Shown here in pieces: positions 1-64,000 of a stretch of 64,000 nucleotides of DNA. Both the position numbers and the translations under genes were made by a program. Each line of letters starts with the position of its first letter. The first letter of the stretch is position 1. The DNA is from Verrucomicrobiaceae bacterium. GTDB lineage: Bacteria; Verrucomicrobiota; Verrucomicrobiia; Opitutales; Intestinicryptomonadaceae. The stretch is from assembly GCA_015061955.1 (NCBI GenBank), contig SUVO01000006.1, forward strand, positions 1 to 64,000, in the 5' to 3' direction. The notes below the pieces were generated by a model that saw only the letters and a list, made by a program, of their open reading frames with translations, was not told where the DNA came from and made no database searches.

Positions 1-188
1 TGTGTGGTGTCTGCTAAAAGAGATGTTTGCGAGTTGGTGGAGCTGTGCTACGCACTGCCCACCCGAGCAGACGCTCTTTTAGCTACAAGCACCACTTTGC
101 GAATTTAAATAAAAAAAGTAGGCAATTATTGCCTACTTTCACATTATTTAAATCCTTATTCGCAAAGTGGTGCGTCCACACACGTTTT
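1..188 (-). repeat. Stop-codon-anchored inverted-repeat element, copy A (left end outside window)
   Basis: Read on the minus strand, this begins inside the TAA stop of sdhB with AAAACGTGTGTGG (176-188). The complementary terminal repeat is cut by the window edge: bases 1-7, TGTGTGG, match it. Inside are a perfect 15-bp inverted repeat (89-103 with 159-173), nested around the terminator hairpin at 115-139. A second stem-loop follows: GCTAAAAGAG at 13-22 pairs with 74-83, GGTGG at 36-40 with CCACC at 59-63, and the tip is GTGC-TAC-GCAC at 45-55. The 17-base core at 42-58 is identical to one in copy B1. No coding capacity is seen. The function (3'-end/terminator module or non-autonomous mobile element) is inferred. 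Confidence 0.8.
111..139 (-). terminator. Intrinsic terminator of the sdhCAB operon
   Basis: A perfect 11-bp stem (AAAGTAGGCAA, loop TTA, complement) is followed on the minus strand by seven T residues. It lies about 50 nt after the sdhB stop, inside repeat element A. The same hairpin recurs at 8806-8830. Confidence 0.85.
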
Positions 189-943
189 TAGCGCGAGAGG
201 AATTGCTTTGTTTTAGCTACTGCGTAGTCGCGATTCATCTTAGCGATGAAGTCTAATGTAATACCCTTAGGGCAAACTGCCTGACATTCGCCGTAGTTTG
301 TGCAATTACCAAAGCCAAGTTCTTGCATTTTTTCAACCATTGCAATTGTGCGTTTGTCCTTTTCAGGAGCACCTTGTGGCAAGTAGTTGAGGTGGCAAAC
401 CTTAGCTGCAGTAAAGAGCATAGCTGCTGCATTTGGACATGCTGCAACACAAGCACCACAACCGATGCACTGAGCTGCGTCCATAGCTTTGTCGGCTATA
501 TCTTTAGGAATGAGGATTGCGTTTGCGTCTTGTGGCGAGCCTGTGCGAGCTGTTATATAACCACCAGCTTGCTGAATTACTTCGAGAGCATCGCGCGATA
601 CAATCAAGTCTTTCTGAACAGGGAATGGACCAGCTCTCCAAGGTTCAACAACAATAGTGTCGCCATCTTTGAACTTACGCATATGCAATTGGCAAACTGT
701 TGTTTCTTTTTCTGGACCATGTGGAACGCCATTGATTGTCATTGAGCACATACCACAGATACCTTCACGGCAGTCGTGGTCGAACACGATTGGTTCTTTG
801 CCTTGTTCAACGAGTTGTTCGTTTAAGATGTCGAACATTTCAAGGAACGAGCTATCTTCGCTTACGTTATCGACGGTGTACTTAGCAAATTCTCCTTTGC
901 TATTGGCGTCTTTTTGTCTCCAAACTTTAAGATTAATTTTCAT
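188..943 (-). CDS. sdhB: Succinate dehydrogenase/fumarate reductase iron-sulfur subunit
   Basis: This subunit passes electrons between the flavoprotein SdhA and the membrane cytochrome b subunit. Visible clusters are a plant-type [2Fe-2S] set (CREGICGMC at about residues 58-66, fourth Cys near 84), a [4Fe-4S] set [11 protein letters not shown] at 159-169, and a last set with Cys 214, 220 and 224 (CQAVCPKG). I start at the second in-frame ATG (251 aa): AGGAATT lies just upstream of it and the family alignment begins there. It is the last gene of sdhCAB, 19 nt after sdhA. In an anaerobe the complex may run mainly as a menaquinol:fumarate reductase. Its stop codon is also the first base of repeat element A. 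Confidence 0.95.
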
Positions 944-962
944 TCGAATTCCTATTCCTTTA

Positions 963-2909
963 TTATTTGTACGAACGTACAACAGGTTTTACTTCATCGT
1001 GAGTGATTGGTTCTTTGTGGAGAATTGGGGCTTTATCATCGCCTGCAAATTCCCAAACAGCAGCGTACGAGTAATCAGCGTCATTACGTTTTGCTTCGCC
1101 ATCTTCTGTCTGATATTCTACGCGGAAGTGAGCACCACAGCTTTCTTCACGATTGAGAGCATCGCGAACCATAATTTCTGCGAATTCGAGGAAGTCAGCC
1201 ACACGACCAGCTCTTTCAAGCTCGATATTAAGTGTGTCGTTTTCGCCTACTACCTTTACGTTTTTCCAGAAGTCTTCACGGATTTGTGGAATGAGTTCAA
1301 GTGCCTTTTCTAAGCTTTCCTTTGAACGAGCCATACCACAGTATTCCCACATTACTTTACCAAGTTCGATATGGAACTGACGTGGACTCTTTGTACCCTT
1401 AACTGCCAACAATTTAGCAATCTTTTCCTTTACTTCGCTTTCAACTGCCGAGAATTCTGGAGCTTCTGTCGAGATATTCTTTGCACCTACGCGAGCGAGG
1501 TAATCAGGAAGTGTGTAAGGTACAACAAAGTAACCGTCAGCCAAACCTTGCATGAGTGCCGATGCACCCAAACGATTTGCACCGTGGTCTGAGAAGTTTG
1601 CTTCGCCAAGTACGAACAAGCCTGGAATTGTACTTTGTAAGTTATAGTCTACCCACAAACCACCCATTGTGTAGTGCGATGCTGGATATATTCTCATTGG
1701 TGTTTCGTATGCGTTTTCACCAGTGATTCTTTCGTACATTTCAAAGAGGTTGCCGTATTTTTCTCTTACTACATTCAAACCATCACGTTTAATTGCGTCA
1801 GCAAAGTCGAGATATACACCACGTCTTTCGCCCTTAATTGCTGGACCTACACCGCGCTTATCGTCGCAAGCTTCTTTTGCTGCACGAGACGAAATATCGC
1901 GAGGTGCGAGGTTACCGAACGATGGATATTTTCTTTCGAGATAATAGTCGCGATCGGCTTCTGCAATGTCATTTGGATTTTTACCACAATCTTCTGCCTT
2001 CTTTGGAACCCAAACACGACCATCGTTACGGAGCGATTCGCTCATGAGTGTAAGTTTACTTTGTTGGTCGCCATGTTGTGGAATACATGTTGGGTGGATT
2101 TGTGTAAAGCATGGATTTGCAAAACCTGCACCACGTTTGTAGCAACGATATGCTGCTGTTACGTTACAACCTTGTGCATTTGTTGAAAGGTAGAATACAT
2201 TACCATAACCACCTGTGCAGAGCAATACTGCATCGCCAGCATAACGTTCAATTTCGCCTGTGAGAAGGTTGCGTACTATGATACCCTTTGCGTGTTTTTC
2301 ACCCGATGCTTCGTCTTTAATTTTAACGAGGTCGAGCATTTCACGACGTGTGTACATCTTAACCTTACCAAGTGCAATCTGACGTTCCAATGCCGAGTAT
2401 GCACCAAGCAACAACTGCTGACCTGTTTGACCTCTTGCATAGAATGTACGCGATACTTGAGCACCACCGAACGAACGGTTTGCAAGCATACCACCATATT
2501 CACGAGCAAATGGTACACCTTGTGCTACACACTGGTCGATAATATTTACGCTAACTTCTGCCAAGCGATAAACATTAGCTTCACGCGAACGGAAGTCGCC
2601 ACCTTTTACTGTATCGTAGAACAAACGATAAATGCTATCGCCATCGTTCTGATAATTCTTAGCAGCGTTGATACCACCTTGTGCTGCAATTGAGTGCGCA
2701 CGACGTGGGCTATCTTGATAGCAGAAGCACAATACGTTATAGCCTTGTTCTGCCAACGATGCAGCTGCGCTAGCACCTGCCAAACCGCTACCTACAACGA
2801 TAACCTTGAACTTACGACGATTTGATGGATTTACCAATTTTGCGTGGAACTTGAAATTCGACCACTTTTCCGAAATTGGACCTTCTGGGATTTTTGAATC
2901 TAAATTCAT
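963..2909 (-). CDS. sdhA: Succinate dehydrogenase/fumarate reductase flavoprotein subunit
   Basis: This is the catalytic FAD subunit that interconverts succinate and fumarate. The N-terminal dinucleotide fold [11 protein letters not shown] is near residue 41. The FAD-linking region around [14 protein letters not shown] follows, and active-site segments HPTCIPQHG and [12 protein letters not shown] are present. At 648 aa it has the length of the Bacteroides/Verrucomicrobia-type enzyme rather than the shorter E. coli SdhA. It sits between sdhC (22 nt upstream) and sdhB (19 nt downstream), giving the order C-A-B typical of complexes with one diheme cytochrome b and no sdhD. No missing catalytic segment was seen. 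Confidence 0.96.
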
Positions 2910-2931
2910 AATTTACCTTTATATATCAGGG

Positions 2932-3768
2932 TTATTTGTTGCAACTTTTGCAAGAAGCACAAACTTCTTTGTAATCAATGAAAATTGGCTTATCAGTTCC
3001 AGCTACCTTTGCTTTTGCTTCAAATTGTTGTTCAATTTGAGCTACTGGCATAATTTTGCAAGGTGTGTACTTAGAAATGAGAACTGCAGCAGGTGTAATG
3101 CTAAAGCCTAACGCAATGATAAAGCAATATGCAACTGCAATCTTGTTGAGGCGATATCTCCATGCTTCATTTCTGAAACCAATACTTTGGAACATACTCG
3201 ATACACCATGCGAAAGGTGGAAACCTATAATGAACATTGCAGCTATATATGCAATAGAAACCCAAGGTTTTGCAAAGCCCAAAACAATCATAGCGTAAGC
3301 ATCGTGAAGAACTTTTCCTTCGTAGATACCTGATGTTGCAACCCAATCGAGCTGTTTAAATTCTGGATTGAGGCACAATACTGTGTAGTGCAACAAGTGA
3401 ATTACTGCAAACAGAATTACCAATGTACCTGTATATATCATTGTGCGAGCAGCCAACGAGCAAACTTGTGGCTTTTTTACAATGTATTCTTGTGGACGTG
3501 CTTTTTTATTTTCCACAACCAACAAGTATGCCATTACCAAGTGGAGAACAAAGCAGCCACCAAGAACTACTCTAAAACCCCAAAGAGCTTCCCAAGGAAG
3601 CTGTTTTTGCAAGAAGTGAGCGTATCCGTTAATCGCACTTGGACCTTCGAGAACTTGGAGGTTGCCCAACATGTGCACCAACAAGAACGACGCCAGCACG
3701 AAGCCCGTAATCGACATCACAAACTTCTTTATAAGCGATGATAGTATCGAATTTTTCATTTTACCCAT
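2932..3768 (-). CDS. sdhC: Succinate dehydrogenase cytochrome b subunit
   Basis: This membrane anchor, 278 aa, probably binds two haems b and exchanges electrons with menaquinone. Five hydrophobic segments are visible, with His residues placed in or near them (LLVHMLGN, CFVLHLVMAY, IHLLHYTVLC, IIGFHLSHGV). The C-terminal tail ends in a Cys-rich CASCKSCNK, which is not a usual feature of this family and could be a metal site or simply a tail. It is the first gene of the operon. The ATG at 3759 could be an alternative start; neither start has a strong ribosome site. Confidence 0.92.
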   Translation of the reverse strand: MGKMKNSILSSLIKKFVMSITGFVLASFLLVHMLGNLQVLEGPSAINGYAHFLQKQLPWEALWGFRVVLGGCFVLHLVMAYLLVVENKKARPQEYIVKKPQVCSLAARTMIYTGTLVILFAVIHLLHYTVLCLNPEFKQLDWVATSGIYEGKVLHDAYAMIVLGFAKPWVSIAYIAAMFIIGFHLSHGVSSMFQSIGFRNEAWRYRLNKIAVAYCFIIALGFSITPAAVLISKYTPCKIMPVAQIEQQFEAKAKVAGTDKPIFIDYKEVCASCKSCNK

Positions 3769-3986
3769 GATTTTTTTGTTACTGTTTTATTTACTAAAAA
3801 ATTAAGTCCAAATTTATGCAAATTATTGCTATTTTTACAAGACAAAAAGTAAAAAAACAATCCTCGTAAAAATGCGTACAAAAAACTTAAATTTAATAAT
3901 ATTTGTCTATCGTTTTTTCTTCTAATGTTTTTGTATGTTTTTTCGATATCCTAATAGCTTAAATATCATTTAGAAAGGTAATTTAT

Positions 3987-4397
3987 ATGGGATTTTTTAT
4001 ATCTAATTTAGGACTTTTAATTTTGCGAGTAGGTTTAGGAAGTATGATGATTGTTCATGGAGCGCAAAAGCTAAAAATAATAGCATCGGGTAGAGCTGGA
4101 CAATGGTTGGATCCTATTGGTATAGGTTCAATACCATCGTTATATTTGGCAACTTTTGCCGAATTTTTTTGTTCGGTATTGCTGATATTTGGTTTATTTC
4201 CACGAGTGAGTGCAGTAATTCTTGCAATAACAATGTTTGTGGCTGGCTTTATATTTTTGAAAGGAGCATCTTGGAACGAACGTGAACTTTCCGTCTTGTT
4301 TTTTGTAGGATTTTTAAGCCTTATATTTCTTGGTGGTGGCGATTTTAGTGTATCAAGCGTATTATTTAAAAATAATTCGTTTTTATTGAAACTCTGA
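3987..4397 (+). CDS. DoxX family membrane protein
   Basis: A 136-aa integral membrane protein with about four hydrophobic helices. The DoxX pattern is clear: LILRVGLGSMMIVHGAQKL at the start, then ATFAEFFCSVLLIFGLFPR and an FLKGAS segment. Members of this family sit in the inner membrane, and their biochemical role is poorly defined. AGAAAGG lies ahead of the ATG. It stands alone on the plus strand, divergent from sdhC and convergent with the lacI-type gene. The 218-base gap upstream of it is AT-rich, with no obvious structure beyond promoters for both sides. Confidence 0.85.
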   Translation: MGFFISNLGLLILRVGLGSMMIVHGAQKLKIIASGRAGQWLDPIGIGSIPSLYLATFAEFFCSVLLIFGLFPRVSAVILAITMFVAGFIFLKGASWNERELSVLFFVGFLSLIFLGGGDFSVSSVLFKNNSFLLKL

Positions 4398-4414
4398 CAC
4401 CATTTAAACTATAT

Positions 4415-5452
4415 TTATTTCTTTTTAGTTTCATCTATCCATGTAGGTTTTACGAGAGTAATCATATTTGAATTTTCACCTACAATGGCTGAGTTTCTAT
4501 TGAGCATATCGGCAAGTCTTCTTACAGCAACTTTACCAACTAAATCGTTATTTTGTTCAATGCCCATCCAATTTTCGAGTTTTCCTCTACGTTCTAACTG
4601 AACAAGTTTTATTTTCTTCTTTTTTATTAAGGGAATGGTTTTCAGAATTTCGCGAGTAGTGTTTAGCAGATACAATATTGCATCTGGATTATTCTGTGAT
4701 ATCCAACTTTCAAGATTATTTTTAAATTGTTCCGATTTTTCATCTTCCATAAATGGTTCTATGGGAGAGTTTGAAGTTTTTAGTTGAGCTCGTAGAAATC
4801 CACCTATGAGGGTACCACCAACTAAGTCGTCTATGCGTTCCTCAAGAATTATTCCTATGCGTTTATATCCGAGCTTTGAAACTTGGGTGTAGGCGTTATA
4901 CGATATTAAGAAGTCATCTGAAGCAACTACTTCTAACGACTGATTGTAAGTTCTTATGCCTGCGCTTACAAAATAAAAATCGTGTAGCAGTTTATTAAAA
5001 TCATCTGGAAAGGTGTTTCCGTAGGAATGGCCCAATACTATACCTCCACGAATTCCACGCGAATGAAATATTTTTGATATCTTCTCACTTTTGAAATTTG
5101 GCGAGTGTAACCAAAACTCGTTTATAGCATATCCCAAGCGTTCAGCTTCTTCTTTTATACCTTGATAATAACGTGGCAGGGTTGGGTGGCGTTCTAAGGC
5201 TAATTCATCTAAATTACCATTTATAACAGCTATTGTTTCTAAAAACGAGTTTACGTTCTTTTTACGCATTTTAGACATCAATGCTGATACCAACTCGTTT
5301 TTTTTATACCCCATTGCAATGGCTACGGTTTGCACACGCTTGCGTGTTTCTTCCGATACCATTGGTGAATTTCGTAAAGCAAACGATACTGCTCCTTTCG
5401 AGAGTTTTGTTTGCTTTGCAATATCGGCAAGAGTTATTTTTTTTTGAGCCAT
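4415..5452 (-). CDS. LacI-family transcriptional regulator
   Basis: A 345-aa repressor-type protein. Residues about 4-55 form the LacI helix-turn-helix (TLADIAKQTKLSKGAVSFAL) and hinge. The rest resembles a periplasmic-binding-like sensor domain (IRGGIVLGHSYG, VASDDFLISYNAYTQ, GYKRIGIILEE). It is the last gene of an apparent four-gene minus-strand operon, 38 nt after the MFS gene, so it probably controls that operon in response to a sugar or amino-sugar derivative. The effector cannot be read from sequence. Confidence 0.92.
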   Translation of the reverse strand: MAQKKITLADIAKQTKLSKGAVSFALRNSPMVSEETRKRVQTVAIAMGYKKNELVSALMSKMRKKNVNSFLETIAVINGNLDELALERHPTLPRYYQGIKEEAERLGYAINEFWLHSPNFKSEKISKIFHSRGIRGGIVLGHSYGNTFPDDFNKLLHDFYFVSAGIRTYNQSLEVVASDDFLISYNAYTQVSKLGYKRIGIILEERIDDLVGGTLIGGFLRAQLKTSNSPIEPFMEDEKSEQFKNNLESWISQNNPDAILYLLNTTREILKTIPLIKKKKIKLVQLERRGKLENWMGIEQNNDLVGKVAVRRLADMLNRNSAIVGENSNMITLVKPTWIDETKKK

Positions 5453-5490
5453 GCCCGTATTATGAGTATTTTAAAACAAACTTTAAAGTA

Positions 5491-6804
5491 TTATTTTTCA
5501 AAATTTGGTGGTTGATAGTAATCGTTTTGTCTGTTGCCATTTACAGCTGGAACTATGAACAACAGCAACAACCATAGTAGCGACAAGAAGCATGCAATTG
5601 CAAAAATGGATTGAATTGCCGAAAATATCATATCGCCTTTTTGCCATGTTGTAGCTAACATTCCACTCGCCAATAATATCGACGACAAAAATCCACCAAA
5701 CATACGTCCACCTGAAAAGAATGTATTAAAGAATGCCAACGATATAACGCGATTTTTTGGATTTGCCACCGAGTACATTTCTGCTGATGAAAAGCAGAAG
5801 AACCATGCAACATTCATACAATTTACAAATATTACAGCACAAACAAATTCATACAAATAATTCAAATTTTTCCCACTGAAAAATAGCGATGCAGTTATTG
5901 TTATGAACAGCAAGTGGATTAGTATGAGCATATACCTTGAGCCTAATGTTTTTAGAAGCTTACCAAATGTTAAATATCCAACAATACTGCCAGTTATTCC
6001 AAAGGTTGCAACAGTTTGTACTGTACTTACTCCGTAGCCGAGCGTTTGTTTTAAATATACTAAGGTTAAAGGCTGAATTAAGAAAGCAATTATTGCTACG
6101 AACATCATATAAACTGCAAACGATACCAAACAGCTATTTGCCATTGCTTCTTTTATCGATTTAACAATACTTTGCTTGTTGCTTTCTTGAGGTTGGAGTT
6201 CCAAGAAGTATACAAATATTGCCCGAGCAAATTGCAGAACTGCACATATTGCTATTAGTATTTGTAAAAGCCATATTGGTGGATTTTCTCCCATAGCTCG
6301 AGCTACTAAAAAGAAGAAAGCTCCTGCAAATATTGTATAAATGAAGCGTAAAAATCCAAAGTACGAGCCTCGCTCAGACGGAGCTACGAACGAGTCTACA
6401 ATAGGGAACCACGATGCACTGAATATAGGGCGCGCAATACAATATACAAAACACAAACCTACCACAACATATTTAGCTAAACCTCCAGTAATGGTAGCTA
6501 TAGCCATAAGTAGACATGCAAAGCACCCAATTGTGCAAGACAAATACATACTCTTTTTTAAGCCGATTTTTTCGGCGAGTATTCCACAAGGAATTTGCAA
6601 TAATAATGCTATAAAACCTGTTGCTCCAGCCATGAGCATATTTAACGATTCGTTTCCACCCAAAAGAGCAACGTACGATATCAAAATTGCAGAATTATCG
6701 AGCATAACTTCCGACAAACTTCCAAACGTGTTTGCCAGAATTGACCAAGCTTGGATTTTTCTACGTTTATTTACTGGGATTTTTTCTGCGAAAGTTTGCT
6801 CCAT
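5491..6804 (-). CDS. MFS transporter
   Basis: A 437-aa carrier with about 12 hydrophobic segments. It has MFS-like signatures between the early helices (GILAEKIGLKKSMYLSC) and a long central loop rich in Lys and Gln (LQPQESNKQSIVKSIKEA). It lies between a lacI-type regulator and an amidohydrolase gene, 17 nt from the latter. The context suggests uptake of the compound processed by the NagB-like and amidohydrolase products. The substrate is not predictable from what can be seen. Confidence 0.88.
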   Translation of the reverse strand: MEQTFAEKIPVNKRRKIQAWSILANTFGSLSEVMLDNSAILISYVALLGGNESLNMLMAGATGFIALLLQIPCGILAEKIGLKKSMYLSCTIGCFACLLMAIATITGGLAKYVVVGLCFVYCIARPIFSASWFPIVDSFVAPSERGSYFGFLRFIYTIFAGAFFFLVARAMGENPPIWLLQILIAICAVLQFARAIFVYFLELQPQESNKQSIVKSIKEAMANSCLVSFAVYMMFVAIIAFLIQPLTLVYLKQTLGYGVSTVQTVATFGITGSIVGYLTFGKLLKTLGSRYMLILIHLLFITITASLFFSGKNLNYLYEFVCAVIFVNCMNVAWFFCFSSAEMYSVANPKNRVISLAFFNTFFSGGRMFGGFLSSILLASGMLATTWQKGDMIFSAIQSIFAIACFLSLLWLLLLFIVPAVNGNRQNDYYQPPNFEK

Positions 6805-6821
6805 GATTTTTTTAGTTTAGA

Positions 6822-7661
6822 TTATTTCCAACCACAGAAATCTCTTATTTCTGAGGCGTTTTTGTAGAAGAATTTTTCGGCTTCAGGTGGTGTACCCCAA
6901 CGCCAATATACCGAGCCTACAAGCTCGAAGTACAATTTCCAAAACTCACAAATTTTCTTTGCCGAAATATTATCTTGTTCTGCTCCGTAGAATTGGTCGG
7001 TGGCAAAGAGTGTTTTATGATTGAAAAAACGTAAGGTGTTTGAACCATCATTACATTTTTTATCGAAGAACGTAGGTAGATCGCTCAAACAACGTCTGAA
7101 ACCACTTACATCGCAAGTAATATTTTTGTAGTAGTATAGATTTTGTTCGGTTTGTTCTAAATATGGCCAACCCATATGACCTTGCATAATTTTCAATTCA
7201 GGGAAAGCTTCTGATATTGCGGCAAGATGATGTGGTTGCATATTCAACGATGCAAACGAACCTTTTGAATTTCCATTCCAAGCCTCACCTTTTGCAACAA
7301 GCCCACAGTGGAATAGTATTGGCATTTTCAGAGCTTGTGCTTTTTCGTAAATTGGAAAATATTTTTCGTGCGAATAGGGTAGAGCTGGCTTATATGGTTT
7401 CAAGCCAACAAAACCCTTTTCAATTAAAACTTCGGGTTGATCTACTGCTCCGTCTAAATCGAGATACCCGAAGGCTCTTACTTTACCCTTAAAGTCTTTC
7501 GTTGCTTGCAAGACTTCTTCTTGGGTGGCAAATTCAATACCATTGAGTCGCACGCCCGATAAATCCATCAGCCAGATTTCTTCGAACATGTCTGATTCAA
7601 CTATTTTGTCAAATCCTACTGCGTTATGGCGTAGGTGTGCATGCGATTCTATGATTTTCAT
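6822..7661 (-). CDS. Amidohydrolase-family (TIM-barrel) protein
   Basis: This 279-aa protein resembles the amidohydrolase-2 group of metal-dependent hydrolases and decarboxylases. It has the N-terminal SHAHLRHN metal motif, a central FHCGLV, QGHMGWPY in the second half, and a late Asp (FATDQFYG), all expected metal or active-site positions. It sits 5 nt after the NagB-like gene and 17 nt before the MFS gene, so the three are probably one transcript. Hydrolysis of a lactone or an amide of a sugar-derived compound is the likely kind of reaction, but the substrate is unknown. Confidence 0.82.
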   Translation of the reverse strand: MKIIESHAHLRHNAVGFDKIVESDMFEEIWLMDLSGVRLNGIEFATQEEVLQATKDFKGKVRAFGYLDLDGAVDQPEVLIEKGFVGLKPYKPALPYSHEKYFPIYEKAQALKMPILFHCGLVAKGEAWNGNSKGSFASLNMQPHHLAAISEAFPELKIMQGHMGWPYLEQTEQNLYYYKNITCDVSGFRRCLSDLPTFFDKKCNDGSNTLRFFNHKTLFATDQFYGAEQDNISAKKICEFWKLYFELVGSVYWRWGTPPEAEKFFYKNASEIRDFCGWK

Positions 7662-7666
7662 TTTAA

Positions 7667-8539
7667 TTAGATATTGAATTTTGGTTTTTGAAGTGTTCCT
7701 TTGTCGGATACAATGAGCAAGTTTTTGTGATTACGTGCATGAGTTACAGGATAGTCATCACCTGGTGCACCTAAAGCAGAAATACGAATAATTGTATTTG
7801 CCCAGAGAAATTCAGTTGATTCGTTGCGAGTCATCAACAACATTCTGCGAGCTTCCAAGCATTGCTTCATACCCATTGTTATAGCTCTACGTGGGAAGTT
7901 TTCAAGATTTCCACCTACACCACGATGTCTTGTTGCATCGATTGTACGAGTGTATTCGTTGATTTCTAAAATACGTGGATTTGATTGTGCAACATTTTCT
8001 TCTGGCTCGTTGAACGCAACGTGTCCGTGGATACCGATACCACCATAGCAAACTTCAATACCACCAGCATCTTCAATCATTTTTGGTAGGTTTTTGATGT
8101 TTTCTGGGGTAGGGAAGATTATCTGTTCAGCTGGCATCATCAAGTCTGGACGAATTCTGTTGAAGAGCAACGGACCAATCTGACCACGGAAACTCAATGG
8201 ATTTTTAATATCGATTAGCTCGTCTTTTTCATCGTCAACATATTCGTCCATAAAGAAGAAGCGAACATTCTTTAAGCTGATGTTGCGATAGTTGATTTTT
8301 TCTGCCATTATGCGATATGGTTGTGTTGGACCAACTGGCATAATGAACGATACAATCTTATCGCCTTTTGAGGCTTTTTCAAATTCGTTTACCATTTCTT
8401 CGGCGAGGAACTCGTAAACTTCATCGAGAGTATCGAATACTTTGAGTTGCCCGTTTGATTGTTTGATAACTTCGTCGGTTTCAAGTGCGAGTATTCTACG
8501 CACTTCTTCTTTACGGAATTTACATATTGGTACTTTCAT
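7667..8539 (-). CDS. Glucosamine-6-phosphate deaminase (NagB) family protein with altered catalytic motif
   Basis: A 290-aa sugar-phosphate isomerase/deaminase-fold protein. The phosphate loop region MPVGPTQPYR and the NagB motif FFMDEYV (catalytic Asp equivalent to E. coli D72) are present. The motif GIGxDGHIAFNEP appears as GIGIHGHVAFNEP: His143 and Glu148 equivalents are kept but Asp141 is His (codon CAC, verified on the DNA). It is about 25 aa longer than E. coli NagB. It is first in the operon with an amidohydrolase, an MFS carrier and a LacI regulator. Either it acts on a different amino sugar or its ring-opening step differs. A deaminase role is inferred. Confidence 0.82.
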   Translation of the reverse strand: MKVPICKFRKEEVRRILALETDEVIKQSNGQLKVFDTLDEVYEFLAEEMVNEFEKASKGDKIVSFIMPVGPTQPYRIMAEKINYRNISLKNVRFFFMDEYVDDEKDELIDIKNPLSFRGQIGPLLFNRIRPDLMMPAEQIIFPTPENIKNLPKMIEDAGGIEVCYGGIGIHGHVAFNEPEENVAQSNPRILEINEYTRTIDATRHRGVGGNLENFPRRAITMGMKQCLEARRMLLMTRNESTEFLWANTIIRISALGAPGDDYPVTHARNHKNLLIVSDKGTLQKPKFNI

Positions 8540-8801
8540 AATTTTTCTTTCTCTTTTTTATGGAGTGAGACTTGTGAAATACAAAATCTCGGTTAGAATT
8601 TATTAAACTTTTATTTTATGTACCAACATTGAGCAAGTGTATTTTTTTTGATATTTTCTAAACCGTTAAGAAGATGCATTTTTACCTGTTGGGCACCGGT
8701 GGAGATTGCTTTGCAATACTCCTTTGACCAACTAAACAAAATAAGCTTGCACTGTAAAGGTACGTTATAAGCTGTGAGGTGCCTCTGTTGCATTTCTATA
8801 T
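8540..8801. other. Intergenic region upstream of the NagB-like operon
   Basis: This should hold the promoter of the minus-strand operon, but no convincing -35/-10 pair stands out. A small hairpin, GGAG-A-TTGC-TTT-GCAA-TA-CTCC, lies at about 8701-8722. It has the same stem/3-nt loop/stem style as the mini-hairpins of the repeat family nearby. A 60-codon minus-strand reading frame (8611-8793) crosses the region but has no recognisable protein features. Confidence 0.45.
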
Positions 8802-8857
8802 AAAAAAAGTAGGCAATTATTGCCTACTTTCTCATTATAAAATAAAATATTCGCAAC
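8787..8857 (-). repeat. Partial repeat element C with terminator hairpin
   Basis: Short outer arms GTTGC (8787-8791) and GCAAC (8853-8857) flank a hairpin at 8806-8830. That hairpin is identical in sequence to the terminator in element A (AAAGTAGGCAA stem, TTA loop). On the minus strand it ends in seven T residues (8802-8808). It follows directly after element B2, so three terminator hairpins in a row lie downstream of the PEP-CTERM gene. It lacks the terminal AAAACGTG repeats and the second hairpin and looks like a remnant. Confidence 0.7.
8802..8830 (-). terminator. Intrinsic terminator (element C)
   Basis: An 11-bp perfect stem with a 3-nt loop and a seven-T tail on the minus strand. It is the third terminator downstream of the PEP-CTERM surface-protein gene. 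Confidence 0.75.
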
Positions 8858-8888
8858 TGGCTTAGAACCGACATGTGTTGGAAGAAGT

Positions 8889-9077
8889 AAAACGTGCGAG
8901 ATTGTCCCGATGCTTTTGCGTTTTAGCGAGCATTGCTGTGCTATGCACTGCAGTCGAAGCTAAAACCAAAATGGAGGGCAAAGCGTTTTCTTTGATGAGT
9001 TTATTTAATAAAAAAAAGGCACTTCATCGAAGTGCCTTATAGTATAAATTAAAACTCATCATCAAAGAAAACGTGGT
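8889..9077 (-). repeat. Repeat element copy B2 (tandem duplicate)
   Basis: This copy repeats B1 at a period of about 230 bp; the duplicated block covers roughly 8860-9077 and 9090-9306. It keeps one terminal repeat (AAAACGTGCGAGA, 8889-8901), the second hairpin with tip GTGC-TAT-GCAC (8938-8948), and the cruciform with the terminator at 9016-9038. The other terminal repeat is replaced by a spacer. The differences from B1 noted are one base in the terminator loop, one base in the tip loop, one base near the tip, and one A in a homopolymer. Confidence 0.8.
9009..9038 (-). terminator. Intrinsic terminator in element B2
   Basis: Stem AAGGCACTTC (9016-9025) pairs perfectly with 9029-9038 across the loop ATC. 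The minus strand then runs into eight T residues. Confidence 0.8.
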
Positions 9078-9118
9078 TAAATAAAATCAGCTTAGAACCG
9101 ACATGTGTTGGAAGAAGT

Positions 9119-9318
9119 AAAACGTGCGAGATTGTCCCGATGCTTTTGCGTTTTAGCGAGCGTTGCTGTGCTACGCACTGCAGTCGAAGCTAAAACCAAA
9201 ATGGAGGGCAAAGCGTTTTCTTTGATGAGTTTATTTAATAAAAAAAGGCACTTCATTGAAGTGCCTTATAGTATAAATTAAAACTCATCATCAAAGAAAA
9301 CGTGGTCTCGCACGTTTT
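9119..9318 (-). repeat. Complete stop-codon-anchored inverted-repeat element, copy B1
   Basis: Perfect 13-bp terminal inverted repeats bound this ~200-bp element: 9306-9318 and 9119-9131, AAAACGTGCGAGA and its complement. On the minus strand the first repeat begins inside the TAA stop of the PEP-CTERM gene. Next comes a 19-bp outer arm (CGTTTTCTTTGATGA...), interrupted by 3 extra bases on one side, around the terminator at 9245-9267. A second stem follows, GTTTTAGC (9150-9157) with GCTAAAAC (9189-9196), tipped by GTGC-TAC-GCAC (9168-9178). The order of parts is the same as in element A although most of the sequence differs. Confidence 0.85.
9239..9267 (-). terminator. Intrinsic terminator of the PEP-CTERM surface-protein gene (element B1)
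   Basis: A perfect 10-bp stem AAGGCACTTC (9245-9254) pairs with 9258-9267 across the loop ATT, with a T-rich tail on the minus strand. It lies about 50 nt downstream of the stop codon. Confidence 0.85.
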
Positions 9319-11929
9319 ACTTGCGGCGACGATAGGCGATGAAACCAAGTGCAATAGCACCAAAAATCATAGCGTATGTGCTTGGTTCTGGAACTGCAGC
9401 TTTCAACTCTCCAGTTTCAGCATCAAAACTCCACTGTGAATTATCGAGAGTTTGACCGTTATATGTAACAGTCATGTTATCTTGCAAGCTTGCCAATGTT
9501 ACAGATTCGCCTTCTTGTGAGAGTGTAGCACCTTCTGCAAGTGTAAAGAGGTTTGTTGTGCCTGTGAAGTCTTCTTCAAGATTTACAGTGATTGTTGAGT
9601 TTGCACCCAGTTCGAGAGTTGCACCATCTTCAAGCGTAATCGAGCAACCATAGAGAATGATATCTGTATCATCACCAAGTGTCAAAGTTGCACCACTTGC
9701 AATAATGATGTCAGAAGCCCCGAGTGTGCTATTTACAATCATAGAGCCTTCGTTGACATTCAACATTCCTTTGAAGTATTCCATTGAAGAATTTACAACC
9801 AATGAGCCTGCTCCTGTTTTGTTGATTGTTGATCCATCTACCCCAGCAATCGAGTCATAACCTGCTGTGCCATTTCCGATTACAAGAGACTTTTTATCGG
9901 CAACATTAAAGTTTACTTTTACAGTAGACTTATTGAGCTTCATTAAGCCTCCATTTTCATCGCTGTCACCAGCATAATTACCGACAAACAAACCATCTTT
10001 ATCGATAACATTAAATGTAACCTCAGATGCACCCGTCATATGGATAGCACCACTATATGAAACTTTACCATTTGCAGAATTATTTGAAATATTTACATCA
10101 TTAAAAGTAACATTAGAATTATATATATATGCAACACCACCCATTGCAGTAGTATCTGTACTCTTAGCTTTATTCCCTTCAAATGTTACATTTGTGAACA
10201 CTACATCTCCTGTTACTGCAAAAATATTTGCAACACCACCTTGTGCTGTATCGAACCCGGGATTTACCGTAGATACTGTCCCATTTTGAAGAGCAATATT
10301 GTTTTTGAATATAGAATCATTTACATTCAATGAAACCTTCCCATTCGCAGAAATAACACCACCTTGCGTATTGTACGTTGACGACGCTGTGTTATTCTCA
10401 AACACAGAATTGTTTATATTAAGTTTTGCATCTGAAAAAGCATAAAACAAACTACCATGTACAGCAGAATCAACTTTTGCAGAAACAGATGTATTGTTAT
10501 CTGAAACAACCGCATTATTTACGGTCATTTCACCACCACCATCAATTCTTGCAATACCTCCACCAATGATACCTTTGTCCTTATCATTACTTATTGAGAT
10601 TGATACTGTGTTGTTCTTTACCGAAGCATTATTCCATGTTGTAGTACCTTTGGTGTTAATAAAACCTCCTTCGATATTGCCGTTATCGGTCTTAAGAACA
10701 GTCTTACCTTCTGCAACAAAACCATCAACGCTTAATGTTGCACCTTTCTTGACAAATGTTTTATCTGCACCCAAGCCATTATTAACGTCCATAGTGCCAG
10801 AGTTTACATTCAATACACCTGTAAAATATTCCATAGAACCATTTACAACCAACGAACCGTTACCAGTTTTATTGATTGATGTCGAACCTGCTTCTCCAAT
10901 CGAAGCGATAGAATCAAACCCAGCTTCACTATTTGCATTTCCTATTGTGAGTCTTGCGCCATCACCGATTTCAAACGTCGCAAATATATTGGACTTCGTT
11001 TCTTCTGATGAATTAGAGTTCAACATCAAGAAACCGCCACCTTCATCGCCAGTCAAACTTTGATTCCCCGTGTATGCCAACTCATTGCCTGATGAAACTT
11101 TAAACGTCATAGACTGACTGAACGAGTGAATTGCGCCACCTCTTCCAGCAGAATTGTTGGTAAACATCGAATCTTGAAATACAAGAGACCTAGATTCATC
11201 TTTCACACCATCATAATTACCCTGAGCTTGAACAGCACCGCCTCTAGAATATACGGCATTTGCTTCATTCACAGCATGGTTATCATTGAAAGTAACACGA
11301 TTAAAACTTACATTCTCGCCAACTTTTTCCGATGACATTCTCAAGTAAACAGCACCACCATCGGCTTTTTTATCAGCACTACCTGCAACAACCTTATTAT
11401 TATAAAAGGTTGTATCAGAAATATCCAAATCAGACTCCCAACTGATAATCGCACCACCCATTGCAAAAGAAGCGTAGGTAAGATCTCCGGTATAGTCGCC
11501 ATTAGAAGAGGTAATAGAATCAAATGTTGAACCAGTTATTACCGCCTTAGCGCCAACGCTATTGACATAAATAGCACCACCTTGAACTTGATATTGGCTG
11601 TGCATATTTATGTCTTTAAATATTGTATTATTAACAGTAAGCGTTCCGTCTGTTATGTGTGTTATACCACCATGCAACTGAGTAGCCTTTGCATTATCAT
11701 CACTATCCAAAGAAACAGATATATCCTTGTAGGTAATGCCATCCATTAATACAGACTGGGACTTAAAACTTCCAGCTACACTCCCATGAGCTGAACTATC
11801 CTGTGTGATTTCCACGTTCGACTGTGATTCGAGCATTTTTACCTCTGATGCCATTACTGCACCTGTAAACAATGCAAACAATGATGTTGTGAATATTATT
11901 TTTTTCATAAGTTTTTTAAGTAGAAACAT
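9317..11929 (-). CDS. Secreted PMP/PATR-repeat beta-helix protein with PEP-CTERM anchor
   Basis: About 870 aa, predicted to be exported and held at the surface. A signal peptide (KKIIFTTSLFALFTGAVMA) is followed by many GGAI/GGAV and FxxN motifs (GGAIYV, TTFYNN, VTFNDN, SMFTNN, GGAIHSF), the signature of chlamydial polymorphic membrane protein repeats. Two autotransporter-type PATR blocks, NKTGxGSLVVN...SMEYF..., lie near residues 350-390 and 700-740, so the passenger is an internal duplication. The C-terminus carries VPEPSTYAMIFGAIALGFIA then RRRK, a PEP-CTERM sorting signal; no autotransporter beta-barrel is present. I chose the ATG at 11929 because AAAGGA precedes it (short spacing) and a promoter lies upstream; 11908 is the alternative. 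Likely an adhesin or surface structural protein. Confidence 0.88.
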   Translation of the reverse strand: MFLLKKLMKKIIFTTSLFALFTGAVMASEVKMLESQSNVEITQDSSAHGSVAGSFKSQSVLMDGITYKDISVSLDSDDNAKATQLHGGITHITDGTLTVNNTIFKDINMHSQYQVQGGAIYVNSVGAKAVITGSTFDSITSSNGDYTGDLTYASFAMGGAIISWESDLDISDTTFYNNKVVAGSADKKADGGAVYLRMSSEKVGENVSFNRVTFNDNHAVNEANAVYSRGGAVQAQGNYDGVKDESRSLVFQDSMFTNNSAGRGGAIHSFSQSMTFKVSSGNELAYTGNQSLTGDEGGGFLMLNSNSSEETKSNIFATFEIGDGARLTIGNANSEAGFDSIASIGEAGSTSINKTGNGSLVVNGSMEYFTGVLNVNSGTMDVNNGLGADKTFVKKGATLSVDGFVAEGKTVLKTDNGNIEGGFINTKGTTTWNNASVKNNTVSISISNDKDKGIIGGGIARIDGGGEMTVNNAVVSDNNTSVSAKVDSAVHGSLFYAFSDAKLNINNSVFENNTASSTYNTQGGVISANGKVSLNVNDSIFKNNIALQNGTVSTVNPGFDTAQGGVANIFAVTGDVVFTNVTFEGNKAKSTDTTAMGGVAYIYNSNVTFNDVNISNNSANGKVSYSGAIHMTGASEVTFNVIDKDGLFVGNYAGDSDENGGLMKLNKSTVKVNFNVADKKSLVIGNGTAGYDSIAGVDGSTINKTGAGSLVVNSSMEYFKGMLNVNEGSMIVNSTLGASDIIIASGATLTLGDDTDIILYGCSITLEDGATLELGANSTITVNLEEDFTGTTNLFTLAEGATLSQEGESVTLASLQDNMTVTYNGQTLDNSQWSFDAETGELKAAVPEPSTYAMIFGAIALGFIAYRRRK

Positions 11930-11956
11930 TAATCCTTTATTATAAATCGCTAAAAG

Positions 11957-11984
11957 CATATAGTATTATAAATACCCATGTCAA
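11957..11984 (-). promoter_or_regulatory. Sigma-70-type promoter of the PEP-CTERM surface-protein gene
   Basis: On the minus strand a perfect TTGACA (11979-11984) is followed after 16 nt by TATATG (11957-11962). Transcription would start near 11950, leaving a leader of about 20 nt with AAAGGA ahead of the ATG. The palindrome at 11963-11975 lies exactly in the spacer. Confidence 0.55.
11963..11975. promoter_or_regulatory. Palindromic operator-like site 1 (GTATT-3nt-AATAC)
   Basis: A 13-bp palindrome GTATT-ATA-AATAC, between the -35 and -10 of the surface-protein promoter. Flanking bases (CCCATG on one side) are also shared with site 2. Confidence 0.45.
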
Positions 11985-12212
11985 ATAAAATTTATTATTT
12001 TTTTTACCAAAGTGTATATTTTTAAGGAGTTGAAAGATTTTTACAATTCTTGAAGTATTATTTGTTTCTATGTATTAGATGTTTTTGATTTTTCTTAACA
12101 TTGTAATAATAAACATATTATAAAAACAGAACGCCATGAGTATTTATAATACCAATGTACAAATTAGCACATTGTCAAAAATGCTCGTTCGATAATCTAT
12201 CTTAATAGACAC
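11985..12212. other. Long AT-rich intergenic region upstream of the surface-protein gene
   Basis: No open frame or RNA gene is recognisable. It is very AT-rich up to about 12125 and contains the second palindromic site. Its length upstream of a single promoter suggests regulatory space. Confidence 0.4.
12140..12152. promoter_or_regulatory. Palindromic operator-like site 2 (GTATT-3nt-AATAC)
   Basis: GTATT-TAT-AATAC, preceded by CATGA. The 18-base context CATG(A/G)GTATTTATAATAC also occurs on the opposite strand at site 1, about 177 bp away. The two sites could bind one regulator. Confidence 0.4.
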
Positions 12213-12248
12213 AAAAAAAGATGACACCGTACAAACATCGATGCCATC
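12213..12248 (-). terminator. Intrinsic terminator downstream of the NHS-type MFS gene
   Basis: On the minus strand GATGGCATCG (12239-12248) pairs with CGGTGTCATC (12220-12229), including two G-U pairs, and is followed by seven T residues. It lies about 95 nt after the stop codon. Confidence 0.7.
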
Positions 12249-12344
12249 ACTTATCTAAACAAACTACTTTTTTAGAGTCCGACTCCCACTGATATACAAA
12301 CCTCTTTGAGAGTTTCTTTTTATATTTAATTATCTATTTGTAAT

Positions 12345-13583
12345 TTAATCTTGTTTATAAGATTTCATAGCTACTTTATCTCGGAAACACGTCAAGAAGA
12401 ACACCAACAATGCTACTGCCATAATTGAGACTATTGTATATACTTGTTCCCAATCAACTACATTGTTGTCGGTACATACATAAATCAGAGCTCGCATCAG
12501 ATATGCCCCTAAGAGAAGTCCAAAGCCCTCTGTAATACAGAAGAACAAGCCCTGTGCTTGCGAACGCAATTCTTTTGGCGATTTTCTATCCATATAAATT
12601 TGAGCGCTAACCAAGAAACAACCAAATATTGGACCTTGCATTACTATTGCTCCCCACAATAAATCTGGATGTTCTGGTGTTGTGAAACGGAAGCATATAT
12701 AACGTATTGCTAACGCTAACAATCCCAACGCCATTGTGTATTTTAAACCTATTGCTCTAATTACAAAAGGTAACGCAAACAAGCAACATACTTCGATAAT
12801 CTGCCCAACATTAGCTGTTGCAACAATCATCTTTACCCCAACATGATTGAGGAATTCCGACATATACAAGAAATACATCGAGTACACAAATGTTCTGCAG
12901 AATGTACTCATCATAAACACACGTAAATTGCCATCTTTAAGCATTTCGAGCGAACGCAACCCAAATGTATCTATCAACGACATCGGCGTACCCTTTGCTG
13001 GTGGTGGAGTAGCAGGCAATGTTAAACCAAACAAACTTGCAACAAAACCAACACCTGCACCACAATACAAGGTTGTATTTGTTCCGTCGATGTGAGTATC
13101 AAAAACCTTAAGGGCGACTATCGAAAATATTGCAGCACTTACCCAACCAGCAGTTCCACACAAACGTATCCATGGAAAATAATTTGGATCTGAATGTGTC
13201 ATTGCAATTGAAGATGTCATACCCCAAGTTGGCATATATGCACACATTGCCAAGAATATTGATACAAATATTAAAATATTTCTGCTTTCGCCCAAATGCT
13301 CGCAACTACTGAAATATGCTGCCAAACACAAGAAAATTGCAACCAACATATTCAATACCGATAACACACGTTCCCCATTTATATATCTATCGGCAATCAT
13401 TCCAACCAATGGCGAAATCAACGATCCCCAACCCAACGTTGCTGTGATTGTGGCAATCATAAAATCGCCCATTTTCATATTCTTAAGAAACAACGCAAGT
13501 GGTTCAAAAAACGATGCCATAAGCATATACTGCAAAAACATCATTATCCCCAAACGCACGTATATCGAAACTGATTTTTTCAT
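12345..13583 (-). CDS. MFS transporter, nucleoside:H+ symporter-like
   Basis: A 412-aa carrier with 12 predicted hydrophobic segments and no signal peptide. The N-terminal region (SIYVRLGIMMFLQYMLMASF, LISPLVGMIADRY) and the FRFTTPEHP segment resemble the nucleoside:H+ symporter branch of MFS that is common in Verrucomicrobia and Planctomycetes. In those phyla it is often linked to sugar or nucleoside uptake. It appears monocistronic, with its own terminator downstream and a terminator of the next operon just upstream. The substrate is not known. Confidence 0.82.
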   Translation of the reverse strand: MKKSVSIYVRLGIMMFLQYMLMASFFEPLALFLKNMKMGDFMIATITATLGWGSLISPLVGMIADRYINGERVLSVLNMLVAIFLCLAAYFSSCEHLGESRNILIFVSIFLAMCAYMPTWGMTSSIAMTHSDPNYFPWIRLCGTAGWVSAAIFSIVALKVFDTHIDGTNTTLYCGAGVGFVASLFGLTLPATPPPAKGTPMSLIDTFGLRSLEMLKDGNLRVFMMSTFCRTFVYSMYFLYMSEFLNHVGVKMIVATANVGQIIEVCCLFALPFVIRAIGLKYTMALGLLALAIRYICFRFTTPEHPDLLWGAIVMQGPIFGCFLVSAQIYMDRKSPKELRSQAQGLFFCITEGFGLLLGAYLMRALIYVCTDNNVVDWEQVYTIVSIMAVALLVFFLTCFRDKVAMKSYKQD

Positions 13584-13611
13584 TTTTATTTTCCTCTTTA
13601 GCTATTATTTT

Positions 13612-13651
13612 ACTTAAATAAAAAAGGGAATGCCGAATACCGACATTCCCT
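13612..13651 (-). terminator. Intrinsic terminator of the QueG-like operon
   Basis: Minus-strand stem AGGGAATG (13644-13651) pairs with 13625-13632 and runs into a T-rich tract, 14 nt after the stop of the last QueG-like gene. Confidence 0.8.
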
Positions 13652-13665
13652 CTAAATATACTTAA

Positions 13666-14610
13666 TTACATTTCAAAATCTTCAGCCGAAAGCTTCCATT
13701 CTGGACGCTTTCTAAATGGAGTTTTGAATGTCTTTTTCAATGCACCCTTTTGTTCCAAGTGGATATAGCAAGCAGTATCGCAAGCTTTACCACAGATACT
13801 TGAACAATATGCGTGGCGAATTGGTGGGTAGAAGTTGATTTGGTCGAGGAGCTGTTTTGCTCTTTCTGGTGTAACCTTAACTTCGCCCTTAATGATATCC
13901 ATACGGTCAGGTTCGCCTTCAAATGCGTATGTTGGCATAAATGGATTTTTCTGACCATTACCACCAGCATAATAAACAGCACACTGCCAACGATTGAGTT
14001 CGCCATTTTCTGCGATAGCTTTCCCTGGGCAACCCTTTACGCATTCGCCACATTTGTCGCACAAGTGTGGTTGAACAACTGGATCTGGCTCAATTTCTGC
14101 ATCTGTAATGATAAACGCATAGCGTTGGAATGGACCAAATTCATCGGTGAGGATTGTACCATGCATACCACGTTCGCCCAAGCCTGCGTCTATTGCGCAC
14201 TGTTCGAAGTCGAGAGTATGTTCGGCTTTTCTACCACGATAGATTTTCTTATAGCCCACTTCTGGATTTGTGCTATCTTCTTCAGCCATAACAAGCTGAT
14301 TTCTGCGTTGTGGCAAAGCATCAAAGCCAGCATCTTCAAGCACATTGCAAGCTCTCAACAAAGCAGTTGGCAAAACTGTTTCTTCAACAGTTTCCAAACC
14401 TACCGTTGTAAAGTGGTGGTATGTTGTACCTTCTTCAATACCACGTCTTGCTCCACGCAACGAGCGTGCTGCTATACAGATAACTGTTTTTGCATTTGGG
14501 AACAAAAGTTTTACAGTTTTATCTTGAAAACGATCAGCTTCACCAAAGCGTGCTATATCGGCACCTGCTTTTTGGATTTCTTGTATAAGACGTTCTTTCA
14601 AAGTACTCAT
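13666..14610 (-). CDS. QueG-like 4Fe-4S protein, paralogue 1
   Basis: A 314-aa member of the epoxyqueuosine-reductase-like family (COG1600 type). Family-like segments include AKTVICIAARSL, GLGERGMHGTILTDEFGPFQ and FIITDAEIEPDP. Iron-sulfur ligands are CDKCGECVKGCPGKAI near residue 200 and a second Cys set, CSSICGKACDTAC, near residue 280. It is shorter than E. coli QueG (379 aa) and lacks the C-terminal HEAT-like part. It overlaps the preceding paralogue by 4 nt (ATGA), so the two are translationally coupled. With three paralogues together, a redox role other than queuosine synthesis is likely; cofactor and substrate are unknown. Confidence 0.82.
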   Translation of the reverse strand: MSTLKERLIQEIQKAGADIARFGEADRFQDKTVKLLFPNAKTVICIAARSLRGARRGIEEGTTYHHFTTVGLETVEETVLPTALLRACNVLEDAGFDALPQRRNQLVMAEEDSTNPEVGYKKIYRGRKAEHTLDFEQCAIDAGLGERGMHGTILTDEFGPFQRYAFIITDAEIEPDPVVQPHLCDKCGECVKGCPGKAIAENGELNRWQCAVYYAGGNGQKNPFMPTYAFEGEPDRMDIIKGEVKVTPERAKQLLDQINFYPPIRHAYCSSICGKACDTACYIHLEQKGALKKTFKTPFRKRPEWKLSAEDFEM

Positions 14611-15515
14611 AATGCACCTGTTTCCTTTAAGTGTTTATAACATGCTGTATCGCACTTCTTACCACACAAACATGGTGCATAACCAGTTGGTGCTGTTGGG
14701 AGGAAGTCGATTTTCTTATAGATTTCGCGAGCCGATTCTTTATCGAACACTTTATCGCCATTGATGATTGCTTCTCTTTCAGGATCATCTTTAAGGAAGT
14801 CATCGGTCATAAATGGATTCGATTTGTGAGCGCCACGATAATATACAGCACACTGCCATGTATTTATTGTGCCATCTTTTGCAATAGCTTTTCCTGGGCA
14901 TGCTTTTACGCATTCGTCGCAACCATCGCAGAGATTTCCACTGAATGGTTCGTCGCATTCTAATGGTGCATCTGTTACGATGTAAACTGTACGAATGAAC
15001 GAGCCAAACTTTGGCATAATTATATGACCATTCTTACCAACTGCACCCAAACCACAGATTTGTGCAGCCTGACCAAAGTCCATAATAATTTCTGGTGCTG
15101 GCTTACCTTCTTCTACTGGTTCAACGTGGATAAGTTCGTAAGTATCGCCCAATTCTGGGTTAGTTGTCTTATCGCCTTTAATACGAAGATTTGAAACATT
15201 GCGTTGCAAACAAGCATCGTAGCCATGGTCTTCGATGAGCGAACCCATCTTCAACAAGAAGATTTCCGACATTTCTTCGTCGATGAACTTTGTTCCCAAC
15301 TGAGTGTAGTTGAAGAACTGTGTTCCATCTTCCATTGTCTTATACAAAGCACGTGGAACACGGAAAGCAAAACCTATTACGCAACGAGCTTTTGGAAGAA
15401 TCGACTTTGGGTCTCTCTGTGGATTTGTTCCTTCAAAGTACTTGATATCACCGATACCGCATGCTACTGCGCCCAACTCGATTGCTTTTTCTTTTATGAT
15501 TTGTGCATTTAACAT
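14607..15515 (-). CDS. QueG-like 4Fe-4S protein, paralogue 2
   Basis: 302 aa, clearly homologous to its two neighbours: same KARCVIGFAFRVPRALYK region, CGLGAVGKNGHIIMPKFGSF, and ferredoxin motif CDGCDECVKACPGKAI near residue 198. A second Cys set, CLCGKKCDTACYKHL, is at the C-terminus. AAAGG precedes the ATG. It starts 18 nt after paralogue 3 and overlaps paralogue 1, giving a tight three-gene operon. The family contains cobalamin- and Fe-S-dependent reductases; whether this one binds cobalamin cannot be read directly. Confidence 0.82.
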   Translation of the reverse strand: MLNAQIIKEKAIELGAVACGIGDIKYFEGTNPQRDPKSILPKARCVIGFAFRVPRALYKTMEDGTQFFNYTQLGTKFIDEEMSEIFLLKMGSLIEDHGYDACLQRNVSNLRIKGDKTTNPELGDTYELIHVEPVEEGKPAPEIIMDFGQAAQICGLGAVGKNGHIIMPKFGSFIRTVYIVTDAPLECDEPFSGNLCDGCDECVKACPGKAIAKDGTINTWQCAVYYRGAHKSNPFMTDDFLKDDPEREAIINGDKVFDKESAREIYKKIDFLPTAPTGYAPCLCGKKCDTACYKHLKETGAL

Positions 15516-15533
15516 ATCTTACAAACCTTTCAA

Positions 15534-16616
15534 TTATCTATCCATAGCCCAAGCTTTTGGACGCGAACGCAACGGATTTTCAAATTTTTCGTAAAGTGTG
15601 CCACCTTTCTTTTCAAGCATACTTTCGCAAGCACGCAAGCAACCACCACATTTAGCCATATTATAACCAACCCATGATGGGAAGTATTTTTCAAGCTCTC
15701 CGTAGCACTTTAAGCACTCTTCAACGTTTGCAGCTTTCTTACCTTTGAGAAGGTCGAGGTCTCCCTTTTCGTCTTTTTCCCATACGTCCTTTGGAACGAA
15801 CGGATTGAACTTTGGACCACCATGAGTGTAGAAAGCGTAGCAACGCCATTCATCAAGCTTACCCCATTCGCAGACTTTACCACCAACTGTAACCTTGATA
15901 CTTTCGTCTTTACTGATGCAACCACCTGGGCATTCACGAACACATGCCATACAACGACGACAAAGTGATGGACCCGAATAAAGTGGATCTGGTTCTAATT
16001 CTGCATCAGTGAAAATAAATGCCAAACGCTGTCTCGAACCAAACTGAGGGCTCAAGAACATCTTTGACCAACCAATTTCACCCAAACCACAAGCTACACC
16101 TACCAAACGGAAGTGAATTAAAAGGTCTGGTGGAACTTGACCTGGACGTGCCGGACGTGCCATTGCAGAACGGTTATAGTCATGCTTCCAAAGAGGTGCA
16201 CCACTATTGATAAGATCAGTAATTTCTGCGTGTTCTTCTGGTGAAACTGTCTTACCTGGCTTACCATCCATATCCGATACGCAACCACGAGCACCAGTGT
16301 TGCGATATGGGAAAGCTTCATAACCATGGTCTTCAATAAGTTTGCCTACTTGGTAAATAACGGCTGGAGCCGAAATTTCATTAATACCACCGTAAGCCAT
16401 TGAAGGATACTGATAAAACTGTGTACCTTCTTCTATACCTCTCTGCAAACCACGAGGAATGCGGAAAAGCATACCGATAATTGACTTGGCTTCAGGAAAC
16501 AACTGCTTAGGATCCAATTCCTTTGGGACGCTTTCAAAACGCGACATATCACTTATGCCGACGGCATCAGCGCCCGCTGCAAGAGCTGCGGCCTTTACCA
16601 TTTCACTTGTTAACAT
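15534..16616 (-). CDS. QueG-like 4Fe-4S protein, paralogue 3
   Basis: 360 aa from the ATG preceded by AGGAGG, the strongest ribosome site of the operon; a longer upstream frame is ignored. It shares the core of its neighbours (AKSIIGMLFRIPRGLQRGIE, GVACGLGEIGWSKMFLS, FIFTDAELEPDP) and has CRRCMACVRECPGGCI near residue 245. A second set, CGGCLRACE, is at the C-terminus. It carries an extra block of about 40 residues in the middle (PGKTVSPEEHAEITDLINSG). It is first in the operon and divergent from the U32-like gene, with a 198-bp shared control region. Confidence 0.82.
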   Translation of the reverse strand: MLTSEMVKAAALAAGADAVGISDMSRFESVPKELDPKQLFPEAKSIIGMLFRIPRGLQRGIEEGTQFYQYPSMAYGGINEISAPAVIYQVGKLIEDHGYEAFPYRNTGARGCVSDMDGKPGKTVSPEEHAEITDLINSGAPLWKHDYNRSAMARPARPGQVPPDLLIHFRLVGVACGLGEIGWSKMFLSPQFGSRQRLAFIFTDAELEPDPLYSGPSLCRRCMACVRECPGGCISKDESIKVTVGGKVCEWGKLDEWRCYAFYTHGGPKFNPFVPKDVWEKDEKGDLDLLKGKKAANVEECLKCYGELEKYFPSWVGYNMAKCGGCLRACESMLEKKGGTLYEKFENPLRSRPKAWAMDR

Positions 16617-16775
16617 TTGTATAGTCCTCCTATATTCGAGTATTGGGTTATTGTATTTTCTACAAAAAATTAAGGTATAATTATTGTAAAAAGCTATCTT
16701 CATATTGACACTTATACAATTGAAACGCAAGCAAAAATTACTCCCTTTATTTTCAATCTATATGATCCAAATGCT

Positions 16776-16804
16776 TGACAACTTTTTTCAAAAAAAGCAT
16801 TATT
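16776..16804 (+). promoter_or_regulatory. Candidate promoter of the U32-like gene
   Basis: TTGACA (16776-16781), a 17-nt spacer, then CATTAT (16799-16804). The predicted start point is only a few bases before the ATG at 16815, and no Shine-Dalgarno sequence is visible, so the transcript could be leaderless. Confidence 0.45.
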
Positions 16805-16814
16805 ACTACCAAAT

Positions 16815-17825
16815 ATGAAATTTACAGTCGGATATCAAGTAAACGATTCTTTAAAGAAGTCTATTTTAGCTAATAAAGAAAAAATAGCCGAAATATATTT
16901 TCCATGGGGTAATTTTACCAACGGACGTGGTGTAATAGAAAGCAAATATGTTCAGCGTCAAATGGAAGTAGATCTTGCCGAATATGCGTCGGAAGGTTTT
17001 GAAATGAATTTGCTTTTAAATGGCAATTGTTATGGTCGTTATGCGCAATCGCGTACATTCTTTATGTCGATTGGCGACAACGTTCAGGAGTTAATTGAAC
17101 GCTACAAGTTAGGCTCTGTAACAACTACATCGCCACTCATAGCAAAATTTTTAAAAACTAATTTCCACGATATTGAAGTTCGAGCTTCGGTAAATATGGA
17201 AGTTGGATCTGTCGAGGGAATGAAGTACATATCCCAATGGTTCGATAGCTTTTATTTGAAACGTGAGTACAACTACAACTACAAAATGTTAAAGACTGCA
17301 TACGACTGGTGTGTTGAAAATGGCAAGAAGCTATTCATTTTGGCAAATAGTGGTTGTTTGAACTTTTGTTCGGCTCATAATTTTCACGACAACCTCGTTG
17401 CTCATCAACATGAAATTGCTGAAATGGACAACGCCTACGAGTTTCATGGAGTGTGTCATGATTTTCTTTCTGTTGCTGAGAACAAGAAGCGTTTACTTCA
17501 TTACACGAATTTTATCCGTCCTGAAGATGTACATTTGTACGAAGGTTTGTGTCATGGTATGAAGCTTGCTACACGAACAAATCGCAATCCGGCAGTTGTT
17601 GTTGATGCTTATTGCAAGGGTAAGTTTAGTGCTAATGTTCTCGATTTAACAGAGCCAAGCCATGCGGCACATATGTATCCTACAGTAATTGAAAACAGTA
17701 AAATTGCTCCAGATTACGCAGAACATCGCTTACATTGTAAAAAGGAATGTTTGCAATGTGGTTTTTGCGATACTGTTCAAAAAAACGCATCGGTAGACTT
17801 AATTGACACCACTCATTTAACTTAG
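16815..17825 (+). CDS. Peptidase U32-like / UbiU-YegQ-like Cys-rich protein
   Basis: A 336-aa soluble protein. The N-terminal half has the look of a TIM-barrel U32 domain (EIYFPWGNF, NLLLNGNCYG, VRASVNMEVGSVEGMKY). The central NSGCLNFCSAHNFHDN and the C-terminal CKKECLQCGFC could be iron-sulfur or other metal ligands, as in UbiU/UbiV and TrhP-type U32 proteins. It diverges from three QueG-like Fe-S proteins and shares their control region, which hints at a joint pathway. Its reaction is unknown, and the U32 assignment rests on general pattern, not on a clear signature. Confidence 0.62.
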   Translation: MKFTVGYQVNDSLKKSILANKEKIAEIYFPWGNFTNGRGVIESKYVQRQMEVDLAEYASEGFEMNLLLNGNCYGRYAQSRTFFMSIGDNVQELIERYKLGSVTTTSPLIAKFLKTNFHDIEVRASVNMEVGSVEGMKYISQWFDSFYLKREYNYNYKMLKTAYDWCVENGKKLFILANSGCLNFCSAHNFHDNLVAHQHEIAEMDNAYEFHGVCHDFLSVAENKKRLLHYTNFIRPEDVHLYEGLCHGMKLATRTNRNPAVVVDAYCKGKFSANVLDLTEPSHAAHMYPTVIENSKIAPDYAEHRLHCKKECLQCGFCDTVQKNASVDLIDTTHLT

Positions 17826-17846
17826 TTTTTTAGTTGTGTTTTCACA

Positions 17847-17878
17847 CAAAAAAAGGGGCAAAAACTTGCCCCTTTTTT
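17847..17878. terminator. Bidirectional intrinsic terminator between the U32-like gene and proS
   Basis: GGGGCAA (17855-17861) pairs with 17866-17872 across an AAAC loop, flanked by A-run and T-run, serving two converging genes. Confidence 0.85.
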
Positions 17879-17891
17879 GTTTTGTTTAAAA

Positions 17892-19409
17892 TTAGTAAGA
17901 TTTTGCAAATACAGCTCTGTACTTTGCATCTTTACCAGTAAAGATACACTTTCCAGTTGGTTCGCCACCTTCAAGAGGTATACAACGTACTGTAACTTTG
18001 AGGTCTTTACGAAGCGTATCTTCAACTTCTTCCGAACCATCGTAATTTGCGATAGCAAAACCACCATGAATTTCTGGTTTTTTCGCATTTTGAGGTGTGA
18101 AGTATGCGTAAAAGTCTTCTTTTGATGAAATTTCAGTTGTATTTGCTTGTCGATATGCCAATGCTCGTGCAAGCAAGTTATCTTGAATTTCTTGAAGTAA
18201 TGATGGCAATGTTGCAATAAATTCTGTGCGTGGAACACCTTTCTTTTCATCGGTATCACGACGTGCTACAAATACAGAATCGTTTGCGATATCGCGTGGT
18301 CCAACTTCAACACGAACTGGCACGCCTTTCTTAATCCAGCTCCAAGTTTTTTCACCCCCACGCAAATCACGAGTATCGATTTGTACGCGAATTTCACGAT
18401 TTGCAAAATTGAGTGCCGAAATCTCTTTCTTGAGATTTTCGCAATACTGCATAATGCTTTCTTTTTCTGCGTCTTTATGGAGAACTGGTAAAATAACAAC
18501 GTGTAATGGTGCGAGTTTGGGAGGCAAAACTAAACCATTATCATCTGAGTGAGTCATAATCATACCACCAATTAATCGTGTTGATACACCCCAAGATGTA
18601 GTCCAAGCGTATTCTTCTTTGCCAGCTTCTGAAAGGTATTTAATATTACTTGCCTTTGCAAAGTTTTGCCCCAAGAAGTGCGATGTACCTGCCTGAAGTG
18701 CTTTACGATCTTGCATCATGGCTTCAATACAATATGTATCTACTGCTCCAGGGAATTTTTCGCCTTCTGTTTTTCTGCCACAAATTACTGGCATAGCCAT
18801 ATAATTAGTAGCAAAATCTTCGTAAACACGTAGCATTTTTTGTGTTTCTTCTTCGGCTTCTTCTCGAGTAGCGTGTGCTGTATGACCTTCTTGCCAGAGG
18901 AACTCAGCAGTACGCAAGAACAAACGTGTACGCATTTCCCAACGCACAACATTAGCCCACTGATTAACCAATATTGGTAAATCGCGATACGACTGTACCC
19001 AACGCGAGTACATTTCACCAATAATAGTTTCTGATGTTGGGCGAACAATTAGAGGTTCATCGAGTGGCGATGCTGGTACAAGCTTACCTTCTTCGTTTAA
19101 TTCTAAACGCGAGTGTGTAACTACTGCACATTCTTTTGCAAAGCCTTCCACGTGTTCGGCTTCTTTTTCAAGATAGCTAACTGGAATAAAAAGTGGAAAA
19201 TACGCATTTACGTGTCCAGTATCTTTAAACATTTTATCTAAAGAACCTTGTATATGCTCCCAAAGCGAGTACCCCCAAGGCTTAATAACCATGCAACCAC
19301 GAACTGGGCTATTTTCGGCTAAATCTGCAGCCTTAATTACTTGCTGATACCATTCTGGGTAATCTTGTTGTCTTGTTGGTTCTATTGCTGTACGTTTTTC
19401 TTTTGCCAT
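17892..19409 (-). CDS. proS: Prolyl-tRNA synthetase (archaeal/eukaryotic-type)
   Basis: 505 aa; charges tRNA-Pro. Class II motifs are present: motif 2 around RWEMRTRLFLRTAEFLWQEG and motif 3 around SWGVSTRLIGGMIM, plus a C-terminal domain ending in KSY. Length and the RTAEFLWQEGHTAHAT block are those of the short archaeal/eukaryotic-type ProRS, without the editing insertion of the E. coli type. It lies 79 nt downstream of the pseudouridine synthase gene and shares a terminator with the converging U32-like gene. Confidence 0.95.
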   Translation of the reverse strand: MAKEKRTAIEPTRQQDYPEWYQQVIKAADLAENSPVRGCMVIKPWGYSLWEHIQGSLDKMFKDTGHVNAYFPLFIPVSYLEKEAEHVEGFAKECAVVTHSRLELNEEGKLVPASPLDEPLIVRPTSETIIGEMYSRWVQSYRDLPILVNQWANVVRWEMRTRLFLRTAEFLWQEGHTAHATREEAEEETQKMLRVYEDFATNYMAMPVICGRKTEGEKFPGAVDTYCIEAMMQDRKALQAGTSHFLGQNFAKASNIKYLSEAGKEEYAWTTSWGVSTRLIGGMIMTHSDDNGLVLPPKLAPLHVVILPVLHKDAEKESIMQYCENLKKEISALNFANREIRVQIDTRDLRGGEKTWSWIKKGVPVRVEVGPRDIANDSVFVARRDTDEKKGVPRTEFIATLPSLLQEIQDNLLARALAYRQANTTEISSKEDFYAYFTPQNAKKPEIHGGFAIANYDGSEEVEDTLRKDLKVTVRCIPLEGGEPTGKCIFTGKDAKYRAVFAKSY

Positions 19410-19488
19410 TGTTTTTAAGTGTTTTTGTAAATGTTCTATATTTAGATTTTACATTCAAGCTTTTTTTTATTTTTAGAAAGCTATGTTT

Positions 19489-20292
19489 TTATACGGAATA
19501 TGAGATTTTTCGAGATTGTATGAAATCTATCATATCTTGTTTTAACGGAGCTCGGAAAATCATATTCGGAAATACTTTTGAAAAATCCATTTCGTAGGCA
19601 TGCAGAGCTTGACGACGCATTTGCAAGGTTTTTAGCATTTCATCGGTAACGCCTTTTTCAATAAAATCTAAATAAAAGTTTTCATCTTCACCGTAGATTT
19701 TATCGCCAACAACGTGATGATTCATCCATTGAGCATGTGCGCGTATCTGATGTTTTCTGCCAGTAATTATTTTTACTTCGGCAAGAGTAGCTGGGCGATA
19801 TTCATTATTTTGCGATAGTGCAATTGGTGCAAAAACTGTACACGCACTCTTTGCTGAAAGTTTACGAATTGCACAACATGTTTTTATTGCCACGTTTGAA
19901 TTTTTATCGTCGGATAGTGGTTGTGATATTGTAATTTCAGCGTTCAAATGTCCATCGAGAATTGCCAAATATTTTTTGCCGACAAGTGATTTGTCGTCCA
20001 TGGCTTTTTGAGCCATTGAAGCAGTTTGTTTGTTTTTTGCTAACACAACAACGCCACTTGTTTCTCTGTCGAGACGATTTACCAAGTGCAGAATATCGGC
20101 TTTTAGATATTCGCGAGCTGCACCTACTAAGCTTGAGTAAGGGCCATTTTTAGATGGATGGCATACTAACCAACCAGGTTTGTTTAATACCAAAAAATTT
20201 TCATCTTCGTGTATAATCCATGATGGAAATTCATCTGGATTTACCAAGCCAGCTTTTTCGCCAAATAATTCAGGATTTACATATTCACTCAT
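19489..20292 (-). CDS. RluA-family pseudouridine synthase
   Basis: A 267-aa RNA-modifying enzyme. It carries the catalytic motif HLVNRLDRETSGVVVLAKN (Asp in RLD) and the second motif GRKHQIRAHAQWMNH...GDKIYG. An S4 domain is not evident. The start overlaps the end of the menaquinone methyltransferase gene by 4 nt, so translation is probably coupled. The target uridine (rRNA or tRNA) cannot be assigned. Confidence 0.9.
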   Translation of the reverse strand: MSEYVNPELFGEKAGLVNPDEFPSWIIHEDENFLVLNKPGWLVCHPSKNGPYSSLVGAAREYLKADILHLVNRLDRETSGVVVLAKNKQTASMAQKAMDDKSLVGKKYLAILDGHLNAEITISQPLSDDKNSNVAIKTCCAIRKLSAKSACTVFAPIALSQNNEYRPATLAEVKIITGRKHQIRAHAQWMNHHVVGDKIYGEDENFYLDFIEKGVTDEMLKTLQMRRQALHAYEMDFSKVFPNMIFRAPLKQDMIDFIQSRKISYSV

Positions 20293-21008
20293 TTTTTAAC
20301 TCCCGTAGTTATTGCTACAAGTCCGAATGCAAGTTTGTGTGTTTTTACATTATCAAAACCTGCATCTGCAAACATTTTTTCGACTTCTTTTGGATATGGA
20401 TATGCCATTGTTGTGTTTGCCAAATACTGATAACTTTTTTTGTCTCCACCAAAAATAGTAGCTATAATTGGAACTATTGTGCACATGAAGATTTTTTGAG
20501 CCCATTCCATAAAGGCATTTGCTCTTGAAACTTCAAGTATTGCTAATTGTCCATTGTTTTTTAAAATACGGGCAATTTCAGTCAGACACTCTTGTCGATT
20601 TTGAAAATTTCTGAAACCAAACGATATTGTTGCAACATCGAAATCTTCGTTTTCAAACGGCATCTTTTTGCAGTCGGCTTGCTGAAAGGTTATGCGATTT
20701 TCCAATTTTGCTAAAACAGCTTTTTGTTTTGCAATAGCGAGCATTTCTGGACAAAAATCCGATGCTACTATATTTGCATTTTTATCGGCTTTTGCTAATT
20801 CTAAACATACATCGCCACTGCCACAGGCTAAATCTATAATTTTTTTAGGTGCTTTAGATTTTTTTGCCAGAGCAAGTTTTACTAATTTTTTTCGCCAAAG
20901 AATATCTAAACCGAAACACATTGCTCGGTTTATTTTGTCGTAATTTTGTGAAACCTCCGAAAACATATTTTTCACATCTTCTGGGTCTCGTTGTTGGAAG
21001 TCGGGCAT
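20289..21008 (-). CDS. ubiE: Demethylmenaquinone methyltransferase (UbiE/MenG)
   Basis: 239 aa; last step of menaquinone synthesis. The UbiE N-terminus YDKINRAMCFGLDILWRKKL, the SAM loop DLACGSGDVCLELAK, and the family signature ISFGFRNFQNRQECLTEI are all present. Menaquinone is the expected partner of the SdhCAB complex in this window. It follows the ClpX-like gene after a single base and overlaps the next gene. Confidence 0.93.
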   Translation of the reverse strand: MPDFQQRDPEDVKNMFSEVSQNYDKINRAMCFGLDILWRKKLVKLALAKKSKAPKKIIDLACGSGDVCLELAKADKNANIVASDFCPEMLAIAKQKAVLAKLENRITFQQADCKKMPFENEDFDVATISFGFRNFQNRQECLTEIARILKNNGQLAILEVSRANAFMEWAQKIFMCTIVPIIATIFGGDKKSYQYLANTTMAYPYPKEVEKMFADAGFDNVKTHKLAFGLVAITTGVKK

Positions 21009-21009
21009 A

Positions 21010-22593
21010 TTATTTTTTGTTGAAAGATTTTACAACTAATTCCGACAAAAATTTATCGGGATTTTCTACTGCATCTTTTGTAAGAACCCATTTAGTATCG
21101 GAGCTATTGCGTGCAACAATGGCAAGTCCGTGTTCGTAGTCTTTAAATAATTCTGTGCAAATTGCAGTTATGCTTTTGTCGGCTTGAATTGCCATTTCAA
21201 CAAGTGCATTTTGTGCAGATGTGTCGAATTCAATTTCAAAGCCTGATGTTTTTGAAAAAGTTTTAGCGAACTTTTGTAAATCGGAAATTAACGAATCGCG
21301 AACTAAATCAGAATTTTCAAATAACAACTTTGTTAGGCGTTCTTTGGGATTTGAAACAGTATCGGTATCGAGCTCAAAATGGCGAATTCCCGATGATGGT
21401 AATTCAAATTTGAAGTCGCGCAAAGTACGTTCAAGAACTGTCATCAAACCACGTGCCCCTGTTTTTTCTTTGATTGCAAGCTGTGCGATTTTTTCGATTG
21501 CTTCGGGAGTGATTGAAAAATCTATATCGTAGCCAGAAAAATCTTCTTTGTATTGCTTTAAAATAGAGCCTTCTGAAGACGTTAGAATGTTTGATAAATC
21601 TGGTGCAGTTAGGGCTTCGCAAGCCACTCTAACTGGTAAACGACCTATAAATTCAGCTTCAAAGCCGTATTTAATAAAGTCGTCGGTTTCGGCATATTTC
21701 AAGTATTCTGAAGGTTCTAATTCTTTTTCGCTTGATGGTGCTAATGAGAACCCAATTCTGTTTTTATCCATACGGCGTGCAATGTTTTCGCCGAGTTTGT
21801 CGAATGCACCACTAACTATAAATAAAATGTGGCGTGTGTTTATTGTACGTTTTTGTTTTTTGTTTGACATCGCCATACGCATTTGTCCCATCATATCTTG
21901 TGGGGCAACGGTATTTACGTTCGATTCTTCCATTAGCTTGAGTAGATTTATCTGAACGCCACGTCCCGACACATCTTTACCACCTGGGTTGCTTTTGCCT
22001 GCAATTTTATCGATTTCATCAATATAAACAATCCCGTATTGAGCTGCATCGACATCACCTTTGGCAGCTTTAACGAGGTCTCTGATTATATCTTCAACAT
22101 CGCTACCAACGTATCCAGTTTCTGAGAATTTTGTTGCATCGGCTTTAACAAATGGAACGCCGATTAACTTTGCAGCTGTACGCATAAGATAAGTTTTGCC
22201 AACACCTGTCGGTCCTAAAATTATAATGTTTTGTTTTGCGTATTCAGCATCGGGTGAAGTTTTGTTTTGTAGGCAACGACGCACATGGTTGTAGTGGTCG
22301 CAAATAGCAACAGAAAGCACTTTTTTTGCTTCGTCTTGCTTTATTACAAAGCGATTTAGATAGTCGCGAATTTCGCGAGGTTTCATTGAAAAGTTTTTTA
22401 TTTTTTCAAGAATATCGTTTGTTTCAATTTCTTCTTCAAATTCTTCTTGAGGAGGTTCGGGCATGAAATTTGGAGCAAATTCAAACTTTACGTTTTTGTC
22501 GCCCATTAAGTTTTCAAGTTGCTTGCGAAGTTGTTCAATAGGGTTTTCTTTTTCAGAAGATGGTTTGTTTTCTTTGTCTTTTTTGTCGTCCAT
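21010..22593 (-). CDS. ClpX-like AAA+ unfoldase lacking the zinc-binding domain
   Basis: 527 aa from the chosen ATG; a longer upstream frame lacks family similarity. Walker A GPTGVGKT, the pore loop GYVG (in [14 protein letters not shown]), Walker [12 protein letters not shown] and sensor-type AEFIGRLPV are all ClpX-like. IGF is kept in NRIGFSLA, the position of the loop that docks on ClpP. The N-terminal C4 zinc domain is absent and replaced by a charged low-complexity segment ([24 protein letters not shown]). About 100 residues are added at the C-terminus, ending in VVKSFNKK. It is first in an operon with ubiE and the pseudouridine synthase. Probably a second, specialised Clp ATPase. Confidence 0.85.
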
Positions 22594-22696
22594 TTTTCTT
22601 AATAAAATAGTTATGTATTTTTCCCAATCATATATAGTATATTTGTAAAATATTGCAATAATATTGCTAAGTGTTGTTTTTATTTCAATATTTTTG

Positions 22697-22723
22697 TTGA
22701 CTTTAAATTTATTAAGATAAAAT
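22697..22723 (+). promoter_or_regulatory. Candidate promoter of the HU/IHF-hisS unit
   Basis: TTGACT (22697-22702) and TAAAAT (22718-22723) lie 15 nt apart, a short spacing; TTGTTG starting three bases earlier would give 18. The leader would be about 90 nt. Confidence 0.35.
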
Positions 22724-22818
22724 AGAAACTTCAATACTCATAGAAAAAATAAGGTTTACGGGGAATACATATTCTTACTTTGAGTACAATTTTTAACTTT
22801 AAACATTGGAGATTTATT

Positions 22819-23172
22819 ATGCAAAACTTAACAAAAAGAGAAATAATTCAAAAAATCTATAACGATAAGGACGAATGCCGTAAGGGTTCGATTCTTCAGA
22901 ACGACGTTAAGGATATCGTTCAGCGTACGCTCGATATCATGACAGAGTCTTTGGCAGAAGGCAGAAACATTGAATTGCGCAAATTTGGTGTGTTAGAAGT
23001 TCAAGTTCGCAAACCACGTGTAGGTCGTAATCCAACACAGCCAGAACAAGACGTTGTTATTCCAAAACGTGCTATTGTAAAGTTCAAGGCTGGTAAAGAA
23101 TTGAAAGCTGCTTTGAAAAACCTCAATTTGAGCGTTGTTGAAGAAAGCAAAGCTTCGCGTGCTAGAAAATAA
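22819..23172 (+). CDS. HU/IHF-family DNA-binding protein
   Basis: 117 aa from the ATG preceded by GGAG; a longer frame is ignored. It has the HU fold: N-terminal helices (LTKREIIQKIYND), then IELRKFGVLEVQVRKPRVGR, NPTQPEQDVVIPKRAIVKFK with the DNA-intercalating arm, and a Lys/Arg-rich tail (ESKASRARK). The RxGRNP arm motif is typical of both HU and IHF. It lies 22 nt ahead of hisS, an unusual pairing that may simply be co-transcription. Confidence 0.93.
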   Translation: MQNLTKREIIQKIYNDKDECRKGSILQNDVKDIVQRTLDIMTESLAEGRNIELRKFGVLEVQVRKPRVGRNPTQPEQDVVIPKRAIVKFKAGKELKAALKNLNLSVVEESKASRARK

Positions 23173-23194
23173 GTAAAAAATAAGGTGGTAAAAA

Positions 23195-24505
23195 ATGGCA
23201 AACTTCAAGACACTACCTGGCTTTAGGGAATTTTATCCTGAAGATTACGCTAAGAAGAGTTATTTGTTTTCTTGTTGGCGTGGGGTGGCAAGGTCTTTTG
23301 GTTTTCAAGAATTTGAGCCACCAGTTCTCGAGCAATTAGATTTGTTTACCGAAAAAAGTGGTGAAGAAATAAAATCGCAGTTGTTCGAGTTTGTAGATAA
23401 GGGCGAAAGGGCAGTGTCGCTTCGCCCTGAAATGACGCCATCGCTCGCAAGAATGGTTGGTGCTAAGGCTGCAGGTATTCGTCGTCCAGTAAAGTGGTTT
23501 GCCATAGGTGAAAACTATCGTTACGAACGTCAGCAAAAAGGCAGATTGCGTGCGTTTTATCAGTTTAATGCCGATATTTTGGGCGAAGCATCACTAAATG
23601 CTGATGCTGAAATTATCGCACTTTTGATAGAATCGTTACGAGTTTTTGGTTTAGATGAAAATCAATTCAAGCTTCGCTTGGGCGATAGAAATTTGTGGGT
23701 GCTTTTCTTGCAAAATTCTGGAGTTGAAGATGAACGCTTGATTGCTGTTCTTTCGGTTATTGACAAGCTTGAAAAAGTATCTCCCGAAGCGTTGTTAGAT
23801 ATGATGAAGACAGCTTTGGAAGGCTCGAAAGCTAATGCCGAAAAGCTCATCGAAAATATCCGTCAGTTAGTTGCATTGCGTAGTGTTGATGCTCTTGAAG
23901 AATTTTTCAATTCTATTGGGGTGCAGTCGGAAAATATCGCTTTGCGTTTGAAAGATTGGCGTGATTTGTTGGCGTTGCTTGATAGTATGGACGTTGCAAA
24001 GTTCGTATCTGTAGATATGGGCATTGTTCGTGGTTTGGCATATTATACAGGTTTTGTGTTTGAGGCTTTTCAAACTGTTGGAACAGGTCGTGCTTTAGCT
24101 GGTGGTGGTAGATACGATAATTTGGTTGCTAAACTTGGTTATCAAGATATGCCAGCAGTTGGCTTTGGTATGGGCGATGTTACTGTAAGCGATTTGCTCG
24201 AGCTTGTTGGTTTGGAAAAATCCGACGATTTTTCGCCACAGGTATATGTGATAATTGGATCTGAAAATGTTCGTAAGAATGCGTTGTCGGTAGTTCGTAT
24301 TTTGCGTTCGGCTGGCATTCGTACCGATTATCCGTTTAAGAGTGCAGGTTTTGGTAAACAGTTTAAACAAGCCGATGCTCTTGGTGCAAAATATGCTGTC
24401 ATTGTTGGCGAAGATGAAGTTGCAAAAGGTGTAGTTAAAATTAAAAATCTTAAAACTGCCGAAGAACGCGAAGTTGCAATTTCTGAAATTGTTTCGGCTA
24501 TATAA
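23195..24505 (+). CDS. hisS: Histidyl-tRNA synthetase
   Basis: 436 aa; charges tRNA-His. Class II motif 2 (FAIGENYRYERQQKGRLRAFYQFN) and the histidine-specific GIVRGLAYYTGFVFE are intact, as are LAGGGRYD and a C-terminal anticodon-binding domain (VYVIIGSENVRKNA onwards). The full catalytic signature argues against the HisZ paralogue. AAGGTGG precedes the ATG. Two terminators follow. Confidence 0.94.
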   Translation: MANFKTLPGFREFYPEDYAKKSYLFSCWRGVARSFGFQEFEPPVLEQLDLFTEKSGEEIKSQLFEFVDKGERAVSLRPEMTPSLARMVGAKAAGIRRPVKWFAIGENYRYERQQKGRLRAFYQFNADILGEASLNADAEIIALLIESLRVFGLDENQFKLRLGDRNLWVLFLQNSGVEDERLIAVLSVIDKLEKVSPEALLDMMKTALEGSKANAEKLIENIRQLVALRSVDALEEFFNSIGVQSENIALRLKDWRDLLALLDSMDVAKFVSVDMGIVRGLAYYTGFVFEAFQTVGTGRALAGGGRYDNLVAKLGYQDMPAVGFGMGDVTVSDLLELVGLEKSDDFSPQVYVIIGSENVRKNALSVVRILRSAGIRTDYPFKSAGFGKQFKQADALGAKYAVIVGEDEVAKGVVKIKNLKTAEEREVAISEIVSAI

Positions 24506-24517
24506 AAAATTTTAAAG

Positions 24518-24538
24518 AACGAGCTATCTCGTTTTTTT
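24518..24538 (+). terminator. Intrinsic terminator 1 after hisS
   Basis: AACGAG (24518-24523) pairs with CTCGTT (24528-24533), followed by a T-run. Confidence 0.7.
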
Positions 24539-24554
24539 GAAAAATATTTTTTTT

Positions 24555-24589
24555 AGAAGTTCGTTGTTTTTCGCGAACTTCTTTTTTTT
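24555..24589 (+). terminator. Intrinsic terminator 2 after hisS
   Basis: AGAAGTTCG (24555-24563) pairs with CGAACTTCT (24574-24582) across 10 nt, then eight T residues. Confidence 0.8.
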
Positions 24590-24617
24590 GCGATGTAGAT
24601 TTCTATTCTTTTTATAG

Positions 24618-24638
24618 GTTGACAAGCTGTTTGTCAAC
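24618..24638. promoter_or_regulatory. Operator-like inverted repeat upstream of the GH43 gene
   Basis: GTTGACAA (24618-24625) and TTGTCAAC (24631-24638) form a perfect 8-bp inverted repeat with a 5-nt spacer. It covers the -35 of the adjacent promoter, the expected place for a repressor site. Confidence 0.5.
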
Positions 24639-24659
24639 TTATAGCTTGTTGTTTATATT
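24631..24659 (+). promoter_or_regulatory. Sigma-70-type promoter of the GH43 gene
   Basis: TTGTCA (24631-24636), 17-nt spacer, TATATT (24654-24659). Start predicted near 24666, 40 nt before the ATG. A second TTGACA at 24619-24624 has no good -10 partner. Confidence 0.55.
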
Positions 24660-24704
24660 GAGTTGGTAATTTAAGATTACATGTAGATTTTTAATAAATA
24701 CAAA

Positions 24705-25760
24705 ATGAAAAATATGAAACGTAAAATATTATTTGGTGCTTTTACACTTTTTGCATCGTTCCTTTCAGCTGAAATTCTAATTCCCGATCCCACTATATTT
24801 GTTGATAATGGTAAGTATTATTTAACTGGTACGCATGGTGGAATAAAATCGCCTGTTGGGGAAAGTCAAAAAATTTTTCCATTGTTGATTTCTAAAAATT
24901 GTGTCGATTGGCAAAAGTACGATTCCAATGGGAAAATGATGGGTATGTTTAAAAAAGGCGATGTGCCTGCAAGCCCTAATTTTTGGGCTCCTCAAATTTT
25001 TAAATATAAAGGTAAATATTATTACGCCTATACATCTAATACTCGCAAAGATGGCAAATTTAGTGGATTGCGTGTTTTTATTGCAAGCTCAGATAAAATT
25101 GAAGATGGCTTTAAAAATCCGTTTGTAGTTGAAAGTCCGACTCCAGAAATTGATCCATTTGTATTTATTGATGATGATGAAACACCATATATTTGTTTGG
25201 TACATTGGGCTGATGGTGGTGGCATATGGGTACAACAACTTTCGCCTGACTTAAAAAAACGAGTTGGTAAATTAGTGAGCATTGCTCGCAGAACAGAAGA
25301 TTGGGAGTTCGCTCCATTGTCGCAAGAGTTCATTGCTTTGAATGAGGTTAAGAAAAAACAAAATAAATCGCAATGGAGTATGTACAATCATAGTAAAGGC
25401 ACAATCGAAGGACCAACTATCGTAAAGCGACACGGTAAATATGTTTTGTTTTATTCAACAAACGATTTTCGCAGTCCAGATTATCGCGTTGGTGTTGCTG
25501 TTGCTGATAATATATTTGGACCTTATAAAAAACTTCAGAATGCTCCAGTTATAGCTCGCGAGAACACAGGTTTAAATGGTTCAGGACACGGTGATGTTTT
25601 CTTTAATGAAAAAGGCGAAATGTGGTATGTTTTTCATGCACATCACTCAAATATACAAATATCACCTCGCCGAGCTGCTGTTGTAAAACTCATCGAAACT
25701 GTTGGCAAAGATGGTTATCCACGTTATAAAATAGATTACAAAACAATGCGCTTATTGTAA
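24705..25760 (+). CDS. Secreted glycoside hydrolase, family 43-like
   Basis: 351 aa with a signal peptide (RKILFGAFTLFASFLSA). The five-bladed propeller GH43 pattern is visible: catalytic base Asp in IPDPTIFVDNGKYYLTGTH, a second Asp in EIDPFVFIDDDE, and the acid Glu in GTIEGPTIVKRHGKYVLFYS. GH43 enzymes mostly cleave arabinose or xylose side chains from plant polysaccharides. It stands behind its own promoter and inverted-repeat operator and ahead of a sugar-isomerase/oxidoreductase set, which suggests plant or host glycan use. The specificity is unknown. Confidence 0.88.
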   Translation: MKNMKRKILFGAFTLFASFLSAEILIPDPTIFVDNGKYYLTGTHGGIKSPVGESQKIFPLLISKNCVDWQKYDSNGKMMGMFKKGDVPASPNFWAPQIFKYKGKYYYAYTSNTRKDGKFSGLRVFIASSDKIEDGFKNPFVVESPTPEIDPFVFIDDDETPYICLVHWADGGGIWVQQLSPDLKKRVGKLVSIARRTEDWEFAPLSQEFIALNEVKKKQNKSQWSMYNHSKGTIEGPTIVKRHGKYVLFYSTNDFRSPDYRVGVAVADNIFGPYKKLQNAPVIARENTGLNGSGHGDVFFNEKGEMWYVFHAHHSNIQISPRRAAVVKLIETVGKDGYPRYKIDYKTMRLL

Positions 25761-25892
25761 AACGCATTGTAATTGTATTAGAAAAAGCTTGAAATTGAAT
25801 ATGGTTTCGTAGTAGAACACTACTGAACAAACATTCATTTGTTAAATCTTTAACATAAAAAATACAAAAAATTAAAAGAAGGGACATAAAAA

Positions 25893-26933
25893 ATGGCAAG
25901 ACCGTTGACATTATTCTCAGGCCAGTGGGCTGATATGAAACTCGAAGATTTGGCACCTATCGCCAAGAAAATGGGTTATGAAGGTATCGAAATTCCTCTT
26001 ACTCAAAATCACTTTGATTTCGATAAAGCTGATGACGAAGCTTATTTGAAAAGTCGTTGGGATATTCTTGAACAAAATGGTTTGAACTGCTATGCAATCT
26101 CGAATCACCTTGTTGGTCAGTGCGTATGCGATGAAATCGACGTTCGCCATAAGGCAATATTGTCAGACAATATTTGGGGTGATGGCGATCCAGAAGGTGT
26201 TCGTCAGCGTGCAGCAGAAGCTATGAAAAAAACTGCAAAAATTGCTAATAAGTTTTTCTCAATGCGTCCAGCAAGTTTGTCGGCTTCGCCAATTACACCA
26301 GTTGTAACTGGTTTTACAGGTTCGTCTATCTGGAAGTATTTGTACTCGTTTCCACCAGTAACTAAGGGTATGATTGAAGCTGGTTTTGAAGACTTTGCAA
26401 ACCGTTGGACTCCAATTTTAGACGTATTTGAACAAGAAAATGTAAACTTTGCATTAGAAGTTCACCCAACCGAAATCGCATTCGACATCGCTTCGGCAGA
26501 ACGTGCTTTGAATGCTATCAAATTCCACAAGCGTTTCGGCTTTAACTTCGACCCATCGCACTTTGCATATCAGGGCGTTGACTATGTAAAATTCATTCGT
26601 AAGTTTGGCGATAGAATTTTCCATGCTCATATGAAAGACGTATGGTGGGGTCATGGTAATGGCGAAGCTGGTGTATTTGGTGGCCATACTGATTTCTGCG
26701 ATCCACGTCGTTATTGGGACTTCCGTTCAATTGGTCATGGCGATGTAAACTTTGAAGAAATTATTGTAGCACTTAACGATGTTGGTTATAAAGGCCCTCT
26801 CTCTGTTGAATGGGAAGATGGTAGAATGGACAGACTCCATGGTGCTGCAGAATCGTGCCAAAGAGTTCGTAGTTTCGACTTCCCAATGTCGGATATTGCA
26901 TTCGATTCGGCTTTCGATACTTCAAATCAATAG
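25893..26933 (+). CDS. Sugar phosphate isomerase/epimerase (TIM barrel)
   Basis: 346 aa, xylose-isomerase-like/AP-endonuclease-2-type barrel. Metal-binding acidic and His residues are visible in [44 protein letters not shown] and [11 protein letters not shown]. This group is abundant in Verrucomicrobia and Planctomycetes and acts on free or oxidised sugars. AGAAGGGA is the ribosome site. With the following Gfo/Idh oxidoreductase it probably forms a keto-sugar or inositol-type route. The exact substrate is unknown. Confidence 0.86.
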
Positions 26934-26951
26934 TTTTTGCGCTTTTTTGTT

Positions 26952-26993
26952 CAGCATTTTATCGTTTTTAAGAACAATTTTAATAAAATGCTG
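26952..26993 (+). other. Stem-loop between the isomerase and the DoxX-like gene
   Basis: CAGCATTTTAT (26952-26962) pairs perfectly with ATAAAATGCTG (26983-26993) across 20 nt. No T-run follows, so it is not a classic terminator. It may stabilise or process the polycistronic message. Confidence 0.45.
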
Positions 26994-27059
26994 GACAAAT
27001 ATAGAGCAACTATTACTCTCTACTACTTTACAAACATTAATTAAACAGAAAATAAATAT

Positions 27060-27674
27060 ATGAAAAACATCACTTATACAATGGCATTTTGGCTTTTGCG
27101 CATTTGGTTGGCAACTCGCGCAATCGGTACAGGCTTGACCAAGTTTATGGGCAAGCAAGAAATGGCAGTAGATAACCCTGCATTCAAAGAAGAAGTTGCA
27201 AAATTCGTTAAAGACGGCTTAACTCAGGCAGAAGCTATCGATGCTGCTAAGGCAACTGGTATTGCTGAAAAAGTAAATCAGATGGTTGATGTTCTCAGCT
27301 TTTCTAACTATCATGGTTTGCCAGCAAAAGGCCCTATGACAGTTGAAACTTTCTGTGCAAGTCCTTTGATGCCATCGTTCGCAGTTGAACCTTACGCATT
27401 TGTATTGGGCTTTGCTCTTGTTGGTTTGGGCTTGACAACATTGTTGGGTATTTGCACAAGAATTTCTCTTTTCTTGATGGGCTTACTCTATGTTTCGCTC
27501 ACATACGGTTTCATCATTCTCGAACCTTCAATGGGTCCAGCAGCTGCAGCAGGTATTGCATACCTCGGTGTACATATGGTTCTCATAGTCGGTGCTTTGA
27601 TGCTTGCCGATTACAACAAATTTGAGCTTCTTCCATGCAAGAAATTTTGTGGAAAATGCTGCTGCAAAGAATAA
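27060..27674 (+). CDS. DoxX-like integral membrane protein with Cys-rich C-terminus
   Basis: 204 aa. The first helix (FWLLRIWLATRAIGTGLTKF) resembles DoxX. A soluble insert of about 70 residues (AFKEEVAKFVKDGLTQAEAI...) follows, then three more hydrophobic segments (FVLGFALVGLGLTTLLGI, ISLFLMGLLYVSLTYGF, AGIAYLGVHMVLIVGALML). The tail CKKFCGKCCCKE is a cluster of five cysteines, unusual for the family and possibly a metal or redox site. It lies between a sugar isomerase and a Tat-exported oxidoreductase, so it may be the membrane partner of that redox system; this is inference. Confidence 0.7.
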   Translation: MKNITYTMAFWLLRIWLATRAIGTGLTKFMGKQEMAVDNPAFKEEVAKFVKDGLTQAEAIDAAKATGIAEKVNQMVDVLSFSNYHGLPAKGPMTVETFCASPLMPSFAVEPYAFVLGFALVGLGLTTLLGICTRISLFLMGLLYVSLTYGFIILEPSMGPAAAAGIAYLGVHMVLIVGALMLADYNKFELLPCKKFCGKCCCKE

Positions 27675-27701
27675 GTAACAACACACATAAAAATTAAGAT
27701 T

Positions 27702-29138
27702 ATGAAAGATTTTACAAGAAGAGATTTCATTAAAACATCAACTATGGCAGCTGGCGGTTTGGTAATGTCGTCGAGCTTGCTTTCAGCTCAGAACAAGGGT
27801 GGCGATAAAATCAACGTTGCTCTTATCGGTATGGGTGCAGAAGGTGAAGTTTTGCTCAATAGCTTGATTAAACTTCCAAACCTCAACTTTGTTGCTATTT
27901 GCGATATTTGGGAACCACGTTGTAATTATGCTGCAATGCGTATCTTCCGTGAACGTAAACAAGCACCAGCAAGATACACAATTCCTCTCAGCGAAAAAGA
28001 CCGTTTTGCTCCTTTAGTAAAAGCTAAGAGAGTTGGCGAAATCAAGGGTGAAAACTTTGAAGACGTTATCAAAAATCATGCTAAGGAACTTGATGCAGTT
28101 ATTATTGCAACTCCAGACTTTTGGCACTCGCCAATGACTGTTGCATTCCTCGAAGCTGGCGTAAACGTATATTGCGAAAAGATGATGTCGGATACTCTCG
28201 AAGGTGCAAAAGCTATGGTTCGTGCTGCTAAGAAAACTGGCAAGCTCCTCCAGATTGGTCACCAAAGAACATCAAATCCACGCTATAAGTATGCCCGCGA
28301 AGTTCTCTTGCGCAAGCATAACATCTGTGGTAATATCATGGCTGCAAATGGTCAGTGGAACAGAGCTGTTACTAAGGATTTGACTTGGGCAAAGAATCAA
28401 GAAATTCCAGTAGAAAAGCTCAACAAGTATGGCTTTAAAGATATGAATCAGTTCAGAAACTGGCGTTGGCACAAAGGTCTTGGTGGTGGCGCTATCTCTG
28501 ACTTGGGCGCACACCAAATCGACATCTTTGGTTGGATGTTCGGTGCACACCCAACACGCGTAATGGCTTCGGGTAATCGCGACTACTACAAGAAAGCTGA
28601 CGGTACTCCAGCTCACGATTGGGACGATAACGTAATGTGCATTTTTGAATTTGATAAGACTTTCCAAGGTAAAAAAGCTCAGGCATTCTATCAAGTTCTC
28701 ACAACAACATCTTCAGGTGGTGGTTATTTTGAATCGTTTATGGGCGACCAAGGTACACTCAAAATGTCGGAAAATCCAGCTTTAACAAAGCTCTTCCGCG
28801 AAAACAATGCTCCAGACTGGAAACCACTTATCGACAAGGGTATCATTGGTGCAGGCGAAGCTTCAGCTCCAGCAGCAAAAATTGCCGATGCTCGCGAAAC
28901 TAAAGCTTTGGTTGGTTATAGCTTCCCAACAAATGTTGCAGGTTATGAACCTGACGTAGCTAAGAAACCAATTCACATGTATCACATCGAAAACTTCTTC
29001 AATGCCTTGTTGGGTAAAGAAAAACTCAACTGCGACGCTGTTCACGCTTATGAAGCAGAAGCTGCTGTATTCAAGGCAAGAGAAGCTATCGTAAAGGGTC
29101 CTCTTACATTCAGCGAATCAGACTTCGTTGTTGACTAA
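27702..29138 (+). CDS. Tat-exported Gfo/Idh/MocA-family oxidoreductase
   Basis: 478 aa. A twin-arginine signal (TRRDFIKTSTMAAGGLVMSS) is followed by a Rossmann NAD(P) domain (INVALIGMGAEGEVLL) and the family's EKMMSDTLEGAKAM (EKP-like) motif. The substrate domain contains GGGAISDLGAHQIDIFGWMF, with the conserved His region. Export with bound cofactor implies work in the periplasm on sugars. It sits 28 nt after the DoxX-like gene and 27 nt before the F5/8C-like gene. Codon choice in this cluster looks more biased than in neighbouring genes, suggesting high expression. Confidence 0.9.
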   Translation: MKDFTRRDFIKTSTMAAGGLVMSSSLLSAQNKGGDKINVALIGMGAEGEVLLNSLIKLPNLNFVAICDIWEPRCNYAAMRIFRERKQAPARYTIPLSEKDRFAPLVKAKRVGEIKGENFEDVIKNHAKELDAVIIATPDFWHSPMTVAFLEAGVNVYCEKMMSDTLEGAKAMVRAAKKTGKLLQIGHQRTSNPRYKYAREVLLRKHNICGNIMAANGQWNRAVTKDLTWAKNQEIPVEKLNKYGFKDMNQFRNWRWHKGLGGGAISDLGAHQIDIFGWMFGAHPTRVMASGNRDYYKKADGTPAHDWDDNVMCIFEFDKTFQGKKAQAFYQVLTTTSSGGGYFESFMGDQGTLKMSENPALTKLFRENNAPDWKPLIDKGIIGAGEASAPAAKIADARETKALVGYSFPTNVAGYEPDVAKKPIHMYHIENFFNALLGKEKLNCDAVHAYEAEAAVFKAREAIVKGPLTFSESDFVVD

Positions 29139-29165
29139 AATTTAACTAAAAAAGGATAATACAAT

Positions 29166-29804
29166 ATGAAAAAAATCATTATCGCATTGACAGCATTGGC
29201 AGCAGTTTCGGCTGGTGCAGCTACACTCAAGTTGGTTGTTCCACCAGCACAACTTTCAGGTACTCCTGTTCCAATCGTGTTGCCTAACCTCGACCAATAC
29301 AAAGGTCCTCAGGCTGAAATCACTGTTCCAGATGGCGTTACAAACATTGCTAAGGGCAAAGCTGTAACATCTTCTGACGACTTCCCAATGATTGGCGAAC
29401 TTCCTCTCATCACCGATGGTAACAAAGACGGTGCTGAAGGTTGCTACGTTGAACTTATGGAAGGTGTACAATGGGTACAAATCGATCTTGGAGCAGCTAA
29501 GGATATCTACGCTGTTGCTATGTGGCATTTCCATTCGCAAGAAAGAGCTTACAAAGACGTTATTGTTCAAGTTTCTGACGATCCAAAATTTGCTTCGGGC
29601 GTAAAAACTATCTACAACAACGACCACGACAATTCGGCTAAGCTCGGTAAGGGCGACAAAAAAGCTTACATCGAAACTAACTATGGTAAGCTTGTTGACG
29701 TTTCTAAGACTCCAGTGAAGGGCAGATACGTTCGTCTGTACTCGAATGGTAGCACAACAAACGGTTCGAATCACTACATTGAAGTCGAAGTATTCGGCAA
29801 ATAA
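29166..29804 (+). CDS. Secreted F5/8-type C (discoidin-like) domain protein
   Basis: 212 aa with a clear signal peptide (KKIIIALTALAAVSAGAA). The body resembles a jelly-roll carbohydrate-binding module: VTNIAKGKAVTSSDDFP, LITDGNKDG, WVQIDLGAAKDIYAVAMWHF, and the closing GRYVRLYSNGS...YIEVEVFG. No catalytic domain is attached. It is the last gene of the isomerase/DoxX/oxidoreductase cluster and may bind the substrate or position the periplasmic enzyme. Its TAA stop is the first part of repeat element D. Confidence 0.82.
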   Translation: MKKIIIALTALAAVSAGAATLKLVVPPAQLSGTPVPIVLPNLDQYKGPQAEITVPDGVTNIAKGKAVTSSDDFPMIGELPLITDGNKDGAEGCYVELMEGVQWVQIDLGAAKDIYAVAMWHFHSQERAYKDVIVQVSDDPKFASGVKTIYNNDHDNSAKLGKGDKKAYIETNYGKLVDVSKTPVKGRYVRLYSNGSTTNGSNHYIEVEVFGK

Positions 29805-30081
29805 AACGTGTGAGAGCTCGTTTTATTTGATGATGAGTTTTTAATTTATACTATAAGGCACTTCGTTGAAGTGCCTTTTTTTATTAAATAAACTCATCAA
29901 AGAAAACGCTTTCGGCTGTTATTTGGTTTCGTATCGCCTCACGTACATAGTACGCTACGGCTCACAAAACACAAATTGACTCGCGTGCTACGCACCGTCT
30001 CGCCCTTACGGGTTGCTCACTGCGTTCGCATTCAACCGTACCCTTCGGGTTTTGGTTTCCAGCTCGAATCTCACACGTTTT
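29803..30081 (+). repeat. Complete stop-codon-anchored inverted-repeat element, copy D
   Basis: Perfect 13-bp terminal inverted repeats, AAAACGTGTGAGA (29803-29815) and its complement (30069-30081), bound a 279-bp element. The left repeat begins inside the TAA stop. The first ~105 bp, with the terminator at its core, match the cruciform part of B1/B2 closely in gene-sense orientation. The tail is different: five mini-hairpins of GC-rich stem and 2-4-nt loop lie at 29942-29954, 29985-29995, 30003-30012, 30021-30030 and 30040-30050. The second is the GTGC-TAC-GCAC tip shared with A and B. No transposase is present. Confidence 0.85.
29855..29882 (+). terminator. Intrinsic terminator in element D
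   Basis: AAGGCACTTC (29855-29864) pairs with GAAGTGCCTT (29868-29877) across GTT, followed by T residues; nested in longer arms with GATGAGTTT/AAACTCATC. Confidence 0.88.
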
Positions 30082-30182
30082 TTATTTCCGTTCCTAAGTT
30101 TCTTCTAATCCGATTTAGCTTAGGTGTTCAAAAAGCAAAAAAATGCTTGTAAAATTAGGTGGTAGATGTAGATTTACAACGT

Positions 30183-31121
30183 ATGAGTAATGATGAAAAA
30201 TTGTCGTGTGGCGTAGTTGGTGTAGGGTATCTTGGACAACATCACGCCAGAATTTATTCTGAACTTGAAACATCTACTTTAGTAGGTGTTTATGACAACA
30301 ATCCAGAACGTGCAAAAGAAATTGCCGACAAATACAATTGCCGAGTTTTCAACACTATTGCCGAACTTGGTGAAGCTTGCGATGCTGTTAGTGTAGCTGT
30401 TCCAACAGATCGTCATACAGAAGTTGCACTTCCATTATTAGATCAAGGTTGCGATTTGTTGATTGAAAAACCAATTTGTACATCGGTAGAAGATGCTCAT
30501 GCAATTGTTAAAAAAGCTCGTGAAAAAAACTTAATTGTTCAGGTTGGTCATATCGAACATTTTAATCCAGTTATGAGTTTTATGGAAACTCATGTGAAGT
30601 CGCCTCGTTTCATTGTTGCCGATCGTCTTGCACCATTCAATGTTCGTGGTACTGAAGTTGGTGTTGTTTTAGATTTAATGATCCACGATATTGGTATTAT
30701 TTTGAAGCTCGCAAATTCACCAGTCGAAAAAATAGAAGCTGTTGGTGTAAATGTTGTAAGCAAGCGTGAAGATATTGCTAATGCACGCATAGTTTTTAAA
30801 AACAAGTGTGTGGCTAATTTGAATGTTAGTCGTGTAAGTTTCAAAAAATTGCGTGAAATTCGCGTGTTCCAAAAGGGAATGTATATGTCGCTCGATTTTA
30901 TGAATCAGAAGGGGCATATGGTTAAGATAAATGGTTTAACCGACATTGTTCCAGAAGAAGTTCCTTTTGAAAAACAAGAACCTTTGAAATCGGAATTGGC
31001 AAGCTTTATAGATTGTGTAAAGTGCAAGAAAACTCCAAAGGTAGACGCTACATTAGGGTTGTCGGCATTAGAAGTTGCTCTTGAAATAGAGCGTCAGATA
31101 GATGCAATAATAAAAGAGTAA
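30183..31121 (+). CDS. Gfo/Idh/MocA-family oxidoreductase adjacent to lpxB
   Basis: About 312 aa, cytoplasmic, no signal peptide. NAD(P)-binding GVVGVGYLGQHHARIYSELE, then LIEKPICTSVEDAHAIV (EKP motif) and VVLDLMIHDIGIILKL with the conserved His-Asp. The gene ends in TAATG shared with lpxB, so translation is coupled. This position next to lpxB resembles GnnA, which oxidises UDP-GlcNAc at C3 for amide-linked lipid A, but no GnnB aminotransferase is adjacent. I prefer the ATG at 30183; a GTG at 30159 is possible, and neither has a good ribosome site. Confidence 0.85.
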   Translation: MSNDEKLSCGVVGVGYLGQHHARIYSELETSTLVGVYDNNPERAKEIADKYNCRVFNTIAELGEACDAVSVAVPTDRHTEVALPLLDQGCDLLIEKPICTSVEDAHAIVKKAREKNLIVQVGHIEHFNPVMSFMETHVKSPRFIVADRLAPFNVRGTEVGVVLDLMIHDIGIILKLANSPVEKIEAVGVNVVSKREDIANARIVFKNKCVANLNVSRVSFKKLREIRVFQKGMYMSLDFMNQKGHMVKINGLTDIVPEEVPFEKQEPLKSELASFIDCVKCKKTPKVDATLGLSALEVALEIERQIDAIIKE

Positions 31122-32290
31122 TGAGTAACGTTTTGCAAATGCGTTCTTTCAACTTCGCACCTCCTAAAAACAATGTGTGCGATGTTTTGATTTTAGCAGG
31201 CGAGCATTCTGGCGATGAACAAGCATCAAGAATGTTAAAGAAAGTTTTTTCACAACAGCCAAATTTAAATGTTTGTGCGTTTGGTGGACAGTCATTGAGT
31301 GAAGTTGGGGCTCAGTTATTGTTCGATTTTACTCAATTTTCGGTTGTTGGGCTTATGGAAGTTTTAAAAAACTACTCGTTTTTTAAAGCGTTAAGTTCGG
31401 CAATAGTAGAATGGATTTGCAAGTATAAGCCAAAGGCTGTTTGTTTTGTAGATTATCCAGGGTTCAATTTATTGATTGCTTCTGAACTTTATAAGCGTGG
31501 TGTTAGTGTAAAAGGTGGTGGAAGTATAAAACTTCTGTATTATATTAGTCCACAGATTTGGGCATGGAAGGCGAAGCGTAGGTTTAAAATGGCTCGGTTG
31601 CTCGATAGCTTGGCAGTTATTTTCCCGTTTGAAGTTTCGTGTTATGCCGATACATCTTTAAATGTTCAATTTGTAGGACATCCATTCTTGGAAGAAGAAT
31701 TTGAAAATCCAGTAGAATATAGTCCAGATGGCGATATTCTTTTGTTGGCAGGAAGTCGTGAAATTGCAGTTTCAAGAATATTCCCAGTTATGTTGAAAGC
31801 GTTGCGAAAGCTCGATAATGAAAAAGCAATAGCATTGTATCCGAGCGAAAGCATAAAAAATATACTGGAAAAATCGTTGGCAAAATTTCCAGATGTTGCC
31901 GATAGAGTCAAGATTGTTGATAAGTCGGCATTACCACTAAAAGCAAAGGCTGTTATGATGAGTTCGGGAACGATGTCGTTATGTTGCTCGTTGGCTGGTA
32001 TTCCTGGTGCGATTGTTTACAAGGCAAATCCAATAACATATGTGTTGGGGCGTATGCTTGTAAAAATTCAGTATTTAAGCATTGCAAATATATTGTTAGA
32101 TAAACCTGCTTGGCGCGAGTTTATTCAGTTTGATGCAACTGATGAAAATATTGCTTCGTATATGCGTGAGTGCTTAAAACCAGAGGTGCGTACAGAGTTT
32201 TTGGAATATGCAAATGCGTTGAAAAAATTGTTGCATGCCGAAACTAAAAAATCGGCATCTGACTGGTTGTTGTCGGAATTTGTAAAGTGA
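31121..32290 (+). CDS. lpxB: Lipid-A-disaccharide synthase
   Basis: 389 aa; joins UDP-diacyl-glucosamine and lipid X into the lipid A disaccharide, showing that the organism makes an LPS-type outer membrane. Family hallmarks are LAGEHSGDEQASRMLK at the start, FVDYPGFNLLIA, YYISPQIWAWKAKRR, FVGHPFLEEE and LLAGSREIAVSRIFP. Its start codon overlaps the stop of the oxidoreductase gene. Confidence 0.95.
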   Translation: MSNVLQMRSFNFAPPKNNVCDVLILAGEHSGDEQASRMLKKVFSQQPNLNVCAFGGQSLSEVGAQLLFDFTQFSVVGLMEVLKNYSFFKALSSAIVEWICKYKPKAVCFVDYPGFNLLIASELYKRGVSVKGGGSIKLLYYISPQIWAWKAKRRFKMARLLDSLAVIFPFEVSCYADTSLNVQFVGHPFLEEEFENPVEYSPDGDILLLAGSREIAVSRIFPVMLKALRKLDNEKAIALYPSESIKNILEKSLAKFPDVADRVKIVDKSALPLKAKAVMMSSGTMSLCCSLAGIPGAIVYKANPITYVLGRMLVKIQYLSIANILLDKPAWREFIQFDATDENIASYMRECLKPEVRTEFLEYANALKKLLHAETKKSASDWLLSEFVK

Positions 32291-32378
32291 TAGTGATAAA
32301 TGGCTATTTAAAAAAAGATTGAAAACAATGCTAATTCAGATAACTTTTTTATAGAAAATTTTAAATTAAATAAAGATT

Positions 32379-33602
32379 ATGGAAGGCGAAAAAATTACAA
32401 TATCAAATGGAGAATTAAAAGTTCCAAATAATCCAATCTTACCATTCATCGAAGGTGATGGTATTGGTCCAGACATCTGGCGTGCTTCGGTGCGTGTATT
32501 CGATGCTGCCGTTGAAAAAGCTTATGGTGGAGCTCGTAAAATATCGTGGTTAGAAGTCCTTGCTGGCGAAAAGGCTTTCAATAAAACAGGTAATTGGTTG
32601 CCACAAGAAACACTCGATGCTTTTAGCGAATATTTAGTTGGTATAAAAGGTCCACTTACAACACCAATCGGTGGTGGAATACGTTCGCTCAACGTTGCAT
32701 TGCGTCAGCAGTTAGATTTGTATGTGTGTCAGCGTCCGGTGCGTTATTTTAGTGGTGTGGATAGTCCTGTAAAGCGTCCAGATTTAGTTGATATGGTTAT
32801 CTTCCGTGAAAATACCGAAGACATTTATGCAGGTATAGAATTTGAAAAGGGTTCTGAAGATGTTGAAAAACTCAAGGCTTATTTGAAAAGCGAGTTTCCT
32901 GCAAAATTCTCAAAAGTACGTTTCCCAGACTCTTGTGGTATAGGCATAAAGCCAGTTTCGGAAGAAGGTACTGCACGTTTGGTGCGTTCGGCAATTAAGT
33001 ATGCTATTGCTCAAGGACGCAAGTCGGTAACTCTTGTACATAAGGGTAATATTATGAAGTTTACCGAAGGTGCTTTCAGAGATTGGGGCTATAAGGTTGC
33101 TAAAGAAGAGTTCGGAGCAGTTGAAATTGATGGTGGCCCATGGTGCAAATTGCCAAATGGTATTGTTGTTAAAGACGTTATTGCCGATGCTTTCTTGCAG
33201 CAAATTCTTACACGCCCAGCAGAGTATGATATTGTTGCAACACTCAACCTCAATGGCGACTATATTTCAGATGCTCTCGCAGCACAAGTTGGTGGTATTG
33301 GTATTGCTCCTGGTGGAAATATCAATTATACAACAGGTCATGCAATATTTGAAGCAACTCATGGTACTGCACCTAAGTACGCAAATCTCGATAAGGTAAA
33401 TCCTGGTTCAGTAATCCTCTCAGGCGAAATGATGTTCAGATATATGGGTTGGAACGAAGCTGCCGATTTGATTATTGAAGGCTTAGAAGGTGCTATAAAA
33501 TCGAAAGTTGTAACTTACGACTTGGCACGCCTTATTGAAGGTTCGCGCGAAGTTAAGTGTTCGGAATTCGCCGACGAAATTATATCGCAAATAAGGAAAT
33601 AA
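32379..33602 (+). CDS. icd: Isocitrate dehydrogenase (NADP+)
   Basis: 407 aa; converts isocitrate to 2-oxoglutarate. The N-terminal [20 protein letters not shown], substrate-binding [13 protein letters not shown] (with the Ser used for phospho-control in E. coli), [32 protein letters not shown] and [11 protein letters not shown] are present. It is of the E. coli-like bacterial type. It is followed after one base by a PfkB kinase gene and begins a plus-strand run through hemL. Confidence 0.95.
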
Positions 33603-33603
33603 T

Positions 33604-34506
33604 ATGGCAGAGCTTTTGGTTTTTGGGTCTATTGCATACGATTGTATTGAAACTCCTATTGCAAAAGAGGATTATATCTTGGGTGGTTCGGCAAGTTATG
33701 CAGCTTTGGCAGCATCGTATTTTGCTCCAGTTAAAATGGCTGGCATTGTAGGTTGCGATTTCAAAGATAGCGATATCAGTCGTTTGAAGGCTCGGAATAT
33801 AGATGTTTCGGGTTTAGAACATAGCCAAAAGCCTACATTTTTTTGGCGTGGAAAGTATCACGATAATTTTAATTCTCGTGATACTCTCGATGTTCAGTTG
33901 AATGCTTTTGAAGGTTATTCACCAATTCTTGCCGATTCATACAAAAATGCAAAGTATGTGCTATTGGGCAATATTTCCCCAGAACATCAAAGTAAGGTTT
34001 TAAGCGAAATTGCGTCGCCTAAATTCGTAGTTTTAGATACTATGGATTTGTGGATAAATACAGCTTTAGAGCCCCTGAAAAATCTCATAAAACGTGTAAA
34101 TTTGCTTATCGTAAATGATAGTGAAGCAAAAGCATTGGCTCAGGAACGCAATATAATTCGTGCTGGTGAAAAACTTTTGCAGTTGGGTGCAGAGTCGGTA
34201 ATTATAAAAACTGGTGAATATGGAGCTATGCTTTTCCATAAAGAAGGTTTCTTTGTAATACCAGCATTCCCAGTAGTAGAATTACACGATCCTACGGGGG
34301 CAGGCGATTCTTTTGTTGGGGCGCTGACTGGTTATTTGGCTGGTAAAGATTCTTGCGATTTTACATCGTTAAAACAAGCTATGGTTTATGGTGCAGCAAC
34401 AGCATCGCTTACGGTTGAATCGTTCTCGTGCTATAAATTAGAGGAAAATGGTTTCGATGAAGTACAGCGTCGAGCCGATTATATCAAGAAAATATCACAA
34501 CTTTAA
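33604..34506 (+). CDS. PfkB-family carbohydrate kinase
   Basis: 300 aa ribokinase-fold kinase. GGSASYAALAASYF near residue 27 and the C-terminal catalytic DPTGAGDSFVGALTGYL (anion hole and base Asp) are intact. The middle (VVLDTMDLWINTALEPLKNL, LIVNDSEAKAL) resembles the adenosine-kinase/sugar-kinase branch found in bacteria without a fixed name. Tight spacing on both sides (1-2 nt) implies one message with icd and proA. The substrate is unknown. Confidence 0.88.
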   Translation: MAELLVFGSIAYDCIETPIAKEDYILGGSASYAALAASYFAPVKMAGIVGCDFKDSDISRLKARNIDVSGLEHSQKPTFFWRGKYHDNFNSRDTLDVQLNAFEGYSPILADSYKNAKYVLLGNISPEHQSKVLSEIASPKFVVLDTMDLWINTALEPLKNLIKRVNLLIVNDSEAKALAQERNIIRAGEKLLQLGAESVIIKTGEYGAMLFHKEGFFVIPAFPVVELHDPTGAGDSFVGALTGYLAGKDSCDFTSLKQAMVYGAATASLTVESFSCYKLEENGFDEVQRRADYIKKISQL

Positions 34507-34508
34507 TT

Positions 34509-35774
34509 ATGGTTTTAGAAATTGCAAAAAAAGCACGTTCGGCTAGTTTAGATTTGGCAACGGTTTCGAGCCAAGTAAAAAATGATGCGTTGATGGCTAT
34601 CGCAAAAAATTTGCGCGCATCTGCCGATGAAATTATAGCAGAAAATAAAAAAGATTTGCTAAAAGCCGAAGCTAACGGACTTTCAAAGCCTATGCTTGAA
34701 CGTTTGGCTCTTTCTCCCGAGAAAATAGATGGTATAGCTAAAGGCGTAGAAGAAGTAATAGCTTTGCCTGATCCAGTCGGAGAGGTGTTGGATTCGACGG
34801 TGCGTCCGAACGGATTGAAAATAAATAAGGTAAGCACTCCAATTGGAGTGATTGCTATCATTTATGAAAGCCGTCCAAATGTAACAATAGATTGTGCAGT
34901 TTTGTGCTTGAAAAGTGGCAATGCCGCAATTTTGCGTGGTGGTAGCGAGGCTTTTAATACCAATATGGCTTTGGCAAAAGTATTGTCGAAATCAATAAAA
35001 GAAGCTGGTTTGAGCGAAGATTGTGTACAGATAATCCCAACGAGTGATCGTTCGGCACTAAATGAATTATTGAAATTACGCGAATATGTTCATTGTGTAA
35101 TCCCACGTGGTGGTGAAGGGCTTATCCGTTTTGTTGTTGAAAATTCTACAATTCCAGTAATAAAGCATTATAAGGGAGTTTGTACTGTTTTCGTTGATAA
35201 AAGTGCCGATGAAAAAATGGCAAATATATTGACTATCGATGCAAAATGTCAGCGTCCGAGTGTATGTAATGCAGCTGAAAATTTGATAGTGCATAAAGAT
35301 TGCGCTCAAAAACTTCTTCCACAAATTGCTAAAAATTTGCAAGACCGTGGTGTAGAACTCAGAGCATCAGCTAAGGCAAAGGAAATTTTGCAAGCAAATG
35401 GAATTGATTGTGTAGATGCAACTTCAGCAGATTTCCAAACAGAGTATGTAGATTTGATAATATCTATTGATGTTGTCGATAGTGTAGAAATGGCAATAGA
35501 TTTTATAAATGAAAATGGCTCTGGACATTCCGACTTGATAATAACAGAAGATGTGCAGTCGGCTGAAAAATTCCAAAGCAAAGTTGATTCATCTACAGTT
35601 TATTGGAATGCTTCAACTCGTTTTACCGATGGCTTTGAATTTGGTTTGGGTGCAGAAATTGGAATTTCTACCGATAAACTTCATGCGCGTGGTCCAATGG
35701 GGTTGCGTGAGTTGTGTTCGTATAAGTATAGAGTTTGTGGCGAAGGACAAACTCGTGGAACTCCAGCATTCTAA
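34509..35774 (+). CDS. proA: Glutamate-5-semialdehyde dehydrogenase (gamma-glutamyl phosphate reductase)
   Basis: 421 aa; second step of proline synthesis. The IGVIAIIYESRPNVTID block, CLKSGNAAILRGGSEA, and the catalytic-Cys segment DAKCQRPSVCNAAENLIVH are typical. The C-terminal GLGAEIGISTDKLHARGPMGL is also conserved. proB is not next to it. It lies 2 nt after the PfkB gene. Confidence 0.95.
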   Translation: MVLEIAKKARSASLDLATVSSQVKNDALMAIAKNLRASADEIIAENKKDLLKAEANGLSKPMLERLALSPEKIDGIAKGVEEVIALPDPVGEVLDSTVRPNGLKINKVSTPIGVIAIIYESRPNVTIDCAVLCLKSGNAAILRGGSEAFNTNMALAKVLSKSIKEAGLSEDCVQIIPTSDRSALNELLKLREYVHCVIPRGGEGLIRFVVENSTIPVIKHYKGVCTVFVDKSADEKMANILTIDAKCQRPSVCNAAENLIVHKDCAQKLLPQIAKNLQDRGVELRASAKAKEILQANGIDCVDATSADFQTEYVDLIISIDVVDSVEMAIDFINENGSGHSDLIITEDVQSAEKFQSKVDSSTVYWNASTRFTDGFEFGLGAEIGISTDKLHARGPMGLRELCSYKYRVCGEGQTRGTPAF

Positions 35775-35780
35775 AAAGTT

Positions 35781-37130
35781 GTGATTTTCGGCAATAAAAA
35801 GTCTACTAAAAAAACACAGTTAGAGTTTACACGTTCTGTAAAAGCTCATAAATCTGTCGAAGAAAATGTTGTCTACGAAGATGAACTCTTTGAATATGTA
35901 GAAGTAGATGAATTTGTAGCCGAAGATTATCAAGATGATTTTGAAGAGTCGGAAATTCCTCAGTTTTACCAAGGTAATTTTCCTGTACCACCTCCTGTAC
36001 CACCTCCACCATATTTTGTACCATCTTCTCATTTTTATCCACATTTCATTGCTGAATTGCCAGATGAGTTTGTTGAAGAAGAGGTAGTAGAAGAATACAA
36101 CAATGTATCAGAAGAAGCTGAATCTGATGTGGAAAGTCAGGTAGATTTTGATGTAGATGAAGCTCTTGATGATGAATTTGAACAGATCGAGATAACTGCA
36201 TCACCATTGGCGTCGATGCAGTCGGAAAAGTCTAATGAACTTTTGAAAGAAGGGTTGTATCAAGAAACTCTTATCAAAAATGGTAAATTTACTTTAAGTG
36301 TAATAAGTTTTTTCAAATGGACAGTGTCGTTGATAATTGTTGGAGCAATGATAACTGGTTGTGCCTATATAATAAAGGGCTTTTTTGATAAAAAATCCTC
36401 AACACAAAATAATGCTCTTCAAGGTAGAGAAGCGCCTGTTGGAAATTTTGCTTGGAATATGCCCGAAGGTCGAGTGAGAACTTGTTTAGAAGCATTTTAT
36501 TTGTCGATTGGCGTACCTAAAAATTATATATCTGCAGATGATGTGCTTTTGAGAGGCGAAATAAAATCAAACAATATAACCGATTCTATTTATTGTATTA
36601 AAAAACGTATCGAACGAAAAACGTTTATAAAAATTGGTGCAGGTAATACATCAAAAACGTATTTGGTAAGTAATGTAATAGATGGTGTGTATAGACTTAT
36701 TGATGGTGGTATGTCGGGAAATCGTCGTGAATTAGAAGATGAAAAAGCTTGGGTAATAAGAAGTCTTATCGATTTTGACGATTCTATCTTTATGCGTGCA
36801 TTTTCTCGCGATTTTAAAGAAGAAGATTTAAAGAAGATATCTTATGAAGGTGAAGTTGAAATTGATGGAAAATTCTATCAGACAATCTCGCTTGTAGAAG
36901 ATGATGATACCATAATTGAGTATTTCTTTAGTAATAAAACAAGTCGGTTGTACAAAACTAAATATACTCGGGGTAAAGCTGTAATTGAAGTATTTTTTGA
37001 TGATTATAAAAGTATTGATGACGAACAGTTCCGTCCGTATAGCGTTAAAGTTTTGGTAAATTCTAAGCCTTATGCTGAAATAAAGTTCGATTTTATAGTA
37101 AAACGCGATGGTTTGATATTCCCGAACTAA
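35781..37130 (+). CDS. Unknown single-pass membrane protein with acidic/Pro-rich N-terminus
   Basis: 449 aa from a GTG start 6 nt after proA. Residues about 30-160 are acidic and low in complexity (many Glu, Asp, Val) and include a proline tract, PVPPPVPPPPY. One transmembrane segment (FFKWTVSLIIVGAMITGCAY) is at about 175-200. The remaining ~240 residues look like a folded extracytoplasmic domain (DSIYCIKKRIERKTFIKIGA, YEGEVEIDGKFYQTISLVED). No known family is recognised. It could be an envelope protein whose disordered N-terminus binds partners in the cytoplasm. Confidence 0.75.
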   Translation: MIFGNKKSTKKTQLEFTRSVKAHKSVEENVVYEDELFEYVEVDEFVAEDYQDDFEESEIPQFYQGNFPVPPPVPPPPYFVPSSHFYPHFIAELPDEFVEEEVVEEYNNVSEEAESDVESQVDFDVDEALDDEFEQIEITASPLASMQSEKSNELLKEGLYQETLIKNGKFTLSVISFFKWTVSLIIVGAMITGCAYIIKGFFDKKSSTQNNALQGREAPVGNFAWNMPEGRVRTCLEAFYLSIGVPKNYISADDVLLRGEIKSNNITDSIYCIKKRIERKTFIKIGAGNTSKTYLVSNVIDGVYRLIDGGMSGNRRELEDEKAWVIRSLIDFDDSIFMRAFSRDFKEEDLKKISYEGEVEIDGKFYQTISLVEDDDTIIEYFFSNKTSRLYKTKYTRGKAVIEVFFDDYKSIDDEQFRPYSVKVLVNSKPYAEIKFDFIVKRDGLIFPN

Positions 37131-37236
37131 CTTATTTTTGTAAGTCTTTTAGTTGATATTAAAAAGATTTTCCAAAGGGCGTTTGAATAAGAAAAGGCTT
37201 GAAAAATATCATAAAAATAAGAGTATATTTTTAGGT

Positions 37237-38904
37237 ATGAAAATTGGTTTTGCTCAGATAAATAGCATAGTTGGCGATTTTAAAAATAATGCCCAAAAAA
37301 TTTTGTTATCGGCACAAAAGTTAGTTTCAGAAGGTGCCGATTTTGCAATTTTCCCAGAAGGAGTGTTGTCGGGATTGCCGTTGAAAGATTTGACTTTGTA
37401 CAAAAAATTTATTGCAACTGCACAAGACTTGTTGACCGATATAGCAATAAAAACTCCGTTGCCAATTATAGTTAGTTGTCCGAGTTTGAATAATGAATGT
37501 GTTGGCGTTTATAATTCGGCATATTTGTTAGAAAATGGAGAAATAAAAGCAATTTATAATAAACATTTGTTGCCTAATTATGGTGCCTTAAATGAACCTC
37601 GCAATTTTGATGCAGGCAAAGATTTTTGTGTTGTTCAATTAAAAGATAAACGCATAGGTATAACTATATGCGAAGATATATGGACTTTACCAAACGTACC
37701 TACAGCAGGACGTTATAATGATTGTGTTCGCCCACTCGAGTATTTCAGTCAGTTGGCAGAAAATGGTGAAGGGGTAGATTTGCTTGTAAATTTGTCGGCG
37801 AGCGTTTTTTCTGATAAAAACGATATGGTGCGTCGCAAAGGTGGAATGTTGGAAGAGGTATCGCGTTATGTAAAAGCTCCGTTGGCATGGTGTAACTTGA
37901 TAGGTGGAAACGATGAATTAGTTTTTGCTGGTGGAAGTTGCTATGTTGATGCTTCAAAGGGGGTCTGCAAGTGCTTGGCAAAATTTAAAGAAGATGTTGT
38001 AGTTGTTGATACCAATGACGTTTCTTCGCATGAAGGTGATGCTACCGATTTCAATGGTATTGCCGATTTACACGATGCTTTAGTTTTAGCTCTAAAAGAT
38101 TTTATAAATAAGATAGGCATAAAAAAAGTTATGCTTGGCCTAAGTGGTGGGTTAGACTCGGCAGTTGTGGCAGCGTTGGCAGTAGAAGCGTTGGGTAAAG
38201 ATAGAGTTGTTGGTGTTTCTATGCCATCAAAAATATCGAGTGATCATAGCAAAAGCGATGCTGTTGCCCTGGCTGAAAATCTCGGAATTGAATTCCACAT
38301 GATAAGCATTGCCGATGTTGTAGATTCAGCAGAAGCAACGTTGGCTCCGTTGTTTGCAGGTAGACCACGCGATGTTGCCGAAGAAAACATTCAGTCGCGT
38401 TCTCGAGGATTGTTGTTGATGGCTATATCAAATAAATTTGGTGCGTTAGTACTTACAACAGGTAATAAAAGCGAATGTGCAGTTGGATATTGTACGCTTT
38501 ATGGAGATACTTGTGGTGGTTATGCTCCAATTTGCGACGTATATAAAACCGATGTCTACAAGCTTGCAAATTATATAAATAAACAAGCAGGCCGAGAAAT
38601 TGTTCCACAGAATACAATCGATAAGCCACCTTCTGCAGAGTTGCGTCCGGATCAAAAAGACGAAGATTCTTTGCCACCGTATGATTTGTTCGATGCTATC
38701 TTACGTTTGCATATCGATGAATATAAATCGGTTTCTGAAATTGTAGAAATGGGGTTCGATAGAGCAGTTGTTGAAGATGTTGCTCGAAAAGTAGCAGGTG
38801 CCGAGTACAAAAGAACGCAGTATCCAATAGGGCCAAAAGTAACAGCAGTTGCATATTCAACCGATAGAAAAATTCCAGTAGCAATAAAGAGAGGAATGCA
38901 GTAA
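37237..38904 (+). CDS. nadE: Glutamine-dependent NAD+ synthetase
   Basis: 555 aa from the ATG at MKIGFAQINSIVGDF; the extra 28 codons upstream look untranslated. The N-terminal nitrilase-type glutaminase domain has FAIFPEGVLSG (Glu), LPNYGALNEPRNF (Lys region) and GITICEDIW (catalytic Cys). The C-terminal synthetase domain has the P-loop LGLSGGLDSAVVAALAVEA and TTGNKSECAVGYCTLYGD. It therefore uses glutamine rather than free ammonia. It is followed after one base by hemL. Confidence 0.95.
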   Translation: MKIGFAQINSIVGDFKNNAQKILLSAQKLVSEGADFAIFPEGVLSGLPLKDLTLYKKFIATAQDLLTDIAIKTPLPIIVSCPSLNNECVGVYNSAYLLENGEIKAIYNKHLLPNYGALNEPRNFDAGKDFCVVQLKDKRIGITICEDIWTLPNVPTAGRYNDCVRPLEYFSQLAENGEGVDLLVNLSASVFSDKNDMVRRKGGMLEEVSRYVKAPLAWCNLIGGNDELVFAGGSCYVDASKGVCKCLAKFKEDVVVVDTNDVSSHEGDATDFNGIADLHDALVLALKDFINKIGIKKVMLGLSGGLDSAVVAALAVEALGKDRVVGVSMPSKISSDHSKSDAVALAENLGIEFHMISIADVVDSAEATLAPLFAGRPRDVAEENIQSRSRGLLLMAISNKFGALVLTTGNKSECAVGYCTLYGDTCGGYAPICDVYKTDVYKLANYINKQAGREIVPQNTIDKPPSAELRPDQKDEDSLPPYDLFDAILRLHIDEYKSVSEIVEMGFDRAVVEDVARKVAGAEYKRTQYPIGPKVTAVAYSTDRKIPVAIKRGMQ

Positions 38905-38905
38905 T

Positions 38906-40180
38906 ATGACTTCACAAGAACTTTTTAATGAATCAAAAAAATATATTTCGGGTGGTGTAAATTCGCCAGTGCGTGCATTTGGCAATGTAGGGGGAACTCC
39001 GTTTTTTACATCGTCGGTTGATGGTGCAAGAATAAATACTTGCGACGGTAGAAGTTTGGTAGACTTCGTTTGTACATGGGGACCAGCTTTATTTGGACAT
39101 AATAATCCAGTTATTCGTTCGGCAGTTGAAAATGCTATTAAGAATGGTACATCGTTCGGCACTCCATCTCCAAGCGAGCTTGAAATGGCAAAAATGATAA
39201 ATAAGTTGATTCCATGTGCTGAGTTAGTGCGTATGACTAATTCGGGAACTGAAGCAACTATGTCGTGTGTGCGTTTAGCTCGTGGTTGGACAAAACGCGA
39301 TATAATTGTTAAGTTTTCTGGATGTTATCACGGGCATTCCGATAGTTTACTTGTAAAAGCTGGCAGTGGTGCGTTGACATTTGGTAATCCAGATTCGGCA
39401 GGTATTCCTAATGCAATAGCAAATCTTACAATTGTTTTGCCGTTTAATGACTTTAATGCCCTAAATGAATGTTTTGCTAAGTATGGCGAGCAAATTGCAG
39501 GTGTTATTGTTGAACCATATCCAGCAAATGTAGGGTTGATAGTTCCACGCGAAGGGTTCTTGCAACATTTGCGAAATTTGTGTACCTTGCATGGCGCGTT
39601 ATTGATATTCGACGAAGTTATAACTGGTTTTAGAGTTGCATCGGGTGGTGCTCAGGCTAGAGAAAATGTGTTGCCCGATTTGTGTGCTTTAGGGAAGATT
39701 ATAGGTGGTGGCTTGCCAGTTGGTGCATTCTGTGGAAAACGTGAAATAATGGAATATTTGGCACCATTAGGTCCTGTTTATCAGGCGGGAACTTTGAGTG
39801 GTAATCCGTTGGCAATGGCTGCTGGCGTTGCCGCATTAAAGCTTATTGAAACAACAATGCCTTACAACGAGCTTGAAAGAAAATCTAAATTTATTTCAAA
39901 TGCAGTAGTTGAAGCTTCAAAAGAAAAGGGTATAGCATTACAAGCACCAATGGTAGCTTCGTTGATGTCGTTTTTCTTTAATGAAGAACGTGTAGATAAC
40001 TTAGAAATAGCTATGAAATCATCGAAAGAATTATATAAAAAATTCTTCTTTGGCTGTTTGGAACGTGGAGTTTATATTGCTCCTTCGCCTTTTGAAATTT
40101 TGTTTATGAGTTCTGCCCATACTCAAGATGATTTAGATTTTTCTGCCGATGCTATGTGCAAGGCAATTAAAAGTTTGTAA
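38906..40180 (+). CDS. hemL: Glutamate-1-semialdehyde 2,1-aminomutase
   Basis: 424 aa PLP enzyme that makes 5-aminolevulinate in the C5 tetrapyrrole route. GGVNSPVRAF near the start, MTNSGTEATMSCVRLARG, FSGCYHGHSDSLLVKAGSG, FDEVITGFRVASGG, and the PLP-lysine region ALGKIIGGGLPVGAFCG are present. hemE and hemN elsewhere in the window serve the same pathway. A terminator follows. Confidence 0.96.
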   Translation: MTSQELFNESKKYISGGVNSPVRAFGNVGGTPFFTSSVDGARINTCDGRSLVDFVCTWGPALFGHNNPVIRSAVENAIKNGTSFGTPSPSELEMAKMINKLIPCAELVRMTNSGTEATMSCVRLARGWTKRDIIVKFSGCYHGHSDSLLVKAGSGALTFGNPDSAGIPNAIANLTIVLPFNDFNALNECFAKYGEQIAGVIVEPYPANVGLIVPREGFLQHLRNLCTLHGALLIFDEVITGFRVASGGAQARENVLPDLCALGKIIGGGLPVGAFCGKREIMEYLAPLGPVYQAGTLSGNPLAMAAGVAALKLIETTMPYNELERKSKFISNAVVEASKEKGIALQAPMVASLMSFFFNEERVDNLEIAMKSSKELYKKFFFGCLERGVYIAPSPFEILFMSSAHTQDDLDFSADAMCKAIKSL

Positions 40181-40200
40181 AATTTTAGTAATAAATAATG

Positions 40201-40230
40201 AAAAGGAGGGTTTTTATGCTCTCCTTTTTA
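40201..40230 (+). terminator. Intrinsic terminator after hemL
   Basis: AAAAGGAG (40201-40208) pairs with CTCCTTTT (40221-40228), followed by further T residues; it closes the icd-to-hemL run. Confidence 0.75.
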
Positions 40231-40325
40231 TTTAGTTAAATTAGCACAAGATTTACATAATTATCTAAAAAAATGTTGCTAAAGTTTTTGTCGATGTTAG
40301 GTTAATCTCTGAAGTTTATAAAATT

Positions 40326-40820
40326 ATGGAAAAGCCTTTAGTAAGTATAGTAATGGGAAGCGTGAGCGATTGGGATACAATGCGTCATTGCGCTGAAACT
40401 CTCGAAAAATTTTCAATTCCGTACGAACGCAATATAGCCAGCGCACATCGTACTCCAGAGAAAGCAGTTGAAATTGCATCAACGGCAAAGGATAGAGGGG
40501 TAAAAGTTATAATTGCGGCGGCAGGTGGTGCAGCTCATTTGGCTGGTGTACTTGCGGCTCATACACGTTTACCTATATTGGGTGTGCCAATGAAAGGTTG
40601 GGCAACCGATGGTATGGATTCGTTGCTTTCTACTGTTCAGATGCCACGTGGCATTCCTGTTATGACTTTGGCAATAGGTAAGGCTGGTGCAGTTAATGCA
40701 GCAATTTCAGCACTTCAGATGTTGGCATTGTCATCACCTGAATACGATAAGATTTTAGATGATTTCCGTAAGAAGCAAACTCAAGATGTTCTTGATGTAA
40801 AATTTCCTGACGAACAGTGA
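40326..40820 (+). CDS. purE: N5-carboxyaminoimidazole ribonucleotide mutase
   Basis: 164 aa; purine synthesis. The PurE signature is complete: IVMGSVSDWDTMRHCAETLE, ASAHRTPEKAVEIAS, AAAGGAAHLAGVLAAHTRLPILGVP, and MPRGIPVMTLAIGKAGAVNA. This is the class I (bacterial mutase) type, but no purK is adjacent. It overlaps the next gene by 4 nt (GTGA). Confidence 0.95.
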   Translation: MEKPLVSIVMGSVSDWDTMRHCAETLEKFSIPYERNIASAHRTPEKAVEIASTAKDRGVKVIIAAAGGAAHLAGVLAAHTRLPILGVPMKGWATDGMDSLLSTVQMPRGIPVMTLAIGKAGAVNAAISALQMLALSSPEYDKILDDFRKKQTQDVLDVKFPDEQ

Positions 40821-41665
40821 GCCAGCCTGATAATATAGAAAAATCGCAAGCAAAAATTCCAAGTAAGATAGGTTTTCCTGAAGGATTGCTTGGAGACATT
40901 CCTGTGCGCATAGATGTGTTAAATGCAGTGATCGGAAAGTTTGCTGTAGTTGATAAACCTGCCGATATGCTTTTTGATTCGTATCTTGGTGCTCCCAAAG
41001 CTCAAAGTGTGATGTTGGCTTTGCGTAGACAACAAGGCAAAGGTGAGTTGGAGCGCTTGGGTATGAAATCGCCTTATGCTATAAATCAGGCTGATTTTGA
41101 GTATTCTGGAGCATCTCTTATGGCTATGGATAAAGACATAGCAACAAGTATGCGAAATGCTATGTGGTCGGGAAAATTTGAATTTGAATTTTTGTTTTTG
41201 ACTCGAGCATACAGAAAAAACGAAACCGAATTTGATGTAGATTTGCCATTGTTGATGCACGAAGATCGCCCAGTGTGGATAGTGTCGCATCGTTTTGGTA
41301 AAAAGGCTAAAACTTCGTTCAAATTGGTTGCCGATGGTGGCGATTATCAGTTGTGGTCGGCAAAGGCTAACACAATTCGTCCACATCAGGTTCGCGTTCA
41401 TGCAGCAGAGGCAGGCTTAGATATTATTGGCGAGTGGATTTATTCAAAAACACCATACATATTTTTATCAAAATTAAAGGGTGAATACAAACTTGGTAAA
41501 GATGCACAAGAAAAGGCGTTGTATCCTCACTTGGCTATCCATTTGGCTTCAATAAAATTTAATGGAGCCGATTTTGGTGAAGACGATATAGGTGAAGTTT
41601 GTGCCAAAGCACCATTGCCAAAAGGATTTAGGGTTATGCTGAAAAAATTGTCTATCGATTTTTAA
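40817..41665 (+). CDS. Divergent RluA-like pseudouridine synthase
   Basis: 282 aa from a GTG start overlapping the purE stop. The C-terminal motif RPHQVRVHAAEAGLDIIGEW matches RluA-type synthases, and KFAVVDKPADMLFDS matches their N-terminal strand. The catalytic motif, normally RLDxxTSG, reads QADFEYSG: the Asp is kept while the Arg and Leu are replaced. The domain around it is also longer and less conserved. It may modify an unusual RNA site or have lost activity. A terminator shared with the converging GH35 gene follows. Confidence 0.68.
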   Translation: MSQPDNIEKSQAKIPSKIGFPEGLLGDIPVRIDVLNAVIGKFAVVDKPADMLFDSYLGAPKAQSVMLALRRQQGKGELERLGMKSPYAINQADFEYSGASLMAMDKDIATSMRNAMWSGKFEFEFLFLTRAYRKNETEFDVDLPLLMHEDRPVWIVSHRFGKKAKTSFKLVADGGDYQLWSAKANTIRPHQVRVHAAEAGLDIIGEWIYSKTPYIFLSKLKGEYKLGKDAQEKALYPHLAIHLASIKFNGADFGEDDIGEVCAKAPLPKGFRVMLKKLSIDF

Positions 41666-41671
41666 AGCAAT

Positions 41672-41702
41672 AAAAAATGCGTTCAAATGAACGCATTTTT
41701 TT
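41672..41702. terminator. Bidirectional intrinsic terminator
   Basis: An A-run, ATGCGTTCA, loop AA, TGAACGCAT and a T-run form a near-perfect hairpin between two converging genes. Confidence 0.85.
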
Positions 41703-41707
41703 GTTGT

Positions 41708-43588
41708 TTATTTTAGAACTTTTATTTCTCCTTTTACATTTCCAACTGGTTCTTCGACCGATTTTATGTTTGATAAATCAGCGTTTTCAAGTTCTAAAAT
41801 TTCGATTGTGTTTTCGCCACTTTTCAAAAGTGTGGCAGGTATGTGCATTGTAATTAGTGGGCTTGTTTTGTCGTAGCGAGCAAGCTGATAACCGTTTATC
41901 CAGCAATAACCTCTGCCACTTTTACCAAATGTTAGGTAAGTGTCTTTGGGATTTTTTATTGAAAGTTTAGCTTTGAAAAATGCTGGATACTTTATTTTTT
42001 GTTTGTTGCTTGGAATTGCTCGCCATTCAATTTTTTCTAAATTCGATAATGGAAGCGAACGCATAGTCCAATTGCTATGGAACATTTGTTTGTTGAGTAC
42101 TACACCTCCAAGAATTCCTTTGCGATTTTTATCCATTACAAGCGAAAAGTTTGTTCTACCTTGATTTTCAACTAAGATATCGAGCCTTCCACCATTTTCA
42201 GGAACATCAATATCGATAGATGTTTGAGGGGCATCGTGCGAGAATTCTGCTTTGCGTTCGCCCTCAAAATCTACCCAAGCGTAGTCGCTGATACCTTGTA
42301 AAGTTATGTTTAATGGGAAAAGTGGTTTTTCTATTTTTGTTGAATAATGTATAAAGCCAAAGCCTTGATCCATTTCTTCCATCGATAACATTCTGAACGA
42401 TTTCTGTGTTTTTGTTGTGAGATTTTCAAGGTTATCGAGCATTGATGCGTATTGGGTAAACTCGATATTTCCATAACTGGCTTTTTCGGGGTTTGGTGGA
42501 ATTGGATATTTTGAAGCATCGGGATTGTATTTTAAGAATACGTTGCGAAATGCAAAATACTTTGGTTTTAAATAACCCGATTCATCAATAAGTGCATCGG
42601 TATCGTAGCTCGAAACAAATGGAATAAACGGACTTGTTGGTGTTTTTGATACGCCAGAAGTAATTCCTGTTCTTCCACCATGGAACATATACAAAACCAA
42701 ATGATATTTTTTTGCTAAAATGGTGTCTATTTCTTCTGCTAATTTTTCTATGTTGCGAACTCGCATAGGAGTTTTTAATTTTATACCTTGTCCACTCCAA
42801 AGTTCACTAACTATTTGAGGGGTGTTAGGTTGAATTTTATTCATGAAGTCTAACGATTTTTCAAGATTTGTTCCACACATAAGTGTACGCCATACACCTT
42901 TTACATTGTTGGCATTCAAGCGAGTTGGCGAGTCGCCATCGGCTGTATATATTATACCTTTAAAGCCAGTTTCTAAAACTAAGTCTCGTAAATCTTCTAT
43001 ATATTTTTTATCGTTGCCGTACGATGCGTATCCATTTTCAATCTGAATAGCTACGATAGGTCCACCATTGTTGCAAAAGTATGGTTCGGCTTCTTTTAAG
43101 ATGCGTTTCATGTATACAGACGCTGGATTATAAAATTTTGGGTCGCGACTGCGTATGACAATATTTGAATCTTTCAATAACCACCAAGGTAAGCCACCAA
43201 AGTCCCACTCCGAGCAAATGTAAGGTCCGGGGCGAAACATTACTTTGATGTCTAACTCTTTACAAATTTCCAAAAATTCACGAACATTTAAGTTGCCAGA
43301 GAAATCGAATGTGTTTTGCCTTGGCTCGTGTGCGCTCCATGGACAGTATGTACTTACTGTGTTTAAGCCACATGCTTTCAATTTTAGTAGTCTATCTCTC
43401 CAATACTGAGGTAATACTCTAAAGTAGTGAATTTCGCCTGCAAGTATGTGGAAGGGTTTGCCGTCAATGTATAAACCTGTTGAATTTACTACGGCTGTGC
43501 CTTTCCCACCATTGTCTGTTGATGCTAAGCCAAGATTAACAAAAGGTAGAAAAATTGAAATAAATATATATAGTATTAGTTTCTTCAT
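41708..43588 (-). CDS. Secreted GH35-like beta-galactosidase family protein with altered acid/base residue
   Basis: 626 aa with signal peptide (KKLILYIFISIFLPFVNLGL). The N-terminal barrel is GH35-like: ILAGEIHYFRVLPQYWRDRL, NTVSTYCPWSAHEP, MFRPGPYICSEWDFGGLPWW. The acid/base motif of the family, ENEYGSYG, is ENGYASYG here (Gly codon GGA), so the expected proton donor Glu is missing. The nucleophile Glu remains in SELWSGQG. C-terminal jelly-roll-like domains (GRGYCWINGYQLARYD) are retained. It is the last gene of a five-gene minus-strand unit. It may be a binding protein, use another donor, or reflect a single-base change. Confidence 0.86.
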   Translation of the reverse strand: MKKLILYIFISIFLPFVNLGLASTDNGGKGTAVVNSTGLYIDGKPFHILAGEIHYFRVLPQYWRDRLLKLKACGLNTVSTYCPWSAHEPRQNTFDFSGNLNVREFLEICKELDIKVMFRPGPYICSEWDFGGLPWWLLKDSNIVIRSRDPKFYNPASVYMKRILKEAEPYFCNNGGPIVAIQIENGYASYGNDKKYIEDLRDLVLETGFKGIIYTADGDSPTRLNANNVKGVWRTLMCGTNLEKSLDFMNKIQPNTPQIVSELWSGQGIKLKTPMRVRNIEKLAEEIDTILAKKYHLVLYMFHGGRTGITSGVSKTPTSPFIPFVSSYDTDALIDESGYLKPKYFAFRNVFLKYNPDASKYPIPPNPEKASYGNIEFTQYASMLDNLENLTTKTQKSFRMLSMEEMDQGFGFIHYSTKIEKPLFPLNITLQGISDYAWVDFEGERKAEFSHDAPQTSIDIDVPENGGRLDILVENQGRTNFSLVMDKNRKGILGGVVLNKQMFHSNWTMRSLPLSNLEKIEWRAIPSNKQKIKYPAFFKAKLSIKNPKDTYLTFGKSGRGYCWINGYQLARYDKTSPLITMHIPATLLKSGENTIEILELENADLSNIKSVEEPVGNVKGEIKVLK

Positions 43589-43600
43589 GATGTGTATTGG

Positions 43601-44065
43601 TTAGTAATTATTTTCTAAAATAGCCGAGCATCCTTCAACTACATCGAGCCATGTTTGTGTAAAATCTCCAGTGTACCAAGGGTCAGCAACTTGCCCATTA
43701 GGTGAACCTGAAAACGATTTTAACAATGATATTTTATTGTCTGGGTCGGAACCACAAATGGCAAGCATTCTACGAATATTATCAGAATCCATTCCTATAA
43801 GCATATCGAAGTTTTGGTAATCTGCCGAAGTCATTTTTCTTGCAGTTTTACCTTCGCACGAAATACCGTTGGCTTCGAGTAGTCTTTTAACTGGTGGATA
43901 AACAGGGTTTCCAAGTTCTTCGCTACTTACAGCTGCAGATTCGATATAATATTTTTTTTCTAAGCCTGCTTTTTTTACTAAATCTTTCATTACAAATTCT
44001 GCCATCGGACTTCTACATATATTACCATGGCACACAAAAAGAATTTTTACTATATCGTTGTTCAT
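43601..44065 (-). CDS. Low-molecular-weight protein-tyrosine phosphatase
   Basis: 154 aa. The phosphate loop VCHGNICRSPMAEF (Cys12, Arg18) and the general acid motif DPWYTGDF near residue 127 are intact, so it should be active. Bacterial members often dephosphorylate tyrosine kinases that control exopolysaccharide export, but no such genes are adjacent. It lies 12 nt ahead of the GH35 gene. Confidence 0.92.
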   Translation of the reverse strand: MNNDIVKILFVCHGNICRSPMAEFVMKDLVKKAGLEKKYYIESAAVSSEELGNPVYPPVKRLLEANGISCEGKTARKMTSADYQNFDMLIGMDSDNIRRMLAICGSDPDNKISLLKSFSGSPNGQVADPWYTGDFTQTWLDVVEGCSAILENNY

Positions 44066-44090
44066 ACCTACTTATAGAATAAATACATTT

Positions 44091-44897
44091 TTATTTCAAA
44101 TTACAAGAAATAACATCGCCTGTTTGTGGTGTTATTATCTCGATATTTTTGCACTTGTACGAAAGATATTCTATGGCATTTTCGCCTGTGCAATGTAGTA
44201 AATGTAGCTTTTTTATTCCGAAGTCGTTCAGACAATTTGCAGTTTGTTCAAGGCGCTTTTCCGAAGCGTGTACCAAGTGTAATCCACCAACGATAGTGTG
44301 TATTTTTATTGATGGACAGTTTGTTTTTAAATGTGTGAGTGTATTTATTATTCCAGAGTGGCAACAACCTTGAAATAATACGCCTTCAGCAAATAATAAG
44401 GCTTGTTCGTCGATTATAAAATCGGGAGAAGATTTTGTGGTGTCTAAAAAGAATGGACCACCAGTGTCTTCGTCTGAAATTCTGGGTATTTGTCCACTTA
44501 AATATACGCCATCAAAAATTTCAGATAGTGTTTCATTTTTTATCCAATTTGAATTAAGCAATTTTTCTTTCGCCTCTTCGGGCATAGAAATATTACTTAT
44601 AGGCTTTGATTGATGTATACTAAAGCGTTCTTTTGATATATCGGGCGAGGCGTAAATTGTACAATTATCCGACAAATGTTTTAAACCTCCTGTATGGTCG
44701 TTATGGCCATGCGATAATATTATAGTATCAATGGTACTTAAATCTATACCCATTGTGGTTGCATTTTGTACAAGTGCATAGCTTGCACCAGTGTCGAACA
44801 AAATTTTTTTAGAATTATGTTCTATTAATAGAGCTAAACCATGTTCTGCTACAAACGGCAATTGTGCCTTATTTTCAACTACAACAATATACTTCAT
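44091..44897 (-). CDS. MBL-fold metallohydrolase
   Basis: 268 aa. Metal motif LSHGHNDHTGGL (His63, His65, Asp67, His68), CHSGIINTL (third-site His) and GGLHLVHAS are visible. The closing LLHCTGENAIEYL matches the group of MBL proteins related to the F390-synthase-neighbour/metal-dependent hydrolases (COG1237). No signal peptide is present. The substrate is unknown. Confidence 0.88.
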   Translation of the reverse strand: MKYIVVVENKAQLPFVAEHGLALLIEHNSKKILFDTGASYALVQNATTMGIDLSTIDTIILSHGHNDHTGGLKHLSDNCTIYASPDISKERFSIHQSKPISNISMPEEAKEKLLNSNWIKNETLSEIFDGVYLSGQIPRISDEDTGGPFFLDTTKSSPDFIIDEQALLFAEGVLFQGCCHSGIINTLTHLKTNCPSIKIHTIVGGLHLVHASEKRLEQTANCLNDFGIKKLHLLHCTGENAIEYLSYKCKNIEIITPQTGDVISCNLK

Positions 44898-44908
44898 ATT
44901 TTACAGAT

Positions 44909-45715
44909 TTAACTTTTTCTTCTTTTGAAAAGTCTGTGTATTTTGAGCTTTAATATAAACCATATACATACAAAAATAGATGCAACCCAAGCCACAAAAT
45001 TCAAAGGTTGGCGTATTGCACCATTTTCACCAACAAGTTCTTCTTTCGCCGATATAAAAGCAGTAAGTCCGGCACCGGTAAAAAGTACTTTTGGATTTTT
45101 CTCAAGAAGTTCTATTGTTCTTTTGGTTGACGATTTTAGATTATCTACAAATTTTTTGAATTGCGATATGTCGGCATTTTTTACTGCTAACAATGGTTTT
45201 GTATTTTTAGCCAATATTGCTACTTCTGGTTTTGACATATTTCCGAATGCGATTTTTGTTATATTGTCATCGCCAAGTTGAGAAATTCTTTCAGCAAAAT
45301 TTGGATATTTACATTCCAATATTAATCCATATGTACCTATTTTTTTTGCTAATGCGTTATTGCTTTGTGATATTGCTATTATGCGTTTTTGTTGTTCTGG
45401 ATTAACAATGTTTAAGGCATCTAATACAGTTTTAGGCGCTGTTTCAATAGCTATCAATGCTCCAGTTCCATAAAGCGCTACATACTTTTGAGTGCTAGTA
45501 ATTCCAGCTTCGCCAGTTTGAAGTGCAATTTTTTCAAGTGCTTGTTTTATGCCAGCTTCACCACCAACGTGAGATAGTTCGGTAACGCTTTTTTTTGAGA
45601 TTGTTTTGGCTATCTGTTTTACTATTGCCGATGTAACTGTCGATGCTTGCGCGTAGCATTCGGTTGAGAAAAACAGTAGCGATATATATATAATACTTAC
45701 AAAAACTTTATTCAT
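44909..45715 (-). CDS. Unknown secreted protein with C-terminal membrane anchor
   Basis: 268 aa. A signal peptide (KVFVSIIYISLLFFSTECYA) and one C-terminal transmembrane helix (NFVAWVASIFVCIWFILKLK) followed by RLFKRRKS place the bulk outside the inner membrane, anchored at its end. The middle is helical, with Lys/Glu-rich stretches and NPEQQKRIIAISQSNNALAK. A helix-breaking TGAGLTAFISAKEELV precedes the anchor. It overlaps the upstream gene by 8 nt, so the two are made together. No family is recognised. Confidence 0.75.
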   Translation of the reverse strand: MNKVFVSIIYISLLFFSTECYAQASTVTSAIVKQIAKTISKKSVTELSHVGGEAGIKQALEKIALQTGEAGITSTQKYVALYGTGALIAIETAPKTVLDALNIVNPEQQKRIIAISQSNNALAKKIGTYGLILECKYPNFAERISQLGDDNITKIAFGNMSKPEVAILAKNTKPLLAVKNADISQFKKFVDNLKSSTKRTIELLEKNPKVLFTGAGLTAFISAKEELVGENGAIRQPLNFVAWVASIFVCIWFILKLKIHRLFKRRKS

Positions 45716-46562
45716 ATTTATTAGAATTTGCTATTAGGTCTTTTATGATTGAGCGTTGTTTCGAAATATCGTTTAACAGCGTTGTTTTATATGCTTCTTT
45801 TATTTTTGATTGAGAGTCTTTAAGGGCTTTGATTATTTCAGTAGATAATTGTTTGTTGTACTTCTTTTCTATGAAATAGTCGGCAGTAATTCCAGTTGCT
45901 AAACCTACTACAATACCTATTGAAGTGCCGACTACTGGAAAAAACGAACCACTTGTTGCTCCAGTAGTTGTGGTAGCAGTTATTGTTGAAAAAGTTGCAG
46001 TTATTCCAATTCGGGTGAGTTCTTCGGTCGCTATTGCCGATATTGTGGCAAGTACTGTAGCCTTATTCGATATTGATATAATAGAAGAATTTAGTTCCGA
46101 TAGTGCTTGTTTTAATTGTGATGTATTTTGTTTTATATTTTTGTTTTGTAATTCAATGTTTAGTTTTTCAAATAGATTATTGTAGGCTTTTTGTTGTTCG
46201 TAATTGAAAGTGTCTATTGCTGTGTTAAGTGTATTTTTGTTATCGATAAAGATTTTTTTGAAGTGTTCTTCAATTATAGTTTGAGCTTCTTGTTTATCAT
46301 AGGTTATGGTGTTCCAAATTATTCGCCATTTAGGTTTGTCTTGTACTACATTGGGCACATTGTTTATGTATACTTTGAATGCAGAATCTATCGATTTAAA
46401 AAAATTATCAACAGCCTGTTTTTGTTGGTTTGTAAATTCGTTGATGGTTATGGTTATTAGTTTGTTGTTTTGTGTATTTGTTAGTACAAGCATAAAAATT
46501 TCTGCAAATATTGTAATTGCAGTTATCAGTAATGCTATAATTGAGAATTTTCTAAGATTCAT
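45708..46562 (-). CDS. Unknown membrane protein with glycine-zipper-like segment
   Basis: 284 aa. The N-terminal helix (FSIIALLITAITIFAEIFML) is a signal anchor. A helical, Gln/Asn/Lys-rich domain follows (FTNQQKQAVDNFFKSIDSAF), then a Ser/Thr/Gly-rich hydrophobic stretch (TGATSGSFFPVVGTSIGIVV, GLATGITADYF) resembling a glycine zipper. The tail is charged (EIIKALKDSQSKIKEAYK). The first ~200 residues and the zipper could form a pore or oligomer. It is the first gene of the five-gene unit. No family is recognised; base composition is more AT-rich than most neighbours. Confidence 0.75.
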   Translation of the reverse strand: MNLRKFSIIALLITAITIFAEIFMLVLTNTQNNKLITITINEFTNQQKQAVDNFFKSIDSAFKVYINNVPNVVQDKPKWRIIWNTITYDKQEAQTIIEEHFKKIFIDNKNTLNTAIDTFNYEQQKAYNNLFEKLNIELQNKNIKQNTSQLKQALSELNSSIISISNKATVLATISAIATEELTRIGITATFSTITATTTTGATSGSFFPVVGTSIGIVVGLATGITADYFIEKKYNKQLSTEIIKALKDSQSKIKEAYKTTLLNDISKQRSIIKDLIANSNKYE

Positions 46563-46705
46563 GCCTTGGGTGATAAATTCTTTTTTACAATAAGAATTAT
46601 AAAGGTGTCAAGTAATAGATTGCGTTTTGTTGTTTATGTTTTTTAGTTTTGTAGAAAGTATAAAAAACTTGCTAATTTTGGGAAATTGATATGAAATGAA
46701 ATGCA

Positions 46706-47995
46706 ATGAAAATTTTAGATATAAAAAGTAAAGATTTTTACAAGACTTTAGATTGCATAGCAAAAGGACAAACAACTGCAGGTAATATAGCATCTATTGT
46801 AAATAGTGTTATTGATGATGTCAGAACAAATGGCGACAAGGCAGTTGAAAAATTAACTGCAAAGTTTGATGGCGTTAATTTGAAAGCTGAAGATTTTAAA
46901 GTTAGCAAGCAAGAATTTAAAAAGGCTCTTTCTGTTGTATCATCTGCCGATAAAAAGATGATGCGCGAAGCAATAAAGTGCGTAAAATTTTTCAACGCAA
47001 AATCTAAGCCAAAAAATTGGAAAGCTAAAAATCCACATGGGGCAATTGTAGGCGAAACTTTTTCACCAATAGAACGCGTTGGGTTATACATTCCTGGTGG
47101 ACAAGCCCCATTGGTTTCGACAGTTGTTATGACTGCAACTCTTGCGAAGATTGCAGGATGTAAAGAAATTTGTGTATGCACACCTCCAGCTAAAGATGGT
47201 TCAGTTAATGCTCATATTTTAGCAGTGCTTTCGCTTCTTGGTATCGAAGAGGTTTATAAGGTTGGTGGCGCACAGGCAATAGCCGCTATGGGTGTAGGAA
47301 CTGAAACTATTAAGCGTGTTGATAAACTTTTTGGACCTGGTAATGCTTTTGTTATCGAAGCAAAGCGTGCTCTTTTTGGCGAAGTAGGTGTTGACCTTCT
47401 TCCAGGACCGAGCGAAGTTCTCATTGTTGCCGACTCATCTGCAAATGCCGAATATGTTGCAGCCGACTTACTTTCACAAGCAGAGCATGGTAGTGGCAAA
47501 GAAAAAATTTATTTGGTATCAACATCAAAAGCTCTTATTAAGAATGTTGAAAAGCATTTAATTAAATTGAGTAGTAAGTTGTCGAGAGCTGAAAAATTGA
47601 TGAAGATAATTGATGAAGCATGTTTTGTTGTTTGTGTGCCAAATATGAATGTGGCAGTAGAAGTTGCAAATTTTATAGCTCCAGAACATATGGAATTGCA
47701 AATTGAAAATGCCGATAAATGGGCAAACAAGTTTACAACTGCAGGTGCTGTATTGATAGGCTCAACAACTCCAACGGTGTTAGGCGATTTTACAGCAGGG
47801 CCGAGCCATACATTGCCAACAAATAGAACTGGCAGATTTTCAGGTGGCTTGCAAGTTGTTGATTTTATGAGAAGATCGTCGTATGTTAAGTACGATAAAT
47901 CATCGTTGAAAAAGGCTGAAGGCGTTGTTGAGGCATTCGCAAGAATGGAATCTCTCGATGCTCATGGAAATAGTTTGTCTATACGTTTGAAGTAA
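46706..47995 (+). CDS. hisD: Histidinol dehydrogenase
   Basis: 429 aa; the last two oxidations of histidine synthesis. ERVGLYIPGGQAPLVSTVVM, GGAQAIAAMGVGTETI, KLFGPGNAFV, the zinc-ligand region SQAEHGSGKEKIYLVS, and APEHMELQ with GPSHTLPTN are conserved. No other his gene lies next to it. The stop (TAATG) overlaps the start of the histidine kinase gene, an odd coupling of biosynthesis and signalling. Confidence 0.95.
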   Translation: MKILDIKSKDFYKTLDCIAKGQTTAGNIASIVNSVIDDVRTNGDKAVEKLTAKFDGVNLKAEDFKVSKQEFKKALSVVSSADKKMMREAIKCVKFFNAKSKPKNWKAKNPHGAIVGETFSPIERVGLYIPGGQAPLVSTVVMTATLAKIAGCKEICVCTPPAKDGSVNAHILAVLSLLGIEEVYKVGGAQAIAAMGVGTETIKRVDKLFGPGNAFVIEAKRALFGEVGVDLLPGPSEVLIVADSSANAEYVAADLLSQAEHGSGKEKIYLVSTSKALIKNVEKHLIKLSSKLSRAEKLMKIIDEACFVVCVPNMNVAVEVANFIAPEHMELQIENADKWANKFTTAGAVLIGSTTPTVLGDFTAGPSHTLPTNRTGRFSGGLQVVDFMRRSSYVKYDKSSLKKAEGVVEAFARMESLDAHGNSLSIRLK

Positions 47996-49107
47996 TGAGT
48001 AAAGATTTTTCAGGCGATTCATACGGAAGTCTTTTGCGTAAAAACAAAAGACTTGTACGTGAGCTTGATAAAATTTATTCGGTATTCAATGCTATAAATA
48101 CTGCCATTTTGGTCGTAAATAAATTTGGCGATATAAATTTTGCAAACGTGTTTGCTCAACGTATTTTTTCGTTGCAAACTACAACAGAAAATATTTTCAA
48201 GTGTGTTCCAAGCTTAGAAGAGGGCGTGCTTGCTGTTGCAGAAAGGTCGGTGGCAGTCAGACGCGAGTTTGAAATAGCATATCCCGAACAACGTATGCTT
48301 ATTGCGCATATAATTCCGTTTAGCTCAGATGAATTGGAAAATTATGCAATTATAGTAAACGATGTTACTCAGGATAAAATATCGGAACGTGAGCAAATTG
48401 AAAACGAAAAAATATCGTCAGTACTAAATTTAGCAAGTGGTGTTGCTCATGAATTGGGTAATCCACTAAATTCAATAGGTATTCATTTACAGTTGGTTAA
48501 ACGAAAGCTGACTAAACTTGCATCGTTGCCCGATGATGTGCGAGCCGAACTTAAAGAATCTATTGATGTTTGTATGTCGGAAGTGTCGCGATTAGACACA
48601 ATTATTGAAAATTTTTTGAAGGCGTTGCGTCCGATTCGTCCGAATGCAGTAGAGTGCGATGCGTTGAAATTGTTGGCAGAAACATTGAGTGTGCTTTCTG
48701 GAGAATTAGAAGATATTGGTGTTGGGGTGTCGGTGAAGTCGGAATCTGTTCCGAAAGTGTTTGCTGATGAAAATTTGTTGAAGCAAATGTATTTCAATAT
48801 TCTGCGCAACGCTATGGAAGCTATGGATGGTGGAGGGCTAATAACTATAACAGCGTCGGCCAACGATGAGTTTGTAAAAATATCGTTTTCCGATACTGGT
48901 TGTGGTATGGATGAAAGTGCTATGGCTAATTTGTTTGAACCGTATTTTACAACCAAACCAGATGGACATGGTTTAGGTATGATGATTATTCAAGCTATAG
49001 TTCGTGCGCACAATGGCAAAATAGACGTAGATAGTAAAAAGGGTAAAGGTACTAAAATATCAATACAATTACCTCGTTACGAGCGTATTGTACGCAGGCT
49101 TACTTAG
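47995..49107 (+). CDS. NtrB-like PAS sensor histidine kinase
   Basis: 370 aa, no transmembrane segment, so it is cytoplasmic. An N-terminal PAS-like region (INTAILVVNKFGDINFANVF) precedes the H-box SGVAHELGNPLNSIGIHLQL (phosphorylated His). The HATPase boxes follow: ILRNAMEAMDGGG, FSDTGCGMDESAM and GHGLGMMIIQAIVRAHNGKI. This arrangement is like NtrB/AtoS-type partners of sigma-54 regulators. The NtrC-like regulator at 58.9-60.3 kb is a candidate partner. It ends tail-to-tail with the next gene, with a 4-nt overlap. Confidence 0.9.
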   Translation: MSKDFSGDSYGSLLRKNKRLVRELDKIYSVFNAINTAILVVNKFGDINFANVFAQRIFSLQTTTENIFKCVPSLEEGVLAVAERSVAVRREFEIAYPEQRMLIAHIIPFSSDELENYAIIVNDVTQDKISEREQIENEKISSVLNLASGVAHELGNPLNSIGIHLQLVKRKLTKLASLPDDVRAELKESIDVCMSEVSRLDTIIENFLKALRPIRPNAVECDALKLLAETLSVLSGELEDIGVGVSVKSESVPKVFADENLLKQMYFNILRNAMEAMDGGGLITITASANDEFVKISFSDTGCGMDESAMANLFEPYFTTKPDGHGLGMMIIQAIVRAHNGKIDVDSKKGKGTKISIQLPRYERIVRRLT

Positions 49108-50504
49108 TCGATTTCTGCAAGTTTTATTGAGGCGTGTTCATGTTCTGCAGAAGGGATAAACGATTTTGTTATAGTTCTTATTTTCTGCTCTACTGGCGAT
49201 ATTGTAGGTATTTGTAATGTTCGTTTTAATCGAGAAATAGCTTGATATGCTTCGCCTATGTGCGATGGAGTTGTGGAGTCTTTTGTAATTGTAATTCTGG
49301 CAAATTTAGCCGATGCAGAAAATTTTGAATTCATTGTCCAAAATCCATTGTGAGTGTAATCTGAGTCGAGTTTTCTTATTATTTCCAAGGCAGTATTTAT
49401 TGCATCTTTTTCTCTGGTAATTTCAAAGTAGTCGCACATTGCGTTTGCCATAGTAGATAGGTCAAACGCACTTGCTATTGAAGTTTGTGAAATTAATTGA
49501 ACATTAAATTGTTGCGTTGGTATTATTGCCGAAATGTTTTCTGTGGCATTTATAGATTGTTGAATTTCTTTGGCTGTTTGTTCTGCACAATTTAAGTATT
49601 GGGTGTTATCATAAATTTTATATGCTCTGCATAATACAGCTAATTCCAAGGCTTTTATGTTGCTATGCGATATTTTATTCTTACTAAAATTTACAATTTC
49701 ATCTGCAATAATTTGAACTTCTTTTATGTTTCTGGGGTTTATAGCAAACGATGCATCGGCTATAGCTCTGGCAATCAATAGTTTTGATGTGTAGTTTTTT
49801 TCAGATTTAAATCTGTCTTTTAAATGTTTTATTGCAACATTTGCCTTGTATACTAAATGGGGCGTATTCGAGTTTTTTAGGCGTTTAAAAATCAAACGAG
49901 CATTTTCGGTTAACACAGCCGTGGGAAGTTGTGCGTTGTATTTATCTGCATTGTATTCGTTGCTCAAACCGAGCATTTGCGAGTTTGCTATATAATGATG
50001 TTGTGCTAAAAACACCTGCCGATTTGAAATTGCGTTGGCTCTATTTTGTATAAGTTTTTGATTGTTTTCCCACGTTGATGCTAATGTGGGCAAAAGTTTT
50101 TCTAATCTTCTTTTGTCTGATTTGCTCGAAAGGTAAATTGGTTTTAAAGATGGGGTTAGAATAGCACATGCTAAATCTTTTTTTGTTTTAGAGGTTCTTT
50201 TCAAAAAATAATTAAATACAGTGTAGTCGGCTGGATTTTTCTGTTTGTCTAATACCGTATAAATATAGTTGTTTTTTAATGATTTTAATATACGTTTTGA
50301 AACAACTTCTTCACCACTTACAAAAAAGAAAATCAGTTTATTTTGCTCTTGCGCTATATCTTCTAAGGTTGAATCCCACTTGTACGCATTGCGAGCGTAT
50401 TTTTTACTTGAGTTCAGAAAATAATGATTGTGAATGGCTACAAGTGCAAATAGCACCGATAAACTGCCAAATAATATTACACAAACTTTTCTGAATCTTT
50501 CCAC
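49104..50504 (-). CDS. Membrane-anchored YyaL/SPATA20-like (DUF255-type) protein, degenerate
   Basis: 466 aa. After an N-terminal membrane helix (VCVILFGSLSVLFALVAIHN), a thioredoxin-like stretch can be seen (YKWDSTLEDIAQEQNKLIFF, then AILTPSLKPIYL and LLPTLASTWENNQKLI). A long helical region follows (LIARAIADASFAI, ALELAVLCRAYKIYDN). The order recalls YyaL/SPATA20 proteins: a thioredoxin fold with WCHxM, then an alpha/alpha toroid. The cysteines of that motif are absent. The assignment is tentative. It is transcribed away from rsmE, 41 nt downstream of it. Confidence 0.55.
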   Translation of the reverse strand: MERFRKVCVILFGSLSVLFALVAIHNHYFLNSSKKYARNAYKWDSTLEDIAQEQNKLIFFFVSGEEVVSKRILKSLKNNYIYTVLDKQKNPADYTVFNYFLKRTSKTKKDLACAILTPSLKPIYLSSKSDKRRLEKLLPTLASTWENNQKLIQNRANAISNRQVFLAQHHYIANSQMLGLSNEYNADKYNAQLPTAVLTENARLIFKRLKNSNTPHLVYKANVAIKHLKDRFKSEKNYTSKLLIARAIADASFAINPRNIKEVQIIADEIVNFSKNKISHSNIKALELAVLCRAYKIYDNTQYLNCAEQTAKEIQQSINATENISAIIPTQQFNVQLISQTSIASAFDLSTMANAMCDYFEITREKDAINTALEIIRKLDSDYTHNGFWTMNSKFSASAKFARITITKDSTTPSHIGEAYQAISRLKRTLQIPTISPVEQKIRTITKSFIPSAEHEHASIKLAEID

Positions 50505-50545
50505 AGAGATATAGACCTCAAATTTTGTAAAAAGTTCAAATTAAA

Positions 50546-51295
50546 TTACCTTATAAAATCGGCACATACCAAGCATTGAGCAACTGCAGTTAAGGCAGCT
50601 GTTTCGCTTTTTAGAACATTTTTGCCCAAAGTTGCTGGTATAAATCCTTTTTCTGATGCTAAGTTGTATTCGTCTTTGCTCATATCGCCTTCTGGTCCAA
50701 TGAGAATTGCTATTTTCTTTGGACCAGAAGGTTGGTCTTTGAAAATTTGAGCTAAGGGTTTTGCATTGTCTTCTAAACTAGCAACAATTTTTAAATCAAA
50801 ATTTTGAAGTTGGTCTAAAGTAGCATTAAACGTTTTTGGTTGAAAGATTTCAAATCCAGAAAAGTTCGACGATTGTTTTATGGCTTCTATTATTTGCGAT
50901 GTCCATTTGTTTGTTTTTTTTATGGCATCGCGTTCGTCTAATTTTACTTGGCTAAACTGCGACATTATTGGATATATGCCAGCTGCACCAATTTCTACAC
51001 ATTGTCTTATTATATCGTCAAAAGTCTTACCTTTTGGCAGGCATTGTAGTAGATATACGTTAGTATCTTTGGGTTGAGGTGGTATCTTTTCAGTTATTTC
51101 AAGTTGTGTATGTTTTTTGTTTGCAACAGTTATTTTGCATTTAAAAATGTTACCTTGTAGATCAAAAGCATCTACGTTATCGTTCTGTTTGGCTCTGAGA
51201 GAACCACACAAGTGGTTGCTCTCTTCTTCCGACAACTCTATTGTGCTTTCGCCATTATATAAATTGAAATCAAAATATGCTCTAAACCCAGCCAT
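50546..51295 (-). CDS. rsmE: 16S rRNA m3U1498 methyltransferase
   Basis: 249 aa from the internal ATG (MAGFRAYFDF); a 61-residue upstream extension has no similarity and is left out. SPOUT-type signatures are present: LPKGKTFDDIIRQCVEIGAA, QSSNFSGFEIFQP, ILIGPEGDMSKDEYNLASEK and LGKNVLKSETAALTAVA (cofactor knot). It methylates a uridine in the decoding region of 16S rRNA. It is divergent from coaC, 92 nt away. Confidence 0.92.
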   Translation of the reverse strand: MAGFRAYFDFNLYNGESTIELSEEESNHLCGSLRAKQNDNVDAFDLQGNIFKCKITVANKKHTQLEITEKIPPQPKDTNVYLLQCLPKGKTFDDIIRQCVEIGAAGIYPIMSQFSQVKLDERDAIKKTNKWTSQIIEAIKQSSNFSGFEIFQPKTFNATLDQLQNFDLKIVASLEDNAKPLAQIFKDQPSGPKKIAILIGPEGDMSKDEYNLASEKGFIPATLGKNVLKSETAALTAVAQCLVCADFIR

Positions 51296-51387
51296 ATTTA
51301 ATAGTTTGCACAAATTATAGCGAAAGTAAATCTTTTTACTGTAAAAAATGGTTGCGTGAACCTTTTTTATAGAGTAGTTATAAACGT

Positions 51388-51945
51388 ATGCAAAATGAAA
51401 ATAATTTGTCGGGAAAATGCGTGGTGTTGGGTGTATGTAGCTCGATAGCCGTTTACAAGGCGTGTGATATTGTTTCAAACTTGGTGAAAATGGGTGCCAA
51501 TGTGCATGTTATTATGACCGAAAATTCTTGTAAATTAATTTCGCCACGTATTTTGCAAACACTTTCGCGCAATCAAGTGCAGACAACTATGTGGTCGCCA
51601 ATTGCCGATTGGAAGCCTGAACATATATCGTTAGCTCAGATGGCTGATGTTTTTGTTGTTGCGCCTGCTACAGCTAATACGATAGGTAATTTTGCTAATG
51701 GATTGGCAAATGATTTGTTGTCGTCTACATATATTGCAACTAAGGCTAAAGTGCTTATTGCACCTGCTATGAATTCTAATATGATAACTCATCCAGCAGT
51801 TGTCAGAAATATAGAAGTTTTAAAAAACGATGGCGTAGAGTTTGTTGAAGCAGAAGATGGAATGTTGGCTTGTGGTGTTGAAGGCAAAGGACGTTTAGCA
51901 TCAATCGAAAAAATAATTGAAGCAATAGTAAATAGTCTGAAATAG
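51388..51945 (+). CDS. coaC: Phosphopantothenoylcysteine decarboxylase (stand-alone CoaC flavoprotein)
   Basis: 185 aa FMN enzyme of coenzyme A synthesis. GVCSSIAVYKACDIV, the catalytic-His segment HISLAQMADVFVVAPATANT, the substrate motif PAMNSNM, and the Cys segment LACGVEGKGRLA are all intact. Most bacteria have this fused to phosphopantothenate-cysteine ligase (CoaB, ~400 aa in all). Here the frame stops after the flavoprotein half and the next gene is unrelated, so CoaB must be encoded elsewhere. Confidence 0.88.
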   Translation: MQNENNLSGKCVVLGVCSSIAVYKACDIVSNLVKMGANVHVIMTENSCKLISPRILQTLSRNQVQTTMWSPIADWKPEHISLAQMADVFVVAPATANTIGNFANGLANDLLSSTYIATKAKVLIAPAMNSNMITHPAVVRNIEVLKNDGVEFVEAEDGMLACGVEGKGRLASIEKIIEAIVNSLK

Positions 51946-51946
51946 T

Positions 51947-52864
51947 ATGAGAGAAATTTTGCAGACATTGAGTGATGAATTTAAGCGTCGTTCTGCATAT
52001 GGAGAAGATTCTGTTGAAATAACCGATGAATCTCTTGCAATTTTGCGTAAACTTGCTGCACAAATGAATAATACTGAACCGCTCGAAGAAGTAGAAGAAA
52101 TAGTCTTTGCAACGGCTTCAGATTTTGTAATGATGGAAGAACAAATGAAGAAACCAACTGTAAAGAAAATGCGTGTTTCTACATCGCAAAATGTTTCGAA
52201 TGTAGATATTAAGCCAATTCCAGAACCAACGTCTTTTGTATTGCCTGAAGGTTCAAAACAACAGCAGTGGAATTGGTTGCGTGATAAAGTGCTCAACGAT
52301 AAAGTTTGTCATGAACATCTACACGAAGGTAAACAAATTGTTTTTGGCGTAGGAAATCTCGATGCAAAAATATTTTTCTGTGGCGAGGCTCCTGGGGCAG
52401 ATGAAGAAACTCAAGGTGTTCCATTTGTTGGTAAAGCTGGTCAGTTGCTGACGAGAATAATAACAGCAATGGGGCTTTCGCGCGATGATGTTTATATTGG
52501 TAATATTATGAATTGGCGCCCAGAGACTGAAAAAGGAAATCGTCCACCAAATATGATTGAAATGAATTATTGCTTACCATATTTGAAAGCTCAAATTGAA
52601 ATAGTAAAGCCTCAAGTAATTGTCGCCTTAGGAATGACAGCTGTAAAAGGATTGCTTGGCGACGACCCATCACGCCGTATGGGTAAAATTAGAGGTATAT
52701 GGCATTCATTCAATAATACCGATTTAATGATAACATATCATCCTTCGTTTCTGCTTCAGTATGGTACAAATGAAAATAAACGTTCTGTTTGGGAAGATAT
52801 GCTTGCAGTTATGGAGCGCGTAGGTTTGCCAATTTCAGAAAAACAACGTGGATATTTTCTATAA
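51947..52864 (+). CDS. Uracil-DNA glycosylase, family 4-like, without most Fe-S ligands
   Basis: 305 aa; expected to remove uracil from DNA. The C-terminal ~200 residues carry motif A GEAPGADEETQGVPFVGKAG and the motif B region TYHPSFLL. Family 4 enzymes hold a [4Fe-4S] cluster by four Cys. Here the usual KC(R)P is NWRP, and only VCHEH and NYCLPYL supply possible ligands, so the cluster is probably missing. The N-terminal ~100 residues are charged and look linker-like (EPLEEVEEIVFATA). It starts one base after coaC, so they share a transcript. Confidence 0.85.
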   Translation: MREILQTLSDEFKRRSAYGEDSVEITDESLAILRKLAAQMNNTEPLEEVEEIVFATASDFVMMEEQMKKPTVKKMRVSTSQNVSNVDIKPIPEPTSFVLPEGSKQQQWNWLRDKVLNDKVCHEHLHEGKQIVFGVGNLDAKIFFCGEAPGADEETQGVPFVGKAGQLLTRIITAMGLSRDDVYIGNIMNWRPETEKGNRPPNMIEMNYCLPYLKAQIEIVKPQVIVALGMTAVKGLLGDDPSRRMGKIRGIWHSFNNTDLMITYHPSFLLQYGTNENKRSVWEDMLAVMERVGLPISEKQRGYFL

Positions 52865-52963
52865 ATAAAAAAAATGTTTTGCATTCTGTTTAAGAATATG
52901 AAATTTCTATAACATAAATTTTTAAATATATGGCTACTCGAAATTAATAGGTAGTATTTGTTT

Positions 52964-54442
52964 ATGATGAGGATATTAAATAACATAATAATTTTTGCTA
53001 TATCTATAATCTTGGCTGGTTGTGTAGTTGGTCCAGATTACAAAGACGCATCTACAGAGCTTTCTATCTCAGATATTACAGAGGAACATTTTTATAGAGA
53101 TGAAAATCTTTGGAAAGATGCAACTCCTTCCGATAAACTGCCAAAAGGTAATTGGTGGGAAGTCTTCAACGATGAAGTGTTGGAAGATTTGTTGAAATTA
53201 TGCAAAGATAATTCACCAACATTAGCATCGGCATTTTATAAAATAGAAAAAGCTCGTGAGGCTGTAAGAATTGATGCAGCCGATTTATATCCACATGCAA
53301 ATGGTAATGCAAGTTATTCAAAGGCTGAACGTTCGCATAATTTAAAATCGTCAAGTACATACGAAAAATGGCTTTTGGGCATGGGCTTTACTTGGGATTT
53401 AGATTTCTTTGGCAGAGTTCAACGCATTGTTGAAGCCGATATAGCCGATGCCGAAGCTCAACTTTATGCATACAACAATTTAATGTTGTCGTTGCAATCA
53501 CAGGTGGCAGTTGAGTATTTTACAATTCGTCAGTATATAGCCGAAGTTGATTTGCTTTTGCGAACAATTGATGTTCGTAAAAAACAAACAGAGTTGGTGC
53601 GTCGCCGAGTAAAACTCGATTTTGCAAATGAGTTAGACTTACAGCGTGCATTACAACAAGAATACGAAGCTGTAGCACAGCTTTCAACACTTGAACGTCA
53701 GATAGCAATATCTAAGAACAGAATGGCTATTTTGATTGGGTTATCGCCTTCAAGTTTGATTTTAAACGACCAACCGTTAACAGAGAAACTTCCAAAATTG
53801 CCAGAAGCAGTGCCATCGCAGTTGTTGGAGCGTCGCCCAGATGTAGCAGAGGCTGAACGCAAAGTGTGTGCGGCAAATGCTAGGATTGGTGCTGCACAAG
53901 CAGCGTTTTTCCCAACGGTTTCGATATCGGCAAACACAGATTTAACTGCAAATAAAATTGAAAAGCTTGTAAATTCAAGTTCGTTTGCTTGGGGGGTAAG
54001 TCCTCAAATTTATATCCCGATATTTCAGGCAGGGCGTATTATTGCACAGAAACGTGTAGCATTGGCGGCTCATAAAGAAGCTTTAGAAGATTATAAAGCT
54101 ACTGTTTTAAGTGCTATCGGGCAGGTTGAAAATTCGCTTTCTGAAATAAATTATTTGAAACGCGAGTACGAAAAACGTCGCGATGTTACTATTGCATCGT
54201 TGAAAGTTCAAGAGCTCACACAAAAGCAGTATGATCAGGGATATGTTGATTACTTCTCTGTAAGTGATGCTCAACGTTTAGCGTTAGAGAATGAAAGATT
54301 ACAAATACGTTTGCGTGGCGACCAATTTAGAGCATGTGTAGCTTTGATATCTTCGCTTGGTGGTGGTTGGACATTGCCTAAGGAAGAAGATAAAGAAACA
54401 GAAAAAACTTTTGTGCCTCGCGCATTAGAGTTGTACAAATAA
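52964..54442 (+). CDS. Outer-membrane efflux lipoprotein, TolC/NodT type
   Basis: About 492 aa. The lipobox IILAGC is followed by VVGPDYKDA, the standard NodT-type start. The OEP fold is supported by GNWWEVFNDEVLEDLLKLC, RRVKLDFANELDLQRA, RRPDVAEAERKVCAANARIG and LTQKQYDQGYVDYFSVSDAQ. It would form the outer channel of an RND or ABC exporter, whose inner-membrane parts are not in this window. The upstream TTG is passed over in favour of the ATG pair. A terminator follows. Confidence 0.9.
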   Translation: MMRILNNIIIFAISIILAGCVVGPDYKDASTELSISDITEEHFYRDENLWKDATPSDKLPKGNWWEVFNDEVLEDLLKLCKDNSPTLASAFYKIEKAREAVRIDAADLYPHANGNASYSKAERSHNLKSSSTYEKWLLGMGFTWDLDFFGRVQRIVEADIADAEAQLYAYNNLMLSLQSQVAVEYFTIRQYIAEVDLLLRTIDVRKKQTELVRRRVKLDFANELDLQRALQQEYEAVAQLSTLERQIAISKNRMAILIGLSPSSLILNDQPLTEKLPKLPEAVPSQLLERRPDVAEAERKVCAANARIGAAQAAFFPTVSISANTDLTANKIEKLVNSSSFAWGVSPQIYIPIFQAGRIIAQKRVALAAHKEALEDYKATVLSAIGQVENSLSEINYLKREYEKRRDVTIASLKVQELTQKQYDQGYVDYFSVSDAQRLALENERLQIRLRGDQFRACVALISSLGGGWTLPKEEDKETEKTFVPRALELYK

Positions 54443-54466
54443 CATTGTAATGCAGTAATATTAGAA

Positions 54467-54502
54467 AGAGGTTTTTTGTAGATTACAGAAAACTTCTTTT
54501 TT
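54467..54502 (+). terminator. Intrinsic terminator after the efflux gene
   Basis: Thirteen base pairs (54467-54479 with 54485-54497, two of them G-U), then T residues. It overlaps the stop codon of the converging sixA-like gene. Confidence 0.7.
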
Positions 54503-54995
54503 ATTTGTTTATAATTTCTGGCGAAATAAGAAATTCTAATGTCCACTCGCCAAAGAGATTTTCTTGACTTGGGGGTATAATCATATTTAAGCATGCCATG
54601 GTGGAAGTTTTAAAGGTGACGCATGCTTGTTTTTTACCTAAGAGAGTACGTGTTAAACTTTCTAAAAGTGGATTGTGTGCAACTATCAGTAAGTCGGCTC
54701 CGAAACACGAAAGTCCGGCAATCATTCTGGCAACCTCCTCGGGATAGGCTGTAGGGATTATTTCATTTGATGTTAAAACAGGGCAGTTTAAGTTGGTTTT
54801 TTGTACAAAAATATCGCTTGTCTGTCGTGCTCTGGTAAATGGACTATGCCATACTTGTGCTATATTCTCAAACAGATTGTTCGATACCGACTCAGCCAAT
54901 TTTATAACTTGTGCAACTCCGTAATCAGAAAGTTCTCTATCTTCATCGGGGAATGTTTCTTTTGCAGTGGCGTGGCGTAGTAGGAACAGTTTCAT
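54501..54995 (-). CDS. SixA-like phosphohistidine phosphatase
   Basis: 165 aa from the internal ATG (MKLFLLRHATAKETFPDED); the 20 residues before it look untranslated. Histidine-phosphatase motif LRHA, the Arg in HSPFTRARQT, and the later His in LLIVAHNPLLESL are intact. SixA proteins remove phosphate from histidine in phosphorelay domains. It is the last gene of the minus-strand operon that begins with an L,D-transpeptidase and an NtrC-like regulator, so a link to that signalling chain is possible. Confidence 0.88.
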   Translation of the reverse strand: MKLFLLRHATAKETFPDEDRELSDYGVAQVIKLAESVSNNLFENIAQVWHSPFTRARQTSDIFVQKTNLNCPVLTSNEIIPTAYPEEVARMIAGLSCFGADLLIVAHNPLLESLTRTLLGKKQACVTFKTSTMACLNMIIPPSQENLFGEWTLEFLISPEIINK

Positions 54996-54996
54996 A

Positions 54997-56328
54997 TTAT
55001 ACCGTTTTTGAATATTGTTGTGATGATGAAAGTCTGTTGTCGAAAAGCATTGCAATGTTGCGTAAGAAAATTCTGCCTGTATCGGTAACTATAAAGTAAT
55101 CGTCGAATAGTTGAACTAAATTGTCTTGTTGGAATTCTTCTAAACGCTTTATAGCATCAGCAAAGACTGTTTTAAAATCAACACCATAATTTTTATAAAC
55201 AACCTTAAGCGAACACATAATATCCATAATTATGCCTCTACGCACAATATCGTCGGCAGATAAAATTATTCCACGCTCAATAGGTAATGTTTCGTTGTTT
55301 ATGTGGTTTTCGTATGCTTGCATATCTTTTACATTTTGGCGATACGATGTTTTGGTATCGGAAATAGATGTAAGCCCAATCGCAAATGTATCTAAGCCAG
55401 CAAGTGTGCTATATCCCTGAAAATTTCTGTGTAAAGCTCCGTTTTTGCGAGCTTGAATTAGTGAGTCTTGAGGCTTTGCAAAGTGATCTAAGCCTATGTA
55501 TTCGTAGCCTGCATTTTCAAAAAAAGTTTTTGCAATGGTAAACAATTCAACTTTATCGTCAGAAGAAGGCAACGTGTTTTGTTCTAAGATTTTTTGTGAA
55601 GGTTTAACCCAAGGCACATGAGCGTATCCAAACAGAGCTATTCTATCTGGATTTAATTGCATTAAATCTTCCAAGGTTTTTGTGAAAGTTTCTGGCGTTT
55701 GAAGTGGCAACCCATAGATAATATCGGTGTTTATGCTTTCAATTCCCTTAGATCTAAAATAATCAATAAAAAGTTTATTTAATTGTTGAGGTTGTATTCT
55801 GTTTACAGCGTTTTGTACATCGGGATTTGTATCTTGAATTCCCATAGAAACTCTGTTTAAGCCTATTTTCAGAAAGGCATCGGCTTTTTGTTCTGTAAGT
55901 GTTCTTGGGTCGAATTCGCAAGAAATTTCTGCATTTGGGCATACAGTGAAGTATTTGTTTATTATTTCACCAACACGCAATATTTGTTCAGGGGTCATCA
56001 AATTAGGTGTGCCACCACCAAAATGAATTTGACGTAATTTACGTTTGCCCATTCCTAAATTACGCCATATTTCAAGTTCTTTTTCGATCAATGTTAAATA
56101 GGCATCGATTTTTTTTAAGTCGCTACATACGCTCGACGAACAGCCACAAAACCAACATAAACTTTTGCAAAATGGAACGTGAATATAAAGCGAAACAGGT
56201 AAATCGCCCATTGCAAGTTGAACTAATCTTTCTTTGTCAATATCGGCAGAAAAATGTAGTGCAGTGGGATACGAGGTGTATCGTGGTCCCGATGTAGCGT
56301 ATTTAGAAATTAAATTTTTAATATCCAT
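54997..56328 (-). CDS. hemN: Oxygen-independent coproporphyrinogen III oxidase
   Basis: 443 aa radical-SAM enzyme. The true HemN start (GPRYTSYPTALHF) is present. The cluster motif HVPFCKSLCWFCGC has Cys54, 58, 61 and 63, and HFGGGTPNLMTPEQ is conserved. These mark HemN proper rather than the HemW look-alike. It allows haem synthesis without oxygen, in keeping with an anaerobe. It lies one base from sixA and 3 nt from hemE. Confidence 0.95.
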   Translation of the reverse strand: MDIKNLISKYATSGPRYTSYPTALHFSADIDKERLVQLAMGDLPVSLYIHVPFCKSLCWFCGCSSSVCSDLKKIDAYLTLIEKELEIWRNLGMGKRKLRQIHFGGGTPNLMTPEQILRVGEIINKYFTVCPNAEISCEFDPRTLTEQKADAFLKIGLNRVSMGIQDTNPDVQNAVNRIQPQQLNKLFIDYFRSKGIESINTDIIYGLPLQTPETFTKTLEDLMQLNPDRIALFGYAHVPWVKPSQKILEQNTLPSSDDKVELFTIAKTFFENAGYEYIGLDHFAKPQDSLIQARKNGALHRNFQGYSTLAGLDTFAIGLTSISDTKTSYRQNVKDMQAYENHINNETLPIERGIILSADDIVRRGIIMDIMCSLKVVYKNYGVDFKTVFADAIKRLEEFQQDNLVQLFDDYFIVTDTGRIFLRNIAMLFDNRLSSSQQYSKTV

Positions 56329-56331
56329 TTT

Positions 56332-57360
56332 CTAATATCCTCGTATAGTTTGGCACATTGCTTCAACATTTTCAAGCTTTGCATCGGGTTTTATTCCGTG
56401 TGCTAAATTGAATATATGGCGCCCAAAATCTTTCATATCATCGATAATTTCTTTTGTGCGTAATGCTGTTTGTTGGGCAGTGGAATTGCTCAAAATTTCT
56501 GGTGGAAGATTGCCTTGAAGTCCGATATTATATTGGTTTCGAACTTCTGATAATTTTTTTGTTGCGTCGAGCGAATAGAAATCGGCATTTGTCTTTGTAG
56601 CTTCGGCTAATCTGCCCGACATTTCATTTGCGAATACTACCGATACTGCTTTACCTTTTATTTCTTCAACAATTTTTGCAATCCATTTACCTGAAAGCTC
56701 GTTGTAGCTGTTTAAAGAGGTTAATCCAGCGTGTGAATCAAAAACTTGAAATGCATCAATTTGTGTTTGTAATTGCATATTTGCATAGTTAATCGATGCT
56801 TGCGTTAAGGCGTTCATCATTTTTTCAAATAATACTGGATTACTTTGTTGTAATTGTAAAAGCTTTGGAAAACCTTGTATATTTTCGCCTTGAACAAGAT
56901 AGCATGCTAAAGTCCAAGGCGCTCCACAGAATCCATAAATAGCTTTGTGTGGTAGCTCATTGCGTAGTATTTGCAGTGCTTCTTTTACATATTGCAGATG
57001 TTGGCATACATCGTTTACGCGTGCAGTAAGTTCTATTACATCTTTTTCGTTCGACACTGTTTTTAACAGGCGAATACCTCCAGTATCTTTGAATTCATAT
57101 TCAAAACCCAACGCTTCTGCCACTACTAAAATATCTGAAAATATAATTGCACAATCAAAATCGAATCGGCGAATTGGTTGAAGTGTTGCCTCAACTGCTA
57201 AATCGGGAGTTTGAACAATTTGAGTAAACGTATGTGTTTTTTTTAGCTCACGATATTCTGGTAGAAAACGTCCAGCCTGACGCATCAACCAAACGGGTGG
57301 GCGATTTGTTTTTTTCCCAGATGTTGCGTCTTTAAAGAGTTCTCGAGATGTTTGTTTCAT
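56332..57360 (-). CDS. hemE: Uroporphyrinogen decarboxylase
   Basis: 342 aa; makes coproporphyrinogen III, the substrate of HemN downstream. The conserved PPVWLMRQAGRFLPEYRELK (Arg residues for the substrate carboxylates), IIFSDILVVAEALG (catalytic Asp), FCGAPWTLACYLV and FDSHAGLTSL are present. It overlaps murJ by 4 nt. Confidence 0.96.
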   Translation of the reverse strand: MKQTSRELFKDATSGKKTNRPPVWLMRQAGRFLPEYRELKKTHTFTQIVQTPDLAVEATLQPIRRFDFDCAIIFSDILVVAEALGFEYEFKDTGGIRLLKTVSNEKDVIELTARVNDVCQHLQYVKEALQILRNELPHKAIYGFCGAPWTLACYLVQGENIQGFPKLLQLQQSNPVLFEKMMNALTQASINYANMQLQTQIDAFQVFDSHAGLTSLNSYNELSGKWIAKIVEEIKGKAVSVVFANEMSGRLAEATKTNADFYSLDATKKLSEVRNQYNIGLQGNLPPEILSNSTAQQTALRTKEIIDDMKDFGRHIFNLAHGIKPDAKLENVEAMCQTIRGY

Positions 57361-58889
57361 TTTCTTTTGATAAGTTTTTTAAACTCGCTGAGCTTTTGAA
57401 ATTTTAAAATCTTCAGTACAACTAAATATGTTATACTTCCAACAGGGATAATTACTGCGCAAGCTGTTGCATAAAGTACTCTGCCTGATAAATAATTGCA
57501 CATAATTTCACGAATACCAAAACATACCAAAGCCATTATTACCGAAGCCAAAATTATTTTCAACATATCAGAATATATGTGCTTTATTTCAAATTTTTGT
57601 TTCAATTTAAAGTGTAATGCAATCGAAGTAAATATTGCCGCACTTACATTAGCTAAAGCTAAGCCAACTGTACCAAATTTAAACATAAAAATAACCGATA
57701 ATACTATGTTTAATGCAATTGCTATGTACGAAATTTTTACAGGAGTTTTTGTATCGCTATTAGAATGGAAACCTCGAGTTGCATATGTGGTAAATGCAAA
57801 GAAAGGAAGACCTATTACCGATGCAATCAAAACAGGCAAACATATATCTACATCTTTTATACTAAATAATCCCCACTGGAATAATAGTCCTAAAATTTCT
57901 TTTGCTAAAACTATTATACCAAACATTGCTGGTATTGAAATTGCCATTGAAGCTATTAAACCATCATCGTATTCTTTTTTGAAATCGTTGTTTAATTTTT
58001 GCGCAGCCAATTTTGCCAAACGTGGAAAATATACTGTAGCAATTGCTATGCTAAATACACCGAGTGGAAATTCTAAAATTCTGCTCGAAATATATAAAGC
58101 TTGTGTGGCATCGTTATTCAAGTTGAATGCTAATAATTTTGATATAAAAATATTTAACTGTACAACGGCTGCACCAATTAAAGCTGGTATAAACAGGGCA
58201 TACAACGACTTTATTTCTTCCGAATATTTTAAGTCGAATTTAAACTTCCAACCTTTTTTTATCAGACAATACGCAGGCATTACCATTTGTAAAACTCCAC
58301 CAACAAGCCAACCAAAACACATACTTAATGCAATGTTTTCAATGTCGGATTTCCCAAATATAGCAACGCCACAGAACAAACTTGCTATTATACAGGCATT
58401 TAAAACTATTGGTGTTATGGATGGAACTCCAAACGAGTCTAACACATTTAGTACCGAGCTAAATACTGCTGCAATACAAACCAACAATAAATACGGAAAT
58501 AAAACGATAGAGTATTTTGCTCCCAAGAAATATCGAGTATATTCTTGATCTATACACAGCAATCCTACTACCGACAATGCAACACCTACTGCAACAATAA
58601 TACTCATGCAAACTATTGCTCGCGATGTTATCTTATTTAGAAAATCGAAAGCTTGCTCAATACCTTTGTTTTTTTCTGCATTACTGAAAACTGGAACAAT
58701 AGCTCCCGATAACGCACCTTCGCCAAGTAGTCGGCGAAACAAGTTAGGCAGAGTAAATGCAAATGTATAAGCGCAACTAACAGCTCCAAGACTCATATAA
58801 GCCATAGTTAATGCATCGCGAAGTAGCCCAAATATACGCGAACCTATTGTTGCGCAAGATACTTTTAAAATGTTTATTAACTTACCCAC
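57357..58889 (-). CDS. murJ: Lipid II flippase MurJ
   Basis: 510 aa, about 14 hydrophobic segments, MOP superfamily. The N-terminal SRIFGLLRDALTMAYMSLGA, FTLPNLFRRLLGEGALSGAIVPVF, and FPLGVFSIAIATVYFPRLAKLA are MurJ hallmarks. It moves peptidoglycan precursors across the inner membrane. It stands between NtrC-like and hemE genes in the operon. Confidence 0.95.
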   Translation of the reverse strand: MGKLINILKVSCATIGSRIFGLLRDALTMAYMSLGAVSCAYTFAFTLPNLFRRLLGEGALSGAIVPVFSNAEKNKGIEQAFDFLNKITSRAIVCMSIIVAVGVALSVVGLLCIDQEYTRYFLGAKYSIVLFPYLLLVCIAAVFSSVLNVLDSFGVPSITPIVLNACIIASLFCGVAIFGKSDIENIALSMCFGWLVGGVLQMVMPAYCLIKKGWKFKFDLKYSEEIKSLYALFIPALIGAAVVQLNIFISKLLAFNLNNDATQALYISSRILEFPLGVFSIAIATVYFPRLAKLAAQKLNNDFKKEYDDGLIASMAISIPAMFGIIVLAKEILGLLFQWGLFSIKDVDICLPVLIASVIGLPFFAFTTYATRGFHSNSDTKTPVKISYIAIALNIVLSVIFMFKFGTVGLALANVSAAIFTSIALHFKLKQKFEIKHIYSDMLKIILASVIMALVCFGIREIMCNYLSGRVLYATACAVIIPVGSITYLVVLKILKFQKLSEFKKLIKRK

Positions 58890-58897
58890 GATACCTA

Positions 58898-60289
58898 CTA
58901 TTTATAGCCCATTTCATTTAGTTTTCTATGGAGAGTACGTCGGCTAATACCCAAAAGTTCTGCAGCCTTTGTCTTGTTGCCATTAGACGATTGCAATGCT
59001 TGTTCTATGAGCTTTATTTCGTTTTGTTTTGCAGAAAATTCTATCTGCGAGTTTTTTTCTGATTTTTCTGTACTGAAAAATTTGCTATCTAATTTGTCTG
59101 GTGAAATTTCTTCACCAGCGTGCATAACTGCTATGTTTTCACAGAAATTTCTAAGTTCTCTTACATTGCCTTTCCACGCGTATGATGATAATATTTGCAA
59201 TGCTTCGTTTGAAATTTTTGCAGGTTCAAGTTCGTTTTCTTTTGCAAAGAAATTCAGATAAGCCTCGAGCAATGCAGGTATATCTTCGGCATGTTCACGC
59301 AATGGTGGAACTTGTATTTCAACCACATTTAAGCGATAAAACAAATCTTCGCGAAACGTACCATTTTCAGCCATTTCAGCCAAGTTTTTATTTGTTGCGC
59401 AAACAATACGTACATCTACTGAAATTGGGGTATTACTACCTATGCGTTCAAAAGTTTTAGATTCCAAAAAACGCAACAGTTTTACTTGGGTAGATGCGTC
59501 GATTTCACCTATTTCATCTAAAAAAATAGTACCTTTATTTGCGGCTTCAAAACGTCCTATTCTACGTTGTACAGCACCAGTAAAGGCTCCTCTTTCGTAG
59601 CCGAACAATTCGCTTTCTAACAGATTATCGGGGATTGCTGCACAATGAACTGGTAGAAATTTTTCGTCTTTGCGTGGAGACGATGCATGTATGAGGTGTG
59701 CTACAAGTTCTTTACCAGTGCCAGTTTCACCTGTTATCAAAACAGTTGCCTTGCTTTTTGCGGCAGTCTGAGCTGTTGCAATAACCTGTTTCATCGCCTT
59801 ACTATTGGCAATAATTGCACCAAATTCTGATTTTGAGGTTGATAATTTTACATCGGCAGTTTCTACCTTTTTTGCTCTGAGCGAATTTATATGTTCGCTA
59901 TTTTTTTGCTGACGCTCTTTTTGTGCTTGTTCTCGTTTTTCTAGGAGCGTTTTTAGAGTATTTTCAAGTTTATCAATATCTACTGGTTTCGATATAAAAT
60001 CATCGGCACCACGTTTCATAGCTTCAACTGCCATTTCAACATTACCATAAGCTGTAAGCATTATACAAATGGGCTTATGTTCTACCGATATTGATTTGTC
60101 GATTACTGACATACCTGTCTTGCCCGACATTCTCAAATCAGTTATAACGGCATCAAAGTTTTCGGCATCTAACATTTTTATTGCGTCATCGGCATTCGAT
60201 GCAGCAAAAACATCGAAGTCGTCTCCCAAAGCTCTACACAGACCTTCGCGAGTATTTTTTTCATCGTCAACTATCAGTATACTTTGCAT
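58898..60289 (-). CDS. NtrC-family sigma-54-dependent response regulator
   Basis: 463 aa. The receiver has ILIVDDE and phospho-acceptor Asp51 (VITDLRM) with Lys in ISKPVD. The AAA+ domain has GETGTGKELVAHLIH, the sigma-54 loop GAFTGA, and GTIFLDEIGE. The Fis-type HTH NKTKAAELLGISRRTLHRKL ends the protein. It therefore activates sigma-54 promoters. No kinase is adjacent; the NtrB-like kinase at 48-49 kb is the only candidate in the window. It follows the L,D-transpeptidase gene after one base. Confidence 0.94.
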   Translation of the reverse strand: MQSILIVDDEKNTREGLCRALGDDFDVFAASNADDAIKMLDAENFDAVITDLRMSGKTGMSVIDKSISVEHKPICIMLTAYGNVEMAVEAMKRGADDFISKPVDIDKLENTLKTLLEKREQAQKERQQKNSEHINSLRAKKVETADVKLSTSKSEFGAIIANSKAMKQVIATAQTAAKSKATVLITGETGTGKELVAHLIHASSPRKDEKFLPVHCAAIPDNLLESELFGYERGAFTGAVQRRIGRFEAANKGTIFLDEIGEIDASTQVKLLRFLESKTFERIGSNTPISVDVRIVCATNKNLAEMAENGTFREDLFYRLNVVEIQVPPLREHAEDIPALLEAYLNFFAKENELEPAKISNEALQILSSYAWKGNVRELRNFCENIAVMHAGEEISPDKLDSKFFSTEKSEKNSQIEFSAKQNEIKLIEQALQSSNGNKTKAAELLGISRRTLHRKLNEMGYK

Positions 60290-60290
60290 T

Positions 60291-60821
60291 TTATTCCATA
60301 GATATTAGAACAATAGTGCCGTCGTTGACAACATCAAAAAGTTCTGCAACTTCATTGTTTCGCAAAAGGACGCAACCATGACTGTTTGGTGTGCCAATTT
60401 TATCTTCTTGATTTGTTCCATGTATGTAAACGTAGCGATTGTATGTATCTACATTCCCACCAGCGTTCTTGCCTTCTTCTAAGCCTCGCAGACGCATTAT
60501 ACGTGTTGTTATTAAATTTTTTGCTTGTTCTTCTTGTGTTTGTTCCGACACTAATCCACAAGCGATTCTGCCTCTAAAAACCGTAAAAAGTGGAGCATTA
60601 GCACCTATTTTACCATCTATTTTATGAAGTCCGATAGGCGTTCCATTTGAGTTTTCAACGCAACTTGGTGGATTTCGCGATGTAGATACATCGTAAATCT
60701 TTATCAATGTATCATTTTCAAATAAATAAAGTTTTTCTTTTGCAATAGATACAAAAAGAAGATGTTGACTTAATTCAACATTTAATTCATTACATTTACT
60801 TACAATTTTTTTATAGATCAT
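60291..60821 (-). CDS. L,D-transpeptidase-like (YkuD-fold) protein without signal peptide
   Basis: 176 aa. The catalytic motif is complete: YVYIHGTNQEDKIG, then SHGCVLLRNNEVAELFD with the active Cys. The beta-sandwich start (LLFVSIAKEKLYLFENDTLI) begins about 20 residues in, and the preceding residues are not a signal peptide. Unless export uses another start, the enzyme would be cytoplasmic, odd for a peptidoglycan cross-linker. It begins only 3 nt from the divergent asd start. It is first in the operon that includes murJ. Confidence 0.85.
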   Translation of the reverse strand: MIYKKIVSKCNELNVELSQHLLFVSIAKEKLYLFENDTLIKIYDVSTSRNPPSCVENSNGTPIGLHKIDGKIGANAPLFTVFRGRIACGLVSEQTQEEQAKNLITTRIMRLRGLEEGKNAGGNVDTYNRYVYIHGTNQEDKIGTPNSHGCVLLRNNEVAELFDVVNDGTIVLISME

Positions 60822-60824
60822 ATT

Positions 60825-61844
60825 ATGAGTAAAAAATATAGAGTAGGTATTGTTGGCGCTACTGGCGCTGTTGGTCAGGAACTTCTCGAATTATTAATTT
60901 CGAGAAATTTTCCAATGCAATCATTAACACTCTTGGCATCTTCTCGTTCGGCTGGCAAGAAAATTCAGCACGCAGGTGTAGAATATATTGTTGAAGAAAC
61001 TAAACCTGAATGTTTCGACAACCTCGATATCGCAATATTTTCGGCAGGTGGTACGCCATCTAAGATATTTGTTCCAGAGGCTGCAAAACGTGGTTGTATT
61101 GCAATCGACAATTCTTCTGCATTCAGAATGGATCCAAATGTTCCTCTTATTGTTCCAGAAGTTAATCCGCAAGCAATAAAAAATCATAAAAATATTATAG
61201 CTAATCCAAATTGTACCACTGCTATTTCGCTTATGGCTCTTTGCCCATTGCACAAAGAATTTGGTTTGAAGCGTTTCTTTGCTGCCACTTATCAAGCTGT
61301 ATCGGGTACTGGCGTTGCTGCTATGCAAGAACTCGAAGATCAGATGAAAGCCATAGCAAATGGCGAAGAACCTAAAGTTGAAGTGTATCCATATCAGATT
61401 GCTTACAATGTTCTTCCACATGTCGATGTTTTCCAAGACAATGGATACACAAAAGAAGAGCTAAAAATGCTCAACGAAACTCGCAAAATTTTAGAAGCTC
61501 CATACATAATGAACTCAACAACTTGTGTGCGTGTTCCTGTTATGCGTGCCCACAGTGTTGCTATAAATGCTGAGTTTGAAAAACCTGTTTCTGTTGAACG
61601 TGCTCGCGAAGTTATTTCGGCATTCTCTGGTGCTGAATTAATCGACGATATCGAAAACAAGAAATATCCAATGCCTTTATTCTGCCAACGCAAAGAAAAA
61701 TGTGCAGTAGGTAGAATCAGAAAAGATTTGGTATTTGAAAATGGTTTATCATTCTGGGTTGCTGGCGACCAACTTTGGAAAGGTGCAGCACTTAATGCAG
61801 TTCAGATTGCCGAATTAATTGCTCAAACTGAAGCAGATGCATAG
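60825..61844 (+). CDS. asd: Aspartate-semialdehyde dehydrogenase
   Basis: 339 aa; makes the precursor of lysine/diaminopimelate, threonine and methionine. RVGIVGATGAVGQELLELL (NADP site), IANPNCTTAISLMAL (catalytic Cys), TYQAVSGTGVAAMQEL, and PVMRAHSVAINAEFEKP are typical. It is followed by a strong terminator. The start codon is 3 nt from that of the divergent transpeptidase gene, so its promoter must lie inside that gene. Confidence 0.96.
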   Translation: MSKKYRVGIVGATGAVGQELLELLISRNFPMQSLTLLASSRSAGKKIQHAGVEYIVEETKPECFDNLDIAIFSAGGTPSKIFVPEAAKRGCIAIDNSSAFRMDPNVPLIVPEVNPQAIKNHKNIIANPNCTTAISLMALCPLHKEFGLKRFFAATYQAVSGTGVAAMQELEDQMKAIANGEEPKVEVYPYQIAYNVLPHVDVFQDNGYTKEELKMLNETRKILEAPYIMNSTTCVRVPVMRAHSVAINAEFEKPVSVERAREVISAFSGAELIDDIENKKYPMPLFCQRKEKCAVGRIRKDLVFENGLSFWVAGDQLWKGAALNAVQIAELIAQTEADA

Positions 61845-61870
61845 TGTGGGGAATAACATATCTTAATAGG

Positions 61871-61899
61871 AAAGGCTATTCTTTGAATAGCCTTTTTTG
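61871..61899 (+). terminator. Intrinsic terminator after asd
   Basis: AAAGGCTATTC (61871-61881), loop TTT, and a perfect complement (61885-61895) run into T residues. Confidence 0.88.
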
Positions 61900-62041
61900 T
61901 GTATGTATATAAATTGCCAATTGGTGCGTGCGTATCCTTTTTTTATCTTGACTATTTGGCTAATTTTTTATGGTATGTAGAGCAATATTAAGAGGCTGAA
62001 CTTATTGAATTTTAGCATTTATAATACGTTAGGAGATTTTT

Positions 62042-62770
62042 ATGGAGTACACTGTAGTATCGATGAAATGGGGCAAAAAATATGGTGCCGATTACGTAAA
62101 TCGTCTGTATAATATGGTTAAACGTAATACCACATTGCCATTTAAATTTATTTGTTATACAGATGACGCAAACGGTCTTCTGCCTGAAATTCAAGCCCGA
62201 CCTCTTCCTGAAATGGATTTGCCCGAAGGTCCTGAACGTGGCTGGCGAAAGTTGTCGTTATTCAAGAAAGACATTGATCTTTCTGGCAGAATTTTGTTTT
62301 TAGACTTAGACACCGTAATTGTTCGAAATATTGACGATTATTTTACAATTGATGGCGATTTTATTTTAATTCGTCACTGGAAACCTTCAAAAACGCAAGG
62401 TATTGGCGAGACTGGTGTGTATCGTTTTGAAGCTGGTGCACATGCCGACTTATACGAAAACTTTATGGCAAATATCGACGAAGTTAAAGCAAACTTCCGT
62501 CATGAGCAAGCGTACGTTTGCGATGCGTTATCGCGTCAGAATAAACTTTCATTTTGGCCTTCAGAATGGATGCCAAGTTTTAAATACGATTGTATGCGTT
62601 GGTTTATTCTTGGTTTATTCCTCGAGCCAAAGCTTCCAGAAAAAGCAAAAATGATTGTATTTCATGGTCATCCAATGCCTGAAGACGCTCTTAAAGGTAA
62701 AATGCGTGGTTTTAAAAAATTGTTTAGGTTTGTTAAACCTGCAAAGTGGCTAAAAGATGCTTGGAGATAA
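62042..62770 (+). CDS. Glycosyltransferase-like protein with DLD motif
   Basis: 242 aa, soluble. TVVSMKWGKKYGADYVNRLY begins the protein, and ILFLDLDTVIVRNID supplies a DxD-type metal/nucleotide-sugar site as in GT8-like and related capsular transferases. FHGHPMPEDAL near the C-terminus could hold the catalytic His. AGGAG is a strong ribosome site. It precedes a PIG-L-type deacetylase by 6 nt, a pairing that suggests making and deacetylating a GlcNAc-containing glycan. The acceptor is unknown. Confidence 0.82.
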   Translation: MEYTVVSMKWGKKYGADYVNRLYNMVKRNTTLPFKFICYTDDANGLLPEIQARPLPEMDLPEGPERGWRKLSLFKKDIDLSGRILFLDLDTVIVRNIDDYFTIDGDFILIRHWKPSKTQGIGETGVYRFEAGAHADLYENFMANIDEVKANFRHEQAYVCDALSRQNKLSFWPSEWMPSFKYDCMRWFILGLFLEPKLPEKAKMIVFHGHPMPEDALKGKMRGFKKLFRFVKPAKWLKDAWR

Positions 62771-62776
62771 TTTTTA

Positions 62777-63463
62777 ATGGCTAAAAAAATCTTAGTAATT
62801 GCTCCACACAATGATGACGAAACAATCGGCGTAGGTGGTACAATAGCAAAGCATATTGCACAAGGCGATGATGTCTTTATTGCTACTTGTACTTCGATTG
62901 ACGAAGGGCATCCGGTAATGAAGCCAAACAAATCAATCATCAGAGCCGAAACAATCAAGGCTATGGAGATTTTGGGTGTAAAACGTGAAAATATAATTTT
63001 TGCTGATCTTCCAAATGTGCTTGTTCCCGATACTGCCATGCACAAGGTCAACAAAGTTATTTTAGATATCGTAAAAAGCGTTGCTCCCGATGTTATGTAT
63101 GTTCCATTCTTGTACGACTTACACAAAGATCATCGCGATATCGTTTATGCTACGCAAGTTGCTGCTCGAACAGTAACCGAATTTGGCAGAAACATAAAAG
63201 AAATTTATATGTACGAAACATTGTCGGAAACACACTGGAATATAGATCATGTTGAAGGTGGTTTCTTGCCAAACGTTTATGTAGATATTCATGGCGAATA
63301 TTTGGAAAAAAAGTTAAAAGCTATTGAGGCGTATCAAAGTCAGCTGTATTTAGCACCTAATGCACGTTCGGTTGAAGCATTGCGTGCGTTAGCTGTATTT
63401 CGTGGGTCTATTGTTCATATGCATGCGGCTGAGGCCTTTATGCTTGTACGTCGTTTAGGATAA
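62777..63463 (+). CDS. PIG-L/LmbE-family deacetylase
   Basis: 228 aa zinc-dependent N-acetylglucosaminyl-type deacetylase. The metal motif APHNDDETIGVGGT (usually PHPDDE) and DLHKDHRDIVY (HxxDH) are present, with a later YQSQLYLAP. It acts on N-acetyl-sugars, for example BshB- or LmbE-like substrates. It is coupled to the glycosyltransferase gene upstream; LPS or surface-glycan modification is likely, and a thiol cofactor route is another option. Confidence 0.88.
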   Translation: MAKKILVIAPHNDDETIGVGGTIAKHIAQGDDVFIATCTSIDEGHPVMKPNKSIIRAETIKAMEILGVKRENIIFADLPNVLVPDTAMHKVNKVILDIVKSVAPDVMYVPFLYDLHKDHRDIVYATQVAARTVTEFGRNIKEIYMYETLSETHWNIDHVEGGFLPNVYVDIHGEYLEKKLKAIEAYQSQLYLAPNARSVEALRALAVFRGSIVHMHAAEAFMLVRRLG

Positions 63464-63483
63464 CAAAACAGTTTAATAAATTA

Positions 63484-63511
63484 AAAAAGAGTAGTTATAA
63501 CTACTCTTTTT
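63484..63511. terminator. Bidirectional intrinsic terminator between the deacetylase gene and rlmN
   Basis: GAGTAGTT-AT-AACTACTC (63489-63506) is a perfect palindrome with A-run and T-run at the sides. Confidence 0.85.
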
Positions 63512-64000
63512 TTATTCTTCTTTTGATTTTTTTAAAGCAAGTTGTCCACAGGCAGCATCAATACCAGAGCCTTTTTCTCTGCGCAAGGTAAACGATATGC
63601 CAGCTTTTTCTAAAATCGATGCAAACGCTTTTCTTCTCGAGGCATCGCTACGTTTCCAAGGTAATCCTTCAACTGAATTGTATGGTATTAAATTTACATG
63701 GGCGTGCAATGTTTTAGCTATATTTACCAAGAGCGATGCTTGTTCAAACGAATCGTTTACTTGATGAATTAAAATATATTCAAGGGTAATCATTCTTCCA
63801 CACACGTTTGCAAATTCTTTTGCCGAGTTTATAACTTCCTTTAATGGAAATTTTTTGTTGATAGGCATTATTTGTGTGCGTACTTCATCTGTTGCTCCAT
63901 GTAGCGATATTGCTAACCGGAAGGGAAATTTTATTTTTGCAAGTTCCTTAATTTTGTCGGCAAGACCACATGTTGATACTGTTATTCTTCGTGCGCCAAA
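63512..64000 (-). CDS. rlmN: 23S rRNA m2A2503 (and tRNA) methyltransferase RlmN, partial
   Basis: The visible 162 codons are the C-terminal part of a radical-SAM enzyme that methylates A2503 of 23S rRNA; the N-terminal cluster motif lies beyond the right edge. Visible family segments are RRITVSTCGLADKIKELA, RLAISLHGATDEVRTQI and MPINKKFPL. The catalytic-Cys motif GIDAACGQLA is at the C-terminus. The reading frame is open through position 64000 with no start in this window. Confidence 0.93.
   Translation of the reverse strand, partial: FGARRITVSTCGLADKIKELAKIKFPFRLAISLHGATDEVRTQIMPINKKFPLKEVINSAKEFANVCGRMITLEYILIHQVNDSFEQASLLVNIAKTLHAHVNLIPYNSVEGLPWKRSDASRRKAFASILEKAGISFTLRREKGSGIDAACGQLALKKSKEE

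Follow-up and report, generated by a model that had tools for sequence, protein, structure and literature searches.

QueG and the reductive dehalogenases (RDHs) are the only structurally characterised Class III B12 enzymes named in PMC4646009, where further families of this class are expected, yet with no motif by which to find them; no cobalamin-binding motif exists for Class III. According to the same source, the ligands of the outer cluster of QueG are C184, C187, C190 and C243, those of the inner cluster are C194, C210, C236 and C239, and the active-site motif is Asp-Tyr-His (D100-Y101-H102). Reductive dehalogenases have a Y-K/R dyad, the basic partner of which lies at the R305/K488 position (PMC10463259), and in PceA R305 lines the ring over the cobalt (PMC5500849). 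A different group of Fe-S proteins is formed by the U32 family, whose common cysteine motif is CX6CX15CX3/4C and of which UbiU and UbiV, with one [4Fe-4S] cluster each and a role in O2-independent hydroxylation, are members (PMC6747719). The locus described here brings relatives of both groups together, in a real and conserved module of three paralogues (QG1, QG2 and QG3) and a U32-type partner. The module is apparently undescribed; no account of it was found in the literature.

Genes of the locus

The window (i.e. the whole stretch of 64,000 nucleotides that was analysed) belongs to contig 18 of a genome of 2.43 Mb. The four genes are present where the original prediction placed them and at the sizes it gave for the three paralogues (314, 302 and 360 aa), in the following arrangement:

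13623-13653, (-) strand: terminator-like hairpin with T-run, just 3' of QG1
13666-14610, (-) strand: QG1, 314 aa, QueG/RDH-superfamily Fe-S protein
14607-15515, (-) strand: QG2, 302 aa, paralogue
15534-16616, (-) strand: QG3, 360 aa, start ATG at 16616
16617-16814, no strand: divergent intergenic region of 198 bp between QG3 and the U32-like gene
16815-17825, (+) strand: U32-fold protein, 336 aa
17849-17878, (+) strand: terminator-like hairpin, 3' of the U32-like gene

QG1 and QG2 overlap by 4 bp, while QG2 and QG3 are spaced by 18 bp; a longer QG3 of 398 aa, beginning at a TTG start, finds no support in the alignment. The hairpin with its T-run 3' of QG1 suggests that the QG operon stops short of the downstream transporter gene. 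This gene, of nucleoside H+ symporter type (PF03825; 12345-13583, (-) strand), follows directly after QG1 behind the hairpin, and was rejected as an operon member both on account of that hairpin and because it is missing from the loci of congeners, where another MFS gene stands in its place; it is probably outside the QG operon. The shared divergent region of 198 bp to which the original prediction drew attention does exist in the window but is not general, as the U32-like gene lies on the opposite strand only in the window genome and is co-directional in all other loci, and a shared divergent promoter was therefore discarded as a feature of the system. Promoter-like matches within 16617-16814 (e.g. 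16775-16803, (+) strand) are no more numerous than in shuffles of the region.

Elsewhere in the window, a LacI-type regulator adjoins an MFS gene (4415-6804, (-) strand), the latter being a 34-37% relative of the transporter that is adjacent to the module in congeners, and amidohydrolase-like and NagB-like genes (names as read from the sequence) come next. At 9317-11959 ((-) strand) lies an 880-aa repetitive secreted protein with a PEP-CTERM-like tail (VPEPSTYAMIFGAIALGFIAYRRRK).

Fold, clusters and active-site residues

As had been claimed, QG1, QG2 and QG3 are paralogues (34-40% identity), each with a CxxCxxCxxxC motif, a single additional Cys and three more towards the C-terminus. In an alignment of 76 QG orthologues these eight Fe-S cysteines are invariant; their order is the same as that of the QueG ligands, and QG1 and QueG have identical numbering at 184/187/190/194/210. 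The positions are as follows:

QG1 Fe-S cysteines: 184, 187, 190, 194, 210, 273, 277, 281
QG2 Fe-S cysteines: 196, 199, 202, 206, 222, 284, 288, 292
QG3 Fe-S cysteines: 219, 222, 225, 229, 259, 323, 326, 330

The scores of the three window proteins (in the order QG1, QG2, QG3) are 47, 60 and 32 bits against the QueG model TIGR00276, for which the cut-off is 200, and 44, 43 and 49 bits against the reductive dehalogenase model TIGR02486, for which it is 160, while the best sequence match in a profile search was to a PceA-type reductive dehalogenase (E 7e-14). Since every QG falls under the QueG cut-off, the earlier label of "QueG-like" is valid at the superfamily level only.

An AlphaFold model of QG3 (pLDDT 77, pTM 0.79, with residues 109-165, close to the presumed active site, poorly modelled) matched QueG with Z 17.4 over 219 residues at 4.1 A, PceA with Z 15.7 and NpRdhA with Z 15.3; next in fold came the B12 proteins CblC (Z 10.1) and CblD (Z 8.5), with FMN nitroreductases (Z <=6.4) below these. 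Core fold and two-[4Fe-4S] cysteine pattern thus both agree with QueG. The presence of a base-off corrinoid in the nitroreductase-like domain of the QGs would agree with this fold and, because there is no cobalamin-binding motif for Class III (PMC4646009), it is from the fold that corrinoid binding is predicted.

At the place of the DYH motif, which is kept in the genuine QueGs of relatives, the QGs have no such motif in the alignment but EEGTxF/YxxY. The column of QG3 R197, where QueG has Phe, is Arg in 95 of 95 QG1-3 and one-QG members; profile alignments, counted by hand, place R197 on PceA R305 and NpRdhA K488, and QG1 Arg163 likewise falls on the K/R that is catalytic in reductive dehalogenases, i.e. 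by alignment the QGs possess the basic residue of the Y-K/R dyad. The Tyr70 column is Tyr in 91 of the 95 members, column 70 being Phe in the QG1 of four members of the window's genus. In QG3, a long helix begins at Tyr70, as one does at the DYH motif in QueG, and Tyr70 is likely, if tentatively so, to be the dyad tyrosine, an assignment made from topology rather than from a firm alignment. At one catalytic residue, the QGs lean closer to the reductive dehalogenases than to QueG.

Read by eye, the N-termini of all three window QGs show no Tat signal. A Tat-type N-terminus is found in respiratory reductive dehalogenases, and a QG paralogue with a Tat-like start (MSRLSRREFLASS) was seen in two other loci (L097:11037-12230 and L098:6894-8087). 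A chain of 756 aa with two QG-like domains lies upstream of a one-QG and U32 module (L108:5613-7883), and in L090 QG2 and QG1 share one frame of 615 aa, possibly a real fusion or else an indel; an apparent fusion of 747 aa in L124 proved to be an upstream frame extension.

For the partner protein, the name "U32-like" stood as regards fold but not as regards the Pfam family. Its model matches 5d88 (Mk0906) first both by Foldseek (E 6e-9) and by Z (16.4), the next matches being unrelated TIM barrels with Z 12.8, but the window protein does not reach the PF01136 cut-off. Of nine orthologues searched, three match PF01136 (best E 0.0027), and the U32-like profile gave no useful sequence match to canonical U32 proteins of the same genome. 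Cys72, 181, 185 and 214, together with His191 and His197, are invariant in 71 U32-like relatives, these four family-wide cysteines having a spacing unlike that of the PF01136-type four-Cys [4Fe-4S] motif, and a C-terminal C308-x3-C312-x2-C315-x2-C318 set is near-invariant in the family; the protein likely holds one or two clusters.

Conservation, duplication and genomic context

The U32-like gene is present in six of the 19 genomes of the family, all in the window's genus, and QG1-QG3 adjoin it in exactly those genomes (6/6); within the genus the module is patchy (6/14 genomes). No window-type U32-like gene was found in the other 267 sampled genomes of the order, while the wider U32-like family occurs in 96 of the 387 genomes that were sampled across the phylum, most sampled genomes being MAGs. 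Three layouts were seen in 60 further neighbourhoods. The full module, U32-QG3-QG2-QG1, accounts for about 28 loci, and a small module, which pairs U32 with a QG3-like gene, for about 20; in the third layout U32 stands by itself or in tandem. QG3 is the type present singly in one-QG modules. L123 and L126 have U32-like genes in tandem arrays of three to five, that of L123 adjoining a gene for B12-dependent methionine synthase.

The original prediction had made its survival depend on conservation of the neighbourhood in relatives, and such conservation was found: among the sampled loci of Opitutales and Lentisphaeria where QG3 is full-length, U32 lies alongside in 27 of 30. A search of the phylum for QG3 gave 66 genomes, 64 of them also having the U32 family (Fisher p 4e-46; the count is approximate, as the number of candidates taken from each genome was capped), and about 32 genomes have U32 with no QG3-type match at the threshold used. 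Co-conservation of the four genes across families is far beyond chance. Because three genomes of one Lentisphaeria family (L139, L140, L141) have QG3-QG2-QG1 with no adjacent U32, the triad is the tighter unit and U32 is separable from it. In one congener pair, QG3 is 91% identical as against 69% for U32. The carriers are uncultured, mostly gut-associated bacteria; no plasmid homologues of the module were found, and the reach of a scan of all species was to close relatives only.

In a maximum-likelihood tree, for which the tool warned that long branches meet at some key forks, QG1, QG2 and QG3 each form one clade (100/100 support), with the one-QG proteins outside these clades. At a two-QG locus (L120), one QG is basal to QG3 and the other to QG1+QG2. 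Taken together, these placements are the pattern expected of stepwise duplication, from one to two to three, in a series that runs from ancestral QG+U32 pairs through one two-QG intermediate to the triplet.

Profile searches place LacI genes at the flanks of 14 of 28 full modules, as against none of 175 other ORFs, a contrast somewhat favoured by the profile having been partly built from adjacent regulators (a single-sequence search was too weak, and the profile was used instead); IclR genes were found in small modules. Other neighbours of the module encode MFS and EamA transporters, aldose epimerase, GH39 and GH63/trehalase-type hydrolases, xylose-isomerase-like barrels and FAD oxidoreductases, and the neighbourhood suggests inducible catabolism of a sugar-linked compound. 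Searches for a cobalamin riboswitch in the window and four other loci found none, and no gene recognised as serving B12 transport or remodelling lies among the scanned neighbours. B12 is probably in use in the window genome, since this encodes other B12-binding proteins; their frames, of 1233 and 732 aa, would suit methionine synthase and methylmalonyl-CoA mutase in length.

As to queuosine, the window genome has no QueG over the cut-off, and QueH is present. Module genomes of the genus occur on both sides, with QueH in two (G000 and G009) and a genuine QueG in the other four. The genuine QueGs of relatives score 215-236 bits against the TIGR00276 cut-off of 200, six of the seven in the family having been checked, all over the cut-off, and that of G002 lying outside the check. 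Because either QueH or a genuine QueG covers the step independently of the module, a queuosine role was rejected on the basis of gene content; the module is clearly not part of the queuosine pathway, and the view of it as a joint redox system of related subunits and a U32-type partner, rather than a queuosine gene set, is supported. Across the family (G000-G018), genomes have QueH or QueG and never both, in a clean swap between close relatives, while G008 gave no match in any search.

Readings of the module and known systems

The reading towards which we incline, with some confidence though well short of certainty, is that of a catabolic module whose core is a new subfamily of Class III cobamide reductases, accompanied by a U32-type Fe-S partner. 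The N-terminal nitroreductase-like domain of a QG would hold a base-off corrinoid, with the two-[4Fe-4S] ferredoxin region alongside; electrons would pass from a donor through the two clusters to cobalt, and the bound substrate would be reduced, with a proton coming from an RDH-like dyad of the invariant Arg (QG3 R197) and probably Tyr70. QG3, nearest in type to the one-QG form, would probably be the main catalyst, while QG2 and QG1, arising from duplication, would probably assemble with it into a hetero-oligomer, where QG1, whose Tyr is replaced by Phe in some members of the window's genus, may have a structural or electron-transfer role. For the U32-fold Fe-S protein, a step on the same compound is proposed, either preceding or following that of the reductase and possibly an O2-independent hydroxylase-type reaction such as some other U32 proteins carry out. 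The substrate would probably be a small molecule that carries a leaving group (OH, OR, halide or epoxide); it may be released from glycosides and imported by the neighbouring transporters, and LacI/IclR-type regulators would switch expression of the module. Overall, the evidence points to a small molecule being reduced anaerobically in a reaction not described so far. A bolder proposal, which we offer as tentative and on the whole doubtful, is that the module represents a third functional class among the Class III B12 enzymes, in which a heterotrimer acting as cobamide reductase and a U32-type Fe-S enzyme together break a non-halogen bond (C-O or similar), the targets being diet-derived glycosides or aglycones in gut Lentisphaeria and Opitutales.

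It is conceivable, though unlikely, that the QGs now work without cobalamin, as a multi-cluster electron-transfer complex serving a U32-type enzyme. Three paralogues with two predicted clusters each would suit such a role, as would the Fe-S nature of U32 proteins such as UbiU/UbiV (PMC6747719) and the Phe at column 70 of QG1 in four members of the window's genus; however, no member has lost the N-terminal domain or the RDH-type Arg, B12 proteins come next in the fold ranking, and three genomes have the triad but no adjacent U32 gene. The same Arg, together with the best sequence match, leads to PceA/NpRdhA and hence to the idea of a true organohalide reductive dehalogenase system, to which the Tat-like start of the L097/L098 paralogue might also be added, but this has only a slim chance of being right, given scores far under the RDH cut-off (43-49 of 160 bits), window QGs with no Tat signal, and modules accompanied by sugar-type regulators and glycoside hydrolases.

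Those regulators, being of carbon-source type, likewise sit badly with an RNA-modification system, as do the patchiness within one genus (6/14 genomes), the covering of queuosine by QueH or genuine QueG, and the lack (from protein length) of a QueG-type HEAT domain; we consider such a system very improbable, even though QueG provides a precedent and RNA is the target both of QueG and of several U32 proteins, among them some that hydroxylate tRNA (PMC6599085). Least credible to us is a corrinoid-processing system of CblC/CblD type, as opposed to a substrate reductase: these folds do rank next after QueG and the reductive dehalogenases, but CblC has no ferredoxin region (PMC4646009), the RDH-type Arg is kept in the QGs, and the scanned neighbours included no recognised B12 transport or remodelling genes.

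Under the favoured reading of a cobamide reductase module, the locus is a concrete, conserved and non-queuosine candidate for a Class III family, offering a natural series of one, two and three subunits produced by duplication and usually accompanied by a partner, in gut bacteria that are for the most part uncultured; if true, it would mean an extra B12 dependence and a new anaerobic reduction in gut chemistry. Compared with CblC/CblD (MMACHC/MMADHC), the QGs share the B12-binding nitroreductase-like fold (Z 8-10), but CblC and CblD have no Fe-S region and a trafficking role. With QueG (tRNA epoxyqueuosine reductase, TIGR00276) they have in common the core fold (Z 17) and the order of the eight cysteines, but score 32-60 of 200 bits, lack DYH, have an Arg for QueG's Phe, are too short for the HEAT-repeat domain, come as three copies accompanied by U32, and have no tie to queuosine. 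With PceA/NpRdhA (TIGR02486) the likeness extends to the core fold (Z 15-16), the two-cluster ferredoxin region and the catalytic K/R position, whereas the QGs reach 43-49 of 160 bits, are smaller, in the window carry no Tat signal, and form three paralogues in a sugar-type context. The U32-like protein, finally, resembles the PF01136 proteins (UbiU/UbiV, TrhP, RlhA; Mk0906, 5d88) in its TIM-barrel fold and conserved cysteines, and differs from them in falling under the Pfam cut-off, in having C72, C181-x3-C185 and C214 plus a CxxxCxxCxxC set, and in that its genes mostly adjoin QG genes.
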